Assembly: GCA_018401555.1 (NCBI GenBank)
Contig: JAGYKP010000092.1
Location: 32,065-96,064, forward strand
Length of the DNA: 64,000 nucleotides
Direction: 5' to 3'
Source of the DNA: Halomonas sp.
GTDB taxonomy: Bacteria; Pseudomonadota; Gammaproteobacteria; Pseudomonadales; Halomonadaceae
Shown here piece by piece: positions 1-64,000 of this stretch. A program made the translations under genes and the position numbers. Numbering within the stretch: the first letter of the stretch is position 1; every line of letters starts with the position of its first letter. The notes under the pieces were generated by a model. It ran no database searches, was not told the DNA's origin, and worked only from the letters and a program-made list of their open reading frames with translations.

Positions 1-1363
1 CCTGGCGTCGGCCCGCATGCGCCTGGGCCGGCGGCTGTGGATCGCGCCCTCCTGCTCGCTGCTGCATGTACCGATGGATCTCGAGCGCGAGAGCGAGCTG
101 GATCCCGAACTGGCGAGCTGGCTGGCCTTCGCCCGCCAGAAGCTCGACGAGACGAGTGACCCTGGCACGGCTGCTCGACGGCCGTGGCAGGCTCGCCAGC
201 GGCGCCTGGAGGCCGCCACCCGGGCGCTGCAGAGCCCGGCGCGAGTCGTCCCGCCTCCATCGCCCCGCGGTGGCCGACCGCCTGGCCGGGGTGGAGCCGG
301 CGGATCACCAGCGTGCGAGCCCCTATCCGCGGCGCGCCCTGGCCCAGCGCCGGGCGCTGGACTTGCCGCTGTTCCCGACCACTACCATCGGCTCCTTCCC
401 CCAGACCGATGCCATCCGCGCCGCGCGGCGTGCGGTCAAGGCCGGCGAGCTCTCCCGGGAAGCCACGAGCGCGCATGCGGAGAGGAGATCGCCCAGGCGG
501 TGGCCCGCCAGGAGGCGCTGGGCATCGATATGCCGGTGCACGGCGAGCCGGAACGCAACGACATGGTGGAGTACTTCGGGGAGCGGCTCGATGGCTACGC
601 CTTCACCCGCTTCGGCTGGGTGCAGAGCTATGGCTCGCGCTGCGTCAAGCCGCCGGTCATCGTCGGCGACGTCAGCCGTCCGGGGCCCATCACCGTGCGC
701 TGGAGCGAGTTTGCCCAGTCGCTCACCGACAGGCCCATGAAGGGCATGCTGACCGGGCCGGTGACCCTGCTGCAGTGGGCCTTCGTGCGCGACGACCAGC
801 CCCGCGAGACCACCTGTCGGCAGATCGCCCTGGCCCTGCGCGATGAGGTGCTCGACCTGGAGAGGGCCAGCATCCGCGCCATCCAGATCGACGAGCCGGC
901 GCTGCGCGAGGGGCTGCCGCTGCGCCGGTCACAGTGGCAGGGGTACCTGTCCTGGGCGGTGGAGTGCTTCCGGCTGGCCGCCTCAGGCGTTGCCGACGAG
1001 ACCCAGATCCACACCCATATGTGCTATGCGGAGTTCAACGACATCATCGAGTCCATCGCCGCCCTCGACGCCGATGTCATCACCATCGAGACCTCGCGCT
1101 CGGACATGGAGCTGCTCGATGCCTTCCACGACTTCGCCTATCCCAACGAGATCGGGCCCGGCGTCTACGATATCCATTCGCCCAACGTTCCCGAGGTGGA
1201 GGCCATGGTGGCGCTGATCGAGAAGGCCGCCGAGCGCATCCCGGCCGAGCGGCTGTGGGTCAATCCCGACTGCGGCCTCAAGACGCGCCGCTGGGAGGAG
1301 GTGGCGCCGGCCCTGGCCAATATGGTGGAGGCCGCGGCACGGCTGCGCCGGCGCTACGGCTGA
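1..1363 (+). CDS. metE: 5-methyltetrahydropteroyltriglutamate-homocysteine methyltransferase (MetE), 3' part; 5' end outside window; frameshifted between about 130 and 480
   Basis: [82 protein letters not shown] motifs. Confidence 0.95.
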
Positions 1364-1471
1364 TGGATGACCCGGCGGGGCGGGCAGCCGTGAGGCGCCA
1401 GGGAGGTCAGGCATCGCGGGGGCTGTTATGCTCGACCCATCATGGAACCGCAACCCCTGCAAGGAGATGCC

Positions 1472-2181
1472 ATGCCTCGCCCACTCGCTCCCGCCGCCCT
1501 CGGCCTGTCGCTGCTGCTGGCCGGCTGTGCCACCGCCCCCGCGCCGATCACCTCGGGCGATCACGCCCCGCTGCCGCCCGCTCGGTGCTGTTCTCCGGCG
1601 GCGCCGAGGCCTTCACCGCCTGGCGTTGTAGCCCGGACCAGGGGCTGGTGACCGCCGCCCCCGCCCCCGAAGGTGAGCTGCGACTGTGGTCGACCCATGG
1701 CGCCTGGCGCCTGGCACCAGCCGTGGTGGCCAGTGGTGCGCGCTTCGAGCGGGACGGGATCAGCTTCTGGAACAAGGGCGACGCGGCGGTCGTGGAGACG
1801 CCCCGCGGCAGGCTGGAGTGCCGGGCGAGCATGCGGCGCCAGGCGCTGACCCGTCGAGCAGCGCCCCGGTGTGATGTTTCATGCCCGGGGCAACGAGCCG
1901 GGCTGGATGGCGAGCCTCGCCCACGACCGGCCTGAGGCGACACCTCAGCGCTCGACTATGGCGAGCCGCGAGCTGACCGCTGCCCTATCGGGTCGACCAG
2001 CATGGACAACGAGGCGGGGCGGGTGGTCCTGGCCAGCGGTCGCGGCGACACGCCCTTCGAGCTGCGCATCGAGGCCGGAGCCTGCTTCGACGACATGAGC
2101 GGCGAGCCCTTTCCGGCACGGGTCACGCTGAGCGTGGACGGTGAGCAGTATCGCGGCTGCGGTCAGGGCATCGCCCCCTGA
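1472..2181 (+). CDS. Lipoprotein with MliC-like and COG3650-like segments, split by several frameshifts
   Basis: Lipobox LLLAGCA; MliC-like SGARFERDGISFWNKGDAAVVETPRGRLECR; terminal GACFDDMSGEPFPARVTLSVDGEQYRGCGQGIAP; pieces in different frames. Confidence 0.6.
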
Positions 2182-2330
2182 GGGGGCCTGGCGGAGCCGC
2201 CCCGGGGGGCCTCGCGAGGGTAGCGGGTTCGTTTTTGTCGAACGTGGAGTGCGGTTTTTTGCGCTTTTCGTTGCAATGGATTCATCTATCATGGCGACCA
2301 TATTCCTGATTCCCGCCGGAGGAGATCGCC

Positions 2331-2939
2331 ATGACCACGCGTGCACTCGTGATTACCGCTTCCATTCTCGCCGAGAACGGCCAGTCAAAGGGTCTCGCCG
2401 AACACTTCATCGCCAGGGCGGAGGGGCGTGATGACCTCGCGGTGACCCACCGTGACCTGGTGGCCGAGGAGCTGCCCCATCTGGGCCTGGCCGAGCTGGG
2501 CAGCTGGCAGGTCACCGCGGAGGAGCGCAGTGCCGAGCAGCGCGAGCTGGCCGCGCGCTCCGACGCCCTGATCGCCGAGCTTCGCGATCACGACGTGGTG
2601 GTGCTGGCGGTACCCATGTACAACCTGGGCATCCCCAGCCAGCTCAAGGCATGGTTCGACCGCGTGATGCGCGCCGGCGAGACCTTCCGCTACACCGAGA
2701 ATGGCCCCCAGGGGCTGGTCGAGGGCAAGCGGGCGGTGATCCTGGCGGCCCGCGGCGGCCAGTATGCCGGCACCGAGAAGGACACCCAGACCCCGCACCT
2801 CAAGCTGATGCTGGGCATGATGGGCATCAGCGAGGTGGATACCGTCTTCGCCGAGGGGCTCAACATGGGCGAGAACCATCGCGAGTCGGCCCTCAGGGAG
2901 GCCCGCCAGGCTGTCGATGGCCTGGTGGAGCGCCTGTAA
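2331..2939 (+). CDS. azoR: FMN-dependent NADH-azoreductase
   Basis: VPMYNLGIPSQLKAWFDRVMRAGETFRYTENGPQGL and AARGGQYAGT motifs; full-length ORF. Confidence 0.95.
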   Translation: MTTRALVITASILAENGQSKGLAEHFIARAEGRDDLAVTHRDLVAEELPHLGLAELGSWQVTAEERSAEQRELAARSDALIAELRDHDVVVLAVPMYNLGIPSQLKAWFDRVMRAGETFRYTENGPQGLVEGKRAVILAARGGQYAGTEKDTQTPHLKLMLGMMGISEVDTVFAEGLNMGENHRESALREARQAVDGLVERL

Positions 2940-2965
2940 GGCGACACCAGCCGAAGGCATGCAAT

Positions 2966-2996
2966 GCAGCGGGGCGGCAGAGGGCCGCCCCGCTGC
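2966..2996. terminator. Candidate bidirectional stem-loop between convergent azoR and ydjM-like genes
   Basis: Perfect 13-bp inverted repeat GCAGCGGGGCGGC-AGAGG-GCCGCCCCGCTGC; no clear T-tract. Confidence 0.6.
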
Positions 2997-3010
2997 GATG
3001 GTATCGTAGG

Positions 3011-4077
3011 TCAGCGGTGCTCGGACGCCTCGCGGACCCAGCCGGCGCCGACGAACTCGCTGGTGCAGAGCGCCGGGCTGCGGGACAGCGCGCGTCCCGC
3101 CAGCCGGGAAAGCGCCTCGCGGTTACCCCTCGAGGGGCGGCGAGCTGCTCCGAGACCGCCACCGGCTGCCAGTCGTCGCCCTCCCGGGTGGCCAGGGTGA
3201 AGGCGAAGGGGTGGAAGCCGGGAAAGCCCAGGCGCAGGTCGGTGGCCACCAGGGTCTCTCGCCCGTCGTGCTCGCGGGTCTCGTAGCGCAGGAAGGGGCC
3301 GGCGAACCACTCCAGTCGCGCGCCGCGCTCGCTCGCCAGCGCCGCGGCCTCCAGCTCGGTGCCGCGCCGGTAGGTCTCCACCAGGGGCGAGGTAGCGCCG
3401 TCCAGTACCCCCATGAGCAGTTCGTGATGATCGTCACCGTCCACCACTGTGACCCGCCACAGCAGGGTGTTGAAGGGGGTGGGCTGGACCAGCCGCGGGG
3501 CCTCCTCCAGGCCCCGCTCGACCAGCACCGGCTCCAGGCGGTATTCCACCAGCTGCTTGGCGCCGAAGGCGAACACCAGGTAGACGCTGGAGAGTGCCAG
3601 GCCCCAGGACGGCCCGCGCCGGCCGTTGCCGGTGGCCAGGGCAACGCCGATGCCTACCAGTAGTGGCAGGGTGTAGAGCGGGTCGATGATGAAGACGATA
3701 GGCCAGGCCGCAGGTGGTACGTCCAGCGGCCACAGCAGCTGGGTGCCGTAGGTGGTCAGGGCGTCGAGCAGCGGGTGGGTCAGCAGGCAGAGGCCGAAGA
3801 AGGCCCCCCAACGGCTCAGGGGGATGTCCCGGGCCGGGGCGAAGCGGGCGGAGAGCAGCGTCAGCGCCGTGGCCAGCCCGGCCAGCACGAACAGCGAGTG
3901 GGAGAAGCCGCGGTGCTCGGTGACGTTGGCCACCGCATCGCCGTAGTCGATGACCACGTCCAGGTCGGGGAGGGTGCCGAGCACGGCACCGATCAGCACC
4001 GCCTTGCGGCCCAGCCGGCGGCCGAGCACGGCACCGCCTATGGCGGCCCCCAGGGCGGCCTGGGTAATCGAATCCAT
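3011..4077 (-). CDS. YdjM-like membrane-bound metal-dependent hydrolase (COG1988), frameshift near 3125
   Basis: MDSITQAALGAAIGGAVLG, GTLPDLDVVIDYGDAV, HRGFSHSL, LTHPLLDALTTYGT. Confidence 0.9.
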
Positions 4078-4195
4078 CGGGAGGCGTTCCTCGCAGAGAG
4101 TGCCCGGCTATGATGCCACGGGCGGGGGCCGGGTTCCCTTTTGCCGCACAGCTGGTGTGTGGCTCATGCGGTTATATGCTCAGCCATGCGCAGCG

Positions 4196-4296
4196 AGGGG
4201 CGCCGGGGACAAGCCGAAGAGGAGGTCCTACGCCAGGGATGGCGTCGGTAGCGTACAGGGAAGTATTCACAGCGCCTCCTCGCAGGCTTGTCGACG
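4196..4296. repeat. Intergenic nested-palindrome (REP/MITE-like) element
   Basis: ACAAGCCGAAGAGGAGG (4209-4225) versus CCTCCTCGCAGGCTTGT (4275-4291), 14/17 complementary, plus inner CTACGCC...GGCGTCGGTAG hairpin; no convincing ORF. Confidence 0.6.
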
Positions 4297-4327
4297 GAAC
4301 AGCCCCGAGCGGTACTTCTGTACATCC

Positions 4328-4864
4328 TTATGCATCCGCCCAGCGCGGCCCGGCGGCGAGTATACGAGTCTGCACCGGGCAGTCGTCGCGGTGGGCGCCG
4401 GGCAGGTAGCCGGTACTCATCAGGAACTCGCCGGTGATCTCCGGCCCGGTGAACTTGAAGGTGCGCCTGAAGAGCCTGACCCATTCGGCGTGGGGCAGAG
4501 GATGGTGGTGGTCGAGCCAGGCGGTGAAGCTGCCGTGGGCGTCGCGCAGGGCCTGGAGCACACCGGCGTTGTGGATCACCGCCTCGACCTTCAGGCGGTT
4601 GCGGATGATGCCGGCATCGCCCAGCAGCCGGGCGCGCTCGGCGTCACCGTAGGCCGCCACCCGGTCGATGTCGAAGCCCTCGAAGGCGCGCCGGAAGGCG
4701 GCGCGCTTCTTCAGCACGGTGAGCCAGGAGAGCCCCGCCTGGTTGATCTCGAGTGCCAGGCGCTCGAACAGGGTGTCGTCGTCGACTACCGGGAAGCCGT
4801 ACTCGTGGTCGTGGTAGGGGCCGTGATACGGATGCCCCGGGGCCAGCTCACAGTAGTCGCTCAT
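4328..4864 (-). CDS. tag: DNA-3-methyladenine glycosylase I
   Basis: YHDHEYGFPVVDDDTLFERLALEINQAGLSWLTVLKKR, FKFTGPEI, STGYLPGAH..DCPV. Confidence 0.93.
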   Translation of the reverse strand: MSDYCELAPGHPYHGPYHDHEYGFPVVDDDTLFERLALEINQAGLSWLTVLKKRAAFRRAFEGFDIDRVAAYGDAERARLLGDAGIIRNRLKVEAVIHNAGVLQALRDAHGSFTAWLDHHHPLPHAEWVRLFRRTFKFTGPEITGEFLMSTGYLPGAHRDDCPVQTRILAAGPRWADA

Positions 4865-4941
4865 GCACGGACCTCCCCATTACGCGCCACTCCCCTTCGG
4901 GTTTACACTGACCACTCACGCTACACGACAAGGAGCCCGAT

Positions 4942-5382
4942 ATGCAGTACCTGCACACCATGGTGCGCGTCAGCGACCTCGACGCCTCGCTGCATTTCTA
5001 CTGCGACCTGCTGGGCCTCAAGGAGGTGCGCCGCAAGGAGAACGAGAAGGGGCGCTTCACCCTGGTCTTCCTCGCCGCGCCCGATGACGAGGCGCGCTCC
5101 AGCGAACTCCAGGCCCCGGAGCTGGAGCTGACCTGGAATTGGGATCCGGAGGAATACGGCGGCGGGCGCAACTTCGGCCACCTGGCCTACCGGGTGGAGG
5201 ACATCTACGCCCTGTGCGAGAAGCTGCAGAACGCCGGAGTGACCATTAATCGCCCGCCCCGTGACGGCCATATGGCATTCGTCAGGAGCCCTGACGGTAT
5301 CTCCGTGGAGCTGCTCCAGAAGGGTGAGGCGCAGCCGTCCCGCGAACCCTGGGCCTCCATGGAGAACACCGGCACATGGTAA
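4942..5382 (+). CDS. gloA: Lactoylglutathione lyase (glyoxalase I)
   Basis: [67 protein letters not shown]. Confidence 0.93.
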
Positions 5383-5393
5383 CGGCACAACCG

Positions 5394-5835
5394 ATGCGCA
5401 AGGCCCGCCCGCTGCTGGTGCTGGCTGCCGCCGCCCTGCTGGCTGCCTGTGGCAGTCGCTCCCCGGCTCCCAGCGAGGGACTCTTCCGGCGCCCTGGAGG
5501 GGCCGCTGGTGGAGCAGCGCTGGAACCTGCTGCTGGTGGGTACCAGCGAGCGGCTCTCGATGCCCGAGACCCCCTGGTTCGAGATCGACCGCGATGGTCG
5601 CCTGGTCGGCAGCGACGGTTGCAACGAGATGCGTGGCCGGGTGCGCCTCGGCGACAGCCAGCGTATCGAGGTCACCGAGCTTGCCACCACGCGGCGCGGC
5701 TGCCCCCAGCTGGAGGATGCCGCACGGGTTGGCGGGATGCTGGAGACCGCCTACCGCTACCTGATCGACCACGATCGGCTGGTGTTCTTCGGTCCCGACC
5801 AGCGAGTGCTGGGTGGCTGGCGCCAGGCCAACTGA
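5394..5835 (+). CDS. META-domain (HslJ-like) lipoprotein, frameshift near 5480
   Basis: Lipobox LLAACGS; WNLLLVG..., GSDGCNEMRGRVRL, ATTRRGCPQLED. Confidence 0.8.
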
Positions 5836-5865
5836 GCCCCAGGCAACCAGCCTCCTGAAACGACA

Positions 5866-5896
5866 GCGCCCCCCGCCGAGCCATCGGCGGGGGCGC
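5866..5896. terminator. Candidate stem-loop between convergent META lipoprotein and secF
   Basis: GCGCCCCCCGCCGA / TCGGCGGGGGCGC inverted repeat with one bulge. Confidence 0.6.
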
Positions 5897-5941
5897 ATCG
5901 TCGACCCGGCAGAACCTGGCGCTCAGGGCAGCTCCTCGGCC

Positions 5942-6847
5942 TCAGAGGTCCTCCTTTCTTGCCGGAATCAGGTCCTCGCGGCTGAGTCCCAACGGCAGCA
6001 GCAGGGCGCCCGAGACATAGATGGAGGAGTAGGTACCCACCACCACGCCGATGATCAGGGCGATGGCGAAGCCCTCGATCATGTCGCCACCCAACGCCAG
6101 CAGCGCCACCAGCACCAGCAGGGTGGTACCCGAGGTGGCCAGGGTGCGTGACAGGGTCTGGTTGAGCGATTCGTTGAAGATCGCCGGCATGTCGTCGATG
6201 CGTGACTTGCGGATATTCTCGCGGATGCGGTCGTAGACCACGATGGTGTCGTTGAGCGAGTAGCCGATCACCGCCAGCACCGCGGCCAGCACGGTGAGGT
6301 CGAACTCGATCTGGAACAGCGAGAAGATTCCCACCACGATGATCACGTCATGCAGCAGCGCCAGCAGTGCGCCGATGGCGAACTTGTACTGGAAGCGGAA
6401 GGCCACGTAGAGCATCACGATGCCCAGCGCGACCAGCAGGCCCAGCCCGCTCTGGTCGCGGAGCTGGTCGCCCACCTGGGCGCCGACGAACTCGGCGCGC
6501 ACCAGGTCGACCTCCTCGCCACTGCGGCGCAGCAGCTCCACCACGCGGTCGCCCACGTCGGCATCGAAGGCCTGCTGCAGGCGGATCAGCACCTCGTTGG
6601 CGGCCCCGAAGGTCTGCACCGAGACATCGCGGAACTCCGCGCCCTCCAGGGTCTGGCGCACCGCGTCCAGGGAGGGCGCCACGGCGTAGCGCACCTCCAC
6701 CAGGGTTCCGCCGGTGAAGTCCAGGCCCAGGTTGAGCTGCTGGAGCAGCAGCGCGACGACCGACGCCAGGATCAGCAGGCCGGAGACCGCGAAGGCGATC
6801 TTCCGCTTGCCCATGAAGTCTAGCTGTCTATTGACCAGGGTTTTCAT
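5942..6847 (-). CDS. secF: Protein translocase subunit SecF
   Basis: LDFTGGTLVEVRY, GYSLNDTIVVYDRIREN; adjacent to secD. Confidence 0.98.
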   Translation of the reverse strand: MKTLVNRQLDFMGKRKIAFAVSGLLILASVVALLLQQLNLGLDFTGGTLVEVRYAVAPSLDAVRQTLEGAEFRDVSVQTFGAANEVLIRLQQAFDADVGDRVVELLRRSGEEVDLVRAEFVGAQVGDQLRDQSGLGLLVALGIVMLYVAFRFQYKFAIGALLALLHDVIIVVGIFSLFQIEFDLTVLAAVLAVIGYSLNDTIVVYDRIRENIRKSRIDDMPAIFNESLNQTLSRTLATSGTTLLVLVALLALGGDMIEGFAIALIIGVVVGTYSSIYVSGALLLPLGLSREDLIPARKEDL

Positions 6848-6856
6848 GATTACCTC

Positions 6857-8707
6857 TCAGATCCAGAGCTTCTTGACCGGCTTGCCGCCGTAGGCGAGGT
6901 TCACCATGGCGCGGGTCACCAGCAGGGCGGTGAACAGCGAGGTGAGGATGCCCAGCGACAGGGTCACGGCGAAGCCCTTGACCGGTCCGGTGCCGATCGA
7001 GAACAGGATCACCGCCACCAGCAGGGTGGTGATGTTGGCGTCGACGATGGAGGTGAAGGCGCGCTCGTAGCCGGCGTGTATCGCCTGCTGTACCGACAGC
7101 CCGCCGCGCAGCTCCTCGCGTATCCGCTCGAAGATCAGCACGTTGGCGTCCACCGCCATGCCCAGCGTCAGCACGATGCCGGCGATGCCGGGCAGCGTGA
7201 GGGTGGCACCGAGCAGCGACATCGCCGCCACCAGCAGGGTCAGGTTGAGCGCCAGGGCCAGGTTGGCAAAGATGCCGAACACCTTGTAGCGGATCAGCAT
7301 GAACAGCACCACCAGCAGCAGGCCAATCTGCACCGACATCACGCCACGCTCGATGTTCTCGGCACCCAGGCTCGGGCCGATGGTGCGCTCCTGCACGAAG
7401 TAGATCGGCGCGGCCAGCGAGCCCGAGCGCAGCAGCAGGGAGAGCTCCGCCGCCTCGGTGGGCGAGTCGAGCCCGGTGATGCGGAAGCTGTTGCCCAGTG
7501 CGCTCTGGATGGTGGCCAGGCTGATGATGCCGCGCTCGGTGTAGGCGTCGCGGACCACCGTCTCCTCACCGTCGACCACTTCCACGCTGTCGCGGGTCTT
7601 GTGCTCGATATAGACCACCGCCATGTTGCGGCCGATGTTGGTGCGGGTGGCACGGTTCATCAGGGTGCCGCCGGTGCCGTCCAGGTCGATGTTGACCTGG
7701 GGGCGGCCGTTCTCGTCGAAGCTGCGGTTGGCGTTGGAGACCTGATCACCGGTGATGATCACGTCACGCATCAGGTCGGCACTGCGCGACTCCTGGTTGC
7801 GGAACGTGAAGCTCTCGGTTTCGCTGTCGGGCGCGTCGGGGCGTGCCTCGAGGCGGAACTCCAGGTTGGCGGTGGCGCCGACGATGCGCTTGGCTTCGGC
7901 CGTGTCCTGCACGCCGGGCAGCTCCACCACGATGCGATCCGGCCCCTGGCGCTGTACCAGAGGCTCCGCCACGCCCAGCTCGTTCACCCGGTTGCGCAGG
8001 GTGGTGAGGTTCTGGTTGATGGCGTAGTCCTGGATCTCGTTGACCGCCTGGTCGGTGAGCGTCATGGCCAGGGCGGCACCGCGACCATCACCCTGGTTCT
8101 CGTACTGGAAGTCGGGGAACTCACGGCTGATCAGGCTGCGGGCGGTATCGCGGTCCTCGGCATCGGTGAAGGTCAGCGTCAGGATGCGCCCGTCGATCTG
8201 GGTGTCGCGGTAGCGGATGCGCTCGTCGCGCAGCAGCTCGCGCATGGCGCTGGCGTTGACCTCCAGGCGCTGGCTCACGGCGGCCTCCATGTCCACTTCC
8301 AGCAGGAAGTGCACGCCGCCGCGCAGGTCGAGGCCCAGGGTCATCGGTGAGGCGGAGAGCGACTGCAGCCATTCGGGGGTCGACTCGGCCAGGTTGAGCG
8401 CTACCACATACTCCTCGCCGAGCATGGCGGCGACGCGGTCGCGGGCGGCTAGCTGGGCGTCGGGATTGCGCAGGCGCAGCAGGGTGCTGGTCTGGCTGCG
8501 TTCGACGTCCTTGATCTCGATGCCGGCATCGTCCAGGGACGACTGGATACGCTCGAGCTGGCGCTCATCGACGGTGGCGTCACCGCGCTCGCTGCTGATC
8601 TGGATCGCCGGGTCTTCCGGGAAGAGGTTGGGCAGCGAGTAGACCAGGCCGACGAGCAGGACGATGAGTATCAGCAGATACTTCCACAGGGGATAACGGT
8701 TGAGCAT
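6857..8707 (-). CDS. secD: Protein translocase subunit SecD
   Basis: LGLDLRGGVHFLLEVDM, NELGVAEPLVQRQGPDRIVVELPGVQDTAEAKRI, GMAVDANVLIFERIREE. Confidence 0.98.
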   Translation of the reverse strand: MLNRYPLWKYLLILIVLLVGLVYSLPNLFPEDPAIQISSERGDATVDERQLERIQSSLDDAGIEIKDVERSQTSTLLRLRNPDAQLAARDRVAAMLGEEYVVALNLAESTPEWLQSLSASPMTLGLDLRGGVHFLLEVDMEAAVSQRLEVNASAMRELLRDERIRYRDTQIDGRILTLTFTDAEDRDTARSLISREFPDFQYENQGDGRGAALAMTLTDQAVNEIQDYAINQNLTTLRNRVNELGVAEPLVQRQGPDRIVVELPGVQDTAEAKRIVGATANLEFRLEARPDAPDSETESFTFRNQESRSADLMRDVIITGDQVSNANRSFDENGRPQVNIDLDGTGGTLMNRATRTNIGRNMAVVYIEHKTRDSVEVVDGEETVVRDAYTERGIISLATIQSALGNSFRITGLDSPTEAAELSLLLRSGSLAAPIYFVQERTIGPSLGAENIERGVMSVQIGLLLVVLFMLIRYKVFGIFANLALALNLTLLVAAMSLLGATLTLPGIAGIVLTLGMAVDANVLIFERIREELRGGLSVQQAIHAGYERAFTSIVDANITTLLVAVILFSIGTGPVKGFAVTLSLGILTSLFTALLVTRAMVNLAYGGKPVKKLWI

Positions 8708-8852
8708 GCGGGCCCTGTCCTAGGTAGCTGGCGATAGGTTGCTGAAACAGCAGGGAAGCTGACGCGATCACGCCTCGACCGCCGCCGGCGAGTGCCGACG
8801 GCGGTCGAAGGTCGGCCCCGCCGACTGGACGCGGGGCCGGACAGGGCACGGG

Positions 8853-9185
8853 TCAGATGGACTTGATGGTGCCCTTGGGCAGCACGGCGGCCACGGCGCT
8901 CTTCTGCACGTTGACCTGGGTGCCCTCGGCGATCTCCATGGCCAGGAACTCGCTGTCGTCGCTGACCTTGGTGATACGTCCCAGCATGCCGCCCCCGATG
9001 ACCACCTCGTCACCCTTGGAGAGGCCGGCGATGAGCTGCTTGTGCTGCTTGGCACGCTTGGCCTGGGGGCGCCACAGCAGGAAGTAGAAGATGGCAACGA
9101 AGCCGACCAGCATGACGATCTGGGCGATGCCACCGCCGGCGGGGGCGTCCTGGGCGTAGGCCGGCGCGATGAAGAAATCCAGCAT
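8853..9185 (-). CDS. yajC: Preprotein translocase subunit YajC
   Basis: FFIAPAYAQ, FYFLLWRPQAKRAKQHKQLIAGLSKGDEVVIGGGMLGRI. Confidence 0.96.
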   Translation of the reverse strand: MLDFFIAPAYAQDAPAGGGIAQIVMLVGFVAIFYFLLWRPQAKRAKQHKQLIAGLSKGDEVVIGGGMLGRITKVSDDSEFLAMEIAEGTQVNVQKSAVAAVLPKGTIKSI

Positions 9186-9291
9186 GGATGTGGGTCTCCT
9201 GGTTGGGATGGGTAAGGGGGTCTGCCGCGCCATCGCGGGGCAGTGGCAACCGGTACCGCGCCCTCAGAGAGCGGAGCGGTACCGGTGGCTG

Positions 9292-10426
<1,135 letters not shown>

Positions 10427-10439
10427 GATCGGTCTCGGG

Positions 10440-11474
10440 TCAGGAACGCTGGCGGGTCAGGAACATGGCATCGCCATAGCTGAAGAAGGCGTAGCGCTCG
10501 GCCACCGCCTCGCGATAGGCGGCCAGGGTGGTGTCATAGCCGGCGAAGGAGGCCACCAGCATCAGCAGGGTGGACTCCGGCAGGTGGAAGTTGGTGATCA
10601 GGGCGTCCACGCAGCGCCACTGGTAGCCGGGGTAGATGAAGATGTCGGTCTCGCCGCGGTAGGGAGCGATCTCGCCGGCCGCGTCGGTGGCGCTCTCCAG
10701 GCAGCGCACGCTGGTGGTGCCCACGGCGATCACGCGGCGGCCTGCGGCCCGTGCGGCGCGCACCTGCTCGCAGGTGGCCTCGTCCACCTCCAGCCACTCG
10801 CTGTGCATCTGGTGCTCTCGGATATCGTCGACGCGCACCGGCTGGAAGGTGCCGGCGCCCACATGCAGGGTGACGAAGGCGCGCTCGACACCCTTCTCGG
10901 CAAGTGCGGCGAGCAGCGGCTCGTCGAAGTGCAGCCCCGCGGTGGGGGCGGCCACCGCGCCGTCGCGCCGCGCATAGACGGTCTGGTAGCGTTCACGGTC
11001 GCTGCGCTCGTCGTCGCGGTCGATATAGGGCGGCAGCGGCATATGGCCGTGGCGCTCGAGGAGTTCGATCAGCGGGATGTCGCCGAGGAAGCGCAACTCG
11101 AACAGGGCGTCGCGGCGTCCCTCCACCACGGCACGCACATCGCCCTCGAAGATCAGCTCGGTGCCGGGCCTGGGGGACTTGCTGGAGCGCAGGTGGGCCA
11201 GGCCGCGGTGGGCATCCAGGGGGCGCTCGAGCAGCATCTCCACCTTGCCGCCGCTGGCCTTGTGGCCGTGCAGCCGCGCCGGGATCACCCGGGTGTCGTT
11301 GAACACCAGCAGGTCGCCTGGCTCGAGGAGCTCGAGCAGGTCCGGGAAGCGACGGTGGCTCAGCGTGCCGCTCGTGCCGTCCACGCACAGCAGCCGGCAG
11401 TCGGTGCGCTGCTCGGAGGGGTAGCGGGCGATCAGCTCGTCGGGAAGCTCGAAATGGAAGTCGGCGCGCTGCAT
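10440..11474 (-). CDS. queA: S-adenosylmethionine:tRNA ribosyltransferase-isomerase
   Basis: [72 protein letters not shown]. Confidence 0.97.
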
Positions 11475-11547
11475 GCGGTTCGGGGTCCGGTGGTTTCTGG
11501 CAAGCCGCCTAGGATACCGGCTCGCTGGCGCGAAGTCAGGCCCGAGA

Positions 11548-11575
11548 TTGACCTGCCGGGCGGCCCACGTATAAT
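11548..11575 (+). promoter_or_regulatory. Sigma-70-type promoter for tRNA-Leu
   Basis: TTGACC - 16 bp - TATAAT immediately upstream of the tRNA, GC-rich discriminator. Confidence 0.8.
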
Positions 11576-11586
11576 GCTCGCGCGTT

Positions 11587-11674
11587 GCCGGCGTGGCGGA
11601 ATTGGTAGACGCAGCGGATTCAAAATCCGCCGGGTGCAAGCCCTTGTCGGTTCGAGTCCAGACCGCCGGTACCA
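11587..11674 (+). tRNA. tRNA-Leu (anticodon CAA) with encoded CCA; one extra base in the T-arm
   Basis: GCCGGCG...CGCCGGT acceptor, GCGGATTCAAAATCCGC anticodon arm, long variable arm, TTCGAGT T-loop. Confidence 0.93.
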
Positions 11675-11691
11675 GCCCCTATGTCCCAGTC

Positions 11692-11732
11692 CAGATGGCC
11701 GCCTGAGTTGACATAACTCGGGCGGCCATCTG
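11692..11732 (+). terminator. Stem-loop downstream of tRNA-Leu
   Basis: CAGATGGCCGCCTGAGTT-GACAT-AACTCGGGCGGCCATCTG, 18-bp arms with one T/G wobble. Confidence 0.75.
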
Positions 11733-11753
11733 CTGTAGGCACCCCAGGGGCGC

Positions 11754-12351
11754 TTACCCCACCACGCTCACCACCACGATGGCCAGGGTGGTGCCGGTCA
11801 GCAGGTAGCCCGCCAGGGCGAAGAGGCCGTCGTCGGCGAGCAGTGCCAGGCCGAACAGGGTCAGTGCGAGGCCGGCGCCGTTGGCGCTGAACGGGATGAA
11901 CTCCATGGGCGGCATGGCCAGCGCGATCACCAGGCAGATCAGGGCCACGGCGAAATGAGCCGGCGGGCGGGTGAGCGCCGTCAGGCGTTGATGCAGCAGG
12001 CGGTCCGTCCAGGCCGCCGGGCGCTCCAGCCAGGCCAGCACGCGATGGAAGCGCGGCCGTGACACCCGGCGCTGCAGCAGCCAGTGCGGCAGCCAGATGC
12101 TGCGTCGCCCGGCCGAGCAGCTGGCTGCTACGCGAGCAGCACCAGGCTGGCCATCAGCGTCGGCACCCCCGGGATGTCGCCGACCAGCGGTGCCAGGGTC
12201 ACCAGGCCGGCGAGCAGCAGGAAGGGGCAAAGCTGCGCCGGCCGACCGCCTCCAGGATGGCGCCGAGGCTGACGCTGGAGTCTCGATATCCGGCATGCCT
12301 GACCCGCTCCAGCAGGGCGCTCAGGCTGGTCGGCCCCCGCTCAGCGGCCAC
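11754..12351 (-). CDS. ExoD-family exopolysaccharide synthesis protein, frameshifted near 12100-12220; GTG start assumed
   Basis: SLSALLERVRHAGYRDSSVSLGAILEAVGRRSF...; GRRSIWLPHWLLQRRVSR...; ALICLVIALAMPPMEFIPFSANGAGLALTLFGLALLADDGLFAL. Confidence 0.8.
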
Positions 12352-12496
12352 GTCGGCGACGCGTGACCAGCAGCAGGATCCCCAGCAGTACCAGCACGGG
12401 ACCAACGAAGCCGGCCGGGCTGGCCGCCTGCCAGCCCACGATGGGCAGCAGCACGCCGAGGCCGATCATCAACCAGGCGAAGAGTCGAACCGACAT
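12341..12496 (-). CDS. Small 51-aa membrane protein overlapping the exoD start
   Basis: Manual translation MSVRLFAWLMIGLGVLLPIVGWQAASPAGFVGPVLVLLGILLLVTRRRRGR; two hydrophobic helices and a basic tail; below the ORF-track length cutoff. Confidence 0.5.
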   Translation of the reverse strand: MSVRLFAWLMIGLGVLLPIVGWQAASPAGFVGPVLVLLGILLLVTRRRRGR

Positions 12497-12702
12497 GGGG
12501 CACTCCGTAGCAAAGGGGGCTCCAGTCTAGCCGCTGGCGAAGGGGGCTGCAGCCCGGGGTAGACCGACAGGGCTGTTGCGCCGTCGCGGGATGTCGTATG
12601 GTGGTGGTTCACAGTCCTTCGCCCGCTTGCGGGTGGAGGGCTGTTTTCGTTGGATACCACGATAAGCGTACAAACAGCGTTTATCAGCGTTCAGGAGGTG
12701 CC

Positions 12703-13116
12703 ATGCAGTCCCGTCCCCCGCTCATCATCAACCGGCTCGATGCCGATCGTCTGCAGCGCCTGATCGATGAGGCCAGCGACAAGGACCTCTTCGTGGCCGA
12801 TGCCCTCGAGCAGGAGCTCGAGCGCGGCGAGGTGGTCGATCCCGAAGAGATACCCGAGGATGTGGTCAGCATGAACAGCCGCGTCCAGTTCACCGACCTG
12901 GCCCGCGGGCGTCAGATGATTCGCACCCTGGTCTATCCCCGCTCGCTGGCCGATGTGGAAGATGCCATCTCGGTGATGGCGCCGGTGGGCGCCGGCCTGA
13001 TCGGCATGCGGGTCGGCGATACCATCGACTGGCCGCTGCCCGATGGTGGCCAGGTCCACCTGCGTGTGGATGCCATCCTGTGGCAGCCCGAGCGCGAGAA
13101 GCAGTACCACCGCTGA
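12703..13116 (+). CDS. rnk: Nucleoside diphosphate kinase regulator (Rnk, GreA/B-like)
   Basis: VSMNSRVQFTDL...LVYPRSLADVEDAISVMAPVGAGLIGMRVGDTIDWPLPDG. Confidence 0.9.
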   Translation: MQSRPPLIINRLDADRLQRLIDEASDKDLFVADALEQELERGEVVDPEEIPEDVVSMNSRVQFTDLARGRQMIRTLVYPRSLADVEDAISVMAPVGAGLIGMRVGDTIDWPLPDGGQVHLRVDAILWQPEREKQYHR

Positions 13117-13126
13117 GGACACCGAC

Positions 13127-13746
13127 ATGCCCCTATCCCTGTGGCTCTCCCTGGCGGCGGTATGTGCCATGGGCGCCATGTCCCCGGGTCCCAGCCTGGC
13201 CATGGTGCTGCGCCACACCCTGGGCGGCGGGCGTGCCCCGGGTGTCGTGGCGGGGCTCTCCCATGCTCTGGGAGTCGGCTTCTATGCGCTGCTGACCGTG
13301 TGGGGGCTGGGGCGTTGATCGTGCGCCAGCCCATGCTGTTCCAGGTCATCACCTGGGGCGGTGCGGCGTACCTGGCCTGGCTGGGTATCAGGGCGCTGCG
13401 TGCCGGTCGCGGAGGCGCCCTGCAGGCCGATGTGGCGACCACCACGCGGCGTCAGGCGGCCCGCGACGGCGTGCTGGTGGCACTCGGCAACCCCAAGCTG
13501 ATCCTGTTCTTCATCGCCCTGCTCAGCCAGTTCGTCACGCCCGACATGACCCTCGCCGGCCAGGCGCTGATCGTGCTCACCGCCATGGTGATCGACGGCG
13601 CCTGGTATGTGCTGGTGGCCCTGGGGCTCTCCCACTCCCGGGTCCTGCCCTGGCTGCAGGCCCACGCCCACTGGATCAACCGCGCCACCGGTATACTGCT
13701 GCTGGCACTGGCGGCGCGGGTGGTCAGCGGGCCGCTGCTCGCCTGA
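13127..13746 (+). CDS. LysE/RhtB family amino-acid exporter, frameshift near 13310
   Basis: GAMSPGPSLAMVLRHTLGGGRAPGVVAGLSHALGVGFYALLTVWGLG; WGGAAYLAWLGIRALR; VALGNPKLILFFIALLSQFV. Confidence 0.9.
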
Positions 13747-13830
13747 ACGGTGGGCTCCAGCGTTGACGAAGCGCGGCCGGCACGCCTGTGAAGGGTCGGA
13801 AGGAGTGATAGGCTCGGTGCTGAACCCGCC

Positions 13831-15075
13831 GTGCAGATCCTGCCGATGAAAGAGTCGTCACGGGCGCCACAGGCGCTCGCCCTGGTACTGGAAGCGGACA
13901 TGGAGGTGGCCGCAGTGCTCTCCCTGCAGCTGGAGGTGCTGGGCCTGGAGAGCCGCTACTATCGCCACTCCACGCACCTGCTCGAGGAGGTGACCAGGCG
14001 CCCCCCGCAGCTGGTGGTCATGGGCCTGGAGGTGGGCAGCGAGGATGCCATCGCCCTGCTGCGTCGCCTGGCAGCGACCGGCTACCGGGGGTGGGTGCTG
14101 CTGCTCTCCGGCGTGGAGCGCAAGATAGCGCGCATCGCCGAGCGTGTGGGGCAGACCCTGGGCCTGCATATGCTGGGCTGCCTCGACAAGCCCATGCGCC
14201 TGGCCGACCTGCGCCGCTGCCTGGGCAACCTGCGGGTGGGGCGCGAACCGCCCGCCGAAGTCGACGGTGAGCCGCCATTCTCCTGCGAGGAGCTGGACCT
14301 GGCCCTCAAGCGGCGCGAGCTGACGCTTCACTACCAGCCCCAGTTCGAGCTCTCCTCCGGGCGCCTGAGTGGCGTGGAGGCGCTGGTGCGCTGGGCGCAT
14401 CCCGAGCTGGGGCTGATCGGTCCCGCGGGCTTCCTGCCGCTGCTGACACCCGAGCAGGGCAAGCGGTTGACCCGCCGCGTGCTGGAGATGGCCCTGCGCG
14501 ATGCGGACATCTGGCATCGCGAGGGCGTCATGCCGTCGCTATCGGTGAACGTGACCCCCGATGACCTGATGTGTCCCGGACCTGCTGGCGCTGACCCGGC
14601 ACCGCCGGCCCCGGTGACCCGCCGCTGGTGCTGGAGGTGACCGAGACCGCCGCGATGCACGATGACCTGCTGGGCAGCGAGGTCGCCGCCCGCCTCTGCC
14701 TGGGTGGGCTGGAGGTCTCGGTGGACGACTTCGGAATCGGCTTCTCGTCGCTGTCACGACTGCAGCTGCTGCCGATCAGCGAGCTCAAGATCGATCGCAG
14801 CTTCGTGCGCCACCTGCACGAGGAGTCCCAGGATGCCGCCATCGTCGAGGCGGTCGCGCTGCTGGGGCGCAGGCTCGGCATCCGGGTGGTGGCCGAGGGG
14901 GTCGAGGACCCGGGAGTGCTGGCGCTGCTCGATCGCTTCGGCTGCACCCATGTGCAGGGCTTCGGCCTGGGCCGGCCGATGCCCGCCAGGGGATATCCTG
15001 GAGCTGGGGGCCACTCAGGACGCGATGCGTTTCAGTACCTCCGCCACGGGTGAGCCGCTGGGCAGCACGCCATAG
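13831..15075 (+). CDS. EAL-domain c-di-GMP phosphodiesterase with degenerate N-terminal receiver domain; frameshifts near 14580 and 14990; 3' end uncertain
   Basis: LTLHYQPQFELSSGRLSGVEALVRWAHPELG, LEVTETAAM, VDDFGIGFSSLSRL, LKIDRSFV, VVAEGVED. Confidence 0.85.
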
Positions 15076-16691
15076 GCGGGGCCCGCCTCGCTGCCCAGCC
15101 GTGCCCGGCAGAAGGTCTCGCCGACCGCATTCGGTGCATGGCGCAGCAGCAGCGCGCCCTGCAGGCACTGGGCCAGACGCTGGGTGAGCCAGCGCGCCCG
15201 TGGCTCGAGTTCCTGCGGAGGCGCCTCCAGCAGGTGCTCCAGGCCACCCAGGGCGTCATCAAGCTCCCGGACCTGTCCCCGCGCCGGGGTGAGCTCCTGC
15301 CATAACGCTTCCAGTGCCTCGGGATGGCGGGCCAATACCCGTAGCACATCCAGGCAGATGACGTTGCCCGAGCCCTCCCAGATCGAGTTGACCGGCGCCT
15401 CGCGGTAGAGACGCGCCAGTGGCGACTCCTCCACGTAGCCGATGCCTCCCAGGCACTCCATGGCCTCGGCCATGAAGCCCGGCCCGCGCTTGTTGTGCCA
15501 GTACTTGGCCAGCGCCGGCAGCAGCCGGGCCAGGGCGTGTTCGCCCGCGTCGCCGCGGGCCGCGCCGTCGAAGGCGCGGGCGGCGCGCAGCGAGAGGGCC
15601 ACCCCGGCCTCCACCTCCAGCGCCAGGTCGGCGATCACCGCACGCATCAGCGGCTGCTCGGCCAGTGGTCGGCCGAAGGCGAGGCGCGCCTGCACGTGGC
15701 GCCACGCCTCGCCGAGGGCCTGGCGCATCATGCCCACCGGGGCGCTGGCGGCATCCAGGCGCGTCTGCTGCACCATCTCGAGGAGGGTGGCGATGCCGCG
15801 GTCGGGCGGACCGATGGGCTCGGCCCAGGCGCCGCGGTACTCGATCTCCGCCGAGGCGTTGGCGCGGTTGCCGCACTTCTCCTTGAGGCGCTGCAGCTCG
15901 ATGGCGTTGCGCTCGCCATCGGGGGTGAAGCGCGGCACCAGGAAGCACCCGAGCCCCGCCTCGGTCTGCGCCAGGGTCAGGAAGGCGTCGGACATGGGGG
16001 CGCTGCAGAACCACTTGTGGCCGGTCAGTCGCCAGCCGTCGTCGGTCGGCTCTGCCCGTGCCGCGGCGAGGGGGTCGGCTCGTGTGGAATTGCTACGCAC
16101 ATCGCTGCCGCCCTGTTTCTCGGTCATGGCCATGCCGAAGGTGAGCCCTTGCTTGTGTGCCGCCGGCAGCGCCCGCGGGTCATAGTGGCTGGCCAGCAGG
16201 CCGGGTGCCCAGTGGGTCTCCACGTGGGGGGAGTGGCGCAGTACGGGCATGGCGGCGTGGGTCATGGTCACCGGGCAGCAGAATCCCGGTTCGGCCTGGG
16301 TCAGCAGGTAGAGGGCAGCGACATGGGCCTGGTGGCCGCCGTGCCCCTCCTCCTGCCAGGCCACGGCGTGCCAGCCGCCCTCGATGGCCAGGCGCATCAG
16401 CTGGTGATAGGCGGGGTGGTAGGTCACCTCGTCCAGTCGCCGGCCGTGGCGGTCGAAGAGGCGCAGCTCCGGTGGGTGGCGGTTGGCCGCCTCACCCAGC
16501 GCCTGGACGCCCTCGCTGCCGGTCTCACGGCCCAGCGCCGCGAGCCGTTGGGCGACCCACGCCGGGGCCTCCCGGGCCAGGGCCTCGCGCAGCGGAAGGT
16601 CCTCGGCGAGCAGGTCGCGGTCGCCGGCCGGGAGTGGCTGGTTGGTTACCTCATGGGTGGCCAGGCGGGTACGGGGCGCGTGGTCGGGCAT
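15015..16691 (-). CDS. AidB-like acyl-CoA dehydrogenase
   Basis: GLTFGMAMTEKQGGSDVRSNSTRA, LTGHKWFCSAPMSDAFL, GGIGYVEESPLARLYREAPVNSIWEGSGNVICLDVLR. Confidence 0.93.
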   Translation of the reverse strand: MPDHAPRTRLATHEVTNQPLPAGDRDLLAEDLPLREALAREAPAWVAQRLAALGRETGSEGVQALGEAANRHPPELRLFDRHGRRLDEVTYHPAYHQLMRLAIEGGWHAVAWQEEGHGGHQAHVAALYLLTQAEPGFCCPVTMTHAAMPVLRHSPHVETHWAPGLLASHYDPRALPAAHKQGLTFGMAMTEKQGGSDVRSNSTRADPLAAARAEPTDDGWRLTGHKWFCSAPMSDAFLTLAQTEAGLGCFLVPRFTPDGERNAIELQRLKEKCGNRANASAEIEYRGAWAEPIGPPDRGIATLLEMVQQTRLDAASAPVGMMRQALGEAWRHVQARLAFGRPLAEQPLMRAVIADLALEVEAGVALSLRAARAFDGAARGDAGEHALARLLPALAKYWHNKRGPGFMAEAMECLGGIGYVEESPLARLYREAPVNSIWEGSGNVICLDVLRVLARHPEALEALWQELTPARGQVRELDDALGGLEHLLEAPPQELEPRARWLTQRLAQCLQGALLLRHAPNAVGETFCRARLGSEAGPAYGVLPSGSPVAEVLKRIAS

Positions 16692-16800
16692 GGCGGGTCT
16701 CCCGCGTCGGCGGTCTCGCCTGAGCATGGGAGCCACGGCGCCCGCGGTCAACGTGACGCCACGCCGCCGACTGGTTAGGCTTGGGGCATTTCCCGGGGAG

Positions 16801-17352
16801 ATGCCGATGATCGAAGATCCGCGCGATGCACGCCTGCCGGCGCCGCTTGTTGCCCGCGAGCGCATCCAGCTGGTGGATGCCCGCAATCGCCCCTGCGGCA
16901 GCGCCTGGCGCGCCGAGATGCGCCGCTTCCGCTTCTGGCACCGTGCCACCTACGTGGTGGTGGTCAACGCCCGTGGTGAGCTCTGCGTGCAGCGCCGTAC
17001 CCTGACCAAGGAGGTCTTCCCCGGCGGGCTCGACCTGGCCGCCGGCGGCGTGGTGGGGGCCGGGGAGGCAGAGCACGTGGCGGCGCGCCGCGAGCTCGAG
17101 GAGGAGCTGGGCATCCGCGGCGCGACGCTGGTGCCGGCGGGTGGCTTCGTGCATGCCCGGGGCGGCAACCATATCTTCGGTAGCCTCTTCCTGGTCGAGC
17201 ATGACGGGCCGCTGACGCTCCAGGCCGAGGAGGTGGCCGAGGCGTTCTGGCTGCCGCCCGCCGAGGCGCTGGCGCTGGCGGAGGTGACCCCGGACACTCG
17301 CCAGGCGGTGGAGGTGCTGCGTGACGCCGGGATGCTGGAGGCGGCATCATGA
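16801..17352 (+). CDS. NUDIX hydrolase (YfcD-like)
   Basis: [20 protein letters not shown].. [33 protein letters not shown] box. Confidence 0.92.
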
Positions 17353-18276
17353 ACCGGCCGGCCAGCCTCAACGAACTGGACGCCGTGCTGGCGGCCCTCG
17401 AGGGGGTGGTGCTGGGCAAGTCCCGGGAGGTGCGCCTGGCGCTCTGCTGCCTGCTGTGCCGCGGCCACCTGCTGATCGAGGACCTGCCGGGGCTGGGCAA
17501 GACCACCCTGGCCCAGTCGCTGTCGCGGGTCACCGGCCTGGACATGCAGCGCCTGCAGTTCACCAGCGACCTGCTGCCCGCCGACGTGCTCGGTGTCTCG
17601 GTGTTCGATCCACGCGAGGCGCGCTTCACCTTCCATCCGGGGCCGATCTTCCATGGCGTGGTGCTGGCCGACGAGATCAACCGCGCCACCCCCAAGACCC
17701 AGAGCGCGCTGCTCGAGGCCATGGAGGAGGGGCGGGTGACCGTGGAGGGCGAGACCCGCTCGCTGCCCGACCCGTTCTTCGTCATCGCCACCCAGAACCC
17801 CCAGGAGCAGGCTGGCACCTTCGCGCTGCCGGAGTCCCAGCTCGACCGTTTCCTGATGCGCCTCTCGCTGGGTTACCCCGACGCCCGCGCCGAACGCGAG
17901 ATCCTGCGCGGTCGCGCGCCGGCCGCGAACGCCTGGCCGAGCTGCCGGCGCTGCTCGATGCTGAACGGCTGCGCGCCTGGCAGGCGCGGCTGGCCTCCAT
18001 CCATGTGGCCGAGGCGCTGCTCGACTATGTTGCAGGCGCTGGTCACCGCCAGCCGCGAACACCCGGAGCTTGCCTGGGGGCTCTCCACCCGCGGTGCCCT
18101 GGCGCTGCCAGGCGGCCCGCGGCTGGGCACTCCTCGAGGGACGCGACCACGTGCTGCCCGAGGACGTCCAGGCGGTGTGGGTGCCGGTGGTGGGGCATCG
18201 CCTGAGCAGCGGTCGGCGCGAGGAGGGCGAGGCCCTGGCCCGCCACCTGCTGTCCCGTGTGCCGGTGATGGGCTAG
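17349..18276 (+). CDS. MoxR-family AAA ATPase, frameshifts near 17925 and 18110
   Basis: [94 protein letters not shown]. Confidence 0.93.
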
Positions 18277-19159
18277 GCGTGCTGTCCCGGGCGTCTCGCC
18301 AGCGCTGGTGGCGACGGGCGGCGATCGCGCCCGGCACGCCGCTGCCCCAGCGTCGGCTGTTCCTGCTGCCCACCCGCTTCGGCCTGGGCTGGGCGGTGCT
18401 GGTCCTGCTGCTGCTGCTGTTCGGCATCAACTACCAGAACAGCCTCGCCTACGGGCTCTCCTTCTGGCTGTTTGCGGTGGCGGCGGTGGCCCTGCTGCGC
18501 ACCTGGCGCAACCTGCTCGGCGTGCGTGCCAGCCTGCGCCTGCCCGCCGAGACCTTTGCCGGGGGCGAGGCGCGCCTGGGAGTGATGCTGGATGGCGGGC
18601 GTGCGCGCCACGCCGATCCAGCTGCACGCCGCTCGGGGCGACGGCGACCCGTCGACGCTGCCGCGAGGGCCATGGCCAGGCGGACCTGGCCCTGCCGGCC
18701 GCTGCTCGCGGCGAGCATCCGCTGCCGCTGCTGCGCCTGGAGAGCGCCTGGCCGCTGGGCCTGGTGCGTGCCGTTGCCTGGCTGGCGAGTGACGAGACGC
18801 TGCTGGTCTATCCCCGGCCGCTGGCCGACGAGATCCCCGAGCACCGCCAGGCCGGGGCGGGACTCGAGGCCACCGACTTCGCCGGCCTGCGTCGCGCCGA
18901 GCCCGGCGACAGCCCGGCCCGGCTGGCCTGGAAACAGTGGAGTCGCACCGGCGTGCTGGCGGCCAAGGCCTTCAGCGTACCGCCTCGCCAGCAGCTGTGG
19001 CTGGACTACGATGCCTGTCGCGGTGCCCCGGAGACGCGCCTGTCGATCCTCTGCGCGCGGGTGCTGGCCCACCACCAGGCCGGCGATCGCTACGGGCTGC
19101 GCCTGCCGGGCGTGACCCTGGCCCAGGGCGAGGGGCCGCCCAGCGCCGCCAGGCGCTGA
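18269..19159 (+). CDS. DUF58-domain protein, frameshift near 18610
   Basis: N-terminal TM pair, [57 protein letters not shown]. Confidence 0.85.
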
Positions 19160-19205
19160 CGGCGCTGGCGCGCTTTCGCCCAGCTGGCACGCCGGGAGGT
19201 GTGCG

Positions 19206-21310
19206 TTGAGCCGGCATGTGGCGCCGCCGGCGGTACTGGCCGACGGTCGCGCCCTGAGTGCGGCCATGCTGCGTCGGCTGTTCGTCGGCCAGTGCCTGGT
19301 GCTGGCCCTGCACCTGGCCTTCATGCCGGCCTGGCTCGCCGGTCTCGCCGCCCTGGTGGCCGGATACCGCCACCTGCAGCTGCGCCGCCGCCTGCCCCGG
19401 GCCGGGGTCGTGCTGCGCCTGGCCGGGGTGGCGGCGCTGACCGGTGGCCTGTGGTTGCACTACGGCACCCTGGGGCGCATGGAGTCGATGATTGGCCTGC
19501 TGCTCGGGGTCTACCTGCTCAAGCTGCTCGAGACCCATACCCGCCGCGATGCCCGGGTGGTGGTGCTGATCGGCATGGTTGCCACCACCGTGGCCTTCCT
19601 CCACGACCAGGGCATTCCCATGGCCGCCGGCGCCCTGCTGGCGGTGGCCTGGCTGATGTACTCGCTGGTATGGCTGGCTGGCGCCGCCAGTGCCCGCCAG
19701 GCATGGCGCGAGAGCGCCTGGCTGCTGGGGCTGGCGGCGCCGCTGATGGTGCTGCTGTTCCTGGTCTTCCCGCGGATCGGACCGCTGTGGAACCTGCCCC
19801 AGGCGGAGCGTGCCGCCACCGGGCTCAGCGACGAGATCGCCCCGGGGGACATCGCCGAGCTGTCGCGCAGCGACCGGCGCGCCTTCCGGGTACGCTTCGA
19901 GGGCGACGAACCGGCTCCCGACGAGCGCTACTGGCGGGTCTATACCCTCTCCGAGTTCGATGGCGAGCGCTGGCGCCGGCTATCGCCGGAGCGTCTCGCC
20001 GCCGGCCTGGGGCGGGAGCTGCGCGACCTGGTGGCCGAGGGGCCCCGCTCGCCCTGGCCGGATGCCACCGAACCACGCTTCACGGCGGAACTGCTGCTGG
20101 AGCCCGACAGCCGCCCCTGGCGCCCCGCGCTGGGGACGCCGCTGGAAAGCGACGAGCGCCTGCGCTGGCTGGCCGATGGCACCGTGGAGGGACTCGCGCC
20201 GCTCGCCTCGCGCAGCCTGCTGCGCCTTTCGAGCAGTGGCCTGGCGCCGAGCTGGCCCGAGCCCCTGGGGGAGCGCTGGCACACCCGGCTGCCGGACGAT
20301 GCCAACCCGCGCAGTCGCGCGCTGGCCGAGCGGCTGTGGCAGGCGGCCGAGGGCGAGCCCCGCGCCTTCCTGGCGGCACTCATGGCACGCTTCGGCGAGG
20401 CGCCATTCCGCTACACCCTGTCGCCGCCGCGACTGACCTCCCGCGACCGGGTCGACGAGTTCCTGTTCGAGTAGCCGTGCCGGCTACTGCACCCACTACG
20501 CCTCGGCCATGGCGGTGCTGGCCCGGTCGGTGGGGTTGCCGGCGCGCATCGTTGCTGGCTTCCTGGGCGGCGAGCGCCATCCCGACGGCCACTACACGGT
20601 GCGCGACTACGATGCCCACGCCTGGGTGGAGGTGTGGCTGGACGGTGCCTGGCAGCGCCTCGACCCCACCGCCGCCATCGCCCCGGAGCGCATCGAACAG
20701 GGGGCCGAGGCGGTGGAGGACGGCGGTGACGCCTTCCTGGCCGACTCCCCTTTCTCGCCGCTGCGCATGCGCGAGCTGGGCTGGGTCAATCGCCTGCGCC
20801 TGGACTGGGAGCGTCTGGAGTATCGCTGGCAGCGCGGGGTGATCGGCTATCGCGACGAATCGCGCAGCGCCTTCCTGGCCCGGGTGGTCGAGCGGCTGCA
20901 CGCCTTGTGGGGCGCCCTGCTGGGCCTGCTTCCCGGGCGTGGTCCCCTGGCGTGGCTGGTGGGCCTGGCACTGGCCCTCGGGGCGCTGGGTGGAGTCGCG
21001 GGTGGCGTGCGCCTCGCCTGGCGCCGCCATCGGGAGGGGCGCGACGAAGCGCTGCGTATCCGCCGACTGCAGGCCTGGCTTGCGCAGCGTTGGCATGCCG
21101 GCCCGCGACGGCGAGTCGCCGGCCGCCCACCTGCGCCGCCTGGCCGACTCCACCGGTTGCCGCCGGGCCGGCGCTGCGTGACTGCGCCCACCAGCTCGAG
21201 CGGCTGCGCTATGCCCGCTGGGGCCGGCGGAACGTCGCATCCGGCGCCGGACCTCGGGCGCCGCGTCGCCGAGGTCCGCCGCCGGCTGGCGCAGGCAGGG
21301 CGTCACGGGG
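19206..21310 (+). CDS. DUF3488 / transglutaminase-like (TgpA-type) membrane protein, frameshift at about 20473 and in the 3' end
   Basis: Multi-TM N-terminus; SRAGYCTHYASAMAVLARSVGLPARIVAGFLGGERHPDGHYTVRDYDAHAWVEVWLDGAWQRLDPTAAIAPERI after +1 correction. Confidence 0.9.
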
Positions 21311-21367
21311 TAGCGCCGCCGCGGGTGGCGTGGCATCGTGAAGGTCATCGACCATCAAGGCCCGCGC

Positions 21368-21853
21368 ATGTCTATCCACGACCATCAATGCCGCACTGCC
21401 CAGGGCGAGTCCTTCAACTTCGGCGCGCTGCGTGGCCAGGTGCTGCTTGTCGTCAACGTCGCCAGTCGCTGCGGCTTCACGCCCCAGCTGCGCGAGCTCG
21501 AGCGGCTCTATCGTCGCTACCGTCATCGTGGCTTCATGGTGATCGGCTTCCCCTGCAACCAGTTCGGCCGTCAGTCGCCGGAGTCCGCCCAGGAGTTCTG
21601 CGCCCTGAGCGCCCGCGACTACCAGGTCAGTTTTCCGCTGATGGAGAAGGTGAGGGTCAACGGCAGCGACGCCCATCCGCTGTTCGTCGAGCTCAAGCGC
21701 GAGGCGCCCGGCTTGCTGGGTACCGGCCTGATCAAGTGGAACTTCACCAAGTTCCTGGTGGGGCGCGATGGCCGGGTGATCCGCCGCTTCTCGCCACGCG
21801 ACGGCGAGGACGAGCTGCGCATCGCGCTGGAGCTGGCACTGGATGAGGCCTGA
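21368..21853 (+). CDS. Glutathione peroxidase
   Basis: NVASRCGFTPQ..ELERLYRRY...GFPCNQFGRQSPES, KWNFTKFLVGRDGRVI. Confidence 0.93.
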   Translation: MSIHDHQCRTAQGESFNFGALRGQVLLVVNVASRCGFTPQLRELERLYRRYRHRGFMVIGFPCNQFGRQSPESAQEFCALSARDYQVSFPLMEKVRVNGSDAHPLFVELKREAPGLLGTGLIKWNFTKFLVGRDGRVIRRFSPRDGEDELRIALELALDEA

Positions 21854-21971
21854 CGCAGGCACGCGTTCGGCTCTTCATGGGGCAGGCCCCGGCCGAGTCA
21901 CGAAGCCTGTCATGGTGCACCTGGCGTGCGGGATTCGCGCTGCCCTCTGGGCCGCCAGCGTCGCCTCAGGG

Positions 21972-22140
21972 AGGCGTCTCGCCCCGCTCCACCATCAGGC
22001 GACTGATGATCAGTTCGTTCCAGCCTGATGTTGCGTGAGTCGGGTCATCATGGGGGTGTCTCGCCGCGCTCCACCATCAGGCGGCCGATCAGTTCGTTCC
22101 AGCGATGCCGGGTCATCATCGTGGTCAGTCCCGAGAACAG
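21972..22140. repeat. Imperfect tandem duplication of the 3' end of the 22048-22437 gene
   Basis: GTCTCGCC[C/G]CGCTCCACCATCAGGCG...GATCAGTTCGTTCCAGC...GGGTCATCAT occurs twice, about 85-90 bp apart. Confidence 0.75.
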
Positions 22141-22437
22141 CGCCCAGCTCTTGCGCCGCCACCCCTTGAGTCGCAGGTTGTGGGCCACCAGCTGCTTCAT
22201 CAGCGCATGTTCGTCGAAGCGCCGCCATTCGCCGACCACCGACATCTGATGGCGTGACAGCACCGGCGCCAGCTCGAGTCGGAAGATCCACTCCAGCTCG
22301 TTTACCGTGAGCGCGTGGCGCTCGATGACCTCGAGCATCCGGGCGTAGTCGCGCTCGCCCGGCTCGTGCTCCAGCCACAGCGGCGCCAGCACCAGCCACA
22401 GCTCGCCACGTTCGTCGACCAGGGTCTGGGCATCCAT
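22048..22437 (-). CDS. Hypothetical protein
   Basis: Complete 129-aa ORF with ordered composition; no family recognised. Confidence 0.6.
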   Translation of the reverse strand: MDAQTLVDERGELWLVLAPLWLEHEPGERDYARMLEVIERHALTVNELEWIFRLELAPVLSRHQMSVVGEWRRFDEHALMKQLVAHNLRLKGWRRKSWALFSGLTTMMTRHRWNELIGRLMVERGETPP

Positions 22438-22610
22438 CGTTCGCTCCCGGGTATCTTCGCTAGGGTAACCACCATCAGGCTGGCATCCTGCCCCAGGCGC
22501 CGCCCGGGCTCAAGGGCGGACAGCGGCGGACGTGGCCGCTAGAATAGTCCGATTACCACTCCATGACAGGGCGGCGGCGTCCGCTCACGATACCAACAGC
22601 GAGGTCTGAC

Positions 22611-23819
22611 GTGATCATCAAGCCCAAGGTACGCGGTTTCATCTGCACCACCACCCACCCCGTCGGCTGCGAGAAGAACGTGCTCGAGCAGATCGAGGCG
22701 ACCCGCGCCCGCGCTCTCGACAAGTCGAACGGGCCGAAGAAGGTGCTGGTGATCGGGGCCTCCAGCGGCTACGGCCCGGCGGCGCGCATCACCGCCGCCT
22801 TCGGCTACGGCGCCGACACCCTGGGGGTGTTCTTCGAGAAGCCGGGCAGCGAGAAGAAGCCCGGCACCGCCGGCTGGTACAACAGCGCCGCCTTCGATCG
22901 CTTCGCCAAGCAGGAAGGCCTCTACAGCAAGTCGATCAACGGCGACGCCTTCTCCCACGAGGCGCGCGAGAAGGCCATCGAGCTGATCCTGCAGGACCTC
23001 GGCCAGGTCGACCTGGTGGTCTACTCGCTGGCCTCGCCGGTGCGCAAGCTGCCGGACTCCGGCGAGCTCAAGCGCTCCAGCCTCAAGCCGATCGGCGAGA
23101 CCTACCGCGCCACCGCCATCGACACCAACAAGGACGCCATCATCGAGGCCGAGGTGGAGCCCGCCACCGAGCAGGAGATCGAGGATACCCGCGCGGTGAT
23201 GGGCGGCGAGGACTGGGAGCTGTGGATCGACGCCCTGGACCGCGCCGGCGTGCTGGCGCCCGGCGCCCGCAGCGTGGCCTTCAGCTACATCGGCACCGAG
23301 ATCACCTGGCCGATCTACTGGCACGGTGCCCTGGGCAAGGCCAAGGAGGATCTGGATCGCGCCGCCGGCGAGATCGACAAGCGTCTCGCGGCCTCCGGTG
23401 GCGGCGCCAACGTGGCGGTGCTCAAGTCGGTGGTGACCCAGGCCAGCGCGGCCATCCCGGTGATGCCGCTCTACATCGCCATGGTCTACCGTGTGATGAA
23501 GGAGAAGGGCCTGCACGAGGGCACCATCGACCAGCTCAACCGCCTGTTCGGCGAGCGGCTGTACCTTGGTGAAGGGCAGGGCAGCGCCGATACCGACGAG
23601 GCCGGCCGCCTGCGCCTGGATGACTGGGAGCTGCGTGACGACGTCCAGCAGGCCTGCAAGGAACTGTGGCCACAGGTGACCACCGAGAACCTCTTCGAGA
23701 TCACCGACTATGCTGGGTACAAGCACGAGTTCCTGAAGCTGTTCGGCTTCGAGCGGGACGATGTCGACTACGATGCCGACGTGGACCCCGTGGCGGAATT
23801 CGATGTCGTAACCCTGTGA
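22611..23819 (+). CDS. fabV: Trans-2-enoyl-ACP/CoA reductase FabV (GTG start)
   Basis: [81 protein letters not shown]. Confidence 0.98.
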
Positions 23820-23871
23820 GGCAGGGCGCCCCCGGCGTCCTGCACTTTCCCACGCAGACCCGGAGGGCGCC

Positions 23872-24081
23872 ATGGATACCCGCGAGAGTCAGACCCCCGA
23901 AGAGGAACTGCAGCATCTCAAGGAAGTGAGCCAGCCAGAGGACTACGAGCATCCCGAGCCCGACGAGGACCAGCCCGAGGCGCGGGAACCTTCCCGGGGC
24001 CTGCCCTGGGTGTTGCCGCTGGCCATCGTGGTGGCGGTTGCCGTGGTCGGCTTCCTGCTGGTGACGGGCATGTCCGACTAG
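23872..24081 (+). CDS. Small acidic single-TM protein
   Basis: MDTRESQTPEEELQHLKEVSQPEDYEHPEPDEDQPEAREPSRGLPWVLPLAIVVAVAVVGFLLVTGMSD. Confidence 0.6.
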   Translation: MDTRESQTPEEELQHLKEVSQPEDYEHPEPDEDQPEAREPSRGLPWVLPLAIVVAVAVVGFLLVTGMSD

Positions 24082-24158
24082 CCGTGTTCGACCGCTGAGG
24101 CTGCCCCGGGCAGGGGCTTTGGGTACAATGGCCAGCCCTGCCGTTCCGAGAGCCTCGC

Positions 24159-25110
24159 ATGCCCGACGTGACACCCACCAGCACTGCTCCTGCCCGGCGT
24201 CGGGTCGGTGTGGTGGTGCTGCCGGGGTTCTCGCTGCTGGCCGAGGCCTGTGCCACCGAGCCGCTGGCGGTGGCCAATCGCCTGGCCGGTGCTCCCCTCT
24301 ATTCGCTGGTCACCCTGGGGCTGGACTCCCGTCCTGTGCCCAGCGGTTCGACTCAGGTGCTCAATCCCGACCGTGGCATCGCCGATGACGATGCCCTCGA
24401 CCTGCTGCTGGTCTGCGCCCCCTGGGGCGAGCCGGCCGCGCCGGCGCTGGTTGCCTGGCTGCGTCGCCTGGCCGCCCAGGGGCGGAGCCTGGCGGGGGTC
24501 GGTGGCGGTGCCGAACTGCTGGCCAGCGCGGGCCTGCTTGACGGCTATCGCGCCACAGTGCCCTGGCCGCGCTTCGAGGGCGGTGGCCGGTGCCCATCCG
24601 GGCATCCGTCTCTCGCACCAGCTCTTCGAGATCGATCGCGACCGCCTGACCTGCGGCGGCGGCACCGCCGCCATGGACATGATGATGACCCTGATCGCCA
24701 GCCACCATGGCAGCGAGCTTGCCGAGGCCGTCTCGGCCCACTTCGTGCTGGAGCGGGTACGCATGGCCGATGAGCCACAGCCGGCGGCGCCGCTGGCCGG
24801 CGCCCCCGAAGCCTGGTCGACGCCGTGGCGCTGATGGAGGCCAATATCGAGGAGCCGCTGACCACCCATGAGCTGGCCGAACACCTGGGGGTCTCACGGC
24901 GCCAGCTGGAACGGCTGTTCAAGAAGCACCTTCGGGCGGTGCCCAGCCGCTACTACATGGGGCTGCGCCTGCAGCGTGCCCGGCGCCTGCTGCGCGAGAG
25001 CGAGCGGCTGGCCGGCGAGATCGCCCTGCTCACCGGCTTCTCCTCGGCGGCCCACTTCTCCACCGCCTATCCCGCAATCACTTCGGCCTGACACCCCGTG
25101 GGACGCCTGG
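24159..25110 (+). CDS. GlxA/ArgR-type AraC-family transcriptional regulator, frameshifts near 24590, 24810 and 25070
   Basis: RRVGVVVLPGFSLLAEACATEPLAVAN; CGGGTAAMDMMMTLI; LTTHELAEHLGVSRRQLERLFKKHLRAVPSRYYMGLRLQRARRLLRES; HFGLTPR after correction. Confidence 0.88.
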
Positions 25111-25115
25111 GCTGA

Positions 25116-25733
25116 TCAGGCGGGCCTGGCCAGCAGCGCGCGGAACAGCGAACCCATCATCACCGGCGTGTCCTGCTCGATGACGAAGCCTTGTGTCTCG
25201 AGCAGCGGGCGGGCCTGGCGGGTGATATCGGTAGCGATGGCCGAGGTCAGGGCGTTCAAGGCTCGGCGCCCCATACCGGCCGGGTGGTCATCGGCCTGGA
25301 ACTTGTCCATGACGCAGAGCTGGCTGTCGGGCTTCATCACCCGGCGCGCCTCGGCCAGGCCCCGGGCCGGGTCGGGCATCACCGCCAGGATCAGGTGCAT
25401 CACCACCACATCGAAGTGGTCGTCGGGGTATACCAGGTTCTCGGCGTCCATCTCCTCGGCCTGCACGTCCATGCCCAGCGCCTCGGCGCGACGGCCCAGG
25501 CGCCGTACCATGGCCGGCGACAGGTCGGTGGCGTGCAGCTCGACGTCCCGCGGCAGGAAGGGCAGGTCGAGCCCGGTGCCGGCCCCTACCAGCAGCACGC
25601 GCATGCCGGGTTGCCAGAGTACCTGGGAGAGGGCGGTGCGCCGCGCGCGGCGGAAGGCGCGCTCGGCCACGGCATCGTAGACCGGCGCATAGAGGCTGTA
25701 GCGGCGGCGATTCCAGGCGGTGGTGTTGAACAT
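25116..25733 (-). CDS. Class I SAM-dependent methyltransferase
   Basis: RRYSLYAPVYDAVAER, VLLVGAGTGLDLPFLP, DAENLVYPDDHFDVVVMHLILAVMPDPARGLAEARRVMKP. Confidence 0.9.
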   Translation of the reverse strand: MFNTTAWNRRRYSLYAPVYDAVAERAFRRARRTALSQVLWQPGMRVLLVGAGTGLDLPFLPRDVELHATDLSPAMVRRLGRRAEALGMDVQAEEMDAENLVYPDDHFDVVVMHLILAVMPDPARGLAEARRVMKPDSQLCVMDKFQADDHPAGMGRRALNALTSAIATDITRQARPLLETQGFVIEQDTPVMMGSLFRALLARPA

Positions 25734-25768
25734 GCCAAGCTCCTTGCAGGGGAACGCCCCCAGCCTAG

Positions 25769-27115
<1,347 letters not shown>

Positions 27116-27132
27116 AACCGGGAGACGCCGCC

Positions 27133-30734
<3,602 letters not shown>

Positions 30735-30738
<4 letters not shown>

Positions 30739-32123
30739 GCGAGGACCTGAACAAGGCACAGCACAACACGGACTACCGCGAGGTCAACTTCGACGGCCTG
30801 GTGGGTCCCACCCACAACTATGCCGGCCTGGCGCTGGGTAACGTGGCATCGATGAGCCATGGCGGCCTGGAAGCCAATCCCCGGGAGGGGGCCCTGCAGG
30901 GGCTGGCCAAGATGAAGGCGCTGATGGATGCCGGCTATGCCCAGGGGGTGCTGCCCCCCAGCAGCGCCGGATCTCGGCGCCCTGCGCGACCTGGGCTTCA
31001 CCGGCAGCGACGAGCGGGTGCTGGCGCGGGCCGCCGGCGAGGCGCCCCAGATCCTGCGCGCGGTGTGCTCCGCCTCCAGCATGTGGACCGCCAACGCCGC
31101 CACGGTGACGCCGAGCCTCGATGCCCCGGATGGCCGGGTGCACTTCACCCCGGCCAACCTGCAGTCGAGCTTCCATCGCTTCCTAGAACCTGCCACTACC
31201 GGCCGGGTGCTGGCGGCCATCTTCCGCGATGCGGGCCATTTCACCCACCATCCGGTGCTGCCCGCCACCCCGGCCTTCTCCGACGAGGGCGCGGCCAACC
31301 ATACCCGCCTGGCCGGCGACCACGGCGAGCCTGGGGTGCACCTCTACGTCTACGGTCGTACCGCGTTCGGCTGGGGCACCGAGGAGAGCCCGGCGCCGCG
31401 GCGCTTCCCGGCGCGCCAGACCCTGGAGGCCAGCCAGGCGGTGGCTCGTCAGCACGGCCTTGCCGAGTCGCAGGTGGTGTTCGCCCAGCAGCACCCGGAT
31501 GCCATCGACGCCGGCGTCTTCCATAACGACGTTATCGCGGTGGGCAACGGCCCGGTGCTGCTCTACCACGAGATGGCCTTCCTCGACGAGGCGGGCACCC
31601 TCGAGGCGCTGCGCGAGCGCATTAACGCGCCGCTGATCCCGCTGCGCATCCCGGGCGAGGCGGTGAGCCTGGCGGATGCGGTCTCCTCCTACCTCTTCAA
31701 CTCGCAGCTGCTCAGCAACCCGGACGGCTCCATGACCCTGGTGGTGCCCGGCGAGTGCCAGGAGAACGAGGCGGTCTGGCGCACCTCTGCAGGACCATCT
31801 GCTGGCCGGGGCCAATCCCATCGGCGAGGTGGTGGTCAAGGACGTCAAGCAGAGCATGCGCAACGGCGGCGGCCCCGCCTGCCTGCGCCTGCGAGGTGGT
31901 GCTCTCCGCCGAGGAGCGCGCCGCGCTCTCCAGTCGGGTGCTGCTCGATGAGGTTCTCTACGCCGAGCTGGTCGCCTGGGTGGAGCGCCACTACCGCGAT
32001 CGCCTCACCCCCGAGGATCTCGCCGACCCGGAGCTGGCCAGGGAGTCGTTGACGGCACTGGATGAGCTGAGCCAGCTGCTCGGCATCGGCAGCGTCTATC
32101 CCTTCCAGCGGGAGGGCGCGTGA
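30735..32123 (+). CDS. astB: N-succinylarginine dihydrolase, frameshifts near 30970, 31790 and 31890
   Basis: [93 protein letters not shown]. Confidence 0.96.
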
Positions 32124-33283
32124 CACGCCAGGGGAACGACGAAGAGGTCAGCCACCAGCCCGTGCTGGCCTCGCCCCTGGCCGCCTACCACGAGGCCCTG
32201 GTTCACCAGGGGTTCGTCGCCGACGAGTCCCAGCGGTGTGCCGCCGAGGCCCTCGACGCATGCTTCGACGCCGTGCATGGCGCGGCGCCGGGTGTCCTCG
32301 GCGTCTATCTGTGGGGGCCGGTGGGGCGCGGCAAGACCTGGCTGATGGATGCCTTTCACCATGGCCTGCGCGTGCCCGCCCGCCGCCAGCACTTCCACCA
32401 CTTCATGCGCTGGGTGCATCGCCGCCAGTTCCAGCTCGGCGGCACGCCGGATCCCCTGCTGGCCCTGGCCCGCGAGCTGGCCACCGAGGTCCGGGTGCTC
32501 TGCCTCGACGAGCTGTTCGTCAGCGATATCGCCGATGCCATGCTGCTCGGCCGCCTGCTGACGGCGCTCTTCGACCGGGGCGTGGTGCTGGTCTGCACCT
32601 CCAACCAGGCGCCTCGCCAGCTGTATGCCGACGGCTTCAACCGCGAACGCTTCCTGCCGGCCATCGAGGCCATCGAGCGGCAGATGCACGCGATCGAGCT
32701 CGACGGCGGCCAGGATCATCGCCTGCATCCCGGACGGGCCCGGCAGCGCTACTGGGTCGTCGAGCCCGGCCAGGCGAGCCCCCTGCCGGGGCTCTTCGCC
32801 CGACTGAGCGAGGGCCAGCAGAGGGAAACGGCACCCATCGAACTGGGCCATCGCGCCATTGCGGTGCGCGCGCGCAGCGACGCGGTGGTGTGGTGCGGCT
32901 ATGCGGAGCTCTGCGAACAGCCCCTGGCGGCGCTGGATTTCATCGAGCTGGTCGACCGTTTCGAGCATATCCTGCTGGATGGGGTGCCCTGCCTGAGCGA
33001 TACCCGCCTGGCAGGTGGCATCGCCCGGGGAACCGAGGATGGGGTCAGCCGGGTCGAGGCGGGGGATCGGGAGCTGCCGCCGCTTTCCCGGCGCGATGAC
33101 GGCGTGCGACGCTTCATCGCACTGGTCGACGAGTGCTACGACAGGCGCACACCGCTGTATCTGGAGGCCGAGGTGGCCATGGAACAGCTCTATCCCCATG
33201 GCCATCTGGCCTTTCCCTTCCGGCGCACCCTCAGCCGCCTGCGCGAGATGCAGCTGGCCCGGTTCGGCGCAGGGAGGTATTGA
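32120..33283 (+). CDS. zapE: ZapE / AFG1-like ATPase
   Basis: [90 protein letters not shown]. Confidence 0.93.
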
Positions 33284-33356
33284 CCCCTTTCGCGCAGCGG
33301 GAAATGGTCTATGCTGTGCGGCCATTCGAGGCGGACCAGCGGGAGGAGTAAGGACG

Positions 33357-34110
33357 GTGAACGGGCTGATCTACTGGTTGGACATGGCGGGAGTCATCGT
33401 CTTCGCGCTGTCGGGCGTGATACTCGCCTGCCGTTCGCGCATGGATCCCTTCGGCATGCTGGTGCTGGCCGCGGTGACCGGCATCGGCGGCGGCACCCTG
33501 CGCGACCTGGTGCTCGGGGTGCGACCGGTGTTCTGGGTCACCGACCCCACCTACCTGTGGGTCATCCTGGTCACGGTGGGGCTCGCCATCCTGGGCTTCC
33601 ACTATATCCACCGCCTGTCGCGTGGCTTCCTGCCCGTGGCCGACGCCTTCGGGTTGGCGCTGTTCGTGGTGATCGGTGCTCACAAGGCGCTCCAGCTCGG
33701 TACGTCCGGCCTGGTCGCGGTGCTGATGGGGATGATGACTGGGGTGGCCGGTGGCATGGTGCGCGATATGCTGGCCCGTCGCGTGCCCATGGTGCTGCGC
33801 GAGGAGATTTACGCCACCGCGGCCATCGCTGGTGGCATCGCCTATGTCGGCCTGGATGCCATGGGGGCACCCGTTCCCCTGGCCATTGCCCTCTCCCTGG
33901 CGACCACCCTCGGCCTGCGTCTGGCCGCCATCCACTGGCATCTGGCGCTGCCTACCTTCGCCTGGGTGGTGATCCCGAGATCTCCCGAGGCGTCGCCACC
34001 TCCCGGTGAGGAAGTGGCTTCGCCGGCCCCCCGCCGAACCGCCGCGGCCCAAGGTGCGGGTGCGCATGATTCGCCCCGACCAGTCACGGCGCAGGAAGAA
34101 CCGCTCATGA
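33357..34110 (+). CDS. TRIC/UPF0126 family cation channel-like protein (GTG start), frameshift near 33970
   Basis: VFALSGVILACRSRMDPFGMLVLAAVTGIGGGTLRDLVLG...GGMVRDMLARRVPMVLREEIYATAAIAG. Confidence 0.9.
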
Positions 34111-35165
34111 GCCGGCCGGATATCCACACCCGCTTGTTGTCATGGCTTGCCCTGTGTGTGCTGGCGCTGCAGCTCTCGGCCTGTGCCGTGCAGCCGTCCG
34201 ATGCGGACCCGGCCGAACGCCACCGGCTGGCGGCTGAGCAAATCCGGGCGACCTATGAAGCGGTGCTGCCCGAGCTCTCCACCGGCAAGCGCCGCCACTA
34301 CGCCCAGCGCCTCTACCGGGTGACCGGCGATGCGCGCTACCTGCCGGCCAACCGCGAGTACATGGCGCATCTGGGGGAGCGCCTCAAGGCCGAGATCGCC
34401 GAGTTGGCGGTGCCGGGGCAGGTCGAACGGCTCGCCAGGCAGAGCGTCGAGGGCTACTCGCGGCGCACCGAGAAGCAGCGTGCCCGGGCCGAGATGTTCG
34501 CCGAGTGGGAGGAGATTGCCTACGCCCGCGGCCTGCTGTTCCGGCTGGTGCAGGCGCACTATCACGGCATGCTGGACGAGATCCCCGGCCACGAGCGGGC
34601 GCTGGAGTACTTGGGAGACCTGCCCTGGGCAGCGTTCCTGAGCGACCCCGAAGTGCTGGGAGTGTATGCCGCCCAGGTCGCCAATCAGGTGCATTTCCTG
34701 CATCAGCTCGGGGTGATGGACCTGCGTCGTGAGGTGGAGGCTGCCTTCCGGCGGCGCTATCCCCCCGACACGCTGGCGACCCTGTCCACCGCGGAGTACC
34801 GCAACTGGCTCTACGGATTGACTCACTTCGTCATTGCGGCCAGCCGTTACTACCAGCAGGAAGTGGATGCCGAGGCGTATGCCTGGGTGCTTGAATCATT
34901 CGAGGCGCAGTCCGGGCGGATCCTGCGCGATGCCACCGAGGATATCCAGGCGGAGGTGGCGCTGAGCTTCCTGCTCACTGGTCGCGAGGGGCATCCGCTG
35001 GTCGGGCGGGTTCGCGATGCCCTGGCCGCAGCGGTGGACCCCGCCAGCGGCATGATTCCCTCGCCAGACGGCAGCACCGATCTGGAGAGGGGAGAGCACC
35101 GCAACGTGCTGGCGATCATGGTGCTGGGGTGGCAGGGGCGGCTGTATCCTGGGCCCTTGATGTAA
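34107..35165 (+). CDS. DUF3541-like lipoprotein
   Basis: Lipobox LQLSAC; AEYRNWLYGLTHFVIAASRYYQQEVD...; family name from recall. Confidence 0.65.
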   Translation: MSRPDIHTRLLSWLALCVLALQLSACAVQPSDADPAERHRLAAEQIRATYEAVLPELSTGKRRHYAQRLYRVTGDARYLPANREYMAHLGERLKAEIAELAVPGQVERLARQSVEGYSRRTEKQRARAEMFAEWEEIAYARGLLFRLVQAHYHGMLDEIPGHERALEYLGDLPWAAFLSDPEVLGVYAAQVANQVHFLHQLGVMDLRREVEAAFRRRYPPDTLATLSTAEYRNWLYGLTHFVIAASRYYQQEVDAEAYAWVLESFEAQSGRILRDATEDIQAEVALSFLLTGREGHPLVGRVRDALAAAVDPASGMIPSPDGSTDLERGEHRNVLAIMVLGWQGRLYPGPLM

Positions 35166-35171
35166 CCTCAG

Positions 35172-35987
35172 CTATACCCTTTCTGCCGTTGACATGGTTG
35201 CCGATGGCAGCCCCGAGATCTGTTCTGCTAGTTGGTTCTTGATGCAGAGATACATGGGGATAAGGTCTTCATGTATCTCCTTTTCGGCTCGAGAATGGTC
35301 GATGTAGTAAGCGCTTCTTCTGCCATGCATTTCAATGGGTTCGCCAACATTTTCGAAGTTGAATCCCGACATTGCCAGTAGTCTGGGTAGCCTGGACTCC
35401 ATCATTGCAAAGACGTGACGCCTTCCAGTAAGGCCTACCAGAGAGTAGGTTGCCAGGAAAAGTGAAATGATGATCCAGGGGAATGTTTTCTTGTCCTGTT
35501 CGGTGAATATATACCCTGTGCTTCTTGGGTCCAGGGTTTCATTTTTGATCGGTTTTTTTCGGAAGGCTCGAGCGATGGCAAATCGTGAGATCTCACAGAT
35601 TTCCGACTCTGGAAGCACTGATGGATGCAGCCATGGGTGGCTCAAACTACGACCACCATACTCTTGAAGCGGAAGCAGGTTTTCAGACCGCTGGGCATTG
35701 GGGTCAGGTAGTACAAGGCGAAGACACCCTGCCGCCAAGCCGGAAGCTCTATGCTCCAGGTAGCAATGAATCGAGTGCCTGTCATGAGCATCCAGCTCGA
35801 GACTCCTTTGGCAGAATGTTTCAGGCTGGTACCCGATTTCCTGGCAATACACATTAAACCTCAGCCTATATACCCGCTCCTTTTCGGCTGGGGTGGTTGC
35901 CAGCTTGAGAGAGTACTTGTCCAGGAAGGCCTCATGGATATTCCGCATGGGCATCACCCTGTTTTCCTTGGGGCTGTGTGTGTTCAT
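35172..35987 (-). CDS. PEP-CTERM/exosortase-associated-type N-acyltransferase (GNAT, FeeM/LuxI-like)
   Basis: YRLRFNVYCQEIGYQPE, ELDAHDRHSIHCYLEHRASGLAAGCLRLVLP, EISRFAIARAFRKK, ESRLPRLLAMSGFNFENVGEPIEMHGRRSAYYID. Confidence 0.85.
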   Translation of the reverse strand: MNTHSPKENRVMPMRNIHEAFLDKYSLKLATTPAEKERVYRLRFNVYCQEIGYQPETFCQRSLELDAHDRHSIHCYLEHRASGLAAGCLRLVLPDPNAQRSENLLPLQEYGGRSLSHPWLHPSVLPESEICEISRFAIARAFRKKPIKNETLDPRSTGYIFTEQDKKTFPWIIISLFLATYSLVGLTGRRHVFAMMESRLPRLLAMSGFNFENVGEPIEMHGRRSAYYIDHSRAEKEIHEDLIPMYLCIKNQLAEQISGLPSATMSTAERV

Positions 35988-38861
35988 GAGATCCCTTTAT
36001 CCTGTCCTGGTTGGCTGGTGCTGGTAGCATTTATAGGCATGCGGCTGAATGCTTCTTCGATCGGCATAGGCTTGCCTAGATAAAATCCCTGACCGTACGT
36101 TATGCCGTACTGGCGCAAGATCGGAATCAGCTCCTTGTGCTCAACAAACTCGGCTATTGCCTGTTTTCCGAAGCCGGTGGCGATATCGGCGATTGCCTTG
36201 ACGATAACGCGGCTATCGGCATCGATCGGCAGGTGGCGAATGAAACTACCGTCGATCTTGATGTAATCGACCGGTAGCTGGCCCAGGTAGTGGAAACTGC
36301 TGAAGCCGACCCCGAAGTCGTCCAATGCGGTCCGACAGCCCATTTCGCGCAGTGACTGCAGCACGCCACGGGCGGTGGAGAAGTCGGTAACCGCAGCGGT
36401 TTCGGTGACCTCCAGGATCAGCTGCTCGGGCATGGCGCCGCTGGCGGTGATCTCTTCGGCCAGATATTGTCTCAGGCCGTCATCGTGGAGCGACTGGCCT
36501 GAAAGGTTGATGGCAAGGCTGATGTTGCTATCGTTCAATCCCGCAAGTACCTGCAGAGAGTGGTGTATTACCCAACGATCGATCTCCAGAACCTGCCCAC
36601 TGCGCTCCGCCACCGGTATGAACGTGCCGGGTGAGACCAGCTCTCCCTGTTCGTCTCTCATCCTGATCAACACCTCGTAGTGCCGGATATCACGATCCTC
36701 CAGGCGCACGATAGGTTGAGCCATCAGTTCGAAGGCGTTCTCTTCAATGGCTCGATGAATGCGCTCTTCCCAGTAGACGCGCTCCTGGAGCTCGCCTCGG
36801 GCATCCTCCAGCGTCGAGAGGAGGTGCCAGCGCTGGCTACTCGAGGCCTTGGCCTTGTACATCGCCATATCGGCGCTGGCCATCAGGTCGATGGCATTGT
36901 CACCGTGAATCGGGAAGAGTGCGATGCCTATGCTGGCTGCGGCTCGGTGGCGTCTCTCGCCCACTTCGAGTGTCACTGTGGCGAGGATCTGGTTGACCTG
37001 CTGGGCGATGCGAGTCGCCAGGGTTTCGTCTGCGCCACGTAGCAGCAGGGCGAACTCGTCGCCGCCCAGTCGTGCCAGGGTCCCGCGATGTCCCAACTCC
37101 TCGCCCAACACCGTGGCGACCTTGCGTAGCAGTTGATCCCCGGCCTGGTGGCCGCTCAACTCGTTCACATCCTTGAACTGGTCCAGGTCCAGCAACAGCA
37201 GGGCTCCCGGATAGCCCCGCTTCAAGGCCTCGCCGAGAGCCTCCTTGAGGTAGCGTCTGTTATAGAGCCCTGTCAGGGGATCACACTCGGCGAGCCAGGT
37301 AAGGCGGGCCTCGGCGATCTTGCGTTCGGTGATATCGAGGCCGACGGAAATCCTTCCGAGCGGCTCGCCGGGAGCACCTGGCAACGGGGCGTGGTACCAG
37401 GCGATGGTGTGTTGCTGCCCTCCGACGGTGATAAGCAGGCGTTCTTCCTGGCCCTTGCCTTCGGCACCAGTAAGGGCCCGCTTCTCGGTACCGAAGACGT
37501 CGTCAAAAAGCCGCTTGAGCAGAGATGCCTCTGTGACTGCCATGACCGACAGGGCATAGTCGTTGACCAGGGTGATCCGGCCATCGGCATCCTGGGTGAT
37601 GATGAATACCCGGGCGGTATCGAGCAGGCTGCCGATAAAGTCGCGTTCGTGGGCCAGTTCATCCACACGCTGGGCCAGCTGCTCCCCGCGCGACCTGACT
37701 TCTCCTTCCAACGTTTCCAACTGGTTGGCCAGGCGCAGGGTCGAACCCTCGAGGATGTCGATCTCATCCGACAGTCGGCTGTCGGGGTGGGGGATAGCCG
37801 CCCGAGCCATGGCGAACTCTCCCTGAGCCAGGCTCGGCAGGATGCTGGAGAATGCGCCGCAGCCGGGCCATGGGGCTGAGCAGGATGGCCAGCAGGAGCA
37901 GTTCCGCGGCTAGCCAGCCGCCGAGGCCGATGACCGCCAGGGTGCGGGTATCCTGGCGAATCGCACCAATCTGATCGGTGATGTCGTTGGTGAACAACAC
38001 ATAGCCGGTAGTGCGCCGGTCGCCGTCCTCGTCCATGCGTACCGCACTCACTTCGATATCACGAGCCCCGTAACGAAAGCGGTAGGGGCGTTCGGTGAGG
38101 CTGCGAAGGCTGGTCTCCGTGGAAGCCTGCTGCAGAGCCGGCAGACTTTCGCTTTGCCCGGTCAGGGCGATCAGTTGTCCCTGCCAGTCAGATAGCTGAC
38201 GCTCTACGGGGAGCTCGCCGCTCTGCATTTCTCCGGTCACCAGAAGCCCTACGTCGCCCTTGGCAATCTGGTGGGCCTGGCGCATGACGTCGGCCAGCGA
38301 GCGCGACAGGATCACTACCCCGGTGCTTCGACCCTCGACCAGCACTGGTACAGCGGCATACTGACGGCAGTCGCTCGAGCAACGCAGGGCAGTAAGAGGT
38401 GTTTCGGACTCGATGACCTGGCGAACCCACCGCTGTACCGGTCGTCCATTCCCTGACTGGGGTGCCCCCCACTCGGCCACCTGCCCACCGCTGGCATTGA
38501 AGATGAGGATCTCTTCGACACCCGATTCCAGCTGTAGTGTCGGCCACTGTGGTTCCAGGGTCTCTAGCAGTGCTTCACCCTCTCGGTCCGGCAGGGCAGC
38601 GCCCAGGCCCTGGGTTGAGGCTACCAGTGAAGCAAGCTGGCGAACGCTCTCCTCGGAGCGTTGAAGGGCCAGGTGCATCTCTCCGGCCTGGCGTAGTGCG
38701 CTTTCGTTGCGGCTCTCTTCGAACTGTCTTGTGAGGTTGGCGTGGCCAACCCAGGAGAAGGCCAGCACCAGGCCAAGCACCAGCAGACTGCTCAGCGCGA
38801 TAACGCGCCAGGTCAGGCTGAGGCGGTGGCGTGGTGATTTGGATTGACTCGCTGAACTCAT
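35984..38861 (-). CDS. Membrane sensor GGDEF-EAL protein with periplasmic (dCache-like) domain and HAMP-like/PAS segments; frameshift near 37820
   Basis: ARLGGDEFALLL; AQPIVRLEDRDIRHYEVLIRM; LEVTETAAV; LDDFGVGFSSFHYL; DYIKIDGSFI; N-terminal TM, periplasmic region with RCSSDCRQY, second TM; two ORFs joined. Confidence 0.9.
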
Positions 38862-38893
38862 CTCGCCGAGGCTTCCTGGTCCAGTGCGGGCGC

Positions 38894-40111
38894 CTAGAAG
38901 CGCAGGGAGAGCTGAAAGAGCATCATGTTCCAGCGGCGACTTGTCTCTGAGGGGGCAGGATTATCCTGCACGGGTAGCCACCCCGTTCCATCGACATGAT
39001 GATATTCGGCCGCCAGCATCAGGCGGTGACTCACATTCCACTGCAGCCCTAGCGTGAGGTCATCGGCGTACTGGCTGTGGGCGGGGCCAGCTCCACTGGC
39101 TTCGTAGGCACTGCCTGAGCGATCGTCACGATTGCTGGTCAAGCTGTCATAGCGCACCAGCCACTGCCAGTTGTCATGGAAGCGGCGAGTATATTGTAGA
39201 TACCAGCTTTCACCGGTTACATCGAAATTGAGGAAGGGGTTGTCAAAGCCTTCCAGCTTGGAGCTGCGAATCGCATACTCCCCGGTCAGGCTCCAGTGTT
39301 CTGAGTTGTACTGAAGTGAGAGTACCCATGGGACGAACTCGAAATCACCATTGTTGAGCACCGGGTCGTGCGATTCGAACTTGGCCTTGGCACTTGCGGC
39401 GCTCAGTGCTGCAACGATTCGTCCCCCATCGTGTTCGTACTTGACCTGTGCGATGGCTGAGTCACGGGGTTCGAGTTCACCCGGTGCATCCTCAAGCCGC
39501 ATTGTCCTGCGCAGATCATCTCCCGCCTGGGCTTGGCCTATACCGACCTGAGTCCTGAATGTGCCACTGGGCAACATCTCTTCGTAATACAGGCTGACGC
39601 CATCGCCGGATAAGCCAAGCGAACGGGTCCGGTCAAAGTAGATGGATTGTGGGAGCAGTATGCTCGGGCGCGTGAAGGCGACATCACGGGTCTGGTTGTA
39701 GAAGCCGAAAGGGTTCTTGAATCGGCCTACTTGCATACCAACCGTGCGTTGCTGATTGGAGATCATCTGATAATCGATGATTCCGTAATCCAGAACCGGT
39801 TTGGCATCGTTGCCATCCCCCCCGGCACGCCGGCTGAGCACCTGGGCCGCCAGAAGTACATTTTCGTGGGGGCGAAGAGAGACATTGGCCCCGATCTCGG
39901 TGTACTTCAGGCTGCCGCCGTCCTCGCTGCTGGGACCGAAGAAGTTGTTATCGTCGGTGATCACCAGCGCCTGGCTGAGGAAGCCATGCATCTGCAGGGT
40001 GTCCAGCACCTGCTCGCTGGCGAGTGCCGGTGCCGACAGGCTCGTCAGCGCGGTCGCCAGGACGAGCGCGCGTCGCCCTTCAATCCATTGAAATGACTTG
40101 GATACGGTCAT
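38894..40111 (-). CDS. Outer-membrane porin-like beta-barrel protein
   Basis: Signal peptide ending SAPALA; alternating amphipathic strands; NPFGFYNQTRDVAFTRPSILLPQSIYFD; C-terminal ...LFQLSLRF. Confidence 0.8.
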   Translation of the reverse strand: MTVSKSFQWIEGRRALVLATALTSLSAPALASEQVLDTLQMHGFLSQALVITDDNNFFGPSSEDGGSLKYTEIGANVSLRPHENVLLAAQVLSRRAGGDGNDAKPVLDYGIIDYQMISNQQRTVGMQVGRFKNPFGFYNQTRDVAFTRPSILLPQSIYFDRTRSLGLSGDGVSLYYEEMLPSGTFRTQVGIGQAQAGDDLRRTMRLEDAPGELEPRDSAIAQVKYEHDGGRIVAALSAASAKAKFESHDPVLNNGDFEFVPWVLSLQYNSEHWSLTGEYAIRSSKLEGFDNPFLNFDVTGESWYLQYTRRFHDNWQWLVRYDSLTSNRDDRSGSAYEASGAGPAHSQYADDLTLGLQWNVSHRLMLAAEYHHVDGTGWLPVQDNPAPSETSRRWNMMLFQLSLRF

Positions 40112-40511
40112 CCAGGTACTCCCTCTCCAGATAGCCCATTGCGCCTGGGGTGGTGGCAATACGCTCGAGCATCTCGGCCTGGTGTCTCACGCGGTCCGGC
40201 GCCTGGCCGGTGCCGGAGAAGACCATGCGGTCCCATGCCAGCTGCAGTTGATGGGGATAGACGGTCAGGCGCTCCTTGACGAAGCGCTCGTGCACCGGGT
40301 GGTCGTTGGGCAGCACGAAGACCCGGGCGGCCTGGCCGTTCGGCCAGGTGCGCTGGCGCATGGCGAAGATGGCCCGAGTGGTGTCGCGCGTCAGGCGTTG
40401 GGTGGTGACGTCCGGATGGGCGACCAGCAGCACGGCCGGCTCGTCGGCAACGGCCTTTATCCCCATCAGGGGCAGCAGGCAGAGCAACAGGGCGGCTCTC
40501 AGCCACGCCAT
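40080..40511 (-). CDS. Secreted phosphate-binding (PstS)-like substrate-binding protein
   Basis: Signal peptide; LTRDTTRAIFAMRQRTWPNGQAARVFVLPNDHPVHERFVKERL...AMGYLERE. Confidence 0.75.
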   Translation of the reverse strand: MAWLRAALLLCLLPLMGIKAVADEPAVLLVAHPDVTTQRLTRDTTRAIFAMRQRTWPNGQAARVFVLPNDHPVHERFVKERLTVYPHQLQLAWDRMVFSGTGQAPDRVRHQAEMLERIATTPGAMGYLEREYLDDRIQVISMD

Positions 40512-40723
40512 GGCTCGACCTCGAGCAGAGATACGTCGCGAGATGGCAGCGAGGCGAGGTGGCGGCGTGTCGTCATGGCGTATCGGCATCCCTATGTTAT
40601 GTCACGGGTACAGGCCTCGCGCTGACCGTGGTCGCGCCGACACGCAGCGGTGTGCCGTGACGGGCATCTGCTAATACGCTACATGAAGGGAAGGGAATGT
40701 AAAGCGGATGCTTCAACGCAGGC

Positions 40724-40748
40724 TGCCCGGCGGCGCTGCCGCCGGGCA
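40724..40748 (-). terminator. Stem-loop downstream of nhaD
   Basis: TGCCCGGCGGC-GCT-GCCGCCGGGCA perfect 11-bp arms. Confidence 0.65.
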
Positions 40749-40755
40749 AGCTTGC

Positions 40756-42234
40756 TCAGCCGAAGACCTGGAAGGTGCCGGCGTTGAGCCACAGGTGAGT
40801 GGCGATACTGGCCACATAGCCCAGGGCGATCACCGGGGCCCAACGCAGGTGGCCCATGAAGGTGTAGTTGCCGCGGGCCTGCCCCATCAGTGCCACACCG
40901 GCGGCGGAACCGATGGAGAGCAGGCTGCCGCCGACACCGGCGGTGAGGGTGATCAGCAGCCAGTGGCCGTGGGACATGTCGGGCTCCATGGTCAGGACCG
41001 CGAACATCACCGGGATGTTGTCGACCACCGCCGAGATCAGGCCCAGAGCAATGTTGGCGTTGGTGGCTCCCCAGCCACTGTAGAGCGCCTCGGAGAGCAT
41101 CGCCAGATAGCCCATGTAGCCCAGGCCGCCCACGCACATCACCACCCCGTAGAAGAACAGCAGGGTGTCCCACTCGGCGCGTGCCACACGGTTGAAGACG
41201 TCGAAGGGCACCACGCTACCCAGCTGGGCGAGCTTCTTGTCGTCGCCGCGGCGGGCATAGCGAGTGCGCTTCTTCTCCAGCGAGCGGGGCAGGGTGCGGC
41301 GCAGGTAGTAGCCGAAGAACTGCAGGTAGCCGAGACCGGTCATCATGCCCAGCACCGGCGGCAGGTGCAGGAAGGTGTGGCAGGCCACGGCGGTGGCCAC
41401 GGTGAGCAGGAACAGCGCCACGATGCGTCGTGCACCACGCTTGAGCCAGACCTCTTCCTCGAGGCTGTCCGGCTTGCGATTCTTGATGAACAGGGTCATC
41501 GCCACCGCCGGAATCAGGAAGTTGACCAGCGAGGGCAGCAGCAGGACGAAGAATTCCTGGAACTGGATCATGCCGGCCTGCCATACCATCAGCGTGGTGA
41601 TGTCGCCGAAGGGGCTGAAGGCACCGCCGGCGTTGGCCGCCACCACGATGTTGACGCAGGCCAGGTTGATGAAGCGCTTGTCGCCCTCGGCGACCTTGGT
41701 CACCACCGCGCACATCAGCAGGGCGGTGGTCAGGTTGTCGGCGATGGGGGAGATCACGAAGGCCAGGCCGCCGGTGATCCAGAACAGCTGGCGGTAGGTG
41801 AAGCCCTTGCGCACCATCCAGCTGCGCAGCACGTCGAAGGCGCGGCGCTCGTCCAGGGCGTTGATATAGGTCATCGCCACCAGCAGGAAGAGCATCAGCT
41901 CGGTGAATTCGAGCAGGGTGGCGCGGAAGGCGTGTTCGGCCTCGGTGGGCATGCCGGCCTGCACGTAGACCCAGCCGATCAGCGCCCAGATGATGCCCGC
42001 GGCGACCAGAACCGGCTTGGACTTGCGCATGTGCAGCTTCTCCTCGCCCATGACGAGCGCATAGGCGAGGACGAAGATACTCACGGCGAAAAGGCCGACC
42101 ACGGAGTTGGTGAGGTCCAGCTCGCCCGTCACGGCGAAGGCCGCGGGGCTGAACAGCAGGCAGACAAGCACGAGGCATCCCGACCACCAGGCGGTATGCC
42201 GGGGCCGTAGGGTTGGGTATCCGAAGGATGGCAT
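40756..42234 (-). CDS. nhaD: Na+/H+ antiporter NhaD
   Basis: GGLAFVISPIADNLTTALLMCAVVTKV, NIVVAANAGGAFSPFGDITTLMVWQAG, FYGVVMCVGGLGYMGYLAMLS, SIGSAAGVALMGQARG. Confidence 0.96.
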   Translation of the reverse strand: MPSFGYPTLRPRHTAWWSGCLVLVCLLFSPAAFAVTGELDLTNSVVGLFAVSIFVLAYALVMGEEKLHMRKSKPVLVAAGIIWALIGWVYVQAGMPTEAEHAFRATLLEFTELMLFLLVAMTYINALDERRAFDVLRSWMVRKGFTYRQLFWITGGLAFVISPIADNLTTALLMCAVVTKVAEGDKRFINLACVNIVVAANAGGAFSPFGDITTLMVWQAGMIQFQEFFVLLLPSLVNFLIPAVAMTLFIKNRKPDSLEEEVWLKRGARRIVALFLLTVATAVACHTFLHLPPVLGMMTGLGYLQFFGYYLRRTLPRSLEKKRTRYARRGDDKKLAQLGSVVPFDVFNRVARAEWDTLLFFYGVVMCVGGLGYMGYLAMLSEALYSGWGATNANIALGLISAVVDNIPVMFAVLTMEPDMSHGHWLLITLTAGVGGSLLSIGSAAGVALMGQARGNYTFMGHLRWAPVIALGYVASIATHLWLNAGTFQVFG

Positions 42235-42454
42235 GGCGTTGAGTCCCGAAAACGAGGTTCGTGGGAAGGGTGAGAAAGCGCGCCTATTCTAACACCGCCA
42301 GTGCACCGCAATATAGGCGCAAAGCCTTACCACCAAAGGAGTAGCGGGGCGGGCAGCGGGGCCCTGTCTCCCCCGAAGGCGGTTTTGTGGCATCATCAGC
42401 GCTCCGGCAGACGCCGGCCGTTTTCGGATCGCCAACGACGCAGGCAAGTCACGC

Positions 42455-43162
42455 ATGTTTCTCGATGAATTTCATACGCTGGCAGGGGACCGCATCACCA
42501 TCTCGGCGGAGCAGGCCAGTCGATTCGCCAAGGGAGTCGCCGGCGACTACAACCCCATCCATAACCCGGAGGCGCGACGCTTCTGCGTGCCCGGGGACCT
42601 GCTGTTTGCCCTGGTGTTGGCACGCTTCGGCCTCTCCCAGCGCATGGAGTTCCGGTTTCTCAACATGGTGGGCGATGGTACCCCGCTGAACTTCCAGGAA
42701 CATGCCGACGGGCTGATTCGCGTCTGTGATGACGCCGGCAAGTGTTACCTGGAGGTCTCCCGCGGTGGCGCGGTAACTCACGACGAGGCGGTGGTGGAGG
42801 CCTTCACGCGCTGCTATGTCTCGTTCTCGGGCAAGAACTTCCCGCACTACCTCAAGCCGCTGATGGAAGAGAAGGGCGTGATGTTCAACCCTCGCCGGCC
42901 GCTGGTGATCTACGACAGCATGGGCTTCTGCCTGGAGCGTCTCGAGGGCCTCACCCCCGCGCTGGAACTGCTCGACTCCTCCCTGGAGGTCAACGGCAAG
43001 CGTGGTGACACCCTGCTCGAGTTCCGTATCCAGTCGGACGGCGAGCAGGTGGGTACCGGCTCCAAGAAGCTGGTGGTCAGTGGTCTGTGCGACTACGACG
43101 CCGGGGCCATGGACGAGATCGTCGACGAGTTCTATCGCCTCAAGGCCGCCTACGAGGCCTGA
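42455..43162 (+). CDS. DUF3581 family protein
   Basis: RITISAEQASRFAKGVAGDYNPIHNPEARRFCVPGDLLFALVLARFGLSQRMEFRFLNMVGDG; family from recall. Confidence 0.8.
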   Translation: MFLDEFHTLAGDRITISAEQASRFAKGVAGDYNPIHNPEARRFCVPGDLLFALVLARFGLSQRMEFRFLNMVGDGTPLNFQEHADGLIRVCDDAGKCYLEVSRGGAVTHDEAVVEAFTRCYVSFSGKNFPHYLKPLMEEKGVMFNPRRPLVIYDSMGFCLERLEGLTPALELLDSSLEVNGKRGDTLLEFRIQSDGEQVGTGSKKLVVSGLCDYDAGAMDEIVDEFYRLKAAYEA

Positions 43163-43193
43163 ACCAGACCCGCGACCGGCAGGGGGCAGGGCA

Positions 43194-44162
43194 ATGATTC
43201 GAGCGATACTGGTTGAGGGTGACGGCACTGCCACCCACGGTGATGCCTCGCTGGTCGAGCGCTGGCGGGCAAGCACGGACAGCTACCTGTGGCTCGACCT
43301 GCAGGGCGAGCCGCAGGCCCGCGAGCGGGAGTTGCTGGAGGCCTTCGACTGCCACCCACTGGCCATCGATGATGCCCATCGCGATCGGCACCCGCCCAAG
43401 ATAGAGGAGTTCGAGGGCCACACGCTGATCATCTACCGCGGGATCGGCTCCTTCGATGCCGAGCTGAACTTCCTGCCCCAGCGCGTCGCCTTCTTCATCG
43501 GCGAGCGCTTCCTGCTCAGCCTGCATCCGGATATCGCCCTGAGCATCGACCGCCTGTTCGGTGCCGAGGGCGAGCACTTGCTGCGACGCTCGCCTGAGCA
43601 TGTGGCACTCAGGGCCATGTACCTCTCGGCAGGCTTCTATCTGGACAGCCTGCTGCAGTTCGAGAACCAGCTGAGCGATCTGGAGGATGGCCTGGTCGAG
43701 GGCGGCGATGATGCCCTGATGCGTCTACTCATCGGTTATCGTTCGCGACTGGTCAAGATGCGCCGGGTGTTCAACTACCACGTGGGCATCACCCAGGAGC
43801 TCACCGCCTACGACTACGCCCACCTGCCGCGGGACGTCGACGAGACCCTTCACGCCATCAACGACGTCCACGAACGCTTCGAGCGCCTGCACAGCCTGAC
43901 CCAGATGTACTACGACATCTGCGGCGACCTGATCGACGGCTATATCTCGCTCTCCTCGCACCAGCTCAATATCACCATGCGCCTGCTCACGGTGATCACC
44001 GCCATCTTCGTGCCGCTGACCTTCCTGGCCGGCATCTACGGGATGAACTTCGCCCATATGCCCGAGCTCGGCTATCGCTACGGCTATTTCGTACTGCTCG
44101 GCGTGATGCTGGCGATCGCCGTCGGCTTGATCTGGCTGTTCCGGCGCATCCGCTGGCTCTGA
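43194..44162 (+). CDS. CorA/ZntB-type divalent cation transporter
   Basis: C-terminal two TMs with GIYGMNFAHMPE; HPLAIDDAHRDRHPPKIEEF. Confidence 0.92.
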   Translation: MIRAILVEGDGTATHGDASLVERWRASTDSYLWLDLQGEPQARERELLEAFDCHPLAIDDAHRDRHPPKIEEFEGHTLIIYRGIGSFDAELNFLPQRVAFFIGERFLLSLHPDIALSIDRLFGAEGEHLLRRSPEHVALRAMYLSAGFYLDSLLQFENQLSDLEDGLVEGGDDALMRLLIGYRSRLVKMRRVFNYHVGITQELTAYDYAHLPRDVDETLHAINDVHERFERLHSLTQMYYDICGDLIDGYISLSSHQLNITMRLLTVITAIFVPLTFLAGIYGMNFAHMPELGYRYGYFVLLGVMLAIAVGLIWLFRRIRWL

Positions 44163-44242
44163 GTCCGGACGGGGCGAGTTGACGCAGGCACTTGGCGGCA
44201 GCCGTCCACGGTCTTAGTCTCGAGGGCTTCCCCTTTCGAGAC

Positions 44243-45481
44243 ATGACCATGCACCCACAGCGCGAGCGACTGCACAACGAGCTGCACGCCCGGCCCTCGA
44301 TCTACTTCGACGAGCCGGCCACCCTTCACCACTATGCCCTGCTCGACGAGGCCGGCGCCTGCGAGGCCGTGCTGGCACGGCTGGGCGAGCTGATCGGCAC
44401 GCCGCCGGACCGCGAGGCGGTTCAGCAGATCCTCGAGGTCGAGGGCCTGACCCTGAAATGGGAGCGTCACACCGAGTTCCTGACCCTCACGCTGCTGGTG
44501 CCGCGGGCGCCGGAAGAGGAGGCCTGGCCGGCTCCACCGGCGCTGCTCGACACCCTGGTGGGCCTGAACCACGCCCAGCTGATCAGCGCCACCCAGGTGC
44601 TGGTGGAGTCCGCCCATCGCTGGGCCGGCAGGCCGTCCGACTACGGCTTTCGCGACCCTTCCGGCTCGCGGGTGGGGGATGGCGATGCCATCGTGTGGAG
44701 CGATTTCCGTCTGACTGACAGCGGCGTCAATCGCCTGCTGCTGGTCAACCAGGGGCTGGATGCCTTCCGGCTGGGGCGCATGACCCGCCGCCTGCTGGAG
44801 ATCGAGACCTACCGCATGATGGCCAGCCTGGCATTGCCGCTGGCCAAGGAGCTGGAGCGCGAGCTGCAGGCCCATGAGCAGGAGCTCGGCGAGCTCTCCG
44901 AACGCAATGCCGAGCGTGAGATGGAGAGCTCGCGGCCGCTGCTGGGGGCGATCTCCGAGCTCTCGGCACGGCTGGAGCGCTCCGGGGCGCGGTCACGCCG
45001 ACGCTTCAGCGCCACCGAGGCGTATTCGCGCATCGTCTTCACCCGTATCGAGGAGCTGCGCGAGAGCCGGATCGGCGAGAGCCCGAGGCTCGGCACCTTC
45101 ATCCTGCGCCGCTTCCGGCCCACGGTGCACTTCTGTGACTCGATCCACCGTCGCCAGCAGGACCTCGCCGAGAGCGTGGCCCGGCTCAACGACCTGCTGC
45201 GGACCCGTGCCCAGGTGGAGATCGAGGAGCAGAACGCCGAGATGCTCGCGAGCCTCAACGAGCGCACCAGCAGCCAGCTGAAGATCCAGAAGGCGGTCGA
45301 GGGGCTGTCGATCATCGTGATCAGCTACTACCTGTTCAGCCTCTTCAAGCTTGGCCTGCAGAGCCTCGCCGCGCTGGGAGTCACCATCGTGCCGACGGTG
45401 GCCGCGGCCGTGCTGGCCCCGCTGGGGCTGGGGATCGTCGGGGTACTGGCCTGGCGGATCCAGCGCGTCAAGCGGCACTGA
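44243..45481 (+). CDS. DUF3422 family membrane protein
   Basis: HPQRERLHNELHARPSIYFDEPA..; RFLTDSGVNRLLLVN; IVFTRIEELRESRIG; C-terminal TMs. Confidence 0.85.
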   Translation: MTMHPQRERLHNELHARPSIYFDEPATLHHYALLDEAGACEAVLARLGELIGTPPDREAVQQILEVEGLTLKWERHTEFLTLTLLVPRAPEEEAWPAPPALLDTLVGLNHAQLISATQVLVESAHRWAGRPSDYGFRDPSGSRVGDGDAIVWSDFRLTDSGVNRLLLVNQGLDAFRLGRMTRRLLEIETYRMMASLALPLAKELERELQAHEQELGELSERNAEREMESSRPLLGAISELSARLERSGARSRRRFSATEAYSRIVFTRIEELRESRIGESPRLGTFILRRFRPTVHFCDSIHRRQQDLAESVARLNDLLRTRAQVEIEEQNAEMLASLNERTSSQLKIQKAVEGLSIIVISYYLFSLFKLGLQSLAALGVTIVPTVAAAVLAPLGLGIVGVLAWRIQRVKRH

Positions 45482-45707
45482 GAGGGCAGCCGCGCCGGCG
45501 GGTCAGGCCGGGTCGCTGCCGCTGACTCGGCCAGCCCTCGGCCGCCAGGCGTTGCCAGACGGCCTCGCGGCCGTCCTCGTCGAGGCGCGACCAGACGGCG
45601 ATCTCGTCGAGGGTGCGTCCGCACCCCTCGCAGAGGCTGTCCGCGGGGCGTATGCGGCGACCTGGACGCAGGGCGAGGCCGGGCGCTGCCGGCGGACGCT
45701 CGCTCAT
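45468..45707 (-). CDS. DUF1289-like protein
   Basis: CEGCGRTLDEIAVWSRLDEDGREAVWQRL. Confidence 0.75.
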   Translation of the reverse strand: MSERPPAAPGLALRPGRRIRPADSLCEGCGRTLDEIAVWSRLDEDGREAVWQRLAAEGWPSQRQRPGLTRRRGCPLSAA

Positions 45708-46117
45708 GGCTTCACCTTGCCGCGCAGTGCCTTGGTCTTGCCCTTGCGGGTCTTGGCGTCGACCCGGCGGCGCTGGGAGCCGCGGGTCGGCCGGGTGGGC
45801 TTGCGCACCTTGCGCTGCTTCACCGCCTCGCGGATCAGCTCGCGCAGCCGCGCCAGGGCATCCTCGCGGTTCTGCTCCTGGGTGCGGAAGCGCTGGGCCT
45901 TGATGATCACCACGCCGTCCTGGGTGATGCGCTGGTCGCCGAGCGACAGCAGCCGCTCCTTGTAGAAGGGCGGCAGGCTGGAGCGCTGGATATCGAAGCG
46001 CAGGTGGATGGCGCTGGCCACCTTGTTGACGTTCTGGCCGCCGGCGCCCTGGGCGCGGATCGGGTTCAGCTCGATCTCCCAGTCGCCGAGCTCCACGCTG
46101 TTGGAAATTTTCAGCAT
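45704..46117 (-). CDS. arfB: Peptidyl-tRNA hydrolase ArfB
   Basis: IRAQGAGGQNVNKVASAIHLRFDI (GGQ), RRRVDAKTRKGKTKALRGKVKP basic tail. Confidence 0.95.
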   Translation of the reverse strand: MLKISNSVELGDWEIELNPIRAQGAGGQNVNKVASAIHLRFDIQRSSLPPFYKERLLSLGDQRITQDGVVIIKAQRFRTQEQNREDALARLRELIREAVKQRKVRKPTRPTRGSQRRRVDAKTRKGKTKALRGKVKP

Positions 46118-46134
46118 CTCGGTTCCCTGGTGGT

Positions 46135-46347
46135 CAGGATCGGCGCAGCGGCTCGAGCAAGCCGCCCAGGCCGTTGTGGTCGATCTCGTGCATCAGCGCG
46201 AGCAGGCGGCCCAGCTCGCTGTCGGGAAAGCCCTCGCGGGCGAACCACGCCGTAGGGAGATTCGGCAGTGCTGGCGAGCAGCCATCCCTGGTACTTGCCG
46301 AAGGGCATGCGCATCCTCACCAGCGTCAGCAGGTCCTCGGGGTTCAC
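46135..46347 (-). CDS. DUF3820 family protein, frameshift near 46265
   Basis: MRMPFGKYQGWLLAS..; corrected frame gives WFAREGFPDSELGRLLALMHEIDHNGLGGLLEPLRRS. Confidence 0.8.
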
Positions 46348-46390
46348 GTTGCATCCTCGCGGGTGATGGAATTGGCGGGAGCCATGCTAC

Positions 46391-47304
46391 CGGGATCAGG
46401 TCGCCTTGCCCATGGCCGGGCAACCTGGCCTGCAGCACCCGGTTGCGCCCCTCGCGCTTGGCGCGATAGAGGGCCCGGTCGGCGCGCTCCATCAGCGCAT
46501 CGGCACTCTCGTTGGCGGCGAGCTCGGCCACTCCCGCCGAGAGGGTCAGCGTCAGCGGCGGCTGCTCCGGGGCGTGGCGGTGAGCCGCAGCCGCAGCCGT
46601 TCCATGGCCCGCCACGCCTCGTTCCCGGAAATGCCGGGCAGGATCACCATGAACTCCTCGCCGCCCATGCGCACCAGGTGGTCGTGCTGGCGCAGGGTCG
46701 AGCGCATGCGCGAGCTCGCCTCGCGCAGCACGGCATCGCCGGCGGCATGGCCGTGTCGGTCGTTGACGCGCTTGAAGTGGTCCAGGTCGCAGGTCGCCAC
46801 GCAGAGCGGGGTGGCGTAGCGCTGGCTGCGCGCGATCTCCTCCTCCAGCAGCGCCAGGCCGGCACGGCGATTGAGCAGCCCGGTGAGCTCATCGTGACGG
46901 GCCAGGAACTCGAGGCGCTGCTCCATGCCCTTGCGTTCGGTGATGTCCACCACGAAGGTCACCTTCTTCACCGCCCCGTCGGCGTCGACCACACGCGCCG
47001 CCCGGGCCAGGATATTGCGTGACTCGCCATCCTTGCCGTGCACTTCCCATTCCCGCGCCACCTCCTCGTCGGCGTCTCCGGCGATGAAGCGCTCATGCAG
47101 TTCCTGGAGGGCCGCACGGTTGGCCTCGGGTACCACCATTGTGAAGGGCCGGCCCAGCAGCTCCTCCTCACGGTAGCCGTAGAAGTCGCAGTAGGCCGGG
47201 TTGACCATCTCGAAGCGTCCCCGGGCATCGGTCACGCAGATGCCGATGGGCGCGGCATGGATCACTCGCGCCATGTTGTCGAAACGGTCCGGTAGCGGCG
47301 TCAT
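46391..47304 (-). CDS. PAS-GGDEF diguanylate cyclase, frameshift near 46575; 3' end uncertain
   Basis: HAAPIGICVTDARGRFEMVNPAYCDFYGY; HDELTGLLNRRAG; VRMGGEEFMVILPG; ADRALYRAKREGRNRV. Confidence 0.9.
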
Positions 47305-48095
47305 GAGGTGGCACTCTTTGGGGAGGAAACATCCAGGGCGGCGGCGAAGGCCGGCGCCAGGTCATCGCTCAGGGCATCCAGGGCCGGGCGAGCGAAGAAG
47401 TAGCCCTGCTGCAGGGGGATGCCTGCCTGGTGGAGCCAGCGGGCTTCGCCGGCTTCCTCCACGCCTTCGGCGATCAGCGTGATGTCCAGCCGCCGCGCTA
47501 CCGCCACCATGCCATCGATCAGCGCCTGGCGGCGTGGGTCGTGGTGGCAGCCCTGGATCAGCTGTCGGTCCAGCTTCAGCTTGTCCGGGGTAAGCTCGGT
47601 GAGCAGGTCGAGGTTGGCGTAGCCGGTGCCGAAGTCATCCAGGGCGACCCGGAAGCCCATGCGGCGGTAGGCGGTGATGATGTCGTGGAGGTGCTCCCGG
47701 TCGGTGATCTGCTCCGATTCGACGACCTCGAAGATCAGCTTCTCCAGCGGCCAGCCCACGCGTCGCGAGGCCTCCAGCGTGGCCTGGATGCACGCCTCGG
47801 GCTCATAGACGGCATTGGGCAGGAAGTTGATGGAGAGCGACTCGCGCATGCCCAGCCGACTGGCCTGCTCGATGGCCCTGACGCGACAGACCTGGTCGAA
47901 GCGGTAGAGCAGCTCGTCGGTGACCCTCTCCAGCACCTGGCCGGCGGGCTCGCCGTGGGGCCCCCGCACCAGTGCCTCGTAGGCGTGTATCTCGCGCCGC
48001 TCCAGGTCCACGATGGGTTGGAAGGCCATGGTGATGTCGAAGGGCAGCTCTCCCTCGCAGCGTTGGCAGTGTCCGGCAACTCTCGCACAGCCCAT
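47301..48095 (-). CDS. EAL-domain c-di-GMP phosphodiesterase-like protein
   Basis: MAFQPIVDLERREIHAYEALVRG, SINFLPNAVYEPEACI, VALDDFGTGYANLDLL, LKLDRQLI, LIAEGVEE. Confidence 0.92.
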   Translation of the reverse strand: MGCARVAGHCQRCEGELPFDITMAFQPIVDLERREIHAYEALVRGPHGEPAGQVLERVTDELLYRFDQVCRVRAIEQASRLGMRESLSINFLPNAVYEPEACIQATLEASRRVGWPLEKLIFEVVESEQITDREHLHDIITAYRRMGFRVALDDFGTGYANLDLLTELTPDKLKLDRQLIQGCHHDPRRQALIDGMVAVARRLDITLIAEGVEEAGEARWLHQAGIPLQQGYFFARPALDALSDDLAPAFAAALDVSSPKSATS

Positions 48096-48193
48096 GGGTC
48101 CTCCGGGGTCTCTGTCGGCGATGGGGTATTCAGGATACAGGCTTTCTTCCGGCGTCGTCCGTCGGTCAGTCACTGGCTGTCAGTCACGGGCTG

Positions 48194-49061
48194 TCAGCCT
48201 TGGGCCGGCATCTCCACCAGCAGCGCCTCTCCCGCAAGCCCCTGGGCGACGCGGCTGGCGAGAATCTCCAGGATGCCCTCATGCTCGCCCACCAGCCGCG
48301 TGGAGGTGACGTTGAGCCCGGGTGACGCCGCCATGGCCTGCTCGCAGATCTCGGCGATGTCGCCCCCCTCGCCGGCGTGGCGGCCGGGGGAGAGGAACAG
48401 CATGGCCAGGATCACCTCGCGACCGGCCAGCGCCCGCGAGGCCAGCAGGTCGGCCAGCAGCGGCTCGTTGAAGCGATACTCGTCGCCATCGCGTCGCTCC
48501 ATGGAGGCGAAGGTGACGCAGCCGGCCTCTTCACTCAACAGCGCGCCGAGCTGCCCGGCCACATAGTTGCGCACCGCGGCGACCTCGGGGATCGGACTGC
48601 CGTGGTCGACCAGCACCACCGTCGGCTGGTGCAGCCCACCTGTGTGCCCCATGACCTGGCGAACATTGTTGGCCAGCAGACGGGCCAGGCGCAGGTCGAG
48701 CCCCCCAAGGGTGTCCACCAGCGGCGCCGCCACCTTGATGGAGAGCCAGCGTGGTACTCTGTCTGCACTCTCCGTGCCGGGCGCTCCGGCAGGTAGCGGG
48801 TCAGCGCCTGGCTGGGGCCGAAGAAGAAGGGCACGATGACCAGCTCGGTCACGCCCTCTGCCGCCAGGCGCTCGGCCAGCGGGCCCAGCAGCCCACCGCC
48901 TTCGCCCTCCAGCTGCTCGGCGGGGACCTTCAGGGAGTGCAGGGGCGTGAGGCGGCCCACCGGCCCCTGGTTGCCTGGGCCAGGGCCCCGGCCAGGCGTC
49001 GCAGGTTGAGCGTGGCCTGGGGGCGCAGGGAGCCGTTGTCGACGAGCAGGATGCGTTTCAT
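48194..49061 (-). CDS. CbiX/SirB-type chelatase family protein, frameshifted near 48735 and 48960
   Basis: MKRILLVDNGSLRPQATLNLRRLA; VTELVIVPFFFGPSQALTRYLPE; VVLVDHGSPIPEVAAVRNYVA; AMLFLSPGRHAGEGGDI. Confidence 0.85.
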
Positions 49062-49279
49062 GTAAGCCTCGGAGGATGGGGCAGAGGGTTGGTGGCCGGG
49101 AGAGCACCGTGGCGTCGCGCGGGCAACGGGCAGGAAGGAGTTCACCCTACCCAGCCGCGGCGTCGCTGAAAAGTCCGCCGGCAAGGCACGGCGTGGCAAG
49201 GGGCGTGATGAGGCTCGTGGAACAATGAGTCTGTTAAGCAACCATCAGACGCGATGCGATATCAACCGAGCGAGGTCCC

Positions 49280-50064
49280 ATGAATCCCACCATCGAACTG
49301 CTCAAGTCCCACCGCTCCGTGCGCAAGTTCACCGACCAGCCGGTCTCCCGGGAGCTGCTGGAGGAGCTGGTCAGCGCCGGCCAGGCCGCCGCCACCTCCA
49401 GCCACGTGCAGGCCTACAGCATCATCCATGTGAAGAACCCGGCGAATCGTGAGGCGATCGCCGAGCTGGCCGGAGGGCAGGGCTGCGCGGCATACCCGCG
49501 GCGCCTGCCTGGCGGCTCTGTGCCGACATGAAGCGCCCCACCGAGGCGGCCGAGCGCACCGGTGCACGGGTGGTGCGCGGCATGACCGAGCAGCTGCTGG
49601 TGGCCAGCGTGGATACCGCGCTGATGGCCCAGAACGTGGCCGTCGCTGCGGAATCGGAAGGGCTGGGCATCTGCTACATCGGCGGCATTCGCAACAACCC
49701 CCAGCAGATCAGCGACCTGCTGGGCTTGCCGGAGCACGTCTACCCGGTGTTCGGCATGTGCCTGGGCTACCCGGCCCACGACCCCGACGTGAAGCCGCGC
49801 CTGCCGGTGGAGGCGATCCTCAAGGAGGACACCTACAGCGACGACAGCGAGCTGGTGGCGGCCTACGACGACGCCATGCACGCCTACTATCAGTCGCGCA
49901 AGGGCGGCCCCAAGGACACCACCTGGTCGCGGAACCTCACCCCGCTGTTCGACACCAAGCTGCGTCCGCATATGCGCGAGTTCCTGGTCAAGCGCGGCTT
50001 CGAGACGAGATCGAGGGCCACGCCTCGTCTGCAGGCGTCGCTGCCCTCGAACACCTCGGGGTAG
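49280..50064 (+). CDS. NfsA-like NADPH-dependent nitroreductase, frameshift near 49490
   Basis: MNPTIELLKSHRSVRKFTDQPVSRELLEELVSAGQAAATSSHVQAYSIIHV; GICYIGGIRNNPQQISDLLGLPEHVYPVFGMCLGYP. Confidence 0.92.
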
Positions 50065-50572
50065 CGACGCCTGGCGCGCAGCAGGCGCCAGATGGTGATG
50101 GCGTTGGTGATCACCACCAGCGCCTCGGCCAGGGTGCCGCCCGCTGGCGGCTCGCCAGCGGGTGGCTGAGCAGCCAGGCCACGGCCGCCAGGCCCAGCAT
50201 CACGCGCATCGGAATGCCGCGCAGCAGGAACATGCCCACCGTGCCCAGCACCATCGCCACCACGGCGGGCAGGTCCGCCCAGCCCTGCCAGGTCGCCAGT
50301 GCCGCCACACCGCTGGCGGCCAGCACCCCGGCCATCACCTTGCCGCTGCCCGGGTAGCGGCGGGCCAGGGTGATGCGCACGATCACCAGGAGGGTCAGCG
50401 CCGCCGCGGTCCAGCTCTCCAGGAACAGGAACTGCAGGGCGAAGGCCACGTTGGCCGAGATCAGCAGCACCAGCAGGCGTTCATCCTGCTTGCTGGCGAA
50501 GGCCAGGATGCACAGCAGCAGTGCGACAAGGCCGAAGAACTGGCCCGCCATGGCGGTGGTGCCTTCCAGCAT
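49990..50572 (-). CDS. YgjV-family membrane protein, frameshift near 50130; 3' end uncertain
   Basis: GQFFGLVALLLCILAFASKQDERLLVLLISANVAFALQFLFLESWTAAALT; VVITNAITIWRLLRARR. Confidence 0.8.
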
Positions 50573-50775
50573 GGTGGTCTCTCTCCCGAATGATCAGGCG
50601 CCCAGCATAGCGGCTGGGGGCGCGGTTGACGCAAGGCACCTGCGCCGCGCATCTTGGCAGGGTCGCAAATCGCTGGAGCCGTCATGGAAACGCTGCTCAA
50701 TGCCCGCTCGGATGTGGGCCAGGCGGCGCTTGCCGCCATCGCCCATATGCCCACCCACTTCCAGCTCAAGCCAAG

Positions 50776-51258
50776 TTGACGGATGACGACTCTGCCCGCC
50801 GGCTCACCGATGCGGACTGCATGCGCATCGCGGTGCTGCTGGCGCAGAAGAGCTTCGATGAGGGCGGCTGCCCCATCGGCGCGCTGATCATCGACAACGC
50901 CACCCGACGCATCGTCGGCAAGGGGCACAACACCCTGGTGCAGGAGAATCATCCCTACCACCACGGCGAGACCTCCGCCATCCGCGATGCCGGGCGCATC
51001 GACTTCAGCCGCACCACGCTGTTCACCTCGCTGAGCCCCTGCGAGATCTGCGCCACGCTGCTGACCATGCGCGGCTTCTCCCGGGTGGTGGTGGGCGATG
51101 TCACCAACGCCTCGGGCACCGAACCGCTGCTGCAGAGCCGGGGCGTGCTGGTCGAGATCCTCGAGGACCCGCGCGGCGTCGAGCTCTACGCGCGCTTCCG
51201 CGCCGAGAAGCCCGAGCTCGACCTCGAGGACTGGAAGGGACTCTGCGCCACGCGCTGA
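50776..51258 (+). CDS. Cytosine-deaminase-like nucleoside deaminase (start uncertain)
   Basis: HHGETSAIRDAGRIDFSRTTLFTSLSPCEICATLLTMRGFSRVVVGD (HxE...PCxxC zinc motif). Confidence 0.88.
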   Translation: MTDDDSARRLTDADCMRIAVLLAQKSFDEGGCPIGALIIDNATRRIVGKGHNTLVQENHPYHHGETSAIRDAGRIDFSRTTLFTSLSPCEICATLLTMRGFSRVVVGDVTNASGTEPLLQSRGVLVEILEDPRGVELYARFRAEKPELDLEDWKGLCATR

Positions 51259-51335
51259 CCCTGCGGGCGCCGCCCTTCCGATTCATGTCGGGCTCCCCGG
51301 CCGGGGAGCGGCGCTCGAAGTGTTCCTGAGCAGGG

Positions 51336-51967
51336 TCAGTCCAGCACGACCAGGTGGTTGGGCAGCTCGTTGCGCTCGTGGGTGGCCGGTACCTGCTCCT
51401 TGAGATGCTCGCCGCAGGCCTCGATGCACTCGAGGAAGCCCTGCAGGGTCTCGCCCTCCTTCACCCGGCGGGTGAAGGCCGCCACGATGGACTGCCAGGT
51501 CTCGTCGCCGATGCGTGCCGAGATGCCCCGGTCGACCAGGATCTCGACGTAGCGCTCGGCCTCGGAAACGAAGATCAGCATCCCCGTTCCCCCCTCGGTG
51601 TGGTGAAGCTCCTGTTCCAGGAACTGCCGCCGGGCGAGGCTGCCACGCGCGCTTTCGGTAGCGCGAACCGCTCGCGGGATCAGCCGGGTGGTGATGGCGG
51701 GGCGGCGGAACACCAGGCCCACCACGATGAAGGTCGCCCATTGCACCAGCGTCAGTTCCCAGGCCGAGAACCAGCCGGGGAAGTAGTTGATCGCCCCGGG
51801 CACCACCAGGGCCAGCAGGCCTCTGGCCCAGGAGCGGAAGCGTGGATATAGAGCAGTCGGTCCGCCCGCGGTGCCAGCACGGTGACCAGCTCGGCATCGG
51901 TGTCGCGCTCGACCCGATGAATCGCCTCGCTGACCTGGCGCTGCTCGTCTTCGCTCAATAAAGCCAT
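51336..51967 (-). CDS. TPM-domain membrane protein, frameshift near 51830
   Basis: MALLSEDEQRQVSEAIHRVERDTDAELVTVLAPRAD; GMLIFVSEAERYVEILVDRGISARIGDETWQSIV. Confidence 0.85.
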
Positions 51968-52033
51968 GGGGGTCGTGATCTCCGAATCCTGAATGTCATG
52001 TCGGTGTCGCCACCGGAAGAGAGGGCGGGCGGC

Positions 52034-52796
52034 TTACCAGCCGCCGGACGCACCGCCGCCACCGAAGCCGCCGCCGCCTCCGCCGAAACCACCCCCGCCA
52101 CCGAAGCCGCCACCACCGCGCGAGCCGCCGCCCAGGGCACCACCCAGCAGCATGCCGCCCAGCAGGCCGCCGCGACCACCGCGCACCAGGCTCATGACGA
52201 TCACGAACAGCACGAAGAAGAGAATCGATGCCGGCCCCCTGGGGCCCTGCTCTCCGGCCGTGGCGCCGGAGGTGGCGCTGGTATCCATGGGCTCGCCACC
52301 CAGGTATACCCGGATCATCGCCGCCACGCCCTCGCTGATGCCGCGGGCATAGTCACCCTCGCGGAAGGCCGGCGTCAGGGTCTGGTTGATGATCGCCGAG
52401 GACTGGGCGTCGGTCAGGCGACCCTCGAGGCCGTAGCCGACCTCGATGCGCACCTTGCGCTCGTTGGGCGCGACGATCAGCAGGGCGCCGTTGTCTTCCT
52501 CCGCCTGGCCGATGCCCCAGTGGCGACCCAGCTGGTAGCCATACTCCTCGATGGTGACGCCCTGCAGCTCCGGCAGGGTGGCCACCACCAGCTGCTCGGT
52601 GGTGGCCTCCTCGTGGGCCGCTGAGCTGCGCGCTCAGGCGTGACTCGGTGGCCGGGTCCAGCAGCTCGGCCTGGTCCACCACGCGGCCGGTCAGTTCGGG
52701 AAAGTCGAGCTCCTGTCCTTCACTCTCCCGGGCCTGGAGGCCGAGGGCCGTCGACAGCAGCAATGCCAGTAGCGGAATGCGCAGAAGATCGCTCAT
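52034..52796 (-). CDS. TPM-domain (YgcG-like) protein with Gly-rich tail, frameshift near 52620
   Basis: FPELTGRVVDQAELLDPATESRLSAQL; RHWGIGQAEEDNGALLIVAPNERKVRIEVGYGLEGRLTDAQSSAII; GGGGFGGGGGFGGGGGGFGGGGASGGW. Confidence 0.9.
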
Positions 52797-53435
52797 TCAA
52801 ACTCCACCTGGGGGGCCTGGTCCGCGTTCTCGGTCGTGGCCTCGAAGCTCTCGCGCAGCGCCATGTCGCTGTAGAGGATGGTGTGCCAGAGGCGGCCGGG
52901 GAAGGTGCGGATCTCGGTGTTGTAGCGCTCGACCGCGGTGATGTAGTCGCGGCGCGCCACGGCGATGCGGTTCTCGGTGCCCTCCAGCTGCGACTGCAGG
53001 GTCAGGAAGTTCTGGTTAGACTTCAGGTCGGGATAGCGCTCGGAGACCGCCATCAGCCGGCTCAGCGCGCCAGTCAGCTGCTGCTGGGCCTGCTCGAACT
53101 GGCGCATCTTCTGCGGGTCGTCCAGCGACTCGGCGTCGATCTGGACTCGAGTGGCCAGCTGGCCCGCGCCTCCACCGACGGGCGGGTCAGGGGTCTCCTC
53201 TGCTCTGGCGGGCGAATCCCTTGACCGTCTCGACCGGGATTGCCGGCACCAGGTCCGCGCGCCGCTGGTACTGGTTCTCCACCTGGGCCCAGGTGGACTT
53301 CACCTGTTCGTCATAGGTGGGGATGTTGTTGACGCCGCAACCCGTCAGCAGCACCGCCATGATCAGCACAAGGGCGAACCGCCAGACGCGAGGGTCGGGT
53401 AGCGTGGAGTGTCTCGTCGGCATGGGGGCAGTCAT
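52793..53435 (-). CDS. LemA family protein, frameshift near 53190
   Basis: LTGCGVNNIPTYDEQVKSTWAQVENQYQRRADLVPAI; RLMAVSERYPDLKSNQNFLTLQSQLEGTENRIAVARRDYITAVERYNTEIRTFPG. Confidence 0.93.
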
Positions 53436-53570
53436 CCTGTCGATGTGAGTCGATGTGAAGAGAAGACCTCCAAGGTACAGCTCAGGCTGATGGGAAGGAA
53501 GCGATGCATGGAGACACTTTCTCTGACCCGGTGTTTTCGGTCGACACTATTTTTTCGGTCGCAGCCTCAA

Positions 53571-53966
53571 TCCGCCTGCGTCGAATTGATGCCTTCCTCG
53601 GCGGCGTCTTCGGCACCCTCCTCGACCATCTCCTGGGCTTCCTCCTGCTCCTCCGCAGAGGCTTCGGGCTTCACGAGGTCCTTGCTCCGCGACGGCCAGG
53701 GTCGCGGTGACGGCGTAATGGTCGGAATCGAGCACCTTCACTCGATCGAGGTCCACCAGATGGAAGCCGTCGGAGACGAACGGGTATCGCCATAGCGGCC
53801 ACCCCGCGTGGAAGGTGCTCAGCAGCTGTCCAGCCACGGCAGGGGCCTTCAGGTCGCTCAGGTCGGCGAACAGCCGGGTGGTGTCGGACCACGCGACATC
53901 ATTGAAGTCGCCGGTGCCGATCCAACGATTGTCCGAGTCCTCCTGGACGTGGCGGGCAACGAGCAT
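53571..53966 (-). pseudogene. C-terminal remnant of an endonuclease/exonuclease/phosphatase family protein
   Basis: GTGDFNDVAWSDTTRLFADLSDLKAPAVAGQLLSTFHAGWPLWRYP..DSDHYAVTATLAV; no N-terminal half found upstream; extra frameshift near 53690. Confidence 0.65.
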
Positions 53967-54370
53967 CAGCTAGGCATCGCGGACCAGGAGTCGGCTCGTT
54001 TCAGAATCTCTCGATGAGTGGGACACCCAAAAGCTTCTGCATGAGGTGCCAACGGGACTTCCGGAAAAGCAACGTGGAAAGGCCGGGCGCCTCTGTGTGC
54101 CGTCGTACAGATGATGGGGAGGTTGTTGTCCACACTGACGTCACCTGCCAGGAAGGTGGAAGCGTCCCATTACGGTTTGCCGTATTGACGCTTCACCGAT
54201 ACAGCGTTGTTCAACGAGGATGACGCCCCTTCCTGACCAGAACCATCCCAAGCACAGCGAACGCACGAGCTACCCCGCCGGTTATTCCTCAATCATCAAC
54301 ATCGTGAAGAAAACCGCGCTGGCGTCGTTGATGACAGACAGGCGGCATCTTGCTCGGGCAGTGCCGATTC

Positions 54371-56141
54371 TGGAGAACCGATATGAAACATCGCATGCGC
54401 CTTTTCAGGAAGCCCGCGGTCATTCTGGCCTCGCTGTCATTGATGAGCCCGAGCTTTGCCCAGACGTTCCAGCCAGTGGCTGCCGACACGGAGGTCATGT
54501 TACTCACTCAGCTTACGGAACCTGCTGGTATACAAGAGGAAGAAATCCTGCCGAGCTGTGGAAGCCGCCGACAAGGCCGAGGCAGACGCCCTGGCCGAGC
54601 AGGAGGCCGCCGACCAGGCGGAGGCCGACGCACTCTGGCCGGACAAGGAAGCCGCCGATCAAGGCCGAAGCAGAGGCCCTGGCCGAAGAGGAAGCCATCG
54701 CTCAGGCCAGGCAGAGGCCCGGGCGAAGAGGAGCCACGTCAGGCCGAAGAGGAAGCCGCCGATCAGGCCGAGGCAGAGGCCCTGGCCGAGCAGGAGGCCG
54801 CCACCAGGCCGAGGCAGAAGCACTGGCCAGAGCAGGAAGCCGACACGGCCGCGTCGAAGCAGAGGCCCTGGCTAAAGAAGAAGCCATCGCTCAGGCCGAG
54901 GCAGACGCCCAGGCCGAGAAGGAAGCCGCCGACAAGGCCGAGGCAGACGCCCTGGCCGAGCAGGAAGCCATCGATCAGGCTGCGACAAATACCGTCGCCG
55001 AGCAGGAGGCCATCGATAAGGCCGACGCAGAGGCGCTGGCCGAGCAGGAGGCCAGCGACAAGGCCGATGCGGAGGCCCTGGCCGAGGCCGAGGCGGATGC
55101 CCTGGCCGCAGTCGCAGACCTCGATACCCAGGAAGCCAGCATGTCGTCCGAAACGGTCGTGACCGCGGAGTCCACGCGGACCAGCGACGAGGAAGCCAAG
55201 GCCGTGCCGGCATCAGACGACGATGACGACGACAACCAGGTCTGGAAATACCTGGGAGCCGCGGCGGCGGTTGCCGTCGTCGGCGCCTTGATTCCCCAGC
55301 TCGGTGGCCGGGTCGTCGATAATCAAGGTGACCGCATGATCGTCGAGCGCGACGGCGACGTAGCGGTGGCGCAGGCGACGAGAACCCTGCTGTCGTCCCG
55401 GGGTCACCGAGACAACCGAGTACTTGACGATAACACCGCTCCACCATCAGCTGCAATGATGCAGAGCTGATCGCGACCATCTGGATTCGGCGGTTTCGGT
55501 CCCCAAGCACTCGCTATCTACCGATGGACGGTTATCGTGCTGATCGACGAAACGAACAAGGCCGATAGCTGGACATCTTCCGTCGATATTGAGGAATCCC
55601 TCCCTCCGCTGCGTTACGACCTGCCGGAAGATCGCTACGTGGTCGATTACCGGCGTGCGGATGAGAGCCCGTGCGCGGTATCAGCGGGGTACCGGTACAG
55701 GAGTTCGATCGCGTCTTCACGCTCCGCCAGGTACGCGAAAGTTCTCGCGTCCGGGCCATGATGCCGCGTGTCGATCTCGATGTTGTCCAGTTCGCTACCG
55801 GCTCCTCGGCGATCCAGTCCTCCGAGGCCAAAGCGCTGGTTCTGATGGGCAACACCATGGCCGAGGTCATCGAGGAGAACCCGAGTGAGATATTCCTGGT
55901 CGAGGGTCATTCCGATGCCGTGGGTTCGGACGTGATGAACCTCGCACTGTCCGACCGGCGCGCAGAAGCCGTCGCCCTGGCACTGACCGAATACTTCGCC
56001 ATTCCCCCGGAAAACCTGATCGTTCAGGGCTATGGTGAGCGCTATCTGAAAGTGGATACCCAGGGGCCCAGCCAGGAAAACCGGCGGGCCAGCGTCAGGC
56101 GAATCACCCCGCTGATCGATGCCGGGCAGGTCAGCCTCTGA
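54371..56141 (+). CDS. OmpA-family protein with Ala/Glu-rich 14-aa tandem-repeat domain; multiple frameshifts
   Basis: Signal peptide MKHRMRLFRKPAVILASLSLMSPSFAQ; units like AADKAEADALAEQE; DRVFTLRQVRESSRVRAMMPRVDLDVVQFATGSSAI...IFLVEGHSDAVGSDVMNLALSDRRAEAVALALTEYFAIPPENLIVQGYGERYLKVDTQGPSQENRRASVRRITPL. Confidence 0.85.
54556..55110 (+). repeat. About 11-13 degenerate 42-bp tandem repeats inside the OmpA-family gene
   Basis: Consensus GCCGCCGAC(A/C)AGGCCGAGGCAGACGCCCTGGCCGAGCAGGAG; several units carry 1-3 bp length changes. Confidence 0.85.
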
Positions 56142-56161
56142 CCAGCCGGCCCCGCGCGGCA

Positions 56162-57086
56162 TCACGTTCGTTCAGCGAAGCGCCAGCGTCTCCAGCACCG
56201 TGGCAAAGCTGCCGGCGCTCCAGTCCCTCCCAGAGGCCTCAGCGGGCGGCGGCGGGCTGGGCGACGCGGATCGAGGCCCGGCAGGCTCCCGCCGCGGTAG
56301 CCACCACGCGCAGACTGCCGCGCTCGTGCCGGCGGAACAGCGCCCACAGCGGCTCGAGCCGCTGGCTCGAGAGGCGCAGTGGCCTCCCGCGGCATCGGCC
56401 GGCCCGGGCGGCGCGGGTGATGGCCAGGGCGGTCTCGGGGAACAGGCCGCCGATCACCGAGTACCAGGCCTCGCAGCCGGCATTCAGCCCGGTGGCGGCA
56501 AAGGCGTCGCCGCTGACGCCGATCGTCACCTCGGGTGGCACCAGGACGCGCAGCCGCGCGACGCGCTCGCGGGCGGCCGCCAGTGGCTCAGGCGGGCACG
56601 GGAATCGCGATGGATGGGCCACGCTGGGCCAGCCTCGGCAATGCGCCCATGCAGCTCGTCGCTGAAGGTGAAGTGGGTAGTGCCGGGATTGTCGTAGACG
56701 CACAGCGGTACCGAGAGCCGGGCGGAGACGGCGTCATAGAGGCCGAAGACCTCCGCGTCGGTCAGCGGCTGATAGGACATCGGTGCCAGCAGCACCGCGC
56801 TGGCCCCCGCCGCTTCGGCGTCCTCGGCCAGGGCCAACACATCGCGGGTGCGCAGGGCACTGATGCCCACGATCACCGGCACGTTGCCGGCATTCTGCAC
56901 GGCCAGCCTGGCGATGCGCGCGCGTTCGGCGTGGCCGAGGTAGGCGTAGCTGCCCGTGGAGCCGAGCGCCCCGATGGAGTCGACACCCCCAGCCACCAGC
57001 CTCTCGACCAGGCGGACGAATGCCGCCTCGTCGATGGCGCTCTCGTTCATGGGCGTCAACGGAAAGGCACTCAGGCCGGTGAGCAT
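56162..57086 (-). CDS. Dihydrodipicolinate synthase (DapA) family lyase, frameshifts near 56610 and 56250
   Basis: LSAFPLTPMNESAIDEAAFVRLVERLVAGGVDSIGALGSTGSYAYLGHAERARI; VPLCVYDNPGTTHFTFSDEL; GVSGDAFAATGLNAGCEAWYSVIGG. Confidence 0.88.
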
Positions 57087-57234
57087 CGGCTGAACTCTCC
57101 TGGTCTCGGGCAGCCGGGGCGGTGACTCGGCTCGGGAGGTATGCCACGGCGGAGACTCGGCACACGTTTCGCATCGCCGGGCCCGCGCGAGCGAGAGGAT
57201 GACCGCCAGCCTGAAGCCACGTGAAGGGCGGCTG

Positions 57235-57570
57235 AGAATGGCGAGACCCGGCCGATACGACCGAGCTGGCCCCGCGCCTGCGGGACGCTGCGCGTGCGGA
57301 CTGCGCGGCGAGGCCGTGCCGATCACCCACCGGCAGGCCGCCGAGGCGCTGGGGCTGACCCTGCCGGGCACCATCCTGGCGCGACCGCCCTGGCCCTGGA
57401 GGCGCTGATGCGCGGGGACGTCGCCGACCGGCCGGATGACCGCCGCCCTGGTGGTCAGCCGCCGTGGCGACCCGCCCCGGCAGGGCTTCTTCGAGCTGGC
57501 CGTGGCGCTCGGGCGCTTTCCCACCGACCCGGCCGAGCGATGGGGCGGCCTAATCGGCTGGGAAGCTTGA
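57235..57570 (+). CDS. Uncharacterised short protein, frameshifted
   Basis: Pieces ITHRQAAEALGLTLPGTI and TAALVVSRRGDPPRQGFFELAVALGRFPTDPAE in different frames. Confidence 0.4.
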
Positions 57571-57627
57571 CCGGGTCATGGCGTCGCTACGATGGGTGAG
57601 CCGTGACGTCACCTGGTGGCGGGGCAG

Positions 57628-57915
57628 TCACTTGAAGCGCGCGCGGGCCTTCTCGAAGGCGTCGCTCAGCGAATCCCAGGCCCGCTCGGCCCCGGCGCGG
57701 ATATCGTCCCAGGCGTCGTCGCCGGCCTCGCGCATCTCCTCCAGCTTCTGGCGCACCTCCTCGCGCTTGGCCTCCAGGCGCTCGGCTTCCTTCTCCCGCT
57801 CGATGCGGGCATCGGCGTCGGCACCGCGGGCCTGGGCCCTCAGCTTGTCGATCTCCGCCTGCCACTCGTCCAGCTTGGCGCGCAGCTTCTGTTCGTAGGC
57901 TTCTCGATTGCTCAT
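57628..57915 (-). CDS. Coiled-coil stress-type hypothetical protein
   Basis: MSNREAYEQKLRAKLDEWQAEIDKLRAQARGADADARIEREKEAERLEAKREEVRQKLEEMREAGDDAWDDIRAGAERAWDSLSDAFEKARARFK. Confidence 0.75.
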   Translation of the reverse strand: MSNREAYEQKLRAKLDEWQAEIDKLRAQARGADADARIEREKEAERLEAKREEVRQKLEEMREAGDDAWDDIRAGAERAWDSLSDAFEKARARFK

Positions 57916-58253
57916 GCGTCACTCTCCTCGTTGTCGACGGTCTGGATGACCTCGAATCCCTCGAAGCTCGGCGGACCCAGGTAGAGCCCCTCGCGCTTGC
58001 TCTGGCCGGCGCTGGCGTGGGCCTTGCGGAATGCCTCGGAACGGGTCCAGGCCTCGAAGTCCTCCCGCGAGCGCCACACGGTATGGGAAGCATAGAGCAT
58101 GTGATCCTCGCGCTCCGGTCCGCGCAGCATATGGAAGGCGACGAAGCCGGGCAGGCCCTGCAGGTGGATCTCGCGCTCCAGCCAGATCTGCTCGAACTCC
58201 TCCGTGCGCTCGGGGTTGACCCGGAAACGGTTCATGGCGATGTACACGGGCAT
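57912..58253 (-). CDS. Antibiotic biosynthesis monooxygenase (ABM)-fold protein
   Basis: MPVYIAMNRFRVNPERTEEFEQIWLEREIHLQGLPGFVAFHMLRGPEREDHMLYASHTVWRSREDFEAWTRSEAFRKAH. Confidence 0.9.
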   Translation of the reverse strand: MPVYIAMNRFRVNPERTEEFEQIWLEREIHLQGLPGFVAFHMLRGPEREDHMLYASHTVWRSREDFEAWTRSEAFRKAHASAGQSKREGLYLGPPSFEGFEVIQTVDNEESDA

Positions 58254-58453
58254 CTCCTGTCGGGGGTGGCAAGGTCTTCTCGACGATGACAGCTCCCACC
58301 TTGGCGGGACAAGGCCGCCGCAGCCTCCGCCATCCTTGTCGATATCGCCATGCTGCGTCACGCTGGGGGAGCCGACAGGTGATCGCGCACCCACCGGCGG
58401 CGACCGGGCGCCGGTAACGACCCACCACTTCGTAGCAGTCTGGCGGAGGATGC

Positions 58454-59760
58454 ATGATGAGGCTATCAAGCACGGGGTTCGCGATCCTGGGGGCCGGGCT
58501 GATCGCGATCAGCTACGGTCTCGCCCGTTTCGCCTTCGGGCTCTTCGTCCCGCCGATCCGCGACGAGCTGGGCCTCTCCTCCTACGTGATCGGCATCATC
58601 GGCTCGCTGCCGCTGATCAGCTTCCTGCTGGCCACCGCGGTGGCGCCCCTGATCACCGACCGCCTCGGTGCCCGCTACACGGCGGTGCTCTCCGGCGGCT
58701 TCGGCGTCGCCGGCTCATGCTGATCAGCCGAGCCACGGGCCCGATGATGCTGGGCTCGGGGGTGTTCGCCTGCGGCATCTGCACCGGCCTGATAGATGCC
58801 GCGCTCACCACCGCCGCCATGCAGGCGGCGGTGCGGCGCTCGTTGCACGGGCGGGTCAGCTCGGTGATGAACGCGGGAACCAGCATCGGTGTGGTCGTGG
58901 CCGTGCCCACGGTGCTGTTCATGGTCGGTGCCTGGCGCCTCGCCTACCTCTCCTTCGCCGTCATGGCCGGCCTCGGCGTGATCGCCGCCTGGCTCTTCCT
59001 GCCCTGGCGGTCTGGCACGCCGGCGGATGCTGGCCGACCCGCCGCCGCTCAACGAGCTGCCCTGGTCACGCCTGGTCCGGCTCACGCTGTTCGCCTTCGT
59101 GATGGGCTTCGTCTCCGCCGCCTACTGGATCTTTGCCCCCGACCTGGTGGTAACCCTCGGCGAGCTGCCCGCCAGCGCCACCGCCTGGTTGTGGCTGGCG
59201 GTGGGCGTCGCCGGCTCGGCGGCGCCGTAGGGCTGACCTGGCGGATCGCAATAACCGCCGATCACCCAGGCGCTGATGCTGATGATGCTGTCAGCCAGCC
59301 TGGCCCTGCTGGCCGCCAGCCCGTCCCTTCCATTGCTGACGGCCTTCTCCGCCCTGGTATTCGGCCTGGCCTACATGAGCCTGACCGGGCTGTACCTGAT
59401 GACCGGCATCCGCCTGCTTCCCGGCCGGCTCTCGGTGGGGCCGGTGCTGCCCTTCATGGCGGTATCGCTTGGCCAGGCGACCGGCTCGCCGGTGGTCGGC
59501 GTGCTGGTGGATGGCTTCGGCTATGCCGATGCGTTCGCCATGTTCGCCGCGCTGGGCATCCTGGTGGCCAGTGCTCTCGCCCTTCTACCCGGGCGCCATC
59601 GCCCAGGCCGAAGAAGAGGAGGCCGCCGAGGAAGATACCGGCCTCCAGGCGGCCTACGACCACCAGCTCCAGAACGAGGAGGGCGAGCCGCTGGAGGACC
59701 CCCTCGAGGAGGAGGAAGAGCAGCCCGCCGCCATCCTCCTGAGCGGCCCGGCGGCCGGGC
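58454..59760 (+). CDS. YbfB/YjiJ-like MFS transporter, frameshifts near 58715, 59020, 59228 and 59580
   Basis: LIAISYGLARFAFGLFVPPIRDELGLSSYVIGIIGSLPLISFLLATAVAPLITDRLGAR; GSGVFACGICTGLIDAALTTAAMQAAV; GPVLPFMAVSLGQATGSPVVGVLVDGFGYADAFAMF. Confidence 0.85.
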
Positions 59761-59831
59761 GCTCGCCCGGCCACGCCATGTCTGGTTCGACGTTAGTTCC
59801 TGGATTTAGAGTTGAAGCTATATCGCCCCCA

Positions 59832-61073
59832 TCATGTCTCGCCTTCCACCTCCTGACTTATCACCACCTGGTTTCTTCCCCCGTGCTTGCCGGCGTAGAG
59901 GGCGCGGTCGGCCTGCTGGATCAGGGCGTCCAGGTCGGTCTCCTCGTCGAGCACTCCGGCGATGCCGATGGTGACGGTCAGGCGGTGGTCGGGCATCGCT
60001 TCTATCTCCTTCAGCTCGCTGACCTTCCTCTGCAGGCGTTCCGCCACCATCTGCGCGTCCTTCGGGTGGGTGTCCGGCAGGGCGACGATGAACTCCTCGC
60101 CGCCGAAGCGGCCGATCACGTCCTGGGGCCGCAGGGAGTGCTTGCAGGTCTCCGCGATGGCGGCCAGCGCGCGGTCGCCCTGGCCGTGCCCCCAGGTATC
60201 GTTGATGGCCTTGAAGTGGTCCACATCGATCATGAACAGGCTGAAGGGCGCCTTCTCGTGCCGCGCGCGGCGCAGCAGCGCCTCGGCGCGCGCCATGAAG
60301 TGGCGGCGCGAGTCCAGGCCGGTCAGTGCATCCTGTTCGGCGACCTGGCGCAGTTGTGCCTCCAGCGACTTACGATGGGCGATCTCGTCCATCAGCTGGC
60401 GGTTCTGCACCCGCTCCTCCTCGAGCAGCGCGAACTGTGTCCGCTGCAGCCTTTCCAGGCGCAGCAGGGCGAAGAAGCCCACGGCGTTGGTCATCACCAG
60501 CAGCAGCCCGATGCGCAACACCACCACGGCCGGGGTATCGGTCATCACCACCGCCGCGGCCAGGAACCCCAGGTTGAGGTAGAGGCTGGCGAACGCCACC
60601 GCCGGCAGCAGGTTGGGTATCAGCAGGTAGAAGGCGATGGTGGCCACCACCAGCGCGGTGACCTGGGTGGCGAGGCTCTCGGGGCGCAGGAGCGCGATCA
60701 GGATGATGCCCGTCGCCAGTATCCACAGGGGCAGGGCGTGCAGCCACAGCCGGCGGCTGAAGTCGCCGAGGCGCCCGATCGCGACCGCGAGGGCCAGGCA
60801 GGCGACCACCACCACCAGGCGCATGGTGAGAAGCAGGGTGAGCTCGATGCCGGCGTCGAGGTAGTGGTAGTCGGAGATGGCGAACATGCCGAAGACCAGC
60901 GCCGCCACGCAGATCGCCACGCTAGACTCGAGGCGCACGCGGGGCGCGATCTCCCGGCGATAGCTCGCCTCCCTGGCCGGCTCCTGGAACTGGCCGGTGA
61001 GCCGGTGCAGCGGATAGCGTGGGGTGGGTGATGACAAGGGCCGTTCTCCCGGTCCTGGGGTAAACGATGGCAT
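59832..61073 (-). CDS. Membrane GGDEF diguanylate cyclase
   Basis: Multi-TM N-terminus; QDALTGLDSRRHFM; VIGRFGGEEFIVALPDT; ADRALYAGKHGGRNQV. Confidence 0.92.
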   Translation of the reverse strand: MPSFTPGPGERPLSSPTPRYPLHRLTGQFQEPAREASYRREIAPRVRLESSVAICVAALVFGMFAISDYHYLDAGIELTLLLTMRLVVVVACLALAVAIGRLGDFSRRLWLHALPLWILATGIILIALLRPESLATQVTALVVATIAFYLLIPNLLPAVAFASLYLNLGFLAAAVVMTDTPAVVVLRIGLLLVMTNAVGFFALLRLERLQRTQFALLEEERVQNRQLMDEIAHRKSLEAQLRQVAEQDALTGLDSRRHFMARAEALLRRARHEKAPFSLFMIDVDHFKAINDTWGHGQGDRALAAIAETCKHSLRPQDVIGRFGGEEFIVALPDTHPKDAQMVAERLQRKVSELKEIEAMPDHRLTVTIGIAGVLDEETDLDALIQQADRALYAGKHGGRNQVVISQEVEGET

Positions 61074-61512
61074 GAGCAGGGTGGCGCCCGTGGCGACGCC
61101 GGCCCGCTGCAATATAAGCGTTACAAGGTGGCGGGAAAACGGACGGCTGCCAACGCTCAGCCCTCGTTAGCCGGCTCTCTGCGGCTAGCAGTTCCAGTCT
61201 CACAAGAGCGGGGAGGCGTTGTCGCAGCTTGCTTCGGTAGGTGGAGGTGACTCGATTGCCACCTGACATATGATGAGTCATCACGATCAACTACCAGGTT
61301 TGCTGAATGTTCTGCAGCAGGACCCGGGCTGCGAATCGCTCACCGTGCATGGGTTTGCCTATCGAGGCTATGGAAGAAGTTCTCTGCATCGTAGGTGAGT
61401 CAATTCTCCTTGTGGCTGGGACCCTGATTGACGCCTTCCCGGTCATGGCTCCAGAGGACCCGGCATTTGATTCAGGCTGGAACCCCTTGTCGCGACCAGA
61501 GCAATGCCACGG

Positions 61513-62951
61513 CTATCGGAATGCCGCCAGGGCTCCTTCGAGCGACGCCTGCTGACGCTCTTCGTACAGTGCAATCTCATCGATAACAGCCCCCTCCAAC
61601 GCCGCCTCGAACTGTGCCTGGTTCGACTGGGCGGTGTATTCGTCGCGGGCATCATCGCCCAGATTGGACCGGCAGATCTGGCGTCGTGCCGACTGGCAGG
61701 AAATCTTTCGTAGATCATTGGGCTTGCGATCGAGTGCACCCGACTTGATCAGTGCCTCACACGTCGTCAGTCTGGGTCGTGGTCTTGACAACGCCTGGTA
61801 CAGCAAAGTATTGATAGAAAGCGAGCCCTTCCCGTCGGAGGGTATCGTGATCATCGGGAAACGCCTCGAACACCGCGGCAAGCTGGGCCTGATGGCTATT
61901 ATTATCCGCTGCACTGCCTTGCTGGCGGGATTCATCAAGCAGGCGATCGTAGAGTTCGCGTCCTTTATGCGTCAGTGCCACACCTCTCTGTTCGATCTCT
62001 CCAAACCGTGCGGTGTGCTGTCCCTCTTCGTCGTCGGCAAAATCAATTGTTTCCTCGAGCGCCTTGAAGCTGGTCTGGCGCAGCAGAATGGGGCACCGGC
62101 GACGAGGGGGACCCTCGATGATGGTCTTGGGGTCGATGCCGACCTGGCTCATGCGGCGCTGAACTTCATCAATATCAAGGGTGCGTGGGGTCAGGTGGTT
62201 GATATGTGGGCCACGGAAGCAGACGACATCGGCAATGAGCCGATGCTCGGCGCTCAGCGCACGATATGTGGACAGGTCAACGGTGGCTTGTCGGTGCCAG
62301 CGGAATGTTTCGAGAGCTTCGTTCACGAATCGATTCGCCTGGTCTCGCATTCGCTTCGCCCGGGTCTCTGGCAGTCGCGACCAGTTTTGCGGGCTGCCGG
62401 TGTAAAATGGTCCTGAGCCGCGAGGCACCCCGGAGGCCCGGTCGCGCAACTCGGTGTTTTCAATCAACTCCATGGCGCAGCAGCGAGGTGAACACTCGGA
62501 AGGGGTTGTGATTGAGCGCCTTGTCGTCTAACGGCCGGAATGCGGTGGAGTGGACCGGTACGCCGGCCATCGAGAGATCGGGGTAGTAGCCCACCGGATG
62601 GCACGCCCATCACTGCGAACAGCCGGCGCAGCATGGCCAGCTCCTGCGCGGTGCCCACGCGAATGGCACCTGGTGACGTTCGACATCCAGCCGAGCCAGT
62701 TCACCACTCTGGTCAAGTTCCATCGCCAGAGTCGGGTTGGCATCGAGGACCTCTCTGTTGATCGTCTCGACCAACTCGATCAGGGTGCCGTACTGCGGTA
62801 CCTCCTGGCGGTACATCTCAGACATGGCACGGGAGAACATGTCGCGAATCTGGTCCTGGAGTGGAGCCACTGGCTCATTGTTGTCTCCTCGCTGGTGGGG
62901 CTGGGGCGAACGATTACGTTTTAGCATCTCCGGTTCCCGTACCCTTGGCAA
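61513..62951 (-). CDS. 2-oxoadipate dioxygenase/decarboxylase family (DUF1338, HglS/YdcJ-like), frameshifted near 61780, 62470 and 62600-62680
   Basis: FRWHRQATVDLSTYRALSAEHRLIADVVCFRGPHINHLTPRTLDIDEVQRRMSQVGIDPKTIIEGPPRRRCPILLRQTSFKALEETI; HTARFGEIEQRGVALTHKGRELYDRLL. Confidence 0.88.
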
Positions 62952-63303
62952 CCGGTCACCATCGTGGTCGCCATCCTACCAGTCCCACTACCGCCAAATC
63001 TTCCGCGTGAGGATTCGACGGTAGTTGTCCTGAGCCCGGCCCATCCCGAGCCTGGCTGCAAGGCATGCTCTACGGGGCGAGCAGTGTAACCTGGCGTCAA
63101 GCCGCGATGCCCGGCGGGTCGTCGACACCCCCGTGTGATCTGCCTCATTTCCGTTAACCACCTCAATTGAGTGGGACGGAAAAGGCGTGTATCAAGGATA
63201 AGGGCGAGAGTGAGGGGGACGACATCCTGCGCGTGTAAACTAAAGTCGGATACCGACCCTGCCACCTCGCACAGTACGCTGCTGGATGTACCCCAGGATA
63301 AAA

Positions 63304-63320
63304 TGTCCGCTTGGCGGACA
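63304..63320. promoter_or_regulatory. Perfect 7-bp palindrome upstream of tctC, candidate operator
   Basis: TGTCCGC-TTG-GCGGACA, followed by AATTTGTCGGAC partial half-site. Confidence 0.5.
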
Positions 63321-63347
63321 AATTTGTCGGACGTAGGGAGACAAACC

Positions 63348-64000
63348 ATGAAAACGTTTCTCAAGGCACTCACTGCCGCTAGCGCTGCGGTAGTGCCATG
63401 GCGCTGGCCCTCTCAGTGTCTACCGCGCATGCACAAGAGTGGCCCACTGACGATGTGCGCCTGGTGGTGCCCTATGCCCCGGGCGGAACCACTGACGTGC
63501 TTTCTCGCCGCGTGGCGGACCTGCTGCAGGATGAACTTGACGCGAATGTGGTGGTCGAGAACCGCCCCGGAGCCGGCTCTACTGTTGCTACTGGCCGTCT
63601 GGCTTGCGGTGGGTGCGATGCCGATCACACAATTTGATGGTTTCGCCGGGGCACACCATTGGCGCGTTATCTATCCCGACCCGTTTATGATCCGGTCGAG
63701 GACTTCGTGTTCATCCAGAACATGATCGACATTCCTAACGTTATGGTGGTTCCGGCTGACAGCCCCTACGATAGTGTGCTGGAGTTCATCGAGGCGGCAA
63801 AAGAGCAGAACATGACCTTCAGCCACAGCGGCGTAGGCAGTTCCATCCACATGTCAGGCGAGCTGTTCAAGACTCTGACAGAAACGAATATGACCGCAGT
63901 ACCTTTCGCTGGCAGTGGTGCAGCGCTGCCGGCCCTGCTGGGTGGTGACGTCGATGTGTCTTTCGAGAACATGCCCACCGTGTTCTCTCATATCCAGTCC
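63348..64000 (+). CDS. Tripartite tricarboxylate transporter substrate-binding protein (TctC/Bug family), frameshifts near 63395 and 63610; runs off window
   Basis: ALALSVSTAHAQEWPTDDVRLVVPYAPGGTTDVLSRRVADLLQDELDANVVVENRPGAGSTVATG; VPADSPYDSVLEFIEAAKEQNMTFSHSGVGSSIHMSGELF. Confidence 0.9.

Follow-up and report, generated by a model that had tools for sequence, protein, structure and literature searches.

What could join a predicted N-acyl amino acid synthase to an outer-membrane porin and a cyclic di-GMP (c-di-GMP) sensor in a single gene cassette, and which of these proteins belong together? The question is raised by a locus of Halomonas sp. (GCA_018401555.1) contained in a window of 64,000 nt, the whole stretch of DNA analysed here, which represents positions 32,065 to 96,064 of the forward strand of contig JAGYKP010000092.1. 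Reading of its ORFs places four adjacent minus-strand genes at 35172-40511, encoding in order a PstS-like protein, a predicted 16-strand porin, a dCache-PAS-GGDEF-EAL sensor and a GNAT-fold acyltransferase (GNAT). A preliminary description of this DNA had reported four same-strand genes with these borders, and the ORFs bear it out: the PstS-like reading frame ends at 40080, within the barrel gene (ATG at 40111), and the barrel gene stops at 38894, before the sensor start at 38861. The overlap between the PstS-like and porin genes is conserved, with an identical offset in 65 of 72 loci. The same description pointed to an ATGA shared by the sensor stop and the GNAT start, which is present here at 35984-35987 but is not conserved among relatives. 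Their stop-to-start distances range from about -29 to +133 bp, and translational coupling of sensor and GNAT through a conserved ATGA is therefore rejected. In a promoter and terminator scan, shuffled sequences gave more sites than the real one, which has a single weak promoter-like site and three terminator-like ones. Outside the cassette, a gene for an NhaD Na+/H+ antiporter lies upstream (40756..42234, minus strand; NF038006, 760 bits) and a gene for a DUF3541 protein lies downstream in convergent orientation (33915..35165, plus strand; PF12060, 260 bits). Elsewhere in the window, ast-like genes at 28.2-32.1 kb are scattered over several frames.

The cassette is conserved in the Halomonadaceae beyond what chance would produce. 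A scan with the PstS-like protein recovered 80 Halomonadaceae loci, and on contigs long enough to tell, the genes nearly always run PstS-like, porin, sensor, GNAT. Across 201 sampled Halomonadaceae genomes, strong PstS-like matches and GNAT matches occur in the identical 116 genomes and both are missing from the other 85, as judged by comparing the two genome lists by eye; four further genomes of the sample hold only a distant PstS-like paralogue. All four genes were found together at 152 loci. Co-occurrence in relatives was the point on which the preliminary description had staked its own refutation, and the prediction survived. The NhaD and DUF3541 flanks vary among relatives, NhaD being missing from the upstream position in many that carry the cassette. 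We found no paper on this four-gene cassette in the literature.

The sensor is recognised by EAL (PF00563, 231 bits), GGDEF (PF00990, 135 bits), PAS_4 (PF08448) and dCache_3 (PF14827, 79.9 bits) domains. It had been taken for one gene, which does not hold for the window: an N-terminal part with a membrane helix and the periplasmic dCache_3 domain (37764..38861, minus strand) and a C-terminal PAS-GGDEF-EAL part (35984..37810, minus strand) are separate ORFs in different frames, and a single ORF is present in 70 of 74 relatives. The window copy thus contains a frameshift or an assembly error near 37.76-37.84 kb. An assembly error is likely, because the assembly, in 106 contigs, reaches a completeness of 77% and other genes of the window are also frame-broken; the alternative is a real lesion in this strain. 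Among 134 relatives, the GGDEF motif is found in 126, the EAL signature YE(V/I/A)L(L/I)R in 96 and DDFGxGxS in at least 132. With these residues intact, the sensor is a predicted bifunctional c-di-GMP enzyme, and it is encoded together with a periplasmic binding-type protein whose own family match is weak.

That protein (40080..40511, minus strand; ORF open to 40589) is small, with a single lobe, and overlaps the start of the porin gene. Its score against PBP_like_2 (PF12849) is 16.9 bits, below the cut-off of 27. The family is matched weakly at E<=0.1 by 15 of 25 sequences, and a weak profile match links the protein to PstS 4exl (E 0.036). Hence the PstS-like identity proposed earlier stands as a resemblance to one PstS lobe, while the Pfam score falls short of an assignment.

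The GNAT (35172..35987, minus strand) scores 191.6 bits against TIGR03694, above the curated cut-off of 111.95, and 54 bits against PF13444; all 26 aligned members match TIGR03694 at E<=0.001. Residues R43, E64, D66, R90 and E132-x-S134-R135 are invariant in these 26 sequences and include a putative catalytic Glu, equated with that of FeeM from the motif only. PF13444 was the only Pfam family reported at E<=0.01, with no match to the LuxI-type autoinducer synthase family, and profile similarity to the AHL synthase 3p2f is weak (E 3.7e-4). The family memberships predict that the enzyme probably makes an N-acylated product. The Neisseria meningitidis homologue NmNAT produces N-acyl lysines and ornithines (PMC9762135), Nas enzymes produce N-acyl tyrosines, and surfactant activity is known for N-acyl amino acids (PMC4897644). 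The acyltransferase had at first been described as exosortase-associated. No exosortase (PF09721) scored above cut-off in any of 101 family genomes (100 relatives and the strain's own genome, which is 77% complete), so the exosortase link is rejected and the name 'exosortase-associated' is no guide to function here.

The porin (38894..40111, minus strand) has no Pfam barrel family above cut-off. A single-sequence fold reached a pLDDT of only 32 and was replaced by an AlphaFold2 model from a 73-sequence alignment, which predicts 16 strands (mean pLDDT 73, pTM 0.73) and so upholds the outer-membrane barrel of the preliminary description. The top Foldseek matches of the model are the general porins DcaP (6eus), OmpT and OprP, with TM about 0.5. 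Loop L3 comprises 35 residues and is nearly invariant, model confidence being low there, and the C-terminal residue is F. As modelled, the protein has the 16-strand barrel, long L3 and C-terminal aromatic residue expected of a general porin.

The evidence on which proteins belong together comes from the way in which cassettes differ. The GNAT has repeatedly been replaced by alleles about 35-50% identical, with the remaining cassette 83-97% identical; in pairwise comparison of 64 cassettes, species pairs whose GGDEF-EAL regions are 91-98% identical often have GNATs just 35-50% identical. Divergence of the porin is limited to its middle, residues about 166-345 (39077..39616, minus strand), which spans strands S6-S13 and loops L4-L7, and this block is replaced together with the GNAT although the conserved 2.8-kb sensor gene separates the two. 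For example, the cassettes L081 and L082, which come from sister species and pair ~96% identical sensors with different GNAT types, are about 85-98% identical at the DNA level save for two tracts, one in the porin and one in the GNAT. The pairs L057/L072 and L040/L047 present the mirror image, in which the DNA of porin block and GNAT is more alike than that of the intervening sensor.

This association persists when the relatedness of the other parts is taken into account. A partial Mantel test of GNAT against porin block, conditioned on sensor, dCache and PstS-like identity, gave r 0.71 in 64 cassettes (0 of 5000 permutations) and r 0.63 in 134 dereplicated cassettes (0 of 2000). The correlation was 0.50 in a set from a second source, the species of which partly overlap the first set, and 0.34 in other genera alone (0 of 2000 permutations in each). 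The rest of the porin, the dCache and the GGDEF-EAL region retain small residual correlations with GNAT of 0.08-0.17 in the 134 cassettes, and for PstS-like r lies between -0.02 and 0.08. Co-variation of GNAT and dCache, which a dCache domain binding the variable signal ought to show, was rejected, with r -0.07 in 64 and 0.08 in 134 cassettes. Because neither dCache nor the PstS-like protein co-varies strongly with GNAT, the two probably do not themselves recognise the molecule's variable part.

Comparisons of tree topology lead in the same direction. In 37 genomes, the closest neighbours by GNAT and by sensor are not the same; the porin block goes with the GNAT in 22 of them and with the sensor in 2. 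A quartet test free of identity thresholds was confined to quartets in which the GNAT and GGDEF-EAL trees conflict. The porin block groups with GNAT in 77% of these and with the sensor in 12%; for the rest of the same porin the figures are 10% and 81%, for dCache 4% and 95%, and for PstS-like 16% and 72%. The flanks group with the sensor as well (NhaD 65%, DUF3541 80%), and since both agree with it, GNAT and porin block are the moving parts. Sister pairs of the sensor tree, which constitute independent comparisons, show a mean block identity of 60% in 10 GNAT-swapped pairs against 89% in 29 unswapped pairs, with no overlap between the groups and no significant difference in sensor identity.

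The coupling is tight, not perfect. No pair with GNATs at least 75% identical has a porin block below 75% (0 of 76 pairs). In the other direction, six pairs have porin blocks 84-88% identical with GNATs at 38-40% (L062 or L074 against L040, L047 or L063), and a further pair has a block at 81% and a GNAT at 54%. The 134 cassettes fall into 66 GNAT clusters and 57 porin-block clusters. What the cassettes show directly is that the genes occur together in a fixed order and that GNAT and porin block have been replaced in concert more than once, while the sensor, the PstS-like protein, the other porin parts and the flanks have a different history that they share. The synthase and the candidate recognition part have a common history unlike that of neighbouring genes, as in a polymorphic synthase-receptor pair.

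Such a pattern could in principle arise from recombination, if multi-crossover transformation delivered both tracts from the same donors without functional coupling. The tract borders do adjoin highly conserved sequence, in porin L3 and near the 3' end of the sensor gene, as homologous recombination needs. Passive hitch-hiking is nevertheless highly improbable in our estimation, since the physically nearer PstS-like gene, N-terminal part of the porin, dCache and DUF3541 do not follow the GNAT, the distant porin block is involved in all 10 independent swaps, and the mirror cases retain both tracts while the sensor differs.

Within the porin, and presuming normal porin topology for the inside or outside assignment of loops, the contrast between cassettes with the same and with different GNATs is strongest in L4, L5 and L6, and L1, L2 and L8 show little GNAT effect. 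Because lipid-facing positions and periplasmic turns of the block vary too, the exchanged part extends beyond a binding surface, as recombination between conserved borders would produce if it moved the whole block at once. In GNAT-less loci, too, this part of the porin evolves faster at comparable identity levels, and there the block was no less variable than where a GNAT is present; the GNAT-less pairs are so divergent that this second comparison carries little weight. Porins are common phage receptors, and the inclusion of extracellular loops L4-L7 in the block would agree with diversification under phage or predator pressure, the GNAT altering the cell surface and both being exchanged as surface types with no ligand-receptor relation. 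This explanation appears improbable to us: the block is exchanged in step with a cytoplasmic acyltransferase whose gene lies beyond a conserved one of 2.8 kb, L1, L2 and L8 hardly take part, and the cassette matched none of the defence-system models.

From the co-inheritance pattern we infer that the porin block may recognise or transport the GNAT product. The preliminary description had linked an acyl-metabolite enzyme to a chain of binding protein, barrel and c-di-GMP sensor, with c-di-GMP turnover driving synthesis. The link itself is strengthened by the co-inheritance of GNAT and barrel; the direction proposed for it is not, as the allele data tie specificity to these two proteins. A specificity relation between GNAT and barrel fits either a synthase-receptor or a synthase-exporter pair, with c-di-GMP as the output.

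In the case of an exporter, the porin would be the outer-membrane exit for the N-acyl product, a surfactant or matrix lipid, the block would match that product, and the sensor would measure something else and control production. The matching of GNAT and porin is explained equally well in this way, the known surfactant character of N-acyl amino acids suits it (PMC4897644), and so does a sensor dCache that does not co-vary with GNAT. The distribution outside the family bears on this alternative. In a class-wide sample of 274 genomes, the porin profile matches 24 and the GNAT profile 55. A PstS-like/porin pair without an adjacent GNAT occurs at 28 loci in other families, most with a dCache-GGDEF-EAL gene, and an exporter for a GNAT product would be idle there; it is the sensor trio, and not the GNAT, that accompanies the porin throughout. 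A role purely in export is hence rather unlikely, though it deserves serious consideration. In eight loci outside the Halomonadaceae (L177-L183, L277) a GNAT does stand beside the PstS-like/porin pair, either upstream in the same orientation or in divergent or convergent placement, and these several arrangements suggest more than one attachment. The distribution fits a sensory trio (PstS-like/porin/GGDEF-EAL) to which a matching synthase may have been attached. On this reading the porin is more likely, though not proved, to act as a receptor than solely in export.

Known systems provide partial parallels. Vibrio parahaemolyticus ScrABC likewise co-encodes a signal-making enzyme, a periplasmic binding protein and a GGDEF-EAL sensor, the signal controlling c-di-GMP (PMC11315295), so synthase-plus-sensor cassettes feeding c-di-GMP are already known. 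Its signal maker ScrA is an aminotransferase, in contrast to the candidate GNAT here; the system has no outer-membrane porin, and its published account, as consulted, reports no matched allele swapping. In the TIGR03694/PF13444 N-acyl amino acid synthases, such as NmNAT, the same family above curated cut-off and the same GNAT domain are found (PMC9762135); they are described as PEP-CTERM/exosortase-linked, unlike the present enzyme, which has no exosortase and whose partner is a porin-c-di-GMP module. We found no dedicated outer-membrane partner for these synthases in the literature. The NAS-PilZ fusions Nas343 and Nas354 physically tie an N-acyl amino acid synthase to c-di-GMP biology, but the proposal for them is that c-di-GMP controls the synthase via PilZ, with no porin or sensor cassette (PMC4897644). 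In the tripartite systems YfiBNR and HmsCDE, an inner-membrane c-di-GMP enzyme is reported to be governed by proteins of the outer membrane or periplasm. These two systems differ in having neither a signal synthase nor a porin barrel and in belonging to other protein families. The Vibrio cholerae NspS/MbaA system responds to norspermidine, lacks a linked synthase-porin pair and uses a binding protein of another family. It is alike in that a binding protein in the periplasm informs a c-di-GMP enzyme of a small molecule outside the cell (PMC5646818). The ComQXPA pherotypes of Bacillus are distinct communication groups that originate in the diversity of a signalling locus (PMC4408185). That is a Gram-positive peptide system of adjacent genes, whereas here a conserved gene splits the variable parts and the candidate receptor is a porin. 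In ComQXPA, signal maker and receptor vary jointly.

The cassette most readily suggests the following mechanism. The GNAT would make an N-acyl signal, as its family implies, and the face of the porin formed by S6-S13 and L4-L7 would recognise this product outside the cell or during its passage across the outer membrane. By analogy with ScrABC and NspS/MbaA, the conserved half of the porin and the PstS-like periplasmic protein might then relay the porin's state to the dCache domain of the inner-membrane sensor, which would set GGDEF/EAL activity and thereby c-di-GMP. Different GNAT-porin pairs would represent 'dialects', each strain answering its own molecule. We place even weight for and against the proposition that the cassette serves signalling and carries its own polymorphic GNAT-porin specificity pair, relayed to c-di-GMP. 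The fuller proposal is a Gram-negative system resembling quorum sensing, in which a matched porin reads a TIGR03694-made N-acyl signal at the surface and relays it through the periplasm to c-di-GMP, with dozens of 'dialects' arising by coupled replacement; we put it forward tentatively, with slightly less than even confidence. To our knowledge, porins are not classical signal receptors, which counts against the receptor reading.

Each protein family involved is already known, and we found no description of a matched synthase-porin pair in the literature. If the receptor reading is true, the cassette would represent a distinct kind of cell-cell signalling and a candidate route by which a lipid signal perceived at the surface may reach c-di-GMP. 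Here the sequence record itself points to the partner, as half of a porin changes with the synthase across a conserved gene in ten independent sister pairs. The relation between GNAT and porin can be tested in culturable Halomonas. The 66 GNAT and 57 porin-block clusters constitute a natural library of matched pairs for locating the residues that determine specificity.

The sensor gene of the cassette is read in the window as two ORFs in different frames (37764-38861 and 35984-37810, minus strand). Arginine-catabolism-like (ast) genes at 28218-32123 on the plus strand likewise appear to be split among several overlapping frames, and this common pattern points to indel errors in the assembly. 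For the GGDEF domain of the sensor (35984-37810), the common variants among the relatives show no RxxD product-inhibition site where one would be expected ahead of the GGDEF motif; the cyclase may therefore operate without this feedback.

The GNAT acyltransferase gene (35172-35987) has a GC content of 50.5%, compared with 67.7% for the window, and among 134 dereplicated relatives the mean GC is 51.9% for GNAT versus 57.9% for the sensor. Many of the Halomonadaceae genomes searched also encode, at a site apart from the cassette, a second PstS-like protein that is a distant paralogue (E 1e-11 to 1e-19).

Several loci depart from the cassette layout seen in the window. The cassette of H. sulfidaeris (L098, 10001-16228) is apparently fragmented, with porin, sensor and GNAT matched in pieces only and the spacing enlarged. 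Locus L196 (7461-10956), from another gammaproteobacterial genome, carries one GGDEF-EAL gene with two tandem PstS-like/porin pairs upstream. At L191, L193 and L194, PstS-like/porin pairs occur without an adjacent GGDEF-EAL gene and are adjoined by uncharacterised ORFs of about 310-370 aa, which could represent another output.
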